Assembly (NCBI GenBank): GCA_017556045.1
Contig: JAFZFF010000010.1
Span: forward strand, 1-50,467
Direction: 5' to 3'
From: Bacteroidaceae bacterium
GTDB lineage: Bacteria > Bacteroidota > Bacteroidia > Bacteroidales > Bacteroidaceae
Length of the DNA: 50,467 nucleotides
Part shown: one piece after another, positions 1-50,467 of the stretch
Layout of the letters: every line of letters starts with the position of its first letter
How positions within the stretch are numbered: position 1 is the stretch's first letter
Notes under the pieces: generated by a model
Databases searched by the model: none
Seen by the model: only the letters and a program-made list of their open reading frames with translations
What the model was told of the DNA's origin: nothing
Translations under genes and position numbers: made by a program

Positions 1-73
1 GCCTCTTGTCGGATTCGAACCAACGACCCCGAGATTACAAATCACGTGCTCTGGCCAACTGAGCTAAAGAGGC
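1..73 (-). tRNA. tRNA-Thr (anticodon UGU), 3' end cut by window edge
   Basis: Read on the minus strand, the segment folds as a tRNA. A 7-bp acceptor stem joins GCCTCTT to AAGAGGC, the D-arm contains AGCTCAGTTGG, and the T-arm contains GGTTCGAATCC. The anticodon loop TTTGTAA gives anticodon TGT, which reads the Thr codon ACA. The discriminator base and any CCA lie outside the window. It sits downstream of hpf on the same strand. Confidence 0.95.
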
Positions 74-164
74 AGGTTTTAAGCAGCCGCTCAACGAGTA
101 GTGCTGAAAACGGCTGCAAATTTAGGCATTTATTTCAAACCTGCAAAAGGTTTTTGCTTTTTTT

Positions 165-464
165 TTACTTTCCACGCAATTTTTCTTTATATTTTTCGAG
201 TTGGATGCGCAAAGCGTCCACACATTCGTCTACACTTTCCTCAAAAGTGTCGCAAATCTTCGATGCGAAGAGGCTCTCATTTTTGACCAAAACTTTGACG
301 TCGGCCTGCTTATTCATAGCCGTCTCAGGCTTCACTACTTTGAGGGTTACCTCCACGGTATCTATTTCGTCGAAGAATTTCTCCAACTTCGCTGTCTTCT
401 TTTCAATAAACGCTTGCAATTGCTCACTTGCATCAAAATGGATGCTCTGGATGTTAGTCTTCAT
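165..464 (-). CDS. hpf: Short-form hibernation promoting factor / ribosome-associated inhibitor (HPF/RaiA family)
   Basis: This 99-residue protein is an HPF/RaiA-type factor that binds the 30S decoding region of idle ribosomes and lowers translation in slow growth. The sequence shows the family's beta-alpha-beta-beta-beta-alpha pattern. It opens with the strand KTNIQSIHFDAS, then a helix rich in Lys and Glu, the strand VEVTLKVVKPE and a second amphipathic helix ending in a basic tail. No long-form dimerisation domain is present, so it is the short form. The start follows an unusually strong Shine-Dalgarno (469-477). The gene lies 17 nt after the xerC stop and is probably co-transcribed with it. 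The tRNA-Thr lies downstream. The family call is firm; the choice between HPF and YfiA naming is not. Confidence 0.93.
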   Translation of the reverse strand: MKTNIQSIHFDASEQLQAFIEKKTAKLEKFFDEIDTVEVTLKVVKPETAMNKQADVKVLVKNESLFASKICDTFEESVDECVDALRIQLEKYKEKLRGK

Positions 465-468
465 ACTT

Positions 469-477
469 ACCTCCTTT
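469..477 (-). promoter_or_regulatory. Strong Shine-Dalgarno of hpf
   Basis: The minus strand reads AAAGGAGGT with 5 nt between GGAGG and the hpf ATG. This is a near-perfect complement to the 16S 3' end at optimal spacing. Bacteroidota ribosomes normally do not use Shine-Dalgarno pairing, and the other starts in this window lack anything comparable. Confidence 0.85.
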
Positions 478-481
478 GTTA

Positions 482-1384
482 TTATTGATTAATACTTGCC
501 CGGGGATGGGCTTGACTGTATACTTTCTTAAGTTCTTCGAATGTAGTATGTGTATAAATCTGCGTCGTGCTCACGCTCTCGTGTCCCATCAGCTCCTTGA
601 CAGCCTCGAGATCTGCATTATTATTGAGCATCGCCGTTGCAAAGGTATGCCGCAACACGTGCGGACTACGTTTCTTGAGCGTCACCACCTGCGAGAGATT
701 CCTGCGCACCACGAGATACACCCATCCGGGATACACACGTACTCCCTTGTCAGTAACAAATAAGGGATGAGGATTAAGAGTTGAGGGACGACCAAACTCT
801 TCGTCTTTCTTCTCAACATACTCCTTCAGATGCTGCACCATCCCATCGCCGACAGGAATGAGGCGCTGTTTATTGCGTTTACCTGTCACCTTTATGGCCT
901 TACGAACAAAGTCCACGTCCTCCTCATTGAGCTCCACAAGCTCAGAGAGACGTATACCAGTCTCATAAAACAATTGAATTATCACTCTCTCGCGTACCCC
1001 CTGCCACGAGTCACCACTAAGCGAATCATCGAGCAGACGATCCATATCAGCCTCACGCACGAACTGAGGCAGCGGCTTTTTCTTTTTCGGACCACGCACA
1101 TTCTGCATAGGCGACACCTTGATATCACCCTGACGCAGCAGATATTTATAGAACGTACGCAGCGCGCTAAGCTTACGGTTCACCGAAGTCGCCTTACAGC
1201 CACCCTCCATGAGCGTCACTGCCCACCCTCTGATAAGGTCGGCATCAGCATTAGTCAAATCAAGTACGTTCTCGGTATTCGCAAGGTATGCCCCGAACTC
1301 CCTCAGGTCGCTCTCATAGCTTTTCACCGTATGGGGCGAGTAGGCTCTTTCGTGAGTCAGATAGTTTAAGAATCCCTCTATCAT
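482..1384 (-). CDS. xerC: Tyrosine recombinase, XerC/XerD type
   Basis: This 300-residue site-specific recombinase most likely resolves chromosome dimers at dif. The N-terminal SAM-like core-binding domain spans about residues 1-90, and the catalytic domain about 108-295. The full active set is visible: Arg145 (GIRLSEL), Lys169, His242 and Arg245 (HVLRH), His268 (GHESVS) and nucleophile Tyr277 (IYTH). I start at the ATG at 1384; a GTG two codons upstream (1390) is possible. Location between rpsU and hpf is the ordinary Bacteroidales arrangement, which favours the housekeeping Xer protein over a phase-variation invertase. Sequence alone does not separate XerC from XerD. Confidence 0.9.
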   Translation of the reverse strand: MIEGFLNYLTHERAYSPHTVKSYESDLREFGAYLANTENVLDLTNADADLIRGWAVTLMEGGCKATSVNRKLSALRTFYKYLLRQGDIKVSPMQNVRGPKKKKPLPQFVREADMDRLLDDSLSGDSWQGVRERVIIQLFYETGIRLSELVELNEEDVDFVRKAIKVTGKRNKQRLIPVGDGMVQHLKEYVEKKDEEFGRPSTLNPHPLFVTDKGVRVYPGWVYLVVRRNLSQVVTLKKRSPHVLRHTFATAMLNNNADLEAVKELMGHESVSTTQIYTHTTFEELKKVYSQAHPRASINQ

Positions 1385-1563
1385 AAGCACACCTTATATA
1401 ATATATATAATAGAAAAGAAAGATATGTTCTCCACCAACGAAGATTCTCCTCTTTTCAAGGGCGAAAATAGCGATTTTTCTTAGAAATGCAAAAACATTT
1501 TGCACATTTTTCGCAGCCCTACCCTATTTTTCGGCACAAAGGCAGAGCCATAGATAAAAAAAC

Positions 1564-1589
1564 AAGGGCAGACCATGTGGTCTGCCCTT
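1564..1589 (-). terminator. Intrinsic terminator after rpsU
   Basis: A perfect GC-rich hairpin (AGGGCAGACCAC pairing with its complement) is followed on the minus strand by TTGTTTTTTTA. It lies 22 nt past the rpsU stop and separates rpsU from xerC transcription. Confidence 0.9.
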
Positions 1590-1610
1590 AGCTTATGAGA
1601 TTCGTGAGAA

Positions 1611-1802
1611 TTACTCTTCGTTCTGACGCAAGCTCTGAACGTATACGGCACGCTCCATCTTCAGACGCTTAACTGCTGAAGGCTTGTTAAACTGCTGACG
1701 ACGACGGAGTTCCTTAACTACGCCTGTCTTCTCGAATTTTCTCTTAAATTTCTTGAGAGCTCTTTCAATGTTTTCGCCCTCTTTTACGGGTACTACGATC
1801 AT
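1611..1802 (-). CDS. rpsU: 30S ribosomal protein bS21
   Basis: This 63-residue basic protein has the bS21 signature: MIVVPVKEGENIERALKKFKRKF at the start and a central basic segment with LRRRQQFNKPS. It binds the 30S platform near the 3' end of 16S rRNA. In Bacteroidota bS21 is reported to help hide the anti-Shine-Dalgarno. The gene has its own promoter (1929-1960) and terminator (1564-1589), so it is monocistronic. Its leader of roughly 120 nt carries a Shine-Dalgarno-like 9-mer (1904-1912) about 100 nt before the start, while the start itself has only A-rich sequence in front. The identification is certain from length and motif. Confidence 0.97.
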   Translation of the reverse strand: MIVVPVKEGENIERALKKFKRKFEKTGVVKELRRRQQFNKPSAVKRLKMERAVYVQSLRQNEE

Positions 1803-1903
1803 GTTGTTTTTGTTTTTATTTTGTTATTACACTTTCAATTTTTATAACTGTGCGCTAAGCACTATGTTTTTAAGGTCTTATGCTATAGTATTTCTTGTAT
1901 TTT

Positions 1904-1912
1904 ACCTCCTTT
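1904..1912 (-). promoter_or_regulatory. Shine-Dalgarno-like 9-mer in the rpsU leader
   Basis: The minus strand reads AAAGGAGGT, identical to the hpf ribosome binding site, but about 100 nt upstream of the rpsU ATG. No ATG follows at normal spacing. It lies between the rpsU promoter and the gene, so it should be transcribed. Its function is unknown; autoregulation through the free anti-Shine-Dalgarno is an inference. Confidence 0.5.
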
Positions 1913-1928
1913 ACACTTTTAGCGGGTG

Positions 1929-1960
1929 CAAAATTAGTGCAATCTGAGCGAAATACCAAA
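1929..1960 (-). promoter_or_regulatory. rpsU promoter
   Basis: On the minus strand, TTTG (1957-1960), a 20-bp spacer and TAATTTTG (1929-1936) match the Bacteroidota primary sigma consensus TTTG-N19-21-TAnnTTTG. The surrounding 38 bp are nearly identical to the prfB promoter. Confidence 0.8.
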
Positions 1961-2083
1961 TTTATTTTAATATTTCTGAAGCACAGTCTATTTTCAGCAC
2001 ACAAAATCGACTAAAATCTGAGCTATCGAAACAAAACGCTACACTTAACTGAGCAAAAGACACTCACACTGAGCACTACTCCA

Positions 2084-2398
2084 TCAGGCTTCGCCCTTAA
2101 AGTCGCTCAAGCGAGGCACATAGGTACCCTTGCCCTGCTCGGGGATACGGATAGGGCCGAAGGTCTGCTCGTAGCGAGTAATATTGTCTTGCAATGCGTG
2201 CATGAGGCGCACGGCATGTTCGGGAGTGAGGATCACGCGTGACTGCACCTGAGCCTTGGGCATACCAGGGAGCATACGAATAAGATCCATGACAAACTCT
2301 GACGATGAGTGTGAGATAACAGCAAAGTTGCAATATACGCCTTGAGCAACATCTTCCTTCAATTCTATCTGAAGTTGGTTTTCGGGTTTCTTTTCCAT
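2084..2398 (-). CDS. DUF3467 family protein
   Basis: This 104-residue cytosolic protein has the DUF3467 pattern. It starts with an acidic, Gln-rich stretch (QLQIELKEDVAQGVYCN), then FAVISHSSSEFVMDLIRMLPGMPKAQVQSR as two separated family segments, then ILTPEHAVRLMHALQDNI. No catalytic motif is visible and no function is established. It lies about 108 nt downstream of ftsZ, behind that gene's putative terminator. I see no consensus promoter in the gap, so it may depend on read-through from ftsZ. There is no signal peptide or membrane segment. Confidence 0.85.
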   Translation of the reverse strand: MEKKPENQLQIELKEDVAQGVYCNFAVISHSSSEFVMDLIRMLPGMPKAQVQSRVILTPEHAVRLMHALQDNITRYEQTFGPIRIPEQGKGTYVPRLSDFKGEA

Positions 2399-2444
2399 TA
2401 CAGTATATATTGTTAATTATTTAGACTACTTATTTTATAATATA

Positions 2445-2483
2445 TATGAGCTCCCTGCCGGATAGCCAACAAAAGAGCTCATA
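2445..2483 (-). terminator. Putative terminator after ftsZ
   Basis: Nine-bp arms (TATGAGCTC and GAGCTCATA) enclose a 21-nt loop, followed on the minus strand by an AT-rich but not pure-T tail. It lies 24 nt past the ftsZ stop. The long loop makes it weaker than the others here. Confidence 0.5.
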
Positions 2484-2506
2484 AGATCTATGGTGTGCTG
2501 ATAAGA

Positions 2507-3775
2507 TCACTTACGCTTAGAAGCCAGTTCTACCAAATCATGCTTGGCACGGCGGTAGGTAGGCATGGCATCGAGGGCATCGATGAGATCATCGTTAAAG
2601 AGATCACTATCCTCCATCACGAAGGCATGGATGGTACGCTTAGCCACAATATCGGGACCTCCGTAGTACTTGGTAATCATCTCTTTGTCGCGAGCCTCCT
2701 GCTGCCTGCGAGCCTCTATCTCCTCGGGAGTCTCGAGACGCTCCTGCTTAGGAGCGTGGTTAACCTCGATGGTAGTATTGCTCATGCCAGGAATATTGCT
2801 TACGCCGAAACCTGTAGCAAGGATGGTAATCTTAACCTCCTCATCGAGCGACTCATCGGTAGCCATACCCCAGATAACCTCGATATCTTTACTGAGAAAC
2901 TTATCAGTAAAGCGACTAATCTCTTCCATCTCCTCGACCTTGAGCGGATGCTTGGGGCTATCGTAGATATTGAAGAGTATCTTCTTAGAGTTGTAGATAT
3001 CATTATCATTGAGCAGCGGAGAGTGCAGAGCATTCTCGATAGCCTCGGCAAGGCGCTTCTCGCCACTACCCAAGCCATAACTCATGATAGCCACACCGCC
3101 ATCGCGCAACACCTTGCTCACATCTCGGAAGTCTAAGTTGATAGTACCCTCAGTGGTGATAATCTCCGAGATACTCTTCACCGCTATGGTAAGCGTGTCG
3201 TCCACACGATGGAAGGCTTCGCTGACGTTGCGATTCTGGAAGATATCAAAGATGCGCTCATTATTAATCACGAGCAACGCATCGACATGCTTAGAGATAG
3301 CATCAACACCCTTGAGTGCCTGCACGATCTTGGGACGCAGCTCAAACTTGAAGGGGATAGTCACCACACCTACGGTGAGCACGCCCGACTCCTTGGCCAC
3401 ACGAGCCACGACAGGCGCCGCACCTGTACCCGTACCACCACCCATACCAGCGGTGATAAAGACCATCTCGGTGCCATCCTGAAACTGCTTACGTATATCC
3501 TCGATGTTCTCCTCAGCAGCCTGACGAGCCACTTCGGGGTCATTACCAGCACCGAGTCCTTTGGTAGTCTCACGACCAATCTGCAACTTCACGGGAATCT
3601 GCGACTTGGCGAGAGCCTGACTATCAGTATTACACAAGACGAATGACACATCCTGAATGCCAGTGCGGTACATGTTTTTCACGGCATTGCCGCCGCCACC
3701 GCCCACACCGATGACCTTGATGATCTTACGCTCTTCGGTAGGCAAGTCTAATGGCAAAATATCATTATCACTCAT
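2507..3775 (-). CDS. ftsZ: Cell division GTPase FtsZ
   Basis: This 422-residue tubulin-like GTPase assembles the division ring. The glycine-rich phosphate loop is at 25-29 (GVGGGGGNAV) and the tubulin signature GMGGGTGTGAAP is near 110-121. NLDFRDV and the GTPase-activating T7 region follow. After the globular core (to about residue 325) there is a linker containing APKQERLETPEEIEARRQ, then a conserved-looking tail (DDLIDALDAMPTYRR...) that would bind FtsA. It starts 12 nt after the ftsA stop, so ftsA-ftsZ are one transcript. Family membership is certain. Confidence 0.98.
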   Translation of the reverse strand: MSDNDILPLDLPTEERKIIKVIGVGGGGGNAVKNMYRTGIQDVSFVLCNTDSQALAKSQIPVKLQIGRETTKGLGAGNDPEVARQAAEENIEDIRKQFQDGTEMVFITAGMGGGTGTGAAPVVARVAKESGVLTVGVVTIPFKFELRPKIVQALKGVDAISKHVDALLVINNERIFDIFQNRNVSEAFHRVDDTLTIAVKSISEIITTEGTINLDFRDVSKVLRDGGVAIMSYGLGSGEKRLAEAIENALHSPLLNDNDIYNSKKILFNIYDSPKHPLKVEEMEEISRFTDKFLSKDIEVIWGMATDESLDEEVKITILATGFGVSNIPGMSNTTIEVNHAPKQERLETPEEIEARRQQEARDKEMITKYYGGPDIVAKRTIHAFVMEDSDLFNDDLIDALDAMPTYRRAKHDLVELASKRK

Positions 3776-3787
3776 ATCGTATCCTGT

Positions 3788-5212
3788 TTAGTTTTTGTTA
3801 TCTTCATTTTCATCATCATTCAATAACTCGTTGGCGAGCTTCTCTACGCTGACGCCTACCGTCTTGATTTTCTTCACAAATCCCGAGAAGAATCCACTGG
3901 TCTTAGCCTGTCGCTCAGCCTTACGTGCCTCAGCCTCCTTGATCTTCTGCTGACGCTTAGCCTCGAGCTCCTCATCACGCTTAGCCTGTGCGCTCTCACC
4001 ATCATCTGTAAAGAGATTGCCAGTCACTAGTCGAGGCTCATCTTGGGGGAGTATCTCCATCTGCAAGCCATCAGAACAGCAACCCTCGACACCCCCCATC
4101 AGGAGACCAGCCAATACGCCCTGCGTGCCATCAGTAGGACGACCCTGAGCAGCCCACTCCACCTTGGTTACTGTATTATATGCCAGGCGCACCTTTGACA
4201 TCAACGGCTTTTGCGCAATAGCCTTCTCGAAACCCTTGAGGTTGATACCACCACCACAGCACACCACACCTGCGTGGAGCTGCTTGTCGGTGTAGCCCGA
4301 AGCCTCTATCTGGTGGCATACGTTGAGGATAATCTCCTCAAAGCGTGCCTCGATGACGTCATACACGCTGCGCAACTCGATGGTACGGCCATCGTCGAGC
4401 GTCACAGTCTCGTCACCCGAGGTCGGGGGTACCAGTCCATACTCACACTTGATGCGCTCAGCCTCCTGTTCATCGAGCTGCAACGAGCAGAGGTCGCGTG
4501 TAATGCTCTGTCCACCCATGGGAATCACCGTAAGGAAACGCAAGTTACCACCCTTGTATACCGAGAGTGTAGTAGTGTCGGCACCGAAATCCACGAGCAC
4601 ACAGCCCTGGCGACGCTCATTCTCTGTGAGCAACACGTTGGCTGCCACGAGGGGCGGTATAGAGGTATCAGCAATATTGATCTTGGCAATCTCAAAGCTC
4701 TTAGCCGTATTGTGCATCACCGATGTGCGGGCAAGGATATTCAGATAGTTGCCCTCCACCTGAGTACAGTTGACACCCACGGGGTCGTTGATCAGATTAT
4801 TGCCGATCTTATACTCTTGTGATATCATCATCAGCATATCATGGCCCGGATACTGCTTTGCCGCATTCTCCTCCTCCATCTCCGTCACGACAGCTGCCGA
4901 CACGCGTGTCTCCTCCTCGAAGGTGCGCACGACGCTATTCTGCTCTGAGTGCAGAGTATATCCGCCCACACCCACATACACCTGATCTATCGTGATATTG
5001 TTCAACTCGGGCTCCAGACAGTTGATGAGGTTCGACAGGCACTGCGCCGTCTGGTCGATGTTGTACACCACACCACGACGCACGAATCCTGAGGCAGGCT
5101 CACTTGCATAGGCGAGCACCTGCAGACCACCGTCGGCACTCTTGCGTCCCACGGCACCCGCTATCTTCGACGAGCCAAGTTCGATGGCTACGATTAAGTC
5201 ATTTGTTACCAT
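3788..5212 (-). CDS. ftsA: Cell division protein FtsA
   Basis: This 474-residue actin-like ATPase tethers FtsZ to the inner membrane. The phosphate-1 motif near the N-terminus is IAIELGSSKIAGAVG, the SHS2/1C region follows, and VLVDFGADTTTLSVYKGG and GVVCCGGGINLKG are the phosphate-2 and adenosine segments. The C-terminus carries a charged coiled stretch (about 410-440, rich in Lys/Glu/Ala) and an amphipathic segment FFSGFVKKIKTVGVSVEKLA suited to membrane binding. It leads an ftsA-ftsZ pair, whereas murC-ftsQ, normally just upstream, are 25 kb away. A half-site CAAAGATA lies at 5272-5279, without a well-placed -33. Confidence 0.97.
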   Translation of the reverse strand: MVTNDLIVAIELGSSKIAGAVGRKSADGGLQVLAYASEPASGFVRRGVVYNIDQTAQCLSNLINCLEPELNNITIDQVYVGVGGYTLHSEQNSVVRTFEEETRVSAAVVTEMEEENAAKQYPGHDMLMMISQEYKIGNNLINDPVGVNCTQVEGNYLNILARTSVMHNTAKSFEIAKINIADTSIPPLVAANVLLTENERRQGCVLVDFGADTTTLSVYKGGNLRFLTVIPMGGQSITRDLCSLQLDEQEAERIKCEYGLVPPTSGDETVTLDDGRTIELRSVYDVIEARFEEIILNVCHQIEASGYTDKQLHAGVVCCGGGINLKGFEKAIAQKPLMSKVRLAYNTVTKVEWAAQGRPTDGTQGVLAGLLMGGVEGCCSDGLQMEILPQDEPRLVTGNLFTDDGESAQAKRDEELEAKRQQKIKEAEARKAERQAKTSGFFSGFVKKIKTVGVSVEKLANELLNDDENEDNKN

Positions 5213-5374
5213 ATATCATGCTGTTTCGTTATCATTACGTACACTTCTCTGAAATTAGCCACAAAGATACTGCAAACCGAGAGGAGAACAAAATAAATTC
5301 TTCTATTTTTTACCCCAAAGTACAGCTCGCTACATTAGACACAGAGGGGCAAAAGAAAATAAATCTATCATTTA

Positions 5375-5406
5375 TTTGCATTTCTTTGTCGCTTACACTA
5401 CCTTTG
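5375..5406 (+). promoter_or_regulatory. miaB promoter
   Basis: TTTG (5375-5378), a 20-bp spacer and TACCTTTG (5399-5406) match the Bacteroidota consensus, about 88 bp before the miaB start. It lies in the divergent ftsA-miaB gap. Confidence 0.75.
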
Positions 5407-5493
5407 TTGCTTATTTGGCTGGTTAGATGAAATCTAAACGGTACGATAAAACAGAAAATATTAACTAAACCACTGACAGAATTACCCCACCCT

Positions 5494-6834
<1,341 letters not shown>

Positions 6835-6860
6835 TATTCCCACACATATACGAGAAAAAG

Positions 6861-6892
6861 AATCACGCGCAGGGCAAGCCTTGCGCGTGATT
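6861..6892. terminator. Bidirectional terminator between miaB and hisS
   Basis: An 11-bp stem (AATCACGCGCA and complement, extended by GGC/GCC) has T-rich tails on both sides: TTTCTATCTT on the plus strand and CTTTTTCTCG on the minus strand. It lies 26 nt after the miaB stop and 26 nt after the hisS stop, so it can serve both converging genes. Confidence 0.85.
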
Positions 6893-6918
6893 TCTATCTT
6901 ATATGAGCTATGTCGGTT

Positions 6919-8280
6919 TTATGCGAACTTGCTTTGCAGTTCATCGATAGTCATGGCACCCTGTTCGCCAGTGACCATGTTCTTCACAGAGAGCTGACCA
7001 CTCTGCATCTCGCTCTCACCGGCCATCACCACGTAGGGGATGGCGTGATCATTGGCAAATGACATCTGCTTCTTCATCTTCACACTATCGGGATAGAGCT
7101 CTGCAGCGATACCTGCACCACGCAACTGAGCCACGAGGGGGAGACAGTATGCAGCCTCAGCAGCACCGAAATTAACAAACAGCACCTGTGTGCCGCGAGC
7201 TGCGCTCTTGGGATAGAGGTCGAGTTGGTTAAGCACGTCATAAATGCGGTCTGCACCGAATGAGATACCCACACCCGATACGCCAGGCATACCGAAGATA
7301 CCAGTAAGGTTATCGTAGCGGCCACCACCCGAGATGCTACCAATCTGTACATCAAGCGCCTTCACCTCGAAGATGGTACCAGTATAGTAATTGAGTCCGC
7401 GAGCAAGGGTGAGGTCTACCTCCACCTCGTTCTTGATATCGAGATGTGTGAGGCTGTCGAGGACAAACTCCATCTCATCTACACCCTTGAGACCTACCTC
7501 ACTGGCAGCAAGTACGGTACGCAAGGTAGCGAGTTTACTCTTGTTGCCGCCACTAAGCTGGATGATGGGCTGCAAGGTCTCGATGGCCTCTGCGGGGATG
7601 CCCTTCTCTGCAAGTTCGGCATTGACATTGTCGAGACCTATCTTGTCGAGCTTGTCGATAGCTACGGTGATATCTACGATCTTGTCGGCCTGACCGATGA
7701 TCTCGGCGATACCGGTAAGGATCTTACGATTGTTAATCTTAATGCTTACGCGGATACCAAATTTCTGATATACAGCATCAATCATCTGCACGAGGTCCAC
7801 CTCATTGAGCAGCGAGTCACTACCTACCACGTCGGCGTCACACTGGTAAAACTCGCGATAACGACCCTTCTGGGGGCGGTCAGCACGCCATACGGGCTGT
7901 ATCTGGAAGCGCTTGAAGGGGAACGACAACTCATCTCTGTGAGCCACCACATAGCGAGCAAAGGGTACGGTGAGATCATAACGCAGACCCTTCTCACACA
8001 CCTTAGCTGCGAGCTTCAGCGCATTACGCTCCAGAAGATCCTCATCAGACACCTTACCGAAGCTATCGCCCGAGTTGAGTATCTTGAAGAGGAGCTTGTC
8101 GCCCTCCTCACCATACTTTCCCATGAGGGTCGAGAAGTTCTCCATCGCAGGAGTCTCGATGGGTTGGAAGCCGAAGGTATAAAACACCTCGCGGATTGCA
8201 TCAAATATATAGTTGCGCTTCGCCATCTCAGCAGGCGAGAAGTCACGTGTACCTTTAGGTATACCGGGTTTTGTTGCCAT
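6919..8280 (-). CDS. hisS: Histidyl-tRNA synthetase
   Basis: This 453-residue class II aminoacyl-tRNA synthetase charges tRNA-His. Motif 1 lies in the N-terminal part ([24 protein letters not shown]). Motif 2 is [29 protein letters not shown]. The histidine-specific signatures [10 protein letters not shown] and SGGGRYDNL follow, and motif 3 is [15 protein letters not shown]. The last 95 or so residues form the anticodon-binding domain ([17 protein letters not shown]). Length is usual for the bacteroidal form. A half promoter CAAAATTA (8310-8317, minus) lies 30 nt upstream. A 300-codon open frame on the opposite strand is a shadow of this gene. Confidence 0.97.
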
Positions 8281-8640
8281 AATATTCTATTCAATTTTGC
8301 ATTTAGCTGCAAAATTAGGAAAAATTATTCACAATTGATAATTTAATGCCGCTTAACGAAGAAAAAAGTGACGCCACCGCTCATCGCCTTTTCCGAGTCA
8401 TTTCACTTCATCAAACTATCACCAGCCCGAGTGTCGAGCAAGGAAAAGCGGAGTGGAGGGAGCTCCGTTTATATCTTGCTTTTTACATTCAGGGTTGGAC
8501 AATACATCAAAGATCGTTTGTCATCTCATTGGTAGGCCATCCCTAACTCCTAATAAGACAGAGCAGCATGACAAAACAAAGAGAGAGAGGGCAGCCTTCG
8601 TAGGCCGCCCTCACTCATACTGAATTATCGAATTGAAGCG
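8281..8640. other. 360-bp intergenic stretch, no gene recognised
   Basis: The stretch holds the hisS leader with a promoter half-site on the right of hisS and a terminator at 8587-8612. The middle part (about 8345-8580) contains a 66-codon open frame with no recognisable content. I see no RNA gene or strong repeat in it. Confidence 0.6.
8587..8612 (-). terminator. Terminator after the 1260-residue exported protein gene
   Basis: GAGGGC pairs with GCCCTC, with a further GCC/GGC pairing around a TTCGTA loop. On the minus strand TCTCTCTTTGTTTTG follows. It lies 28 nt past the stop codon. Confidence 0.7.
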
Positions 8641-11600
8641 TTACTTCTTGATAACAGTCTTCTTACCATCAACGATGTAAATACCTGTAGCGGTAGGAGC
8701 ATCGATGCGGCGACCGAAGAGGTCGTAGATGCCCTTCACAGCAGGAGCCACCTCGATATTCTCTACTCCAGTGAACGGATTGTGGTCGCTCTGAGTAGCA
8801 GCCTTGCTCACGAGCTTCAAGGTCCAATCGTCAGCACCCATCCATGAGCCTGAGAAGGCCTCCTTACAGGTGAGGAGATTGTTTGCAGTGATACCGATAG
8901 CCAAGTAGTGGTGTGTCACCTCTACGGTGATGGTGTTGTATGACCAACCACGACCCTGACCATTGTTAGCATTGAAGTAGGGGAACTCACCAGCGCCATC
9001 AGCAGCTACGAATGCCAAGCTGTCGGCATACCAGATCTCACCATACTTGTCGCCATTCTTCTTGACCATATCCCACTGTGTGGTAGCAGCCCATGCAGCA
9101 GTGTCGGCCTCGAGTTTGTTGGGAGCAGCGAAGATGTATGCGTTGTCACCATCTGAACGAGCAGCAACCTTCAACTCATAAGTACCATCGGGCAAACCGA
9201 TAATCTCCTGGTAAGCGGTGAAGTTCAAACCACTGGGTGACCATGAGTCGATGTAGCGGTTGGTGGTAGTACCATCGTAGTGCTGACCAGTGATGGTGGG
9301 ACCATTACCTGTACCCTTAACGATGGTCCAGCCTGTAGCAGCTTCGTCATCGATGGTAGCGTTGATAATAAGGTCGGTCACGTCACCTACATTCTTCTTG
9401 AGGTTGTTGAAGCTCTGGAGAGCCTGCATAGCAGCCTTGAGCTTAGCGAGCAGGTCTTCGCAGTCCTTAGCGGGACGGAACTCTGCGCACAGGTCTGCTA
9501 CCTGCTTAGCGATAACCTCATCCTTAACGAATGTGATGTACTCAGCCTTCACGCCCTTGATAGTAGCGATGATATCCTCAGAGTCTACCAAGTTGGTGAT
9601 ATAGTTTGCGTAGCCACCCAACTTAGCGTCTACACCGTCGAGGATAGCGTAGGTAGCATCGTCTGCCTTGAGAGCCTGATCGGCCATAGCCTTAGCACCT
9701 GCAGCTACCTGTACTGAGTATGCATATACGGTAGCGTCGAGTGTAGCAGCGTAGTCTGCAACAGTAGCGTAGTTGCCTTCGTAGAACTTAACGGTGACAT
9801 TGTATACGCTATCAGCAGCATTCAAAGCGGGGTTCAATACTTCACAAGCTTCGATATACTTACCAGCCTCAGCGAATGCAGTAGCAGTAGCAACAGCAGC
9901 CTTTACACCCTTAGAGTCGCCAGAGAGCAATGTAGCGGTGAAGTCATTAGCACGTGCCAATGAAGCCTCCCATGCGCCCTTCAAGTCTTCGTTAGAAGCC
10001 TCACCATAGTAGTAGAGCTTGAAGTTGGTAGCCTGGAACCAGCCCTGTGAGTCGGTACCACCCTGAGAAGCGGTAACACCGATAGTGAGCTTACCATCGA
10101 TAACTACAGCGAAGTCGTTGGTGATGAGCTCTTCCCACTGGTAGGTATCCCATCCCTCAACTTCCAATGCGTTAGAGGTAGTGGTAGATACACCTACAGC
10201 GTATACGTGCTGGTCGGTAGCATAGTTAGCCTGAGTGATGAGCTCAGCACTTACCTTATAGAGACCATTGGGGAGACCAGTCAACACCTGGTGTACATCT
10301 ACAGAAGTGATGCCCCAGCCCCAGAGGTTTACACCCTGACGGTTAGCGCCACCATCCTCAGAAGGACGGCAACCACCATTCCAGAGGTCAGAGCCACCAG
10401 AGGTCATTGACCATGTCCAGTCACCCTTTTGTTCGAAGTTGGGATTGGGGATCAAGAAGGTATAGTCAGCGGGGTTCTCGCGGGTAGCAGTCTGAGACTT
10501 GTAGTAAGCTGTGATAGCCTCCTGCAAAGCAGCAACGACAGCCTGCATCACCTGCTCGGTGGTCTGACCCTCCTCAACCTCAAAGTCAGCAGCCTCCTCT
10601 ACATAAGGAGCAGCTACGCCATAAGCCTCCTGCAAAGCACCAGCACCGGGATAGCCGAGAGCAATCAACTCATCCTCAATAGTAATGAGCAAGCCCTTGA
10701 GCTGCTCTACCAATGCCTCTACATTCTTGATGCCTGCGAAGAGAGCCTCAAACTGCTCGAGGATTACCAACACCTCTTCGTTCTCATAGTCACCCACGTA
10801 TGAGTAGGGCTCTGCCTCAGAGATAGCCTCGCTCAGCTCGATAGCTGCGCTTGTGGGCAATACCTCAGCACGCTCGTCTAACCAAGCCTGTGCCTCGTTG
10901 AGAGCGTTAGCCAATACTACTGCGGGGAAGTTACCGAGGTAACCCAGCTTGAAGTCGCGGAATGCGGTCCAACAGTTGGCCACATGATTCTTATTGCGGA
11001 GACCGAAGGTGAGCTTACCATCAGTAACGATGACAGACACCTTATTGTTGGTATAGAAGTCCTTATCGAAGCATACAGCAGCCTCAGCCATGCTGTTGGC
11101 AAAGTTGTTCCAGCCACCGATGGTCTTATCTGTGGGAGAAGCAGCATTGATCTCCTCTACGTTGTGCTCATACAAGCAAGCGAGCTTAGAAGAAGCAGCG
11201 TTAGCGTAGAGCTCAGCGGTGATATTCTCTGTACCAGCCTCGTGAGCGTTGAAACCAGCATTACCGTCGTTTGAAGAAGCACGGTAGTAACCGGTCACAT
11301 ACACTACGTACATACCGTTGGGGAGGTTCTCGATGGTCTGTGACATATCGAAGTCGCAGTTGAAGAACTCTGCGATGTTAGAGTTTACCACAGCCTTGGT
11401 ACCTTCGGGATTGTAGGTCCAGCCACCATTGTTAGAGCGCAAGGTGGGGTTGTTTACATGAAGGTCGGTCATGTCATACTCCAGCTCACCATCGGCATTA
11501 GCCATGAAGAACTCGAAGATAGCATTGTCGAGCGCTACTACAGCAGCACGTGTATCCTCTACATTGAGGGGAGCCTCGTCGTAGATCTCCTCAGCAGTAG

Positions 11601-12423
11601 TGATGGCAGCCATAAACTCGGTGATACCCTCAGAGAGACCCTCTTCGCCCCAAACGTAAGCCTGCTCGAGCTTTGCTTGGAGAGCAGCGTATGCCTCAAC
11701 ACTTGCCTTAGCCTCCTCGATCTGAGCCTTGAAGGTATTCCAAAGAGCCTCAGCCTCAGCCCATGTGGTCACTTTCTCGATAGCAGCTGCAGAGGCCTCC
11801 ATGCCAGCAGCCAAAGATGCCTGGATCTTGCTTGCGATGAGCTCCTCAGCCTCTACAGCGAGGTACATCATCTCGTCCTTAGCGAACATCACCATAGCCT
11901 CATCCATGGTCTCAGCGGTGTACTGTGTCACGCGCACATTGTCCCATGCAGCCCAGTTGACGTTACACTTCTCAATGCGGTAACCTACGGTGAGCTTACC
12001 TGTAGTCACCTGAGTGTATACGCTATACTCAGCAGGAGGATTGGTATTGGTAGAGGTCACAGCCACAGCGTCGCTATTGGCGTAGATAGATACACCAGTA
12101 GGAACGATAGAACCGTCGCTCTGCTTAACAGCATGAGCCAAAGCCTTCAATACGTAAACGCCGTTGGGAACGTCGATAGTCTGTGACCAAGAACGGTCGC
12201 CCAAGTTCTCATTTGAAGGGACCCAGTCCTCCATAAAGTTGGTACCATTGTAGCCATAGTTGGCGGCGGTGGCGGCAATCTTGTTGCCTCCAGTAATAGA
12301 CCAACCTGTAGAGCCGTCCTCAAAGTCGGGGTTGGTAAGCTGGCTGGTGATGTCAACACCATACTCAGCCTTCACAAATAGAGCCATCATAAGGCTCATT
12401 GCCAATAAAGTAATCTTCTTCAT
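8641..12423 (-). CDS. Large exported multi-domain protein with four related beta modules and a T9SS-like C-terminal tail
   Basis: I do not recognise a named family. The 1260 residues begin with a signal peptide (MKKITLLAMSLMMALFVKA). Four modules of about 140-195 residues follow, at roughly 24-168, 318-497, 655-808 and 1015-1207. Each has a first strand like NPDFE/NPNFE, a central turn of the type LPNGxY (86, 368, 718, 1077) and a strand like GKLTxG; this looks like a carbohydrate-binding jelly-roll. The linkers (about 170-315, 498-650, 810-1010) are Ala/Glu-rich helices. The tail (GIYDLFGRRIDAPTATGIYI...KKTVIKK) resembles a type IX secretion type A sorting domain. No catalytic motif is seen. 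A surface adhesin or glycan-binding scaffold is an inference. It lies 88 nt after the zinc peptidase, without a visible promoter. Confidence 0.75.
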   Translation of the reverse strand: MKKITLLAMSLMMALFVKAEYGVDITSQLTNPDFEDGSTGWSITGGNKIAATAANYGYNGTNFMEDWVPSNENLGDRSWSQTIDVPNGVYVLKALAHAVKQSDGSIVPTGVSIYANSDAVAVTSTNTNPPAEYSVYTQVTTGKLTVGYRIEKCNVNWAAWDNVRVTQYTAETMDEAMVMFAKDEMMYLAVEAEELIASKIQASLAAGMEASAAAIEKVTTWAEAEALWNTFKAQIEEAKASVEAYAALQAKLEQAYVWGEEGLSEGITEFMAAITTAEEIYDEAPLNVEDTRAAVVALDNAIFEFFMANADGELEYDMTDLHVNNPTLRSNNGGWTYNPEGTKAVVNSNIAEFFNCDFDMSQTIENLPNGMYVVYVTGYYRASSNDGNAGFNAHEAGTENITAELYANAASSKLACLYEHNVEEINAASPTDKTIGGWNNFANSMAEAAVCFDKDFYTNNKVSVIVTDGKLTFGLRNKNHVANCWTAFRDFKLGYLGNFPAVVLANALNEAQAWLDERAEVLPTSAAIELSEAISEAEPYSYVGDYENEEVLVILEQFEALFAGIKNVEALVEQLKGLLITIEDELIALGYPGAGALQEAYGVAAPYVEEAADFEVEEGQTTEQVMQAVVAALQEAITAYYKSQTATRENPADYTFLIPNPNFEQKGDWTWSMTSGGSDLWNGGCRPSEDGGANRQGVNLWGWGITSVDVHQVLTGLPNGLYKVSAELITQANYATDQHVYAVGVSTTTSNALEVEGWDTYQWEELITNDFAVVIDGKLTIGVTASQGGTDSQGWFQATNFKLYYYGEASNEDLKGAWEASLARANDFTATLLSGDSKGVKAAVATATAFAEAGKYIEACEVLNPALNAADSVYNVTVKFYEGNYATVADYAATLDATVYAYSVQVAAGAKAMADQALKADDATYAILDGVDAKLGGYANYITNLVDSEDIIATIKGVKAEYITFVKDEVIAKQVADLCAEFRPAKDCEDLLAKLKAAMQALQSFNNLKKNVGDVTDLIINATIDDEAATGWTIVKGTGNGPTITGQHYDGTTTNRYIDSWSPSGLNFTAYQEIIGLPDGTYELKVAARSDGDNAYIFAAPNKLEADTAAWAATTQWDMVKKNGDKYGEIWYADSLAFVAADGAGEFPYFNANNGQGRGWSYNTITVEVTHHYLAIGITANNLLTCKEAFSGSWMGADDWTLKLVSKAATQSDHNPFTGVENIEVAPAVKGIYDLFGRRIDAPTATGIYIVDGKKTVIKK

Positions 12424-12511
12424 GGTTTGTGTAATTTTAAGTTGTTAGTAATGTGTTTATTTGTTTTGATATTTTTTCGTTTGCTTAGACGACACCTATA
12501 TATATAAGGTA

Positions 12512-13180
12512 TTAGTCTCTGCGTCCCAAATAGATCATCACATAGTATACCAGCGTAGCCAATGAGCTGAGCGCAGCTACTACGTAGGTGTAGGCTGCCG
12601 AGCGCAGAGCACTCTCAGCATCGCGATGGTTATACGATGAGGTGATACCTGAGCGGCTGAGCCATGCGAGGGCACGCTGGCTGGCATTGATCTCTACGGG
12701 CAGAGTGACAAAGCTAAACAGGGTGCTCATGGCAAACAGACCGATACCAAGAAGCAAGATGCCCGGGAAGCTCTCGACACACATGATACCGATGAACAGT
12801 ACCCATGACACATACTTAGAGGCAAATGACACCACGGGCACGAGCGACGAGCGCATCTTGAGCGGGGCATAAGCCTTGGCATGTTGCACAGCATGGCCGC
12901 ACTCGTGAGCAGCTACTGCTGCCGCAGCTACACTGCACGAAGAGTATACATCGCGGCTCAGATTGACTGTATGGTCAGTGGGATTGTAGTGGTCGGTCAA
13001 GTGACCATTCACACAGGTGACCTTGACGTCGTAGATGCCATTGTCGCGCAGCATCTTCTCTGCCACGTCACGTCCTGTCATGCCATTGGCCAAGGGGATA
13101 TCGGAAAACTTCTTGAACTTACGATTCAAGTTGGCCTGCACGATATAGCTGATTATGGCGATGAAGATAAATAGTATCAT
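12512..13180 (-). CDS. Membrane zinc metallopeptidase (YugP-type, putative neutral zinc metallopeptidase)
   Basis: This 222-residue membrane protein has the zinc motif HECGHAVQH, with ligands His92 and His96 and catalytic Glu93. It sits between an N-terminal membrane segment (MILFIFIAIISYIVQ) and two or three C-terminal ones (LFIGIMCVESFPGILLLGIG, LFAMSTLFSFVTLPVEI, VVAALSSLATLVYYVMIYL). The phrase VTLPVEINASQRAL is characteristic of this family. Substrates are unknown. It lies between purA and the 1260-residue protein gene, separated from purA by a repeat-bearing gap. No promoter of the consensus type is visible. Confidence 0.88.
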   Translation of the reverse strand: MILFIFIAIISYIVQANLNRKFKKFSDIPLANGMTGRDVAEKMLRDNGIYDVKVTCVNGHLTDHYNPTDHTVNLSRDVYSSCSVAAAAVAAHECGHAVQHAKAYAPLKMRSSLVPVVSFASKYVSWVLFIGIMCVESFPGILLLGIGLFAMSTLFSFVTLPVEINASQRALAWLSRSGITSSYNHRDAESALRSAAYTYVVAALSSLATLVYYVMIYLGRRD

Positions 13181-13184
13181 ACGG

Positions 13185-13345
13185 AAGACCCCCTCTGCCC
13201 TTTGGGCATCTCCCCCTCTATGAGGAGAACCTTCAGACAGGCTTTACCTGGGGTTAGGCTTTCTTATTTGTTTTTATAAATAGTCATCCCCCTCCCCAAT
13301 GGCGCTCCCCATAGAGGGGGAGCTGTCAGTAGGACTGAGGGGGCT
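13185..13345. repeat. Intergenic inverted-repeat element between purA and the zinc peptidase gene
   Basis: An 18-bp inverted repeat with one mismatch has arms at 13210-13227 and 13305-13322 (core CTCCCCCTCTATGAGGAG). The flanks are C-rich on the left and G-rich on the right (CCCCCTC and GAGGGGGC), and a small palindrome GCCCTTTGGGC lies near the left end. It resembles the dispersed C/G-rich intergenic repeats common in Bacteroidales. It may also act as terminator for purA, since TTTTG follows on neither side perfectly. Confidence 0.6.
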
Positions 13346-13355
13346 TTTGTTTTAC

Positions 13356-14624
13356 TTAATCGTTGTAACGCTCAATAGTCTGATCACGGTCGGGACCTAC
13401 AGATACGATCTTGATGGGCACCTCGAGTTCCTCTTCGAGGAAGCTGATGTAGTTGTTGAACTCTTCGGGGAACTCATCCTCTGAGGTCATCTTGGTCATA
13501 TCGCACTGCCAGCCGGGAAGCTCTGCGTAGATGGGCTCTACCTCGCCCTCGATTGAGTAGGGGAACTCCTCTGTCTCAACACCATTGATGCGGTATGCTA
13601 CGCAAGCCTTGATGGTTTCGAAGGTGTCGAGCACGTCGCTCTTCATCATGATGAGGTGGGTAACACCGTTGATCATAATAGAGTACTTCAATGCTACGAG
13701 GTCGATCCATCCGCAACGACGCTTACGGCCTGTAACTGAACCAAACTCGTGACCGAGGGTGCAGAGCTTGTCGCCTACCTCGTCAAACAACTCTGTGGGG
13801 AAGGGACCGCTACCTACGCGGGTGCAGTAGGCCTTCATGATACCATATACGTTGCCAATCTTGTTGGGAGCCACACCGAGACCTGAGCAAGCACCAGCAC
13901 ATACGGTGTTTGATGAGGTCACGAAGGGGTATGAACCAAAGTCGATATCGAGCATAGTGCCCTGAGCGCCTTCGCAGAGTACACTCTTCTCAGCCTTGAG
14001 CAAGTTGTTGATCTCGTGCTCGCTATCTACCAAGTGGAACTGACGGAGGTACTCGATACCAGCCATCCACTCCTTCTCGATCTCTGTGATGTCGTACTCG
14101 AAGTTCATGCTCTTGAGGATATCCTCGTGACGTGCCTTAGCCTTAGCATATACGGTGGGGAAGTCGCCGAGGATGTCACCTACACGGATACCATTGCGGC
14201 TCACCTTGTCGGTGTATGTGGGACCGATACCCTTACCGGTAGTACCTACCTTAGCATCACCCTTAGCAGCCTCGTACGCAGCATCGAGCGCGCGGTGTGT
14301 GGGCATGATGAGGTGTGCCTTCTTTGAGATATGGAGACGCTCCTTCAAGGGGTGGCCTGATGCCTCGAGTGCCTCAGCCTCAGCCTTGAACAATGCGGGG
14401 TCGAGCACTACGCCGTTACCGATAATGTTCACCTTGTCGCCCTGGAAGATTCCCGAAGGAATAGAACGGAGCACATATTTCTGACCCTCAAACTCTAAGG
14501 TATGGCCAGCGTTGGGACCGCCCTGAAAACGGGCTACCACATCGTAGCGCGGAGTAAGTACGTCAACAACTTTACCTTTACCTTCATCGCCCCATTGGAG
14601 GCCTAACAATACATCTACTTTCAT
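13356..14624 (-). CDS. purA: Adenylosuccinate synthetase
   Basis: This 422-residue enzyme makes adenylosuccinate from IMP, aspartate and GTP, the first step from IMP to AMP. The GTP-binding start LLGLQWGDEGKGKVVDVL carries the catalytic Asp and Lys (residues 12-18), followed by GGPNAGHT near 35. TTGKGIGPTYTDKVSRNGIR and the GTP-recognition loop QGTMLDIDFGSYPFVTSS are present, as is VTGRKRRCGWID. Length is normal. It starts 7 nt after the Fur family gene, so the two are almost surely co-transcribed. That couples purine synthesis to a metal or peroxide sensor, an arrangement I have seen in Bacteroidales but cannot verify here. Confidence 0.97.
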   Translation of the reverse strand: MKVDVLLGLQWGDEGKGKVVDVLTPRYDVVARFQGGPNAGHTLEFEGQKYVLRSIPSGIFQGDKVNIIGNGVVLDPALFKAEAEALEASGHPLKERLHISKKAHLIMPTHRALDAAYEAAKGDAKVGTTGKGIGPTYTDKVSRNGIRVGDILGDFPTVYAKAKARHEDILKSMNFEYDITEIEKEWMAGIEYLRQFHLVDSEHEINNLLKAEKSVLCEGAQGTMLDIDFGSYPFVTSSNTVCAGACSGLGVAPNKIGNVYGIMKAYCTRVGSGPFPTELFDEVGDKLCTLGHEFGSVTGRKRRCGWIDLVALKYSIMINGVTHLIMMKSDVLDTFETIKACVAYRINGVETEEFPYSIEGEVEPIYAELPGWQCDMTKMTSEDEFPEEFNNYISFLEEELEVPIKIVSVGPDRDQTIERYND

Positions 14625-14631
14625 GACTATA

Positions 14632-15132
14632 TTATTTATTGTTTTTCTTTTCTTGTTCTCTCTTTTCTTTCATTTTTTTCTCTTTACGTCGGCGAGCCGA
14701 TGCACATCTCGAACACATACCATATATATACAGCGACGTGTGCGATATGGTGAAGCCCTTGCAGTGAGTATTCTCTATCGCTGCGCGGAGCTTCTCGTCG
14801 TTCACCTCCGTGACGGCACCACACGCCATACATATCCGATGGAAATGAGCCGTCGCAGCATACGATTTCTCATATCGTGAACTGTGATTGAAGTTGTGGT
14901 GTACCACCAAATGCGCATCGACCAACAGTTCCATCGTGTTGTACAATGTGGCTCTACTCACGCGAAACTTGCTGGCCTCGAATATCTCGAGCAGCTGCTC
15001 CATCGTGAAGTGCCCATCTATGGAATAAATAGCATCGAGAATGGCAAAACGCTCTTGCGTCTTGCGGAGCCCCTTGGTCTGCAGGTACTGCTCGAAGGTG
15101 CCACGTACCGTCTCCTTGACACTATTTACCAT
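14632..15132 (-). CDS. Fur family transcriptional regulator
   Basis: This 166-residue regulator has the Fur fold. The N-terminal winged helix includes TQERFAILDAIYSIDGHFTMEQL and the recognition segment RVSRATLYNTMELLVDAHLV. A metal-binding dimerisation half has AHFHRICMACGAV, with the CxxC pair CMAC, and a second pair CSRC near the C-terminus, suited to a structural zinc. A Lys/Glu-rich tail of about 20 residues (RRRKEKKMKEKREQEKK) extends beyond the usual end. The sensed signal (iron, zinc or peroxide) cannot be decided from sequence. It leads purA by 7 nt. Upstream are a half promoter (CAAAGATA, 15153-15160) and a separate promoter-hairpin unit (15258-15367). Confidence 0.92.
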   Translation of the reverse strand: MVNSVKETVRGTFEQYLQTKGLRKTQERFAILDAIYSIDGHFTMEQLLEIFEASKFRVSRATLYNTMELLVDAHLVVHHNFNHSSRYEKSYAATAHFHRICMACGAVTEVNDEKLRAAIENTHCKGFTISHTSLYIYGMCSRCASARRRKEKKMKEKREQEKKNNK

Positions 15133-15257
15133 AATACACGTAAAGTAGCAAGCAAAGATAATAGTTTTTATTCAATTATCACCTATTATTGACCAACTTT
15201 TACAGATATTTCGTGCAACGCCGAAAATTATGGCATAAAAAGGGAAGACACAATAAA

Positions 15258-15331
15258 ACGCAAAAGAGGGGATGGTCACCCATGCCCTCTCCTACTGATA
15301 CTAAACATATATAAAGTTCTGAAGAACATTA
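15258..15331 (-). ncRNA. Candidate small RNA or transcription attenuator upstream of fur
   Basis: A consensus promoter (15337-15367, minus) fires into about 70 nt ending at a hairpin with a T-rich tail (15265-15290). The segment contains a 17-codon frame (15276-15329) encoding MFFRTLYMFSISRRGHG, whose stop lies in the hairpin loop. Either a short RNA is made, or the hairpin is an attenuator in the fur-purA leader controlled by leader translation. Everything beyond promoter, frame and hairpin is inference. Confidence 0.35.
15265..15290 (-). terminator. Hairpin with T-rich tail upstream of fur
   Basis: On the minus strand AGAGGGCATGG pairs with CCATCCCCTCT apart from one mismatch, followed by TTTGCGTTTTATT. 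It is 175 nt downstream of the kinase's own terminator, so it probably serves another transcript. Confidence 0.65.
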
Positions 15332-15336
15332 CGCCG

Positions 15337-15367
15337 CAAAGGTAAAGACATTTTCCGTATCCACAAA
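15337..15367 (-). promoter_or_regulatory. Promoter of the fur-leader / small RNA unit
   Basis: On the minus strand, TTTG (15364-15367), a 19-bp spacer and TACCTTTG (15337-15344) are an exact match to the Bacteroidota consensus. The nearest downstream full-size gene is fur (start 15132). Confidence 0.7.
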
Positions 15368-15462
15368 CGATAAAATGTTAAACTTCTGCGTTAACAATAG
15401 CTAAATAATGAGCCACTCACCTCGCCGGACTCTCTCGCCATTATCACACCTGCGAAAAACAA

Positions 15463-15502
15463 TTAGCGCACCTGCATGCTATCACTGCCACAGGTACGCT
15501 AA
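15463..15502 (-). terminator. Terminator after the sensor kinase gene
   Basis: TTAGCG and ACCTG pair with CAGGT and CGCTAA around a central loop with single-base bulges. On the minus strand TTGTTTTTCG follows. It lies 29 nt past the kinase stop. Confidence 0.75.
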
Positions 15503-15530
15503 AATTTTCTTTTTACTACAATATCGCGGG

Positions 15531-16679
15531 TTATCGTTTCAGCTCGATGCGGAACGTAGTACCCTTGTTCACCTCAGAGTGCTTGACGTAGATGCGTCCC
15601 TTGTGGTAACTCTCAATGATGCGCTTTGCCAGCGAGAGGCCAAGTCCCCAACCGCGCTTCTTGGTAGTGAAGCCCGGAGAGAAGACGCTCTTGAAGTGGC
15701 TCTTCTGGATACCCTTACCCGTGTCAGTAACATCTATATATACCCACTCATCAGTAGGCTGCGCATGAATGGTGATATCACCTGCCCCATCCATAGCATC
15801 GATGGCATTCTTACAGAGATTCTCAATGACCCACTCGAAGAGAGGGCTACACATACGCACCACGATGGGGCGCTCAGGCACATGAAGACTGATATTGACA
15901 TGCCCCGAAGTACGGCGACCAATATAGTCGGTCACACGGCGCAAGGCATCACCCAAATCCTCGGGCGCAGTCTCAGGCAGAGAGCCAATCTTAGAGAAGC
16001 GATCGGCGATAATCTCGAGGCGATGCACATCCTTACCCATCTCAGGGATGAGCTCATCGTCAGGATAATTGGTGCGCAGTATCTCCGTCCACGCCATGAG
16101 CGACGAGATAGGCGTACCCAACTGATGAGCAGTCTCCTTAGAGAGCCCCACCCATACGCGATTCTGTTCAGAGCGCTTCATGCTGAGCAGAGCGAAGAGC
16201 GCCACTAGGAGAAACACCACAAACACACCAAACTGGATGTAAGGATAAGCCTCCAATCGCTTGAGCATCAGCGAATCATCATAGCACACATCATAGTATC
16301 GGCCAGGCTCGCTCGTATCCATACGAACAATATGCCCCGCCTCACGCATGGCAGCAGCCTCGCGCATCAGGTAGCCCAAGGTATCAGTCTCGCGGATACG
16401 GATATTGCTATAACTATCTATACCACCCTTATCGTCGAGCACGATGATAGGTATCGTATTGTTACCCCTAATGACGGTGAGCACCAGCGTAAGGTCCGTA
16501 TCGGCATCAGCCTCATTGAAGGTACGCATAGCCTCGGTCCACACCTCCATGCGAACCATCTCCTCACGCTCGAGGTCGCGCACCAAGAAGTTAGAAAACA
16601 CGAGCGATGCCACGCCGAGCAATACGGCAATGACGATGAGTATTATTTTGATGGCACGTGTGCGATTTATCCACTCCAT
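15531..16679 (-). CDS. Orphan membrane sensor histidine kinase
   Basis: This 382-residue kinase has two membrane helices (about 10-32 and 149-167) framing a small periplasmic sensor of about 115 residues. The cytoplasmic part has an H-box SKETAHQLGTPISSL with the phospho-acceptor His185, an N-box IENLCKNAIDAM near 285-296, a G1 box DTGKGI at 319-324 and a G2 box GWGLGLSL at 343-350. The AHQLGTP form of the H-box is common in Bacteroidota. No HAMP domain is obvious and no response regulator lies in the window, so its partner must be elsewhere. The ligand is unknown. Confidence 0.92.
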   Translation of the reverse strand: MEWINRTRAIKIILIVIAVLLGVASLVFSNFLVRDLEREEMVRMEVWTEAMRTFNEADADTDLTLVLTVIRGNNTIPIIVLDDKGGIDSYSNIRIRETDTLGYLMREAAAMREAGHIVRMDTSEPGRYYDVCYDDSLMLKRLEAYPYIQFGVFVVFLLVALFALLSMKRSEQNRVWVGLSKETAHQLGTPISSLMAWTEILRTNYPDDELIPEMGKDVHRLEIIADRFSKIGSLPETAPEDLGDALRRVTDYIGRRTSGHVNISLHVPERPIVVRMCSPLFEWVIENLCKNAIDAMDGAGDITIHAQPTDEWVYIDVTDTGKGIQKSHFKSVFSPGFTTKKRGWGLGLSLAKRIIESYHKGRIYVKHSEVNKGTTFRIELKR

Positions 16680-16775
16680 AGCATATCGGGTTTTCAGTTA
16701 GTAACGCAAGAATGAGCAAATTCGTATAAAGTGCCTACTATTATTTATAATAGGCCGAGAAAATGACACAAAAAC

Positions 16776-16806
16776 TTTGCCATTCGGCAATATCTCAGTA
16801 TATTTG
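16776..16806 (+). promoter_or_regulatory. Promoter of the GH109-like gene
   Basis: TTTG (16776-16779), a 19-bp spacer and TATATTTG (16799-16806) match the consensus exactly, giving a leader of about 110 nt before the ATG at 16924. This also argues against the earlier in-frame ATG at 16777, which lies in the promoter. Confidence 0.85.
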
Positions 16807-16923
16807 CACCGATATTTGAGGCCTTACGCCCTAATACATAGTAAGAAACACGCTAAAAACCGAGACACACTCAGACAGAAAACAGACACAAATCTTTTAA
16901 CCTTAATATCAATTAATTTATTT

Positions 16924-18570
16924 ATGAAAGTAAAACACCTTTTATCATTGGTAGCAGCTGTGCTCTTCGTAAGCTGCAGCCAAACAAAGACACAAGTATC
17001 TCCTTACGGTACCGCATGGAACTGGGAGAATGGTACTATCGTGGTTGAGACCCCCAAGCGTCCTCTCGGTCAGAAGCACGCGCTCAACCTCACTGCCCCC
17101 AAGTGTGAAACCGTACGCGTAGGCTTCGTAGGTCTTGGCGCACGTGGCCCTTGGGCTGTTAGACGTTTCGCTCACATCCCCGGTGTAGAGATCGTTGCTC
17201 TTTGTGACTATGAAGAGGCACGCGCAGAAAAGTGCCAGAGAGAGCTTCGCAACAGAGGCTTGAAGCCCGCTGACATCTACTTCGGCGAGAAGGGCTATGA
17301 GGAGCTCTGTAAGCGTGACGACGTAGACCTCATCTACGTTGCTACCGACTGGAACCACCACTTCCCCGTAGCAAAGTGCGCTTTGGAGAATGGCAAGCAC
17401 ACCGCTATCGAGGTACCCTCAGCTATGACTCTCGACCAGTGCTGGGAGCTCATCGACCTCTCTGAGAAGACACGTAACCACTGCTTCATCCTCGAGAACT
17501 GCTGCTATGACTACTACGAAATGAACGCTCTCGCAATGGCTCAGGATGGCGTATTCGGTGAGATCGTACGTGCTGAAGGCGCTTATATCCACTCACTCGA
17601 TATGTACTGGGACGGCTACTGGCAGGACCCCAACGACAACGACGTTGACAACCTCCACTGGCGCTTGAAGTACAACAAGGAGAACCGTGGTGACGTATAC
17701 GCTACTCACGGCCTTGGCCCCGTAGCACAGTGTATGAATATCCACCGTGGCGACCGCTTTACCACTCTCATCGCTATGGATACAGAGAGCTTCGTAGGTA
17801 AGGCTGCTGTAGAGAGAAAGACTGGCAAGGAGTGCACAGACTTCCGCAATGGTGACCACACCACAACACTCATGCGTACCGCTAACGGTAAGGTTGTTGA
17901 GATCCAGCACAATGTAATGACTCCCCAGCCCTACAACCGCTTGTTCAAGCTCACAGGTACCAAGGGTTACGCTACCAAGTATCCCAACCCCGAGTTCGCA
18001 CTCTCAGGTGAGGCTCTCGCTGGCACAGAGGCTCCTCAGATGGACAACCTCAGCGCTCACGGCTTCATGAACAAGGCACAGAAGGACGCTCTCATCAAGA
18101 AGTACTACCACCCCATCCTCACCAAGTACGGCGAGAAGGGCCGTTCAATGGGTCACGGTGGTATGGACTACATCATGGACGCACGTCTCGTATACTGCCT
18201 CCAGAATGGTCTTCCCCTCGACATGGACGTATATGACTTGGCAGAGTGGTGTTCACTCGCTGAGCTCGGTACCATCTCTATGGACAACAACTGCGCTCCC
18301 GTACAGTTCCCCGACTTCACACGTGGCCACTGGAACGACCAGCAGGGTTACAAGCACGCTTTCGCACCCGAGGCTGAGGAGCTTGCTGCTGAGGCTATCG
18401 CAGATGCTTATACCGCTGCTAACATCGAGGCTACTGCTGCTAACAACCTCTGGGCTCTCTACGATGCTATGAAGAAGGCTTCAGATGCTGACAAGGCTGC
18501 TGCCAAGAAGGCTTACGATGAGGCTGTAGTAAAGGCTGAGGCTATGATCGCTGAGGCTATGAAGAAGTAA
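16924..18570 (+). CDS. Gfo/Idh/MocA-type lipoprotein, GH109-like (putative alpha-N-acetylgalactosaminidase)
   Basis: This 548-residue exported lipoprotein has a signal ending in the lipobox LFVSC. After about 55 residues comes a Rossmann nucleotide-binding motif (VGFVGLGARG), then the Gfo/Idh/MocA core. GH109 enzymes use bound NAD to cleave alpha-GalNAc by an oxidation-elimination route. The segments THGLGPVAQCMNIHRGDRF and GHGGMDYIMDARL fit that family, so I infer activity on alpha-GalNAc, for example blood group A or mucin cores. The last 60 residues are an Ala/Lys/Glu-rich helix extending past the usual end. Codon choice (GCT, AAG, CGT, ATC) looks adapted to high expression. The start is the ATG at 16924, since the promoter overlaps the longer frame. 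It could instead be a non-hydrolytic oxidoreductase. Confidence 0.88.
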   Translation: MKVKHLLSLVAAVLFVSCSQTKTQVSPYGTAWNWENGTIVVETPKRPLGQKHALNLTAPKCETVRVGFVGLGARGPWAVRRFAHIPGVEIVALCDYEEARAEKCQRELRNRGLKPADIYFGEKGYEELCKRDDVDLIYVATDWNHHFPVAKCALENGKHTAIEVPSAMTLDQCWELIDLSEKTRNHCFILENCCYDYYEMNALAMAQDGVFGEIVRAEGAYIHSLDMYWDGYWQDPNDNDVDNLHWRLKYNKENRGDVYATHGLGPVAQCMNIHRGDRFTTLIAMDTESFVGKAAVERKTGKECTDFRNGDHTTTLMRTANGKVVEIQHNVMTPQPYNRLFKLTGTKGYATKYPNPEFALSGEALAGTEAPQMDNLSAHGFMNKAQKDALIKKYYHPILTKYGEKGRSMGHGGMDYIMDARLVYCLQNGLPLDMDVYDLAEWCSLAELGTISMDNNCAPVQFPDFTRGHWNDQQGYKHAFAPEAEELAAEAIADAYTAANIEATAANNLWALYDAMKKASDADKAAAKKAYDEAVVKAEAMIAEAMKK

Positions 18571-18593
18571 TACAGACTTCTCTCTCAATACAC

Positions 18594-18623
18594 AAGGGGT
18601 GATATGCACGCATATCACCCCTT
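18594..18623 (+). terminator. Terminator after the GH109-like gene
   Basis: A perfect inverted repeat (AAGGGGTGATATG with its complement around a CA/CG loop) is followed by ACTTTTA, 23 nt after the stop. Confidence 0.8.
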
Positions 18624-18630
18624 ACTTTTA

Positions 18631-18812
18631 GAAGCTGTTTGGATTTTACCGCTAATATGTATTTGAAGAGCTTTTCAGTTCATTTGAGGCCCTTTTTGGT
18701 ATCTTTGCCCTCTCGTTTCTTGCAAATAGACCACTATTTACTGCGAACTGAGAGCACAAATCTACTCAAAAATGACCCTCAACTAAACTTGAAATAAAAT
18801 CCAAACAGTTTC
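18631..18812. mobile_element. MITE-like element, 182 bp
   Basis: Terminal inverted repeats of 18 bp match at 17 positions (18631-18648, GAAGCTGTTTGGATTTTA, and 18795-18812). TTA flanks both ends as a possible 3-bp target duplication (18628-18630, 18813-18815). The interior is partly self-complementary and has no gene. It fits a non-autonomous transposable element inserted just past the GH109-like gene terminator. The parent transposase is not in this window. Confidence 0.6.
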
Positions 18813-18830
18813 TTATCTTGCCAAAAAAAA

Positions 18831-18847
18831 TGGGAGCATCACTCCCA
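18831..18847 (-). terminator. Terminator after the CYTH gene
   Basis: A short stem (TGGGAG with CTCCCA, loop CATCA) is followed on the minus strand by TTTTTTTTGG. It lies 36 nt past the CYTH stop. Confidence 0.75.
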
Positions 18848-18883
18848 CACTATATCCTCAGCATAGCACCAAGAGACACATCA

Positions 18884-19351
18884 TCATTCCCAAGTATTGT
18901 AGGGATGCTTGCTGATGTAGCCGTTATAGTAATGATGGTCTCCTGTAACCTCATCACCTAAGAAAGCAGGACGCTCAAAAGCTTCGTCCACATCGCCGAG
19001 CTCAATCTCTGCAAACACAAGGCCTTCATTGTCGCCGTGAAATTCGTCAACCTCTACGACATGCTTCCCATTAGGCACAAGGTAGCGGGTCTTCTCAATG
19101 CGACCTGCACTGCAGAGAGTAAACAGTTCGCGCGCATCTTGCAGAGAGATCTCCTTCTCCCACTCGAAACGACTGATACCATCTTTCGAAGGACCTTTGA
19201 TTGTCAAGTAGCCCTTGTCGCCACGAGTACGCACACGCACCGTATGGCCATGCCCACTACAGATATAGCCCTGCAGAATCTCTGAATGAGAGACGGCAAG
19301 GCTACGATAACTATCGTCAGTGACGAGGAATTTACGTTCTATTTCCTGCAT
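18884..19351 (-). CDS. CYTH domain protein (triphosphate tunnel metalloenzyme)
   Basis: This 155-residue protein has the CYTH signature ExExK at its N-terminus (MQEIERKFLV: Glu3, Glu5, Lys7). Alternating basic and acidic strands follow that line the triphosphate tunnel: TVRVRTRGDKGYLTIKG, RFEWEKEI, KTRYLV, VVEVDEFHG and LVFAEIELG. Members hydrolyse inorganic triphosphate or thiamine triphosphate, or cyclise ATP; bacterial stand-alone short forms are mostly triphosphatases. I chose the ATG at 19351 because the six extra residues of the longer frame precede the invariant motif and fall in repeat-like AT-rich sequence. It lies 61 nt after the prfB stop. Confidence 0.9.
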   Translation of the reverse strand: MQEIERKFLVTDDSYRSLAVSHSEILQGYICSGHGHTVRVRTRGDKGYLTIKGPSKDGISRFEWEKEISLQDARELFTLCSAGRIEKTRYLVPNGKHVVEVDEFHGDNEGLVFAEIELGDVDEAFERPAFLGDEVTGDHHYYNGYISKHPYNTWE

Positions 19352-19412
19352 TGGAAAATTAAAAATCATCCATCCGGATGGTAATTCTTAACTTCTAATC
19401 CCTAACTCTCCA

Positions 19413-20528
19413 TTACTCCTCCTCCGAAGAGTTTGACATGAGGAACGACTTGATAAAGCCGTCAATCTTACCATCCATCACGCCACCTACGTCTGAGGTC
19501 TGATAGTTAGTACGATGGTCCTTCACGCGGCGATCATCGAAGACATAGCTTCGAATCTGCGAACCCCACTCGATCTTCTTCTTACCGGCCTCTACCTTGG
19601 CTTGCTCCTCCATACGATGCTGGAGCTCACGATCATAGAGCTGTGAGCGGAGCAGGCGCAATGCGTTCTCCTTATTCTTGGGTTGGTCACGAGTCTCCGT
19701 ATTTTCAATCATGATCTCCTCCTGCACACCTGTATAGGGGTCGGTATATTGGTAACGCAAGCGCACACCAGACTCTACCTTATTTACATTCTGACCACCA
19801 GCGCCACCGCTTCGGAAGGTATCCCATGAGAGCAATGCAGGATTGATCTCAATCTCGATACTATCATCGATAAGCGGAGTCACGAACACAGAAGCAAACG
19901 ATGTCATACGCTTACCCTGCGCATTGTAGGGAGACACACGCACGAGACGATGTACACCATTCTCACCCTTCAGATAGCCATAAGCAAAGGGACCCTCGAG
20001 CTCCATAGTAACAGTCTTAATACCTGCCTCATCACCATCCTGAAGGTTAGAGATACGGAGCTTATAACCGCTTGATTCAGCCCAACGCATATACATACGC
20101 ATCAGCATTGATGCCCAGTCTTGCGCCTCGGTACCACCTGCACCAGCATTGATCTTGAGCACGCAGTCCATATTGTCCGCCTCTTGGCGCAACATATTCT
20201 TCAACTCCAGCGCCTCGATAGCCTCCAGCGCAGCAGCGTAGGCAGCATCCAGCTCAGCCTCAGTGATAAGCTCATCCTTGCAGAACTCGAAAGCTACATC
20301 CACCTCATCAGCGAGGCTCTTCACCTGCTTGTAGCCATCAATCCATGACTGCAGGTCCTTTACCTTCTTCATCTGTGCTTCAGCCTTCTTGGCATCGTCC
20401 CAGAAGCCAGGCACCTGTGTACGCAGCTGTTCCTCCTCTACTTGGATAACTTTATCTTCGATGGCCAAGTAACGGTTTAGCGCCTCAACGCGCTCCTTAA
20501 CATCTTTCAGTTGGTCAAGTGTAATCAT
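19413..20528 (-). CDS. prfB: Peptide chain release factor 2
   Basis: This 371-residue factor terminates translation at UGA and UAA. The GGQ motif that triggers peptide release is at 244-246 (GGAGGQNVNK). The codon-reading tripeptide, SPF in E. coli, reads SPY at 199-201 (VSPYNAQGKRM). The usual autoregulatory +1 frameshift at about codon 25 is absent: the codons after RYL are in frame (TTG GCC ATC) with no internal UGA. So the protein is made from one continuous frame. Its promoter (20551-20582) is nearly identical to that of rpsU. The CYTH gene follows 61 nt downstream and may be read through. Confidence 0.97.
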   Translation of the reverse strand: MITLDQLKDVKERVEALNRYLAIEDKVIQVEEEQLRTQVPGFWDDAKKAEAQMKKVKDLQSWIDGYKQVKSLADEVDVAFEFCKDELITEAELDAAYAAALEAIEALELKNMLRQEADNMDCVLKINAGAGGTEAQDWASMLMRMYMRWAESSGYKLRISNLQDGDEAGIKTVTMELEGPFAYGYLKGENGVHRLVRVSPYNAQGKRMTSFASVFVTPLIDDSIEIEINPALLSWDTFRSGGAGGQNVNKVESGVRLRYQYTDPYTGVQEEIMIENTETRDQPKNKENALRLLRSQLYDRELQHRMEEQAKVEAGKKKIEWGSQIRSYVFDDRRVKDHRTNYQTSDVGGVMDGKIDGFIKSFLMSNSSEEE

Positions 20529-20550
20529 CTGTCTTTTTCGATTTAATGTG

Positions 20551-20582
20551 CAAAATTAGTGCAAGATGAGCGAAATACCAAA
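20551..20582 (-). promoter_or_regulatory. prfB promoter
   Basis: On the minus strand, TTTG (20579-20582), a 20-bp spacer and TAATTTTG (20551-20558) lie 22 nt before the start. The 38 bp at 20548-20585 match 1926-1963 upstream of rpsU at 35 positions. Confidence 0.8.
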
Positions 20583-20585
20583 TCT

Positions 20586-20837
20586 CAACGAACGAAAGTA
20601 GAGAATAAAGGTACATTGAAAATAAAAAAAGACAGTAAACGCCCAAAGCTCTTCCCCACTCTTGATTTTGTAAGGTCAACTTCTTGAAACGAACAGTTTG
20701 TTCCGTGATACAGCTTCAGAAATTTGTCATTCCCTGCTGTTTACGGCATGCTTATAATTTCTTATCATCTTATGCATGCGACCGCTAATATCATAAATTT
20801 AGTTGGTCATTGATTTCCAACCTTAAAAGAAATATTA
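20586..20837. other. Intergenic stretch between prfB and the fimbrillin operon
   Basis: About 250 bp of AT-rich sequence upstream of the prfB promoter. I see small palindromes (for example CGAACAGTTTGTTCCG near 20690) but no gene, RNA or element I can name. Confidence 0.5.
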
Positions 20838-20883
20838 TAAGTGAACAAAGAAGTGACGGATACGCCACTTCTTTGTTCACTTA
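20838..20883 (-). terminator. Terminator of the fimbrillin operon
   Basis: An 18-bp stem (TAAGTGAACAAAGAAGTG and complement) with a 10-nt loop lies 17 nt past the last fimbrillin stop. The tail on the minus strand is AT-rich (TATAATATTTCTTTT). Confidence 0.75.
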
Positions 20884-20899
20884 GTTCTACATCTTCAAA

Positions 20900-21778
20900 T
20901 CATTCCCATCCATTATCAATTTCACCGCCTATCTCAATCTTTACTTTATCAGGATTATTATTCAACGTAAGATTGATAACATGCTGTGTACCACTACGAA
21001 ATACAAATTTACTTTCAACAAGATATGACACACCATGTGACAACACCTCAATGAGCGGCAATCGATTCTCTATACGCTGAGGAACAACAATTGCAGCATA
21101 AACGCCATCAGATACTTTCTTTGCTGTTATACTCTTTGCTGACTCATAGCCATTCTTAGTCACAACACCAGTAGAAAGATCTATAATTGCTGCAGGTATA
21201 GTATTATGGATTCTAACAATTGCTTCAGAAGGAATATTTCCTTCATACTCCTCTCCTTTTACCAAATTAATTACCACTTTACTCAGACAGTGTTTAAAAG
21301 ACAATGGTACTTCATCCATTTTACTAATACCAGAAGCCTTTGCCCACAAGAAATCACTAGCCTCATATCCACTCAGTACATCTGTGGACTCTTCCGTTGT
21401 CTGATCTAATGCTACAGAAAACTTGTATTCATCCACAGATGCGGGTTTATTGTACGGATAATATGCATATACATCAAACTTTCCCTCAGCCCAATAAATA
21501 GCTGATGAATTTAACCATTTCTCACCATCAAAGACAGATTTTACATTGTTTGCATAATTTCCTGAGACTTGTAGCGGAGTTGCCATTTCACCCTCATACC
21601 GAGAGACATATACACCCATGGCATCACCTGTCTCAAATGAGGATGCTGTCGCACGAGTAGTGGGATATTCCGCAACAAATTGCATCAGATTTGATGTTGG
21701 TATAAGGTCTGTCTCATTTTTAGAACAACTGCTCACAACAAGAGCAATCATTATTAATGGAATAAATATCTTTTTCAT
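20900..21778 (-). CDS. Fimbrillin family lipoprotein
   Basis: This 292-residue lipoprotein has the signal MKKIFIPLIMIALVVSSCSKNE, with lipobox VSSC. The fimbrillin/Mfa-like features follow: an N-terminal TRA stretch suited to processing by an Arg-specific protease (PTTRATASSFETGD), MGVYVSRYEG, YAYYPYNKP, DFLWAKASGI, VPLSFKHCLSKVVI and a closing IEIGGEIDNGWE. Such proteins form fimbrial shafts or tips of type V pili assembled by donor-strand exchange. It is the last gene of a three-gene operon, 12 nt after the M64 hybrid. The operon is clearly AT-richer at third positions than its neighbours, suggesting transfer. Whether it is a shaft or tip subunit is unknown. Confidence 0.85.
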   Translation of the reverse strand: MKKIFIPLIMIALVVSSCSKNETDLIPTSNLMQFVAEYPTTRATASSFETGDAMGVYVSRYEGEMATPLQVSGNYANNVKSVFDGEKWLNSSAIYWAEGKFDVYAYYPYNKPASVDEYKFSVALDQTTEESTDVLSGYEASDFLWAKASGISKMDEVPLSFKHCLSKVVINLVKGEEYEGNIPSEAIVRIHNTIPAAIIDLSTGVVTKNGYESAKSITAKKVSDGVYAAIVVPQRIENRLPLIEVLSHGVSYLVESKFVFRSGTQHVINLTLNNNPDKVKIEIGGEIDNGWE

Positions 21779-21790
21779 AACTTAATCGAG

Positions 21791-24700
21791 TTAGTTGGCG
21801 TTAATATTTGGACGTTTGCCCATTAATACAGGAGCATTACGATGCACAGCGGGACGAGCAATCATAGTCGGTATGCTACTTCGTGTGTTATCCGAATCTG
21901 CTGTACCCGCTTCCACGACATCATTTGCGACAAAGTCTTCAAAACTATACTCTTCACCTGCAATAGCCTTAATACGCTTAACGATAGTTTCACGACTAAT
22001 AGTACTGTAATATGGTATCATATTATTCATACAGCTATTTTGCTCAGAACGAAATACACCACGGGTGTGCATATATCCACCCTCGAAGATATCTACAATT
22101 TGGTCATATTTCTTATGGAAGATAAGGTGTGACCAGGGAACATCATTCATCATGCCTGTAAGAGAAAGGTTTTCATACCAACCCTTTGCCTTAGCTAAAT
22201 TGAATTCCCATACATGCGGACAGCAAGTACAGGGACAATTGTCAATAAATGCATTATGATAAATGTATTCATCTCCTAATTTACCAAACCCATGTCCTCC
22301 TGCTTCATGCTGAATAACACCTCTGAAATCCATAGGATATCCATAATCACTTAACGGACAATATGCGATGGCAGCACCATCATCATACATATAACATATG
22401 CCACCATAATCCTCTGAGTTGGGAATCATTATTATGAGGGTTTCATCAAGATTATCATTGCCTACTGTAGGAGCTTTACATGCATACTCAAAAATCCTCT
22501 CATAGTCACTTCCATCAGCATTGCGTCCTCCAAGAGTTACTCCGCCCTTAGCTGTTGTATTGAAACGGTTGTGAATAATGGTATTCACTCCGCCAACGCC
22601 TGACTCTGGTGATACAGAAATTGCAGTGTATACATTGAAGTAATCACGGTATGCCTTGTATGGTTGTATATTGAAGAAATGCTCAACAGCCTCATTGACG
22701 TTAGTGAGCAATTTGCCCTCTGAAACATCCTTTGCGTTATAACCATCACCCAAAAATACAAGATTTACACCGTTGCCCTTTGATGCTGATTGCAACGTCA
22801 AAACCGCATCTTCTGCGTACTCGTAGTTGTACTGAGTAACTTTGCAACGAGTGCGGTAATCCTTATCAACGAGTTTGAACACCACTTCACCCTCACGAGT
22901 CGCTGAGCCTTGTGCCATTTCGGCAAAGGTAAGCTTCAATTCGTGTTTACCCGTACCGCTTGTCTTATCAAGCGTTACCCAATCAGGCTGACTCTCCACG
23001 ACCCACTCATCATCAGCATTAAGCACCAAATCACGAGAAACCGAGGTGTTTATTGCATTAGCAACCATTGGGCGAACCACAAGATTGCGATATGCCGAGA
23101 TACGCTTAAACTCCTTCCAGCCTGTTGCTGCTTGATACTGAGCAATAGCAGACTCTGGCACCTCCAATGTGAAATTATCCTTTGGCACACCATGGAACGC
23201 TCCATCTTGTACATAGGCAGGTATTGTGCCTTTACATACGATACGTCCTATACCAAAACAATCTTGAAAAGCACCACCATCTTCATTCCGATCCGTATTA
23301 TATCTGATACTTTCCAGTCCTTTGGGGAATATCACACCTTCAAGACTGCGACATTTTGCAAATGCTCCAGCGCCAATACTTATTATATTCTCAGGGATTT
23401 CTAATACGCCCATCAGTCGCCAATTATAAGCAAAAGCTCTATCACCGATTGTATAAAGATTTTTAGGCAACACAAGTTCTCCTGAAAAATCACAATTGTA
23501 AAAGACTTCATGACTTATCACCTCTAAATCTCTTGGCAGACGCAATTCTCCCTTTAGCCCAGTATTAGCAAAAGCACGGGCACCAATAGTTGTAACACCA
23601 TCATGTAATACTAATGCACCGCCAAGCCAAGTACCATTAAAACAGTCATCAGGAATATCAATTACCCCTTGAGGTATAATCAAATCACCTACAAAGTTTT
23701 CGCATCCATAAAATGCCATTGACCCAATACCCTTTAGACCATCTGGTAAACGCAATTCTCCATATAGATTTTTGCAATCATAAAAAGCACCCATACCGAT
23801 GTATTCCAGCCCTTCAGGAAGAACTAATTCGCAAACGAAATTACACCCCTTAAATGTTCCGTCCCAATAACCAATGTATCCATCAACGGAACCGATATAT
23901 TTTAATGTAGAAGGTAGTTTAAGTATTCCTGAAAGACTTGTACATTCTATAAATGCAGCACTCCCAATACCTTCAACGCCCTCTGGGATGATGAGAGAGC
24001 CCGATAAGTTTGTACAATTTCCAAATGCACTACTACCAATACTTTTTAATTTATCAGGAAGTACAAGTGAAACGAGATTTTCTCGACCTTCCATCGCACC
24101 ATCGGGTATGATGTCTGCTTTATGCTCATCTACTGCAACAATTTCGACCTCTTTTAGGTTAAGAGCCGATAATCTAACCATTTCGTTTCTCATTACAGAG
24201 AAGTCTTTTGCATTGATTTGACCTGCAACTTTCAGATTACGGACTTTCCCAATTTCCTTACCTGCCGCTTCAATGCACTCTTTAAGAGTACCCGCCTCGG
24301 CAACATCGATAACAACATACTCTCGTGCTGTTGCATCATGCGAAACTGCATCATTTTCCCAAGCCGTAATACTTTCTGATGTTAAGACAAACTCATAACC
24401 AGAGCCCTCACGCTTTTTTACAGCGATGGTGAAATTATGCTGCTTTGATGCTACATAGGTGAAGTCTTCCTCCTTCTTCAGCACATAAGGTGTACCTCCT
24501 ACAGTAATACTAATAAGAGGTGTACCCGCAGCTACAGTTTGAGGCACTATAATTGCGCGATAGTCTTCGCCATTTACATAGGGAATGGTTCCTGTTGACG
24601 GTATATCACCTGTAGGAGTAACTACACCTGTCGAAAGATCTATAGTTGCTTCGCGCTTTGTATTAAGAAGTAAAACAGCCTTTTCCATTGCCGCCCATTC

Positions 24701-25288
24701 TTCTGCCGTAAAGCCTTCTCCTTGTACTAAAGTAACACGAGCCGAAGCCATCATATGACGAAATTTGAGTTTGATGACCTTATCTGTAGGAGAGACATTC
24801 TCAGTCTTACCCCAAAGAAAATCTGAAGCCTCATAACCGCCCATTTTTCCATAAGAAGCGGGTGTGCTTTGATCTTTCTTAACCTCGAAAGCATAAGCCG
24901 AAACATTATCAGGTGTAGCAAATGGATAATAACCATAGATATCTACATTTGTATGGTCATCCTTAAAATAGAGGTCGTATGCTCCTTTCCACTTGTAATT
25001 AGCTTCATCAAAAGAATGCTTTACATTATCTCCACGATTGCCATTGTTTTGCAACGCACCAGGGGTATCACCTTCATAGTCTACAACGTAGATACCCACC
25101 TCGTCTCCATCGCAAAAACCCGCATCATTAACTCGAGTTTGATAGACTTGAGATATTTCACCCTCGATGTTGATCTTTCGATTTGCTTGTATCTCTGACC
25201 CAACAACAAATTCATCATTGTTGCATGATATCAGCAGCATAATAGCTGAGCAAACAAGCATTGATAAATAGTTAGCACTTCGTTTCAT
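21791..25288 (-). CDS. Hybrid lipoprotein: fimbrillin-like domain, BspA-type leucine-rich repeats, BACON-like domain and M64 peptidase
   Basis: This 1165-residue lipoprotein (lipobox LLISC, Cys22) joins four parts. Residues 30 to about 295 look fimbrillin-like (VYQTRVNDAG, VGIYVVDYEG, YGYYPFATP, DFLWGK, RHMMASARVTL). About 380-730 are BspA-type LRR_5 repeats, with phrases such as LVLPDKLKSIGSSAFGNC. About 735-830 resembles a BACON domain (WVVESQPDWVTLDKTSGTG). The rest matches the IgA-peptidase M64 family: IFLGDGYN-like NLVFLGDGY, then HEAGGHGFGKLGDEY from His994. The zinc motif is spaced HExxxH rather than HExxH. It is the middle gene of the fimbrillin operon, 15 and 12 nt from its neighbours. 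I infer a surface-anchored protease displayed by or alongside fimbriae. Substrate is unknown. Confidence 0.85.
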   Translation of the reverse strand: MKRSANYLSMLVCSAIMLLISCNNDEFVVGSEIQANRKINIEGEISQVYQTRVNDAGFCDGDEVGIYVVDYEGDTPGALQNNGNRGDNVKHSFDEANYKWKGAYDLYFKDDHTNVDIYGYYPFATPDNVSAYAFEVKKDQSTPASYGKMGGYEASDFLWGKTENVSPTDKVIKLKFRHMMASARVTLVQGEGFTAEEWAAMEKAVLLLNTKREATIDLSTGVVTPTGDIPSTGTIPYVNGEDYRAIIVPQTVAAGTPLISITVGGTPYVLKKEEDFTYVASKQHNFTIAVKKREGSGYEFVLTSESITAWENDAVSHDATAREYVVIDVAEAGTLKECIEAAGKEIGKVRNLKVAGQINAKDFSVMRNEMVRLSALNLKEVEIVAVDEHKADIIPDGAMEGRENLVSLVLPDKLKSIGSSAFGNCTNLSGSLIIPEGVEGIGSAAFIECTSLSGILKLPSTLKYIGSVDGYIGYWDGTFKGCNFVCELVLPEGLEYIGMGAFYDCKNLYGELRLPDGLKGIGSMAFYGCENFVGDLIIPQGVIDIPDDCFNGTWLGGALVLHDGVTTIGARAFANTGLKGELRLPRDLEVISHEVFYNCDFSGELVLPKNLYTIGDRAFAYNWRLMGVLEIPENIISIGAGAFAKCRSLEGVIFPKGLESIRYNTDRNEDGGAFQDCFGIGRIVCKGTIPAYVQDGAFHGVPKDNFTLEVPESAIAQYQAATGWKEFKRISAYRNLVVRPMVANAINTSVSRDLVLNADDEWVVESQPDWVTLDKTSGTGKHELKLTFAEMAQGSATREGEVVFKLVDKDYRTRCKVTQYNYEYAEDAVLTLQSASKGNGVNLVFLGDGYNAKDVSEGKLLTNVNEAVEHFFNIQPYKAYRDYFNVYTAISVSPESGVGGVNTIIHNRFNTTAKGGVTLGGRNADGSDYERIFEYACKAPTVGNDNLDETLIIMIPNSEDYGGICYMYDDGAAIAYCPLSDYGYPMDFRGVIQHEAGGHGFGKLGDEYIYHNAFIDNCPCTCCPHVWEFNLAKAKGWYENLSLTGMMNDVPWSHLIFHKKYDQIVDIFEGGYMHTRGVFRSEQNSCMNNMIPYYSTISRETIVKRIKAIAGEEYSFEDFVANDVVEAGTADSDNTRSSIPTMIARPAVHRNAPVLMGKRPNINAN

Positions 25289-25303
25289 AGCTATATAACT
25301 TTT

Positions 25304-26188
25304 TTATTCAACAATTCCGCCAAAATCATCACCACCAGATTCCCATCCTCCAATGCCGATGTTTATACCCTGATTTGTTCTTTCAATAGTCAGTGTACAA
25401 GTATGTTGCTTTCCTGATTTAAAGTCTACACTCTGATTGAGTACATATACCTTATCCGCAATGGTCACCTTAATCAAATCTGTATCTGTAACATTTTGTG
25501 GAACGACCAACGCACAATGCTGTCCGTTCTCTTTCATTGGAATTATCTCCTTAATATCTCCAGTAGCTGTGACTGATCCTGTTGCTAAGTTGATGGTCGC
25601 ATTTGACTTAAGGCCGCAAATAGCAACAGATGCTGCATCCATATCATTAGAAGTATAACCATTACCTGCTATAAGTTTAATGATAACATTGCTCATTATA
25701 TGATTCAATGTGATATCGACCTCCTCCTCTGATGGTGTAGCAGCCATCGTTCTACCCCATAAGAAATCACTTTTTTTGTGGTTATCTACATCACTTTGAT
25801 CTTCCTTTACGGCAAAAGAATATTCTTCAATGCTCGAGATATTAGAATTATAGGGGTAATAACAATAAAAATCAGCCTTGGTTTCTTTATCTGCCCAATA
25901 GATTTCGGTATCAGGAGCCCACTTGTTGCCATCATATACAAAACGCATATTATCGACATGATTTCCAGTCAACAAAAGATTCCCAGACGCCCCATCTACC
26001 TGATTAACAACATAAATTCCAACTTGACTTTGACTTTCAAAATCTGCATCTGTAACACGTGTAGTTCCAAGTCTGATTGGTAACTTCTCAGTGCTAGGTT
26101 GGGGAATAGGAGTTTCACCTTCGTTCTTTGTACAACTTGCCATAAAGGCGATGCTTGCGATAGCACAAATAGAAACTAACTTTTTCAT
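25304..26188 (-). CDS. Fimbrillin family lipoprotein, first gene of the operon
   Basis: This 294-residue lipoprotein starts MKKLVSICAIASIAFMASC, with lipobox FMASC. It shares the layout of the third gene: TTRVTDADFESQSQVGIYVVN split over a protease-type Arg site, FYCYYPYNSN, DFLWGRTM, DITLNHIMSNVIIKL and a Gly/Trp-rich end (INIGIGGWESGG). It fits the fimbrillin/Mfa-like superfamily. A consensus promoter (26265-26294) lies about 75 bp upstream and should drive all three genes. Whether this is an anchor, shaft or accessory subunit cannot be judged. Base composition is AT-rich relative to the prfB and pgeF regions on either side. Confidence 0.83.
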   Translation of the reverse strand: MKKLVSICAIASIAFMASCTKNEGETPIPQPSTEKLPIRLGTTRVTDADFESQSQVGIYVVNQVDGASGNLLLTGNHVDNMRFVYDGNKWAPDTEIYWADKETKADFYCYYPYNSNISSIEEYSFAVKEDQSDVDNHKKSDFLWGRTMAATPSEEEVDITLNHIMSNVIIKLIAGNGYTSNDMDAASVAICGLKSNATINLATGSVTATGDIKEIIPMKENGQHCALVVPQNVTDTDLIKVTIADKVYVLNQSVDFKSGKQHTCTLTIERTNQGINIGIGGWESGGDDFGGIVE

Positions 26189-26264
26189 GACTGTGTTTAT
26201 TTATGGTTTGCAATAAAATCGCTAAAAAAAGAATCGTCGAGAATATTCATGTCCTCAACTACTG

Positions 26265-26294
26265 CAAATTTACACATTAATTTTTACGGACAAA
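26265..26294 (-). promoter_or_regulatory. Promoter of the fimbrillin operon
   Basis: On the minus strand, TTTG (26291-26294), an 18-bp spacer and TAAATTTG (26265-26272) match the consensus with a slightly short spacer. Confidence 0.7.
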
Positions 26295-26455
26295 ACGAAT
26301 GCTCTGCTTTTTTGCTAAAAAGGCAGTAAAAGACTAGTCTGACGCTCTGAGATATTTGTTTCTCATGGGCAAAGTAAATAGACAAGTCCAATATAATCGT
26401 CCAATCAGTGCTTGAACAAAGACAGATTTGTTCGTGCTTCAATTGATATAGATTG

Positions 26456-26582
26456 GGGTATACCCTTGTATAGGTGTTTTATAACTTCCATAGCGAAAAA
26501 TAAATAATTATGCAGATATATAGTAACTAATAATTTTTATTTCGTATTGGACTTTATAGAAAAGGTATACAGGGGTATACCC
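26456..26582. repeat. Inverted repeat around GGGTATACCC
   Basis: The arms GGGTATACCCTTGTATA (26456-26472) and its inverse at 26566-26582 match at 16 of 17 positions and enclose 93 bp. Each arm contains the perfect palindrome GGGTATACCC. Confidence 0.6.
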
Positions 26583-26654
26583 AAAACACTTTTTCCTGCA
26601 GAATTCTATAGCAACGTTAAGGGACAATAATGCATGGTTGGTATAAAAAAAGAC

Positions 26655-26727
26655 GTTTTCCCTTTTCAGCTGAGGTGTCGGTAATGAAGAAAAGCAGGGC
26701 TTTTCAACGATAACGATAACGAAGACG
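26655..26727. repeat. Direct repeat, left copy, flanking the BRO-N gene
   Basis: This 73-bp copy begins GTTTTCCCTTTTCAGCTGAG and ends CGATAACGAAGACG. It matches 27857-27935 almost throughout; the right copy has one extra 6-bp unit in the AACGAT run and two substitutions near AAAAGC. Confidence 0.8.
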
Positions 26728-26797
26728 ATAACCGTTCAATTGACCATTTGACTATTTACCATGTACCATTGACACTGCAGTCCAGATGACAAAAAAA

Positions 26798-26824
26798 CTC
26801 CCGACCTTTTGGTTGAGTCGGGAG
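26798..26824 (-). terminator. Terminator after the BRO-N gene
   Basis: CTCCCGAC pairs with (T)GTCGGGAG-type sequence around a short loop, followed on the minus strand by TTTTTTTGTC. It lies 27 nt past the stop. Confidence 0.85.
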
Positions 26825-26850
26825 ATAATGAAGATATGTTTTTTGAGGGC

Positions 26851-27702
26851 TTATTCCTCCGAGTCTTGTTCAAGTCCTAAAGTGGGTTGTTGGGCTTCGA
26901 GGTATTGCTTCATATTAAGTGATGTCACCACCTTTTTACCCGTTTGCTCTTCGAAAGCCTCCTTGGCCACGCGTGCTACCGACCCACCTCGTGCTGCTAC
27001 TTTTGCGTGCTCGTACATTGTCAACGGATGTTCCTCTTTAGTAATGTTAGTTGCGGTAAGCTCGGCAAGCATATTCATCACCAACTCTTCGTTGGTCATA
27101 TTATCTCGCAAGTTCTCTTGATGCAACCCCTTGAGGTTCTTGTATTCGCGTGCAGTGAGTCCTGCCCATGTTTGGTATATGATATCGGTGAGGGCGGCAT
27201 ATCCTATACCCTCCTTCACATTGTGAGCTTTCCACTGGTCGGTGAGGTCTTTACGTATCTCTATGCTCTTGAGGCGTTGGTTTATCCAGTTGTCCGAGTA
27301 TCCTAATCGTTTGTAATCCATGAGCGACTGTTGTATACCCAGTTCGGGGTCTTGCATCTGATAAATGCGCTCGGCACCCACCTGTGCCAACCATTGTTTG
27401 AAGGGTTCGGCTTTCTTTGAAGGAATAGACTGTACAAGGCGTAGCACACTTTGTATGTCCATACATTTGAAAGAGTGCCGTTTCCCATCCGTAGATATGA
27501 ATTGGTGGGGGGGACAATTTGTCCCCCTCACGAAAATGTCCAATTCCAAATCGCGCCTACGTATTTTTTTGAAGTAGTCTACGGGGTCTTTACAGTCTGT
27601 TAGGGCTGCGATTACATCATTGATGCAGAAGTACCACTTCTCCTCTGTCTCATTCCATATAGTTCTTATTTGCTTTTCGTCGAAGAGCTTCAGTTCATGC
27701 AT
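26851..27702 (-). CDS. BRO-N domain / DinD-like protein
   Basis: This 283-residue protein has a BRO N-terminal domain, a DNA-binding module of phage and baculovirus proteins: IRTIWNETEEKWYFCINDVIAALT, then YFKKIRRRDLEL and RGTNCPPHQF. IPSKKAEPFKQWLAQVGAERI and the C-terminal part (LRDNMTNEELVMNMLAE, ATNITKEEHP) are those of the DinD-like group found in many Bacteroidota islands. Function is not established; a phage- or damage-linked role is a guess. I start at the ATG before HELKLF; ATGs at 27708 and 27747 are alternatives. It stands alone between two copies of a 73-79-bp direct repeat, suggesting gain as a cassette. A half promoter CAAAGGTA lies at 27805-27812. Confidence 0.85.
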   Translation of the reverse strand: MHELKLFDEKQIRTIWNETEEKWYFCINDVIAALTDCKDPVDYFKKIRRRDLELDIFVRGTNCPPHQFISTDGKRHSFKCMDIQSVLRLVQSIPSKKAEPFKQWLAQVGAERIYQMQDPELGIQQSLMDYKRLGYSDNWINQRLKSIEIRKDLTDQWKAHNVKEGIGYAALTDIIYQTWAGLTAREYKNLKGLHQENLRDNMTNEELVMNMLAELTATNITKEEHPLTMYEHAKVAARGGSVARVAKEAFEEQTGKKVVTSLNMKQYLEAQQPTLGLEQDSEE

Positions 27703-27856
27703 TGTCATACCATCAGTTACAATAATAGCGTAGTAAATGCCATTCAAGATGTCTTGTCACCCACACAACACATCCACAAGATGTTGGTGGCCTGAGTAAT
27801 GATGCAAAGGTAGAGAATAATTTTAAATAATGAATTATAATTTCTGATTTATTGGT

Positions 27857-27935
27857 GTTTTCCCTTTTCAGCTGAGGTGTCGGTAATGAAGAAAAGCCGT
27901 GCTTTTCAACGATAACGTTAACGATAACGAAGACG
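27857..27935. repeat. Direct repeat, right copy, flanking the BRO-N gene
   Basis: This 79-bp copy matches 26655-26727. The difference is mainly a 6-bp expansion (GTTAAC-containing) in a run of AACGAT units, typical of a slippage-prone tract. Confidence 0.8.
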
Positions 27936-28052
27936 AAAAAAATAGTATTCCCCTTATTTTAGTTGAGGTATTGGTAGTTGGACACAATAGTCTATAGTAT
28001 AGCAAAATAGTGTAAAGTGTAATCTCGCAGATAGCAAAATAGGGGCATCTCA

Positions 28053-28327
28053 GGTGATAAAAGTTTATTTTTGGGGTGGCATGGCATGCGATCAGAGCTA
28101 GCAAATTAAAAAAATGAAAGTTGAACATTTGCCATCTGTCTCCTTAACCCTTAACCCATATTTTCTCTATATGAAGAGACTGCAGTATCAACATCGTGAG
28201 AGTGGAATCTCTACATCGTGATACTGTAATACCAGTATGCAGAGACCACAGTCTCGCTATATAAAAAACAACTGAGACTGTAGGGACTTTTGCTGCCATG
28301 CCACCCCAAAAATAAACTTTTGTCACC
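28053..28327. repeat. 275-bp element bounded by a 34-bp near-perfect inverted repeat
   Basis: The arms at 28053-28086 and 28294-28327 (core TTTATTTTTGGGGTGGCATG) match at 33 of 34 positions. The interior holds more hairpins (CAGTATCA with TGATACTG; CAGTCTC with GAGACTG) and a repeated ACATCGTGA. No credible gene lies inside. It fits a palindromic mobile element or a structured RNA, and I cannot tell which. Confidence 0.65.
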
Positions 28328-28423
28328 CTGAAACGGGGTGTTTGGGGTGAAATGCTGAAATGCCGGGGTGAAATGAGCGGGCTATTGTACTGTGTACTGC
28401 GCTTGAGCACAGCTCTTCGTTCA
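28328..28423. other. Short stretch after the B3/4 gene with GGGGTGAAATG repeats
   Basis: The 11-mer GGGGTGAAATG occurs twice within 30 bp (about 28343 and 28364). Nothing else is recognised. Confidence 0.5.
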
Positions 28424-29092
28424 TCACTCTCCAAACATCCACACCTTGCAGTCTGTAGCAGAGGCATAGCGCTGCAATAAATCGACAGTCATATCTGCCG
28501 CCTCTTGCAGTCCTTCGCTACCACTATAGCCATTGATAATAGCAAGGATATGGGTAGTGTCAACACTCATCTTGGTGCGCTCATTATCGCTGGTGGGAGT
28601 ACCTATGCCACCCTCGGCATCGCGTATCACGGGCATAAACTCTATATTGAGTACACCACGGCCAATACCCTCGAAGGGTTCTTCGTGGCGACCTATACCG
28701 AGACAAAGGTCATGCCCTACGATCTTGTCAGCATCGAATCCTCCGATGGAGTATCCCGTACGCAATGACACCAAGTTGATGAGATCTACGAGCGTATCTA
28801 TCTGGTACAACTCCAACCCACGTAGCAAGCGACGACGCAAGGCCTCTGCAGAGGGGCGATAGCGACTGGGGTCCTTACCACAAGCGCGGTAGGCCTCGCG
28901 GGTAGCCACGATAGCAGTCTGCTGCTTGATACTCTCTGTATCTTCGGTAGCACGCAGCTGTGCGGTAAACTCGGCAATCTCGCGCCACAGGCCCTCGCTA
29001 AGGGGTGTATTCGTAACGGTGGCATATACGGCAGCGCCTCTATATTGTGGGCAGCGCTCTTTGATCTCTTCGGAGACGGTGATAGAAAACAT
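28424..29092 (-). CDS. B3/B4 tRNA-binding domain protein
   Basis: This 222-residue cytosolic protein consists of a B3/B4 domain like that of the phenylalanyl-tRNA synthetase beta chain, where it edits mischarged Tyr-tRNA-Phe. Visible family segments are REAYRACGKDPSRYRPSAEALRRR split by the helix turn, LVDLINLVSLRTGYSIGGFD and the acidic return GIGTPTSDNERTKMS. Stand-alone forms are thought to act as trans-editing or tRNA-binding factors. It is the last gene of the murC-ftsQ-pgeF run, 80 nt after pgeF, and that gap holds heptamer-type repeats. Function is inferred only from the domain. Confidence 0.88.
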   Translation of the reverse strand: MFSITVSEEIKERCPQYRGAAVYATVTNTPLSEGLWREIAEFTAQLRATEDTESIKQQTAIVATREAYRACGKDPSRYRPSAEALRRRLLRGLELYQIDTLVDLINLVSLRTGYSIGGFDADKIVGHDLCLGIGRHEEPFEGIGRGVLNIEFMPVIRDAEGGIGTPTSDNERTKMSVDTTHILAIINGYSGSEGLQEAADMTVDLLQRYASATDCKVWMFGE

Positions 29093-29215
29093 GAGAGAAT
29101 TATGAGTTAAAAATTAAAAGTTAAGAGTGAAAAGTGATGAGTTGAGAGTTATGAGCAGGCCGTCAGGAAGGTTCATTCTTCCCTCTTCCCTTTTAACTCT
29201 TCACTCATCAAGATT
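29093..29215. repeat. Degenerate heptamer-type repeats (GAGTTAAGAGTGAAA-like)
   Basis: The gap after pgeF carries AGTTAAGAGTGAAAAGTGATGAG and, inverted at about 29190-29212, CTTTTAACTCTTCACTCATCA-like sequence. The inverted part encodes the last residues of PgeF (MSEELKGKREE), so the gene end runs into the repeat. Related sequence occurs at 19352-19412 and 49855-50035. Confidence 0.6.
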
Positions 29216-29994
29216 CCACTAAGTATGCGCCCCGACTTGATCCCTAAGCGGCGAGCCGAGAAGAAGTCACGATGGTGCGTATAGGTGCAAATGGCGCTGT
29301 CGTGTATGGCTTCAGCAGATACTCCTGCAGCAATAAGTTGTAGGCGATTGGCCATGGGAAGATCTATGTGATATTTTTCTTTCTCGGGATGCCACTGCGC
29401 TATCTGCTCCATATCAAAGCCAGCTTCAGCAAATGCATCATACACCTCTATACCCACCTCGAAGGCATCGAGCGAGATGCAAGGGCCAATAATGGCATAG
29501 ACATCTGCAGCGCGTGTGCCATAGTGCTCATGCATAGCCTGGAGAGTATGCGCAACGATATGCCCTACCGTGCCACGCCACCCAGCATGAGCGGCAGCTA
29601 CGACACGACGCACAGGATCGTGCAACAATACGGGGACACAGTCTGCCGTAGAGATGCAGAGGCACACTCCTGTCTGTGAAGTGATGATGGCATCCTTCTC
29701 CTGCAACAGCGCATGGCGAGCATCAGCAGAGAGCTGCATGAAATCCTCGTCAATATCCAAGACATTGCAACTATGAGTCTGATAGGGAATGATAAGATGA
29801 CCTGCCGAGATACCCAGAGTATGGCAAAGTTGGTCCTGGTGGGCGAGCACCACTGCGGGTTCATCACCCGTATAGGGCGTACAGTTAAAGGTGCCATACG
29901 CTCCGCCGCCACAGCCTCCGTGACGTGTGGTACTGAATGCCATAGCCTCAGCATGAGGCATCGGGTATCGGTGGAGCGAATCAAACTGTTCCAT
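29173..29994 (-). CDS. pgeF: Peptidoglycan editing factor PgeF (YfiH / laccase-domain family)
   Basis: This 273-residue cytosolic protein belongs to the YfiH family. Its E. coli member removes UDP-MurNAc carrying L-Ser in place of L-Ala after MurC makes errors; other members act on purine nucleosides. The metal-site segments are visible: STTRHGG, ADCVPVLLHDP, AAHAGWRGTVGHIV, GPCISLDAFEVG and the late CTYTHHRDFFSARR. It starts 7 nt after ftsQ and two genes after murC, which fits the editing role. The last 11 residues fall in a dispersed intergenic repeat and may not be structural. Confidence 0.93.
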   Translation of the reverse strand: MEQFDSLHRYPMPHAEAMAFSTTRHGGCGGGAYGTFNCTPYTGDEPAVVLAHQDQLCHTLGISAGHLIIPYQTHSCNVLDIDEDFMQLSADARHALLQEKDAIITSQTGVCLCISTADCVPVLLHDPVRRVVAAAHAGWRGTVGHIVAHTLQAMHEHYGTRAADVYAIIGPCISLDAFEVGIEVYDAFAEAGFDMEQIAQWHPEKEKYHIDLPMANRLQLIAAGVSAEAIHDSAICTYTHHRDFFSARRLGIKSGRILSGILMSEELKGKREE

Positions 29995-30001
29995 GCCGAG
30001 A

Positions 30002-30733
30002 TTACTTTGTCTGCTTCTTCGTCGCTACCACTTGATCGCTATAGTCGACATTGATGTGTGAGTATCTCTCCCAGCCCACTTCAGTGAGTGCTTTCTTATA
30101 GAAGGTTTGCAGCTTGCCAAACTTATGAGCATAGTTACCAGGGCGACCCAGTACGATGATGTGGTCTCCTACGCGGGGTACGAGCTGAATCTCTTCGTTG
30201 GCAGCGACATGTATCTGCTCTATCTGGGCATTCCAAAGATCATTAGAGTGGAGATACTGCGCCAAGGGAAGCAGCTCCTTCTTGGCAAAATCACGGGTGA
30301 TGCGACCTGTAGCCACGGGGAGATACACCGCCTTGGAGATACGTTCTATCACAGCACCCTCCTCATCAAGATAGTAGTTATCTCCACCATCGGCTATGAC
30401 GCGCAGCACGGGGCGGCGACACTCTATGGAAATGGCCACATAACCATCAAGGGTCTTGTAGCACTGACTCTTGCGTATTAGGGGCGAAGCATCGAGTGCC
30501 TTCTCTATGGCGCGGCAGCTCACTTCGTCAATGGGTTTACCCGTAGGGGTAAGGTCAGCAAGGAGCACCTGCACATCCTTAGTCGTCATATAGGCTACCT
30601 TGGCGCTATCGACAATATTCAGTCTGATGCCACCACACTCCTGGCCAGATGGCTTATCAGAGAAGGCCACCGCAGCTACAACGATGTAGACCGCCAAGAG
30701 GATGAGCACGATGGTAGAAATCCACTTTTTCAT
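30002..30733 (-). CDS. ftsQ: Cell division protein FtsQ/DivIB
   Basis: This 243-residue single-pass membrane protein links early and late divisome parts. It has a short cytoplasmic start, one membrane helix (WISTIVLILLAVYIVVAAVAF) and then a POTRA domain (about 35-105; AYMTTKDVQVLLADL, IEKALDASPLIRKSQCYKTL). The beta domain follows, with DEEGAVIERI and the late VDYSDQVVATKK. Its ATG overlaps the murC stop by 4 bp (ATGA), so translation is coupled. In most Bacteroidota ftsA follows directly, but here pgeF does. Confidence 0.93.
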   Translation of the reverse strand: MKKWISTIVLILLAVYIVVAAVAFSDKPSGQECGGIRLNIVDSAKVAYMTTKDVQVLLADLTPTGKPIDEVSCRAIEKALDASPLIRKSQCYKTLDGYVAISIECRRPVLRVIADGGDNYYLDEEGAVIERISKAVYLPVATGRITRDFAKKELLPLAQYLHSNDLWNAQIEQIHVAANEEIQLVPRVGDHIIVLGRPGNYAHKFGKLQTFYKKALTEVGWERYSHINVDYSDQVVATKKQTK

Positions 30734-32115
30734 AATGTAGAGGTAAGGATATCAGTAATCTGAGGAGCGAGGTTCTCGATGTCTCCCGCACCAAGCGACA
30801 CGAGCACATCCAGTTCGCCTTTCTTGGTTTCGACGGTAGCAAGCACCTCACGCTTATCGATCATCATCTTCTGCACATTCGGCGCGAGATTATCGTAGAT
30901 GAGAGCACTGGTCACTCCTGGTATGGGTTCCTCACGAGCAGGATATATGTCGGTAAGGATGACCTCATCGAAGAGTGAAAGACTCTCAGCAAACTCGCGA
31001 TAGAAGTCTTGAGTACGCGAATAGAGGTGTGGTTGGAAGATGGCAGTAACCTTGCGTCCTGCATAGAGTTCACGGATAGAGAGTGCGCTCTGACGTATCT
31101 CTGCAGGGTGATGCGCATAGTCACTGAGGTAGACCTTGGTATCGGTCTTGAGCTTAAAATCAAAGCGGCGCTCTACACCACGGAAGCTTGCCATACCCTC
31201 GCGCAGCTCTTCATCGGTAACACCCACGAGCTGAGCCATAGCCATAGCAGCAATACCATTGTCGATATTCACACTAAGGGGTACTCCGAGGCGGATGTCT
31301 GTCACCACGCCTTGGGGAGACACAAAGTCAAAGACAATCTCACCACCACCGATACGGATATTCTCAGCATGGTAGTCACCCTGCTCGCGTGAGTAGGTGT
31401 ATATGCGTACTCCAGGCTGCACCTGAGGCTTTACTTCTAGGCCTTCGTGAATGATGAGTGCTCCCTCGGGGTTGATGAGTGAGGTATAATGCACGAAGCT
31501 CTCCCAATAGGCTTCGGGGGTGCCATAGATATCGAGATGGTCGGGGTCAGTAGAGGTAATCACCGACATATAAGGACGCAGTTGATGGAACGAGCGGTCG
31601 AACTCATCGGCCTCGATGACTACATAGTCGCTCTTGTCGGTGAGCAGCAGGTTGGTGCCGTAGTTCTGCGAGATACCTCCGAGGAAGGCGGTAGCGCCCA
31701 CATGCGAATTATAGATAAGATGAGCAGCCATGGATGAGGTAGTGGTCTTACCATGTGTACCTGCTACGCAGAGTCCGCGGCGGCTACGGGTGATGGTGCC
31801 AAGTACCTGAGCACGCTTCTGTATCTCGAAGCCCTGAGTGCGAAACCATGTAAGTTCGCTATGGTCTTGGGGTACGGCGGGAGTGTATACCACCAGTGTA
31901 TGCTCCTTATCTTTGCAGTTCTCGGGTATCAGGGTGCAGTCGTCATCGTAGTGTATGGCGGCTCCCTCGGCATTGAGGCGCTCGGTGAGGGCGCTGGGGG
32001 TACGGTCGTACCCAGCCACTGCCTTGCCCAACGACAAGAAATAACGTACCAATGCACTCATGCCGATGCCACCCGCTCCGACGAAATAGACTGACTTTAT
32101 CGTATCAATATTCAT
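30730..32115 (-). CDS. murC: UDP-N-acetylmuramate--L-alanine ligase MurC
   Basis: This 461-residue cytosolic ligase adds L-Ala to UDP-MurNAc in peptidoglycan precursor synthesis. It shows the UDP-binding motif FVGAGGIGMSALVRYF (12-27), the ATP loop GTHGKTTTSS (119-128), the Mur signature VIEADEFDRSF and SVITSTDPDHLDIYG, and late DYAHHPAEIRQ and IFQPHLYSRTQDF. It leads murC-ftsQ-pgeF-B3/4, with an exact consensus promoter at 32217-32248. The order matches the division/cell wall cluster, but murG and ftsW, which would lie upstream, are replaced by the GH97 gene. Confidence 0.97.
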   Translation of the reverse strand: MNIDTIKSVYFVGAGGIGMSALVRYFLSLGKAVAGYDRTPSALTERLNAEGAAIHYDDDCTLIPENCKDKEHTLVVYTPAVPQDHSELTWFRTQGFEIQKRAQVLGTITRSRRGLCVAGTHGKTTTSSMAAHLIYNSHVGATAFLGGISQNYGTNLLLTDKSDYVVIEADEFDRSFHQLRPYMSVITSTDPDHLDIYGTPEAYWESFVHYTSLINPEGALIIHEGLEVKPQVQPGVRIYTYSREQGDYHAENIRIGGGEIVFDFVSPQGVVTDIRLGVPLSVNIDNGIAAMAMAQLVGVTDEELREGMASFRGVERRFDFKLKTDTKVYLSDYAHHPAEIRQSALSIRELYAGRKVTAIFQPHLYSRTQDFYREFAESLSLFDEVILTDIYPAREEPIPGVTSALIYDNLAPNVQKMMIDKREVLATVETKKGELDVLVSLGAGDIENLAPQITDILTSTL

Positions 32116-32216
32116 AACCTCTACTTGTATTTATTAGTCAATGCAAAGATAATGCAAACGAGTGAATAAAGCACGCTTTATTTTCAACGAGTGCAGCTTA
32201 TCTTCGCAAGTCATTG

Positions 32217-32248
32217 CAAAGGTATAAAAAATAGAGTGACGATACAAA
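32217..32248 (-). promoter_or_regulatory. murC operon promoter
   Basis: On the minus strand, TTTG (32245-32248), a 20-bp spacer and TACCTTTG (32217-32224) match the consensus. The -33 element sits in the T-tract of the preceding GH97 terminator, so the two units are packed edge to edge. Confidence 0.8.
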
Positions 32249-32252
32249 AAAA

Positions 32253-32283
32253 ATCTATCAGTACGATGGTCGTACTGATAGAT
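32253..32283 (-). terminator. Terminator of the GH125-EEP/SGNH-GH97 operon
   Basis: A perfect 14-bp stem (ATCTATCAGTACGA and complement, loop TGG) is followed on the minus strand by TTTTTTTGTATC, 26 nt past the GH97 stop. Confidence 0.92.
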
Positions 32284-32309
32284 TATCATATTATAGGGTT
32301 GTAAGTGGC

Positions 32310-34259
32310 TTACTTGATTACTGCAGCGTAACCACCATTACGAACCATCTTGATCTTAACGGTATCACCCTTCTTCACGCTCTTCACGTTCTTCTTGTAG
32401 TGCATAGCCTGACGGTCAGCATTTACACCATCCTCGTAAGAGGTGAGTGTGAAGGTCTTGCCTTCGGGGAGGAAGTCGAGAGTGATCTCCATCTCGAGGG
32501 GCTGCTGACGCTCAGCAGTCATACCACCGAGGAACCATGTGTCGCCGCTACGCTTAGCTACTACTACGTGGTCGCCCACCTTAGCAGAGAGAGCCTTGGT
32601 CTCGTCCCAAAGTACAGGAACAGAAGAGATGAAGCGTGTGCAGTCATCGTTGTTGTAGTAGAGTGTGGGGTTGTCAGCAAGCATCTGAAGACCAGACTCG
32701 AATACTACGAACAATGCCATCTGATAAGCACGTGTACCGATGCTACCAGAGTTGGGACGACGTGCAGAGTATACGTCGGGCTGAGTGCTGAACATTGAAC
32801 CGGGAGTGTACTCCATAGGACCTACCGCGTTACGGATGAAGGGGAGGTAGATGCTATTCTCGGGCTTACAGCCACCCATCTGCTCCATACCTGTCACACC
32901 CTCGTAAGAGAGGAGGTTGGGGTACATGAACTCGAGACCACCAGGAGTGAATGCACCGTGGTAGTTTACGAAGATCTTATGCTTAGCAGCCTCAGCTACT
33001 GTGCGCTCGTAGAAGTTTACCATCCACTGGTCGCTACGGTCCATGAAGTCAATTTTCACACCCTTAACGCCCCACTCAGCGAACTTCTCGAACATGCCGG
33101 GGTTCTCCTCAACACAACGCCATGTGAGCCAAAGGATAACGTCAACACCTACCTTCTTACCGTGAGCGATGATCTCGTGGAGGTCACATGCGGGGTTAGG
33201 AGTATAGGGGTCCATGTTGTCCTTAGCCCAACCTTCGTCCATCACGATGTACTTGATGCCATACTTAGAAGCGAAGTCCATGAAGTACTTGTAGGTCTCT
33301 ACGTTCAAGCCAGCTACGAAGTCTACATCGGGGCCGTAGGGGATAGCAGCGTTCCACCACTCCCAGCTTGCCTGACCGGGAACAACCCATGAGGGATCCT
33401 CGATCTTGCTATCCTGAGAGAGACGGCAGGTCATTGTGGTCTCAAGGAATGCAGCGTCGTCATCAGAGATTACGAAGTAACGCCAGGGGAATGAACGGGT
33501 ACCCTTAGTCTTAGCGATGTAAGCCTCGCGGAGGAGTACGTCATTAGCCTTGTCGTGACGGGGCTTCTCAACCTTTGTCACTGCAGGGAATACTGATGTG
33601 AAGCCGCTAGCGTCGTTACCGCGGAAGAAGGGAGCGGGATAGTCGCAACGATCAGCCTCAGCGATGAGGACCTTTACGTTTGAGGGAGTAGTTACGAAGA
33701 TAGGCATGTGAGCCATTCTGTCGAAGCTCTTCCAATCGTTAGACTTTACGAATGAGTAGCGCTCCTCGTAAGAGGTACGGTAGCTACCGCTCTGCTGGAG
33801 GATGAGCTGTGACTCCTGGGGTACGTATACGGTGATATCCTCATTGTATACCTCAATCTCGCCACCGAGCTTGGTTACGAAACGATAAGCCACACCATCG
33901 TTATATGCGCGGAACTCTACAGCGTAGTTGTCCTTCATGTTGAGGGTCATCTGGTTGTAGTTGTTGGGCACCTCAGCATACTTCAAGTGGATGTAGGGGC
34001 GCTTCACCTCATTAACGCTCTTACGCTGTGTGTTCTTAATCTTAGGTGTAGAACCGAGCACCTTACCGCCTACGTTCATAGACATACGGCAGTCGTCGAG
34101 TACGAGGTCATTACCATGGTATACATCATAGGTGATACCATCAGCGAGAGTTACTACTGCCTTGATGTTGCCATCAGGTGAAGTAACGGTGTAGTTTTGC
34201 GCTGTTGCTGCTGCTGAGAAGAGAGCTACAGCTGCCAAAAGAGAACTGATTTTCTTCAT
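32310..34259 (-). CDS. Glycoside hydrolase family 97, probable retaining alpha-galactosidase type
   Basis: This 649-residue exported enzyme has the signal MKKISSLLAAVALFSAAATAQ, an N-terminal beta-supersandwich (about 22-285), a TIM barrel (about 290-560) and a C-terminal beta domain, the GH97 layout. Family segments include WEWWNAAIPYG, YIVMDEGWAKD, VDVILWLTWRCVE, VKIDFMDRSDQWM (Asp404, Asp407) and SYEGVTGMEQ (Glu453). An Asp in the VKIDFMD position is what I expect in the retaining alpha-galactosidase branch, whereas the SusB-type inverting alpha-glucosidases use two Glu bases; the subfamily is therefore an inference. It starts 27 nt after the EEP-SGNH gene and ends at a strong terminator. 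Confidence 0.92.
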   Translation of the reverse strand: MKKISSLLAAVALFSAAATAQNYTVTSPDGNIKAVVTLADGITYDVYHGNDLVLDDCRMSMNVGGKVLGSTPKIKNTQRKSVNEVKRPYIHLKYAEVPNNYNQMTLNMKDNYAVEFRAYNDGVAYRFVTKLGGEIEVYNEDITVYVPQESQLILQQSGSYRTSYEERYSFVKSNDWKSFDRMAHMPIFVTTPSNVKVLIAEADRCDYPAPFFRGNDASGFTSVFPAVTKVEKPRHDKANDVLLREAYIAKTKGTRSFPWRYFVISDDDAAFLETTMTCRLSQDSKIEDPSWVVPGQASWEWWNAAIPYGPDVDFVAGLNVETYKYFMDFASKYGIKYIVMDEGWAKDNMDPYTPNPACDLHEIIAHGKKVGVDVILWLTWRCVEENPGMFEKFAEWGVKGVKIDFMDRSDQWMVNFYERTVAEAAKHKIFVNYHGAFTPGGLEFMYPNLLSYEGVTGMEQMGGCKPENSIYLPFIRNAVGPMEYTPGSMFSTQPDVYSARRPNSGSIGTRAYQMALFVVFESGLQMLADNPTLYYNNDDCTRFISSVPVLWDETKALSAKVGDHVVVAKRSGDTWFLGGMTAERQQPLEMEITLDFLPEGKTFTLTSYEDGVNADRQAMHYKKNVKSVKKGDTVKIKMVRNGGYAAVIK

Positions 34260-34286
34260 GTTTTACTTTGTTTTTATTATTAGGTA

Positions 34287-35786
34287 TTACTTATTCAAAG
34301 CTTCATCAAGGATCTTCTCCATCAAGAGATAGCCAGCCTTGTTGGGGTGGATGGGGTCAATCTGATACTCCTTCTTCAGAGCAGCGTTCTCATCTGCCAT
34401 GGGAGTGAAGTAGTCAACATACTCTACACCCTCGGTCTTTTCACAGTACTCGCGCAACCACTTGTTAATGGTAGCGATAGAACTGATCACTCTGTCAGAA
34501 CCAACCTCCCATGACCAGCTGTACTTGTCGCCGGGGAGGATAGAGCAGAGATAAGGCTTGATGCCATTAGCAAGAGCGAGCTCAGCCATAGAGATGATGT
34601 TGCCGTAGATGTGCTCCAATGCCACGAAGCCCTGGTTCATCGCGATATCGTTGGTACCAGCAAGGATAACCACCTTCTCAGGATGATGGTCGATAACGTC
34701 GGGGCGGAAGCGTGCGAGCATCTGAGCAGTCACCTGACCACCAATACCGCGGCAGATATAATCCTCATGCTTCTGGAAGTACTCGGGATAGTGATGTCTC
34801 CAGCCTTCTGTGATAGAGTTACCCATGAGCACAACCTTCACATCCTTCTTCTTATCCTGAATATTCTCCTTTGCATAACGACGGTAGTTAGCCCAGTCCT
34901 CTGTAGAACGCAAGTGAGGCAACTCGAGTGTAGCAGCCACTGCGAAGTGGTCTGAGGGCCAGTGCACCTGGTGCTTGTGACCATGCTCGTTCCAGTATGC
35001 ATGTGTGAGGATACCATACTTGTATACGTAGAAGCGGTCAGAAATGAAGATGTGATCGATACGACTATCTGAGTATTTGTCAGAGTGGAAAGCATTGGTC
35101 GTACCATTGGTCACAAATCTACGGTTGGTCTTGCTGAGAGCGTCTGTGAACGCACCGGGAGCGGTGAGGATACCATAGATTTCATTGTGTTGGTCTACAT
35201 TGAAGTCACCAGTGAGGATGTAGGGCTCTTCGCCACACATCTCCTTAATCTTCTTGATTACGAGCTTAGCACTCTCGCTACGAGCCTTGGTACCGATGTG
35301 ATCCATGTGGAGGTTAAACATCCAGAACTTCCACTTGGTACTCTTATCCTCAAACTGAGCCCATGTGCAGATGCGGGGAGCAGCTGCATCCCAACCGATA
35401 GAACCTACCTTGTCGGGGGTCTCTGAGAGCCAAAAGGTTCCGCTCTGGAGGCAGCGCATTCTGCTCTTCTTATAGAGGATAGGTGCATACTCACCAGCCT
35501 TCTTGCCATCATCGCGAGCTACACCAATAAAGTCATACTCACTGAGGCCAGCCTTGAGGGTCTCGAGCTGACCGTCGAGTACCTCTTGCAAACCTACGAG
35601 GTCCCACCACTCGTAGTAGATGATGTCGCGTACGTGCTGTGCACGCTGCTCCCAGCCATTGCCCTTCTTGGCATCGTTGGGTTCATCATAACGAATGTTG
35701 TACTGTCCCACAGTAAAGGCTCTCTGCTGTGCTCCGGCCATCAAGGCCAGGAGCAGCAGAGCATATGTCAATAACGAACGTTTCAT
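34287..35786 (-). CDS. Exported fusion of an EEP-family phosphohydrolase and an SGNH hydrolase
   Basis: This 499-residue exported protein (signal MKRSLLTYALLLLALMAGAQ) joins two hydrolases. The N-terminal half (about 22-300) is endonuclease/exonuclease/phosphatase-like: GQYNIRY, LVGLQEV (metal Glu), LHMDHIGTKAR, LTGDFNVDQ, SRIDHIFIS and WPSDHFAV. The C-terminal half (about 310-499) is SGNH/GDSL: MGNSITEGW (block I Ser), GIGGQVT (block II), LAGTNDIAMN (block III) and DPIHPNKAGY (block V His). The SGNH part likely deacetylates sugars; the EEP part may cleave a phosphodiester or phosphomonoester on the glycan. It sits between GH125 (37 nt) and GH97 (27 nt), so both activities probably serve one substrate. 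Confidence 0.9.
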   Translation of the reverse strand: MKRSLLTYALLLLALMAGAQQRAFTVGQYNIRYDEPNDAKKGNGWEQRAQHVRDIIYYEWWDLVGLQEVLDGQLETLKAGLSEYDFIGVARDDGKKAGEYAPILYKKSRMRCLQSGTFWLSETPDKVGSIGWDAAAPRICTWAQFEDKSTKWKFWMFNLHMDHIGTKARSESAKLVIKKIKEMCGEEPYILTGDFNVDQHNEIYGILTAPGAFTDALSKTNRRFVTNGTTNAFHSDKYSDSRIDHIFISDRFYVYKYGILTHAYWNEHGHKHQVHWPSDHFAVAATLELPHLRSTEDWANYRRYAKENIQDKKKDVKVVLMGNSITEGWRHHYPEYFQKHEDYICRGIGGQVTAQMLARFRPDVIDHHPEKVVILAGTNDIAMNQGFVALEHIYGNIISMAELALANGIKPYLCSILPGDKYSWSWEVGSDRVISSIATINKWLREYCEKTEGVEYVDYFTPMADENAALKKEYQIDPIHPNKAGYLLMEKILDEALNK

Positions 35787-35823
35787 GACAGTTTTATTCC
35801 TTTATATATATTAGTAGTATAGA

Positions 35824-37230
35824 TTACTTAACCTTGATGCTATTGAGCAAGTCGAGCTTACCGTCGTTGATCACCTTCAAGATGAGCTCTCCGAAGAGAC
35901 CGTTCACCCATGCAAACCATGAACGAGTGTAGTTAGAGGGATCATTTACGTTGAATGACTCGTGCATAAAGCCTGTACCAGCGTCAGTAGTCATGAGAAT
36001 CTCGATGCAACGCTTGATCTCAGCATCGTCGGTGCTGGTCATAGCGCGTGTGATCAAGCTCATAGGCCATGCCATATCGTAACCGATGTGGGGACCACCG
36101 ATACCCTCACCTGCAGCACCCTTGAAGAAGTAGGGGTTGCTATCGCTCCATACGAAGCGGCGAGTGTTCAAGTAGATAGGATCGTCAGCGGGAACGTCGC
36201 CGAGGTATGCCAAAGCCTGAAGGCTGGGGATGTTAGCGTCGTCCATGAGAAGCTGGTTACCGAAACCGTCAACCTCGAATGCATAGATAGGACCAAACTC
36301 GGGGTGATTGTGGATAGCGTACTTCTTGAGCGCAGCCTCTACCTCGTCAGCGAGCTCTGTGCACTGCTTAGCCAAATCGTCGCGGCCGTTTACCTTGGTG
36401 AGGATCTCAGCAGCCTTGCGGAGAGATGTCACAGCAAAGAAGTTTGAGGGCACAAGGAACTGGAGGATAGTAGCATCGTCAGAAGGACGGAATGTAGAAA
36501 CGATGAGGCCTACGGGCTTCACGGGAGCACCCATACCGTTGTTACCTACAGTGTCGAAAGCACGATCTGTCTTACGTCTGAAGGTATAGGGACCTACACC
36601 CTCCTTACGCTGCTGTTCACGGAAGGTCTTGAGAGTGAGCTCCATGCTCTTGATCCACTCGTCGCTGAAGATAGACTCGTCGCCGCAGATCTTCCAGTAT
36701 TCATAAGCCAAGCGGATGGGGTAGCAGTGTGAGTCGATCTCCCACTTGCGCTCATGCACACCAGGCTTCATCTCTGTATGGTCTGACGCCCAGTGACCCA
36801 CCTTGTCAGCCTCCTTGTAGAAAGCATTTGCATAGGGGTCGAGAATGATGCAACGGAACTGACGCATGATCACACCACCGATGAGCTCACGGAGAGCGTC
36901 GTCGTCGTTGATGAAGGGGAGGTATGTCCATACCTGAGCACCAGAGTCGCGCAACCACATAGCGTGGATATCGCCAGTATATACGAAGGCATCGTATCTG
37001 CCGTTAGGATGCACTGTAGTATCCAATGTGTTAGGCAAGCAGTTGGCAAACATCCAAGCCAATTTCTTGTTTTTCAACTTAGCAGTAGTTTCTTCAATTT
37101 TTGCATCTACTGCCTCAGACACGAAGAGTCTGTCAGCCTTGTCAGGACGGCATGAAACGTAATCCTTTGATGTGCAAGACATTGATGTCAGCAGCAACGC
37201 TGCGAGCATACAGATTTTTGAAATTCTCAT
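35824..37230 (-). CDS. Glycoside hydrolase family 125 lipoprotein (exo-alpha-1,6-mannosidase family)
   Basis: This 468-residue lipoprotein starts MRISKICMLAALLLTSMSC (lipobox TSMSC). It has the GH125 (alpha/alpha)6-barrel segments: YDAFVYTGDIHAMWLRDSGAQ as two family phrases, WEIDSHCYPIRLAYEYW, FRPSDDATILQFLVPSN and AAGEGIGGPHIGYDMAWPMSLI. Known GH125 members are alpha-1,6-mannosidases acting on N-glycan fragments. I use the ATG at 37230 since the longer frame adds 24 residues ahead of a proper lipoprotein signal. It leads the GH125-EEP/SGNH-GH97 operon. A -7 element CAAATATA (37264-37271) has its nearest CAAA 24 bp away, so the promoter is plausible but not ideal. Confidence 0.92.
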   Translation of the reverse strand: MRISKICMLAALLLTSMSCTSKDYVSCRPDKADRLFVSEAVDAKIEETTAKLKNKKLAWMFANCLPNTLDTTVHPNGRYDAFVYTGDIHAMWLRDSGAQVWTYLPFINDDDALRELIGGVIMRQFRCIILDPYANAFYKEADKVGHWASDHTEMKPGVHERKWEIDSHCYPIRLAYEYWKICGDESIFSDEWIKSMELTLKTFREQQRKEGVGPYTFRRKTDRAFDTVGNNGMGAPVKPVGLIVSTFRPSDDATILQFLVPSNFFAVTSLRKAAEILTKVNGRDDLAKQCTELADEVEAALKKYAIHNHPEFGPIYAFEVDGFGNQLLMDDANIPSLQALAYLGDVPADDPIYLNTRRFVWSDSNPYFFKGAAGEGIGGPHIGYDMAWPMSLITRAMTSTDDAEIKRCIEILMTTDAGTGFMHESFNVNDPSNYTRSWFAWVNGLFGELILKVINDGKLDLLNSIKVK

Positions 37231-37376
37231 AATAACACTAAATTTAATAAATATAATTTGACGCAAATATACATCTTTTTTTTCAGTTTTCCATACAAAC
37301 ACGCTGATTTTTCAGTTTTTGGCTATTTGGAGGCATACATCGGATGTTAAAATTTACAGTGCCTGACACAAAAAAA

Positions 37377-37404
37377 AGAGAGGACACCTTGCGGCACCCT
37401 CTCT
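37377..37404 (-). terminator. Terminator after GH27 copy A
   Basis: AGAGAGG pairs with CCTCTCT with further G-T wobble pairs around GCAA, followed on the minus strand by TTTTTTTTGTG, 27 nt past the stop. Confidence 0.9.
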
Positions 37405-37430
37405 AAAATTCACCATATAAAATTTCTCTC

Positions 37431-39671
37431 TTAGAATGCCACCTTAAGGTATCTGCATCCATGGAGAGGGATGTTACATTTGAGTTCCTCATCTGCGAGG
37501 TTCTTTTGACGCCACACGTCGCGGATAACCTTAGCGGACTTGTCTGAGGGAATGAGTGCCTTGAGGTCTACCTCATGGTCTACGTCACCTACATTGAAGA
37601 CACCCACAGCAATGCTACCATCTGCCAAGGGGCGGCTCCAAATCTCGATATCACCATCCTTCTTGGTGAGGTCAGCCTGTTTACCAAGAACATCTTGATT
37701 GATGGCATTTACCTCATTGTTACAGAGAAGCTTCACAGTGAAGTCATCCATCTGTGCAATGTCGCAGCCGATAAGCATGTTCGAAGCCAAGAGTGTCCAT
37801 AGCGTGATGTGAGTATACTGCTCGTCAGGAGTCAAGCGAGTCTCACGGAGCTCACCTCTACCCCAGCCTACCTTACCTACCACGAGCATATCGGGGTCGT
37901 TCCAGTGACCTACTGATGAGTACTGCGACTTACCCTCTTGTAAGCGGAAGCCTACACGGTATACAGTAGCCCAGTCGTCCTCAATGTCGGGAGCTGTACG
38001 CCAGCTATCACCATCACAATAGAGACCCCAGAGGTGCACTTCTGTACCTCCCAAGGGGCCAAGGCTGTAGAAGATATCACGAGGCTGCTGACGCAGATAC
38101 TGCTGCATGAGCAAGTAGGGACGGATACAGCTTGCATATCCCCAATCGTTGTTCTTATGGCGCTCGTCCTCGTAGCTACACCAGTCATACTTGAGGTAGT
38201 CAACCCCCCACTCATTGTACTTAGCCGCATCCTCCTTCTCATATCCAAGGCTACCCGTGTAGTTGCCACAGGTGGTAGCACCCGGTGTGCTGTAGATACC
38301 AAACTTAAGTCCGCGTTCGTGAAGCCAGTCGATGAGTCCCTTCATCGAGGGGAACTTCTCATTTGCCTCAACACTACCATCTGCATTACGCTCATCAGCT
38401 TCCCAGCCATCGTCGATATTAACGTAGCTGTAGCCATAGTCTGCCAATCCCTTATCAATGAGAGCCTGAGCCGAAGCGATCACCTTTTCTTGCGATACGC
38501 TCAGTCCCCAGCAGTTCCATGAGTTCCATCCCATAGGAGGAGTCTGACCAATCTTATCGGCCCCCACCTTGATGGTAAAGAACTGAGTATCCTTACCCTT
38601 AGCATTCTCAGCTGTCACTGTAAAGGTATAGTCTCCAGCATTCTTGATGCTACCTATCAGCACGCCCTCCTCGGTGAGTTCCACACCCTCGGGGATGTTG
38701 TTACCTCTCAACTTCATGGGACGCTCACCTGACACAGCAAAGCGATAGATAATGGGTGAGCCAGGGCGCACACCAAAGACGGGAGCATTATTGAAGCGCG
38801 GAGTCTCGGGGGTCGGAGGGGTCAAGATGTACTTGAGCTGTCTGGTCTCCTCAAACACTTCGCCTATCTTCTCATCCGTATAGGTAGCTGTCAGCTGGTA
38901 CATCACGTTAGAGTCATAGGGCACCGATACCACTGTCGGCTTTCCACGCTTGACGCTCACCATCTTCTTAATAGACTTAGCCACAGCTCCCGTCTCGCGA
39001 TCGATGAGCTTTATCTCCAGCAGTCCATTACTGATGGTAGCGTACTTATTGACAATCTCCACATCGCAGCGGTGCTGGCTCTCGCTGATGTCATTGAGGC
39101 GTAAAGAGAGTCCATCTGCGGCTTTAGGGAAGAACACGTATACAGAGTCTTCACACATACCGCCTCCTCCACCTCGGTTATAGGCACGGATAGCAATGAC
39201 GTTATCCTCACCCAAGCGGATGCCAGTTTCCTTAACACCAGCCTCATAGTAGCGTTCCGGGGCGAATACACCTGTAGCATAACCATCCTTAGAGGTAGGC
39301 ATACTACCACTACCACCGATGCGCTTACCATTCACAAAGCACTCGTCTGCATCGTCGACCTTAGGAATGTTCACAACAATTACATTCTGCTGGTCAGTAC
39401 TACTCTTGGGGATATTCACATGGATACGATACCAAGCAAACCCATTATTGTGTGCAGGGTATCCCTGTTCGTTCCAACACTTCGTAACGTCAATCTCACC
39501 CCATGAGGAGTCATCCACGTCGCGATTAGCCCAAGTCATGTCATCGCCCATCTTAAAGAGCGCCTTGCTGATAGTAATCTTGTCAGACACCTCAGCCGCC
39601 CAGTCACGTTCCTGCGCATTAGCTTGCAACCCTACTAAGGTTATCAGCGCCACGATAAATAGCTTTTTCAT
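37431..39671 (-). CDS. GH27 alpha-galactosidase family protein, copy A
   Basis: This 746-residue exported enzyme (signal MKKLFIVALITLVGLQANAQ) has three parts. A galactose-binding-like sandwich lies at about 30-185 (WANRDVDDSSWGEIDV, AWYRIHVNIP). A stretch with two immunoglobulin-like folds covers about 190-370, the second of He_PIG type (GSPIIYRFAVSG, GDYTFTVTAENAKG). A GH27 catalytic barrel follows, from PPMGWNSWNCWG to about residue 660, with the nucleophile Asp in YLKYDWCSY and the acid/base region WNDPDMLVVGKVGWGRG. A beta domain closes it. It is a tandem paralogue of copy B; the two match closely from PVFGVRPGSP onwards. It has its own promoter and terminator. GH27 also includes alpha-N-acetylgalactosaminidases and beta-L-arabinopyranosidases, so the exact sugar is open. 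Confidence 0.93.
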   Translation of the reverse strand: MKKLFIVALITLVGLQANAQERDWAAEVSDKITISKALFKMGDDMTWANRDVDDSSWGEIDVTKCWNEQGYPAHNNGFAWYRIHVNIPKSSTDQQNVIVVNIPKVDDADECFVNGKRIGGSGSMPTSKDGYATGVFAPERYYEAGVKETGIRLGEDNVIAIRAYNRGGGGGMCEDSVYVFFPKAADGLSLRLNDISESQHRCDVEIVNKYATISNGLLEIKLIDRETGAVAKSIKKMVSVKRGKPTVVSVPYDSNVMYQLTATYTDEKIGEVFEETRQLKYILTPPTPETPRFNNAPVFGVRPGSPIIYRFAVSGERPMKLRGNNIPEGVELTEEGVLIGSIKNAGDYTFTVTAENAKGKDTQFFTIKVGADKIGQTPPMGWNSWNCWGLSVSQEKVIASAQALIDKGLADYGYSYVNIDDGWEADERNADGSVEANEKFPSMKGLIDWLHERGLKFGIYSTPGATTCGNYTGSLGYEKEDAAKYNEWGVDYLKYDWCSYEDERHKNNDWGYASCIRPYLLMQQYLRQQPRDIFYSLGPLGGTEVHLWGLYCDGDSWRTAPDIEDDWATVYRVGFRLQEGKSQYSSVGHWNDPDMLVVGKVGWGRGELRETRLTPDEQYTHITLWTLLASNMLIGCDIAQMDDFTVKLLCNNEVNAINQDVLGKQADLTKKDGDIEIWSRPLADGSIAVGVFNVGDVDHEVDLKALIPSDKSAKVIRDVWRQKNLADEELKCNIPLHGCRYLKVAF

Positions 39672-39760
39672 TGTATTCCTACGAGGTCCTCAAGTTCGTT
39701 TTTACGTCTTGGAGCAGCCCGAACCCCATTATGAGCCACACCAACGCATGTTAATTTTTA

Positions 39761-39792
39761 CAAAAATAGTCTATTTTCTCATCATTTCCAAA
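39761..39792 (-). promoter_or_regulatory. Promoter of GH27 copy A
   Basis: On the minus strand, TTTG (39789-39792), a 20-bp spacer and TATTTTTG (39761-39768) match the consensus, about 90 bp before the start. Confidence 0.7.
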
Positions 39793-39849
39793 CAATTCTC
39801 CTTTTTACGCAACAAACCTACTGTCTCTGATATAAAACTACAAACACAA

Positions 39850-39877
39850 AGAGAGAGCACCTCACAGTGCTCTCTCT
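39850..39877 (-). terminator. Terminator of the GH2-GH27 copy B unit
   Basis: AGAGAGAGCAC pairs with GTGCTCTCTCT around a short loop, followed on the minus strand by TTGTGTTTG, 27 nt past the stop. Confidence 0.85.
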
Positions 39878-39904
39878 AAAACAGTTATTGTAAAAATATT
39901 CCTC

Positions 39905-42121
39905 TTAGAATGTCACCTTGAGGTATCTGCATCCATGCAAGGGGATATTACATTTGAGTTCCTCATCTGCGAGGTTCTTCTGACGCCACACATCGCGGAT
40001 AACCTTAGCGGGCTTATCTGAGGGGATGAGTGCCTTGAGGTCTACCTCATGGTCTACGTCACCTACATTGAAGATACCTACTGCAATACTGCCATCTGCC
40101 AAGGGGCGGCTCCAAATCTCGATGTCGCCATCCTTCTTGGTGAGATCAGCCTGCTTACCGAGCATATCCTGGTTGATAGCATTTACCTCATTGTTACAGA
40201 GGAGCTTCACAGTAAAGTCATCCATGTGCTCGATGTCGCAACCGATAAGCATGTTTGATGCGAGGAGTGTCCACAATGTGATGTGAGTGTACTGCTCGTC
40301 GGGTGTCAAGCGCGTCTCGCGGAGGTCGCCGCGTCCCCAGCCGACCTTACCTACTACGAGCATATCGGGGTCGTTCCAGTGACCAACTGAAGAGTACTTT
40401 GACAAGCCCTCTTGCAAGCGGAAGCCTACGCGGTATACTGTAGCCCAGTCGTCCTCGATATCAGGAGCTGTACGCCAGCTATCACCATCACAGTAGAGAC
40501 CCCAGAGGTATACCTGAGTACCTCCCAAGGGACCAAGGCTGTAGAAGATATCGCGGGGCTGCTGACGTATATATTGCTGCATGAGCAAGTAGGGACGGAT
40601 ACAGCTTGCAAAGCCCCAGTCGTTAGTCTCACGGCGTACGTTCTCGTAGCTACACCAGTCATACTTGAGGTAGTCAACACCCCACTCATTGTACTTCTCA
40701 GCATCCTCTTTCTCATAGCCGAGACTACCGAGATAGCCTCCACAGGTGGTAGCACCAGGACCGCTATAGATACCAAACTTCAAGCCACGATCGTGGAGCC
40801 AGTCGATGAGTCCCTTCATTGAGGGGAACTTCTCGTTAGCTTCGATGGTGCCATCGGGGTTACGCTCTGCAGCTTCCCAACCATCATCGATATTGATATA
40901 GCAATAGCCATGGTCTGCCAAGCCCTTATCGATGAGCGCCTGAGCCGAAGCAATTACCTTCTCCTGAGATACGCTCAGTCCCCAGCAGTTCCATGAGTTC
41001 CATCCCATGGGAGGAGTCTGACCAATCTTGTCTGCACCCACCTTGATAGTGAAGATCTGAGTATCTTTGCCCTTGGCATTCTCTGCAGTCACCGTGAAGG
41101 TATAGTCACCATCCTTGTCGAGCTTACCAGTCATCACACCCTCTTCAGTCACCTGTACACCCTCGGGGAGGTTGCTGCAGGTAAGCTTCATGGGACGTTC
41201 ACCTGTTACAGCAAAGCGATAGATGATGGGTGAGCCGGGGCGAACGCCAAATACGGGAGCATTATTGAAGCGCGGTGTCACGGGATCATCGGGAGTGAGC
41301 ACATACTTGAGCTGCTTCTCCTCCTTGATCACCTTACCTGTCTTAGCGTCGGTATAGGTGACTGTGAGCTTCTGCATCTTGTCCATGGTGTAGGGTACGG
41401 TCACCATTGTGGGCTTGCCGCGCTTTACGGTAATCTTCTTATTGATGGTCTTCACGACAGCGCCAGTTTCGCGGTCAGTCATCACCACCTCGAGCTTACC
41501 ATTAGTTGATGTAGCGTAGTCATTGATAACCTCGATGGTGTAGTACTGCTTGCCCTCGTTATAGTCGGTGAGGCGCATAGAGATACCCTCGGCCGCCTTG
41601 GGCGCATAGATATTCAAGGGGTTGTAGAACAAACCACCCGAACCACCACGATTGTATACGCGTACAGCTACCACGTTCTCCTTGTCCCAATGAATATCCT
41701 TGGCATCTGCCACATAGTAGCGATCTACATTTACTGCACCAACAAAACCATTCTTGCTTGTTGGCAAAAAACCAGTACCACCGATAAGCTTGCCATTGAG
41801 GTAACACTCGTCCACGTCGTCAGCACGGGGGATATTGATGATAACAGCATTCTGTTGGTCAGCATTCTGAATCAAGCTCTTGGGAATGTTTATGCGGAAG
41901 CGATACCACGCATAGTCGTTGTTGTGAGCAGGGAAGCCCTGTTTGTCCCATTGAGATTTCACATCGATACTGCTCCAAGAAGAGTCATCCACGTCGAGGT
42001 TAGCCCACTCCATGTTGTCCCCCTGCTTGAAAAGCGCCTTGTCTACGCTGAGCGTCTGTGTCTGCGCATTAGCCTGAAGCCCAGCCAGGGCCATCAGCGC
42101 TACGATAAATAGCTTTTTCAT
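39905..42121 (-). CDS. GH27 alpha-galactosidase family protein, copy B
   Basis: This 738-residue exported enzyme (signal MKKLFIVALMALAGLQANAQ) has the same order as copy A: galactose-binding-like sandwich, Ig-like stretch with He_PIG, GH27 barrel (nucleophile Asp in YLKYDWCSY; WNDPDMLVVGKVGWGRG) and C-terminal beta domain. It diverges from A mostly in the first 300 residues, so the catalytic part is conserved and the binding part has drifted. I start at the ATG at 42121 because the longer frame adds 23 residues before a clear signal peptide. It lies 108 nt after the GH2 stop with no consensus promoter between, so GH2 and copy B are probably one transcript. Leader similarity to copy A shows that the duplication included upstream DNA. 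Confidence 0.93.
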   Translation of the reverse strand: MKKLFIVALMALAGLQANAQTQTLSVDKALFKQGDNMEWANLDVDDSSWSSIDVKSQWDKQGFPAHNNDYAWYRFRINIPKSLIQNADQQNAVIINIPRADDVDECYLNGKLIGGTGFLPTSKNGFVGAVNVDRYYVADAKDIHWDKENVVAVRVYNRGGSGGLFYNPLNIYAPKAAEGISMRLTDYNEGKQYYTIEVINDYATSTNGKLEVVMTDRETGAVVKTINKKITVKRGKPTMVTVPYTMDKMQKLTVTYTDAKTGKVIKEEKQLKYVLTPDDPVTPRFNNAPVFGVRPGSPIIYRFAVTGERPMKLTCSNLPEGVQVTEEGVMTGKLDKDGDYTFTVTAENAKGKDTQIFTIKVGADKIGQTPPMGWNSWNCWGLSVSQEKVIASAQALIDKGLADHGYCYINIDDGWEAAERNPDGTIEANEKFPSMKGLIDWLHDRGLKFGIYSGPGATTCGGYLGSLGYEKEDAEKYNEWGVDYLKYDWCSYENVRRETNDWGFASCIRPYLLMQQYIRQQPRDIFYSLGPLGGTQVYLWGLYCDGDSWRTAPDIEDDWATVYRVGFRLQEGLSKYSSVGHWNDPDMLVVGKVGWGRGDLRETRLTPDEQYTHITLWTLLASNMLIGCDIEHMDDFTVKLLCNNEVNAINQDMLGKQADLTKKDGDIEIWSRPLADGSIAVGIFNVGDVDHEVDLKALIPSDKPAKVIRDVWRQKNLADEELKCNIPLHGCRYLKVTF

Positions 42122-42229
42122 TAGGTATTCTATGAGGTTCTTTCGGTTTATTTCGCACCACTGAGCAGCCCGAACCTCCTTTGTAGCCACTACCGATGCT
42201 CCATTATTTCCTATTAGTTATACACGTAA

Positions 42230-45490
<3,261 letters not shown>

Positions 45491-45608
45491 TTATCCTTAT
45501 TTTATTTGTATTATCGCGTCTTCTCAAATATTTTACAAATATACACCTTTTTCGTTAAAATTCCATATTCTTTGATTCGAAATCGTCCCTCACATATCTT
45601 AAGACACA

Positions 45609-45639
45609 AGAGAGGGCGACCCTTTCGGGTGCCCTCTCT
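45609..45639 (-). terminator. Terminator after the M60-like gene
   Basis: AGAGAGGGC pairs with GCCCTCTCT, with CACCC/GGGTC pairing inside, 27 nt past the stop. The minus-strand tail is TTGTGTCTTAAG, so the U-tract is weak. Confidence 0.65.
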
Positions 45640-45666
45640 CTTATCTGAAGTGTATGCTATACAGCG

Positions 45667-48600
45667 TTACTTTGCGATGAACTTTTTGCCTTGACGCACG
45701 TAGATCTGTCCGGGCTGTAGTTCCTCGACGGTGCGGCCCAAGAGGTCGTGGATGGGAGCATCGATGTCTACATCCTCTACATCTTGCTGGGGGAAGTGTA
45801 CAGACACGTAGTTGTCGAGGTCGCCCACGATCTTACCAGCATAGTCGGCCCAGCGTGAGGCTTTGTAAGATGCCAATGAAGCCTGGAAGACGTGTACGGT
45901 AGGATTGCTCGAGAAAATGTACGATGCATCCATATTGGGAGGTGTGGTGGCATATACGTATACATCCTTGACGGGCGAGCTATAGAAGGAGCCCTTAGAG
46001 AGGGTCTTCATCTTAGGGCCGATGACGACTTGCTCCAGAGAGCCGCAGTAAGCAAAGGCGTCTTCGCCCAATGAGGTAACATTTTCGGGAATGTATATCT
46101 CCTCCAATCCAGTGTCGACAAAGGCTTGTGAAAGCACTCTGGTGATGCTCGTGGGGAGCTGCACACTGACGAGGTTGTGGCAGTCACTGAAGGCTCTCAC
46201 ACCGATGCCGTCGGCTACAGAGACGTGGCTGTCGTCGTAGTTTCCGCCTGACTTGATAGTGGCATTAGTGAGGTCTATCGATGAGAGGCTATGCTCGTTG
46301 ATAAGCTTGCGCAGATGCTTGATATCCTTACCATTGATGGGGCCGCTGATGACTGCCTTGATGGCTTCGGTAGTGAGCGAGTCGGCGAGCGTGCCTGCAG
46401 TGGTCATCGCTACATACTGTGTACCTTCGCCCGACTGGGTAACCTCGCGCAGGGTGCCGTCAGCATCTACCGAGTAGATGGTAAACTCGGTGGTAGAGGT
46501 GATGCTGGTAGGAATGTAGAAGTTCAGCGAGTTGGCTGCGTATACGAAGTTGCTATCCTTGTCGAGCATCAAGAAGCCTACGCCACCACTACCCTTCATG
46601 CTGTAGAGTGAGTCAGACTGTAGATAGGTGTAGTTTGCAGGTTCTGACGCTCCGGGGAGGTAGTCAGTAAACTGGCCAAGCTCGCCATACTGCGCGATGT
46701 CGTCATAGCCTTGACGGAGCTGCCCGGGTGTAGAGAAGGGCGCTGTGGTATAGAGCTTTTCGGTACGGTCTTCGATGAAGAGCAGACTGCGGTTCTTTGG
46801 GTATACGGCAATCTTCTTCAGCGTGCTATTGATGGCATTCTTGGTAACGGTGAGCCTATGATCACCGTAATCCTCGATGTATCTATTGGTCATCGTCTCA
46901 AAGAAGCCCCATGCTCTGAAGTAGTCAGAAAGATCCTCCTGCGCCACCTCACATACCTTACGTGCAAACTTGAGCACGCTCTGGCTACCACTGACTGCAT
47001 CGGGATTGTAGAGCTTCAGGCGGTCCTCACGCAAAGCCTTGAACAGCTCGGGGTAAAACGAGGTCATCTTCTGTGCCTGATGGTAGTAGAGGTACAGGTT
47101 GTAGTACATACGTCCCTTACCGTTACGGGCATAGAAGGGCTCGTGGTCAGCATATTGGCTCATGAAGAATGAGAGAGGCTCACCGCGTGTGATGGTACGT
47201 CCAGCGAAGAAGCAGCAAAGGTTAGAGAAGAGGTCGTTAGAGCCCTCGGTAGAGCCCTCGAGGTTGATGGCTCCTTGATTGTTATGTCCGCCCTCGTGGC
47301 CTATTACCCATCCGCCGTCCCAATAGTCACGTTCGACGCAGAAGCTATACTTCACGGCATCCAGCGAGTACATGGTACGGTACCAGGTAGAGTTGGCATA
47401 GCTATTGTCGTTGGGGCCAGCCTGGATAGCAAAGTTGGGGTTGTTGTAGTAGAGGGGAGCTATGGCATCGCCTCCCGACATGTAGTAGGGGGCACAGTTG
47501 CGCTCGCCATTGGCCACCTCGGCGCGGATACCCATGAGCGAATGCATCCATACGGTGGCACTATCGAAGAGTTCAATACTACGGTCGATGGTTTTGGGCC
47601 AGAAGCGCTTGTACGACGATGTCTGGAAGTTGAAGAGGGCATGTGTGCTCTTGATGGTGAAGAGCTCCAGCTGTGCAGCATCGAGCAGCTCCACGTAGGC
47701 TTGGTCGCTATGGCGAGCTACGTCGTAGTAGCCGTTGACCTTACCTCCTTGGATGTGTATCTTGATGTCGGGCCACTCGTCGAGGGTCTTCTTCATCGAC
47801 TTGGTATCGGCGATGTAGAGGATGTAGTAGAGGGCCTCCTTAGAGCCATCCACAATGTTCAGTCCCTTGCGCAGGCGCTTGCCGGTCTTGGCGCTTTGAA
47901 TAAGGTCGTTGCCCACGCAGCCACGTATGTAGAGGGTAGCATCCTCGGGGATGTCGCTATCTACGAATACGAAGAGCGAGTCGATGCCCTCGGCATAGAT
48001 ACCTGTGGGGTTACCCATATACGAGCCACCGGTGCTCATGAGCTTCTCGTTCCAATATTGAGCGTCGCTATAGGCGTTGTAGCTATGTATGCGGAAGTCC
48101 TTCTCGTAGGGTGCCCACGCCTCGTTCTTGAGCTTCAGGGCGATGTCTACCATGAAGGTGGGCATGCCTCCCTCGGTGAAGGCTGCGGTGAGCTCCTCAT
48201 CGCTCATGGCAAGGTACTCGGCCTTGAGCTGTGTACAGGCAGCATCTTCGAAGTAGTTGCCGCGCAGGTTATTGACGATGGTGATGTAGTCGCCTCCTTG
48301 AGAGAACACCTCCTCCAATCCTCCTACAATGTTGCCATACTCCGCCCAGCTGCTCTCCTTGTAGTCCTCGAGGGCGCTCGAGTATACGCAGATGGTAGGC
48401 TTTGATGAGAAGAAGTAGGCGGGAGTACCTGCAGGAGTGGTAGACTTCACATAGGCTACCTTTACCGACGAGTTGTAGAATACGCCCTGTCCGTAGCTTG
48501 CCACTCCGCGGCCGATGATGACAGTGTCGAGGCTGCTGATGTAGGCAAAGGCGTCGGAGCCGATGCGTGATACGCCGTCGGGGATATCAATCTTGAGGAG

Positions 48601-48999
48601 TCCGCCATCTACGAATGCGCGTGTCTCAATGGCTGTGATTGTCGTGGGCAGCTGTATGGTCTTCAGCTTTGCACATCCCTTAAACATAGATTCGCCGATG
48701 ACATTGTCCGTGGTCTTATAGTCCTCGAAGTACGCCACGCCACCGCTCACGATGGATGCTCCTGAGAGGTCGAGGTTTTTCACCGAGCCTGCATTGATGA
48801 GGCTGCGTAGGTGCTTGATATCGGTACCGTTGAGGGGACCCGTAACCTTGAGTGTCGACTCACTGGTGGTGAGCAGAGTCGATAGCTTACCCGCCTTGTC
48901 CACGTGTACCTCGGTGATTGCCATTGTGCTCTCTACACCGAAGAGGAGCAGCATGAGTGGCAACAAAATCTTGACGAACGATGTGTAGTTTCTTTTCAT
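45667..48999 (-). CDS. M60-like (enhancin-type) metalloprotease with leucine-rich repeat modules at both ends
   Basis: This 1110-residue exported protein (signal MKRNYTSFVKILLPLMLLLFGVESTMA) carries an M60-like peptidase domain over about 235-700. The zinc motif is HEGGH at 568-572, with a further ligand-type Glu581 eight residues on, fitting HExxH-x8-Glu. Members cut mucin-type O-glycoproteins. BspA-type LRR_5 modules of about 190 residues lie on both sides (about 48-230 and 874-1063) and are clearly duplicates, sharing HLRxLIN, ISSL/GSLxxVVIG and AYxFSSxP phrases. The tail (HDLLGRTVEELQPGQIYVRQGKKFIAK, split here) resembles a type IX sorting domain. I use the ATG at 48999; the longer frame adds 35 non-signal residues. 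A -7 element CAAATGTA lies at 49038-49045. Confidence 0.88.
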   Translation of the reverse strand: MKRNYTSFVKILLPLMLLLFGVESTMAITEVHVDKAGKLSTLLTTSESTLKVTGPLNGTDIKHLRSLINAGSVKNLDLSGASIVSGGVAYFEDYKTTDNVIGESMFKGCAKLKTIQLPTTITAIETRAFVDGGLLKIDIPDGVSRIGSDAFAYISSLDTVIIGRGVASYGQGVFYNSSVKVAYVKSTTPAGTPAYFFSSKPTICVYSSALEDYKESSWAEYGNIVGGLEEVFSQGGDYITIVNNLRGNYFEDAACTQLKAEYLAMSDEELTAAFTEGGMPTFMVDIALKLKNEAWAPYEKDFRIHSYNAYSDAQYWNEKLMSTGGSYMGNPTGIYAEGIDSLFVFVDSDIPEDATLYIRGCVGNDLIQSAKTGKRLRKGLNIVDGSKEALYYILYIADTKSMKKTLDEWPDIKIHIQGGKVNGYYDVARHSDQAYVELLDAAQLELFTIKSTHALFNFQTSSYKRFWPKTIDRSIELFDSATVWMHSLMGIRAEVANGERNCAPYYMSGGDAIAPLYYNNPNFAIQAGPNDNSYANSTWYRTMYSLDAVKYSFCVERDYWDGGWVIGHEGGHNNQGAINLEGSTEGSNDLFSNLCCFFAGRTITRGEPLSFFMSQYADHEPFYARNGKGRMYYNLYLYYHQAQKMTSFYPELFKALREDRLKLYNPDAVSGSQSVLKFARKVCEVAQEDLSDYFRAWGFFETMTNRYIEDYGDHRLTVTKNAINSTLKKIAVYPKNRSLLFIEDRTEKLYTTAPFSTPGQLRQGYDDIAQYGELGQFTDYLPGASEPANYTYLQSDSLYSMKGSGGVGFLMLDKDSNFVYAANSLNFYIPTSITSTTEFTIYSVDADGTLREVTQSGEGTQYVAMTTAGTLADSLTTEAIKAVISGPINGKDIKHLRKLINEHSLSSIDLTNATIKSGGNYDDSHVSVADGIGVRAFSDCHNLVSVQLPTSITRVLSQAFVDTGLEEIYIPENVTSLGEDAFAYCGSLEQVVIGPKMKTLSKGSFYSSPVKDVYVYATTPPNMDASYIFSSNPTVHVFQASLASYKASRWADYAGKIVGDLDNYVSVHFPQQDVEDVDIDAPIHDLLGRTVEELQPGQIYVRQGKKFIAK

Positions 49000-49113
49000 G
49001 TCTATAGAGTTAAAATTTATGAATTCTAAGCGATGTGCAAATGTATTACTTTTTAGCGAGATATCAGCCGTTTTGAGCCGAAAAAGAGATAGGAGACGAC
49101 ACAAATTCCCCGT

Positions 49114-49782
49114 TCAGAGCACAAACATCTGCAACATCAGCCACATTGCCACCATGTGACATACATCACCGAGGATAACAAAGAGGTGGAATACCGAGTG
49201 GATGTAGCGCACCTTCTTGAAGCTGTATAGCACAGCACCCGTGATGTAAGCGATACCCTCGCCCACCACCCACAGCACCACCGAGAGGCCACAGCAGTCG
49301 TAGAAGGGCTTGAAGGCGACAAGTATGGTGAGCCCCATGAGCACGTAGCAGGTAGTCTCGAGATAGCTCTGCGCCTTCATCTTGCGGAAGCTCAAGGCAG
49401 TACCCACCAGGGCACACAGCCACACGAAGGCAAATATCACCACTCCCCATACGGCAGCCCCTCCATCACGCATGGCGATGAGCGTGAGAGGCGAGTAGCT
49501 ACCCGCGATATGCCAGTAGATGGCAGCGTGATCAAACTTGCGCGCGACAGCCTTGGCCCCCACCCGAGCCGACGGGATAGCATGGTACACCACCGAAGCG
49601 AGGTATGAACTGACCACTCCGAACAGGTAGAGCCCGAGTCCGAGAGGCACCGCCCAAGAGCCTACTCCACCGCACCGCACCATGAAGTAGCTACACACGA
49701 CGATGGCCATCGCAAGCCCCACGCCATGGGTGGCGGTATTGACTATCTCCTCACGTACGGAATAGGCATTCAGATTTTTCAT
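49114..49782 (-). CDS. Hemolysin III family membrane protein (PAQR-like)
   Basis: This 222-residue protein has seven predicted membrane helices and the family's conserved polar residues: TATHGVGLAM near the start, SVVYHAIPS, KFDHAAIYWHIAGSYSPL in the middle and HSVFHLFVILGDVCHMVAM near the end. The His and Asp positions are those expected to hold a zinc ion in PAQR proteins. Despite the name, most members have no proven haemolytic role and may act in membrane homeostasis. I start at the ATG at 49782; the longer frame adds 19 residues upstream of the conserved YSVREEIVN. A near-consensus promoter lies at 49804-49834. It is separated from the M60 gene by about 115 bp and is not obviously linked to it. 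Confidence 0.9.
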   Translation of the reverse strand: MKNLNAYSVREEIVNTATHGVGLAMAIVVCSYFMVRCGGVGSWAVPLGLGLYLFGVVSSYLASVVYHAIPSARVGAKAVARKFDHAAIYWHIAGSYSPLTLIAMRDGGAAVWGVVIFAFVWLCALVGTALSFRKMKAQSYLETTCYVLMGLTILVAFKPFYDCCGLSVVLWVVGEGIAYITGAVLYSFKKVRYIHSVFHLFVILGDVCHMVAMWLMLQMFVL

Positions 49783-49803
49783 ACCACTTACATTTTGTCT
49801 TTG

Positions 49804-49834
49804 CGAAGGTACACATTTATTTTGATTATTCAAA
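49804..49834 (-). promoter_or_regulatory. Promoter of the hemolysin III family gene
   Basis: On the minus strand, TTTG (49831-49834), a 19-bp spacer and TACCTTCG (49804-49811; one mismatch to TAnnTTTG) lie 22 nt before the ATG. Confidence 0.6.
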
Positions 49835-49854
49835 AACATGGGGGCTACACCGTT

Positions 49855-50033
49855 AATTTGGGGTTAAGGGTTAAGGTTGAGGGGTGAGGGGTTAGGGTTG
49901 AGAGTTGAGGGTTGAGGGTTGAGAGTTTAGGGTTTAGGAATTAGGAATTTGTCTTGGCTTTGAGTTGTGAGCTTTGAGCTGTGAGCTTCCCCTCCGGATG
50001 GGTCCCTCAACTCTAAACACTCAACCCTCAACC
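49855..50033. repeat. Heptamer repeat tract (GGTTGAG units) with a 21-bp inverted copy
   Basis: About 90 bp consist of imperfect GGTTGAG/GGGTTAG units. GGTTGAGGGTTGAGAGTTTAG at 49910-49930, less one base, matches the inverse of 50013-50033 at 20 of 21 positions, so a long hairpin is possible. No gene is seen here. Confidence 0.7.
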
Positions 50034-50280
50034 ATTTTGACAGTGCAAAGATACTACATTTCCCCGACTCGCTTATGTTTATTGTATTTTAGTGTACTTT
50101 ACTATACTTTAGTGTATTTTATTTTGCGGCATTTTGTGCGTAATATACACGAATACAACATGTTGGCAAAATTAATTATTGCTCGCATGGTGCACGTGTG
50201 GCGGCGATTTATCTATTGTATGACACTATCGGCGTGCCTTACCGAAAATAGCATAACGTACCTGTACGGCGAAGGCAAAA
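50034..50280. other. AT-rich stretch without a recognised gene
   Basis: It includes short near-repeats of TTTTAGTGTA/CTTTAGTGTA (about 50085-50120). A plus-strand open frame of 137 codons spans this area but has no family features and begins in the repeat tract. Confidence 0.5.
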
Positions 50281-50464
50281 GTGATTACAATTACGATTAC
50301 AGTTACTTTGCTCTGTCTCTATCGAGTGGGTATATAATAATATGGCTTATTTTTATATTATATATACTATGTATATCTAATATATAAAATAAGAGTTTTT
50401 ACTCAACAGTATATTTGCCTCTATCGTGAGTGCGCATATTAACTGTAATCGTAATTGTAAGCAC
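50281..50464. repeat. 184-bp segment bounded by a 25-bp inverted repeat, candidate invertible promoter
   Basis: The arms GTGATTACAATTACGATTAC+AGTTA (50281-50305) and its inverse (50440-50464) match at 24 of 25 positions. The enclosed 134 bp are very AT-rich and contain TATATTTG at 50410-50417, a -7 element pointing right, out of the window. No exact TTTG sits at the -33 position. CTCTATCG(T)GAGTG occurs near both ends of the interior. Confidence 0.55.
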
Positions 50465-50467
50465 CCC

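Follow-up and report, generated by a model that had tools for sequence, protein, structure and literature searches.

In Flavobacterium johnsoniae, the ribosomal proteins bS21, bS18 and bS6 hold the tail of the 16S rRNA, and ribosomes without bS21 regain recognition of the Shine-Dalgarno (SD) sequence (PMC9976891). A strain with the bS21 mutation Y54A has also been published. As described in that study, loss of bS21 raises the output of an AGGAGGU reporter and of the bS21 gene rpsU itself. The reporter responded although the authors hold an extended SD to be necessary for autoregulation and for stimulation by bS21-depleted ribosomes (McNutt 2023, PMC9976891), and by the account given there no Bacteroidales meet the authors' criteria for a strong rpsU SD. 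A conserved SD has been described in Bacteroidales at rpsR, the gene of bS18 (Jha 2021 as described in PMC9976891, PMC8710568), and in wild-type Prevotella bryantii an added SD was reported to leave the yield of a reporter not appreciably changed (PMC3155529). In cry3A of Bacillus thuringiensis, binding of the 30S subunit to the so-called STAB-SD protects the mRNA, and the site is described as directing no translation there (PMC4113751).

We analyzed a window of 50,467 nucleotides, by which we mean the whole stretch of DNA under study, in which one SD lies at hpf, the gene of a hibernation promoting factor, and another lies far upstream of rpsU. A literature search at the level of titles and abstract openings returned no SD at hpf and no SD in an rpsU leader, a remark in a full text or supplement being possible, and the word hpf is absent from the main text of PMC9976891 and PMC8710568. 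What the present locus shares with rpsU autoregulation in F. johnsoniae is a strong SD despite a hidden anti-SD in the phylum, together with the involvement of the bS21 gene; in F. johnsoniae, however, the extended SD is at the rpsU start, whereas here an SD stands before hpf and, for part of one genus, another lies far upstream of rpsU. The hpf site shares with that of rpsR the property of a conserved SD at a gene tied to the state of the ribosome, although bS18 belongs to the anti-SD pocket while HPF is a hibernation factor and not a pocket protein. The site upstream of rpsU would resemble the cry3A STAB-SD in lying, without a start codon at usable spacing, near the 5' end (a presumed one in the window) of a leader that measures about 120-130 nt, but the two come from different phyla and stabilization of the rpsU mRNA is putative here. 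In the phylum of Bacillus the anti-SD is not known to be hidden. As a gene that is non-ribosomal and physiologically meaningful, hpf would be an addition to the short list of SD genes in an anti-SD-hiding phylum, and its SD is found in the very order where the published scan saw no strong rpsU SD.

Two SD 9-mers around rpsU, xer and hpf

The minus strand of the window carries, in this order, rpsU, xer and hpf, with a tRNA following at the contig edge. rpsU (1611..1802) encodes a bS21 of 63 aa (Pfam Ribosomal_S21; alignments to 7jil and 9i5v chains) with a tyrosine at residue 54, and in the sequence alignment this Tyr54 aligns with 7jil. The ATG-started frame of xer (482..1384) encodes a tyrosine recombinase (Pfam Phage_integrase), an alternative GTG frame beginning at 1390, and hpf (165..464) encodes a short hibernation promoting factor of 99 aa (Pfam Ribosomal_S30AE, E=3.2e-22). 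The tRNA downstream of hpf (1..73, also on the minus strand) is cut by the contig end; it was matched by Rfam (tRNA, 57.7 bits) as the only Rfam match in window positions 1-4000, its anticodon was read by eye as TGT (Thr), and ARAGORN reported no tRNA at the contig edge where Rfam matches one.

The original prediction placed one perfect SD 9-mer directly before hpf and a second in the rpsU leader, and both are real: AAAGGAGGT occurs on the minus strand at 469-477 and at 1904-1912. At hpf the 9-mer is followed by AAGT and then by the ATG at 464, so that it stands 4 nt from the start codon, in noncoding sequence that follows the xer stop codon; because xer ends ahead of the SD, the site is not forced by coding sequence. 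In the rpsU leader (1803..1926, minus strand, with a probable transcription start near 1922-1926), 101 nt separate the SD from the rpsU ATG. The window holds three copies of AAAGGAGGT against 0.28 expected in shuffles, and 0 of 100 shuffles reached three. It had also been claimed that no other gene in the window has such a 9-mer, which holds for start-proximal copies of the 9-mer; the third copy lies at 42174-42182 on the minus strand. This copy is intergenic and is found 52 nt upstream of a plausible ATG at 42121 that opens a signal-peptide-like frame. At that distance it is not at an SD position, and it probably arose by chance. Neither the hpf SD nor the rpsU-leader SD resembles chance.

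The -7 consensus of Bacteroides promoters is TAnnTTTG. On the basis of the sequence and this consensus, we assigned to the rpsU promoter a putative -7 box TAATTTTG (1929..1936) and a putative -33 element TTTG (1957-1960), and we placed another putative -7 box, TATTTTCG, upstream of xer (1463..1470), all on the minus strand. An intrinsic terminator with a 12-bp stem and a T run is predicted between rpsU and xer (1563..1590, minus strand). Positions 1-2500 contain two terminator-like sites, equal to the shuffle mean of 2.0, the other site having 6 pairs, and similar hairpins are found 3' of rpsU in relatives. Given the predicted terminator between them, rpsU and xer-hpf are probably on different mRNAs, a separation that is predicted in the same sense as the promoters and the terminator are, and xer would be the first gene of an xer-hpf unit.

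Conservation and operon setting of the hpf site

SDs were scored by their pairing energy with the 16S tail, and the threshold of -8 kcal/mol was our own choice. The anti-SD query was CACCUCCUUUCU for the 80 titled loci, the first order set and the rpsR counts, and ACACCUCCUUUCU for the family set, the class set, the G201 sample, the genus hpf counts and the A-position counts. The standard 16S tail, ACACCTCCTTTCT, was read in three relatives, 3 of 12 genomes having given a 16S 3' end in that search, and the 16S 3' end of G000 was not found. The first loci examined were 29 from other genomes, found in a search that spanned 198 genomes of the order. The order set comprised 60 hand-picked places, one per family, and together with the earlier loci it covered 78 of 120 families, of which hpf was usable in 77, xer in 70 and rpsU in 69; gene starts for the xer ATG and the G201 sample were crude longest frames.

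A test of conservation had been suggested along with the original prediction, and the hpf site came through it, being kept in most families of the order. When each GTDB family was represented by one genome, the hpf SD paired at -8 kcal/mol or better in 69 of 77 families, against 4 in a mock window and a shuffle mean of 7.4 (largest 12), and at -12 or better in 41 of 77 versus 0 in the mock window and a shuffle mean of 0.7. At the xer start, 7 of 70 families reached -8 (mock 2, shuffles 3.5) and 0 reached -12, and at the rpsU start the numbers were 20 of 69 (mock 2, shuffles 1.2) and 2, respectively. The distance from GGAG to the ATG of hpf was 5-9 nt in all 67 readable family cases. Family counts of this size together with such fixed spacing mark the site as a ribosome-binding element under selection, and it is well supported, as far as sequence comparison reaches, that the hpf SD is old and has been under selection across most of the order.

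The 80 titled records were those closest to the window's Hpf and hence close kin, with Bacteroides, Phocaeicola, Mediterranea, Prevotella and Parabacteroides among them. Here a gene was counted only if its match began close to the query start with an ATG, and its start was set at whichever in-frame ATG lay closest to the aligned start. The hpf SD was present at -8 or better in 76 of the 80 loci and missing in 4, Paraprevotella clara included. No SD was found in these loci at rpsU (0/77), tuf (0/61), rplK (0/56), rplA (0/55), rplL (0/53), rpoB (0/53) or gltX (0/27), few were found at kdtA (3/29) and xer (6/76), and nusG (7/55) and rplJ (16/55) sometimes had one as well. Of the 19 members of the window's genus that were searched, 14 had an hpf match, and every one of these carried the hpf SD, at -11.6 to -13.6 and with drifting flanks; the window's own site paired at -13.5, a value that is not on the McNutt scale because their energies come from another program. 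All 27 parsed genomes, 21 from the window's own family, had the rpsR SD (30 genomes in the set, 29 matched).

The SDs might also be relics or chance purine runs that are functionless at present, a reading that could draw on the ease with which A-rich intergenic DNA yields runs resembling an SD (a shuffle mean of 7.4 in 77) and on the third window copy, which sits at no SD position. We disfavor it and consider it highly improbable, since the 69 of 77 families stand against a shuffle maximum of 12, the spacing is held at 5-9 nt, and in the rpsU leader an invariant 8-mer precedes a fast-changing stretch.

The position of hpf behind a recombinase gene raises the possibility that its SD is an ordinary operon-internal initiation aid for the second gene, through which reinitiating or coupled ribosomes translate hpf well and which carries no bS21 signal. 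In a 400-kb sample of G201, SDs at -8 or better occurred in 13 of 127 genes lying within 40 nt of a co-directional gene compared with 4 of the 146 remaining genes (6 in each mock window, with crude gene starts), and the strongest matches include, by eye, nuoJ, nuoK, rplE, rplF and PII-gene frames; because these SDs lean to inner operon genes, an hpf behind xer fits the pattern. However, only about 10% of the operon-internal genes in this sample carry an SD, versus hpf in 69 of 77 families, and six class loci from two families keep the hpf SD, at -8.4 to -12.2, with no xer detected upstream. In these six loci the nearest upstream frame of at least 60 codons, on either strand, ends 120-529 nt away. 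The hpf SD was absent in the other 5 of the 11 xer-less class loci, and it was also absent in the order loci L028 and L253. With six of 11 xer-less class loci bearing it, the hpf SD can therefore persist outside an operon, though it does not always do so, and we regard the operon-internal explanation as unlikely.

Beyond the order, the hpf SD was found in 24 of 64 class loci, a sample drawn from the better-scoring matches among 178 matching genomes outside the order and not at random. In the family sample, genera g174 and g152 had no hpf SD in any of the 8 loci read, and their genomes retain the rpsR SD (7/7 parsed). Since these genera lack the SD at hpf and retain that at rpsR, hpf can do without one. 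The A-rich positions of the hpf start are kept (A at a frequency of 0.59 at -3 and 0.81 at -13), so complete, bS21-replete ribosomes may also initiate there. An altered anti-SD was rejected as the cause of the loss of the hpf SD: the 16S 3' end was sought in 30 genomes, six of them SD-bearing members of the window's genus, and was found in 5 with no match in 25, and CCTCC was intact in all 5 recovered ends. Four of these five genomes have no hpf SD in the locus read, and the fifth (G003) belongs to the same genus as one lacking it. Four loci had suggested reciprocity, that is, an rpsU SD where hpf is without one, and this was likewise rejected (Fisher 0.41 in the order and 0.44 in the class). 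Among the 188 order loci with both genes, both SDs were present in 17, the hpf SD only in 153, the rpsU SD only in 3 and neither in 15; the corresponding counts for 40 class loci with both genes were 4, 9, 5 and 22.

The rpsU leader site

The rpsU start of the window has no SD and does not pair below -13 kcal/mol, a value that 2 of 69 families reach on an energy scale that differs from McNutt's. At the rpsU start of several loci from other Bacteroidales families (L204, L211, L215, L226 etc.) there is an imperfect purine run, for example AGAAAGAGAG, and these runs pair at about -9 to -13 kcal/mol.

The conservation check gave a divided answer for the leader site, which is kept within part of one genus and is not order-wide. 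AAAGGAGG was found in 10 of 17 genus members with rpsU, ending 102-109 nt upstream of the ATG, and was absent in seven; it is invariant in all ten, including L350 with its differing flanks. The exact pattern of the leader 5' block matched 1 of 295 order genomes, only the window's own. The distribution points to a leader SD that is young and confined to part of one genus. Among the leader columns, the block from -140 to -100 with the putative -7 box and the SD shows 94% identity, and 60% of its columns are invariant; the share of invariant columns is 7% from -100 to -40 and 33% in the last 40 nt before the rpsU ATG. The SD begins 13-14 nt after a CC behind the putative -7 box, near the presumed 5' end of the rpsU mRNA. 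Inspection of the ten leaders by eye found no AUG, GUG or UUG at a usable SD spacing, and a leader ORF was rejected on this ground.

Instead of an mRNA-stability element, the leader SD could be a decoy or standby site that directly controls rpsU translation. A 30S subunit bound close to the 5' end might either load or block the start some 100 nt further on, and the distance between the SD and the ATG is held at 102-109 nt; against this, no supported conserved RNA fold brings the leader SD to the rpsU ATG. Two leader structures, a helix around the SD and a hairpin in mid-leader, show pairing in about 80% of cells, covariation in these hairpins was not above shuffles, and column shuffles reached the leader consensus energy in 4 and 3 of 100. 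Direct control of translation from the leader is thus a possible explanation that we lean against.

The original prediction drew part of its appeal from rpsU and hpf being neighbors. A terminator-like hairpin separates rpsU from xer-hpf in the window, and in none of the 8 leader-SD relatives examined (of nine) does xer-hpf follow rpsU within about 3 kb, which weakens the argument. The proposed tie between the hpf and leader SDs is loosened in a similar way: both sites exist, but their histories differ, one being order-wide and the other limited to part of one genus. In three close relatives with the leader SD (G300, G512 and G516), rpsU and hpf lie 7-10 kb apart on the same contig, while the rpsU-xer distance in the window is about 226 nt, and the rpsU-hpf interval may be a hot spot of insertion or deletion. 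In two other Bacteroidales loci, L025 and L027, a GGAGG site is located about 165-196 nt upstream of rpsU; in L027 it is followed by ATGGATTCTTGA, a possible three-codon leader ORF.

A candidate role for anti-SD-free ribosomes

Our best explanation, for and against which we judge the case to be evenly balanced, is that hpf carries a true SD in an order whose other genes are mostly without one, that this SD is read by 30S subunits with a free anti-SD, and that rpsU is subject to the same control through the leader SD. In such a model bS21, bS18 and bS6 would hide the 16S anti-SD, and 30S subunits in which it is free would translate hpf best, as they would rpsR. Incomplete or stripped ribosomes would then raise both a missing platform protein, bS18, and the ribosome-parking factor HPF. 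The leader SD, which has no start codon, would capture these anti-SD-free 30S subunits as well, and they may stabilize or load the rpsU mRNA in the manner of a STAB-SD or a standby site; in part of the genus of the window, bS21 would then autoregulate its synthesis although rpsU has no SD at its start. Beside the observed sequences, spacing and conservation, we infer the dependence on a free anti-SD, the stabilization of the mRNA and the physiological signal, and the control of hpf by bS21 that the original prediction proposed would hold by analogy with Flavobacterium.

More tentatively, and with the doubts prevailing, we suggest that Bacteroidales have a small SD regulon that comprises at least rpsR and hpf and, for part of one genus, also rpsU by way of a displaced SD in the leader, and that ribosomes with an incomplete platform and a free anti-SD read it, which would make it a sensor of ribosome integrity. 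If this is true, faulty ribosomes would themselves make the hibernation factor and the proteins for platform repair. One small gene and one 9-mer make the role of bS21-lacking ribosomes directly testable in gut Bacteroides.

The perfect 9-mer also precedes other start codons. Across the whole assembly, AAAGGAGGT-N3-6-ATG occurs 5 times versus 2 for a reversed-pattern control, and two of the four non-hpf occurrences, as read, open frames of 11 and 23 codons. In ten genomes the perfect 9-mer with an ATG was found 56 times versus 28 for the reversed control, and four of the 30 occurrences read were hpf. In the loci L280 and L286, a perfect AAAGGAGGT stands ahead of tiny frames, one of 33 codons for a small hydrophobic protein and one of 26 codons that, by eye, resembles KdpF.
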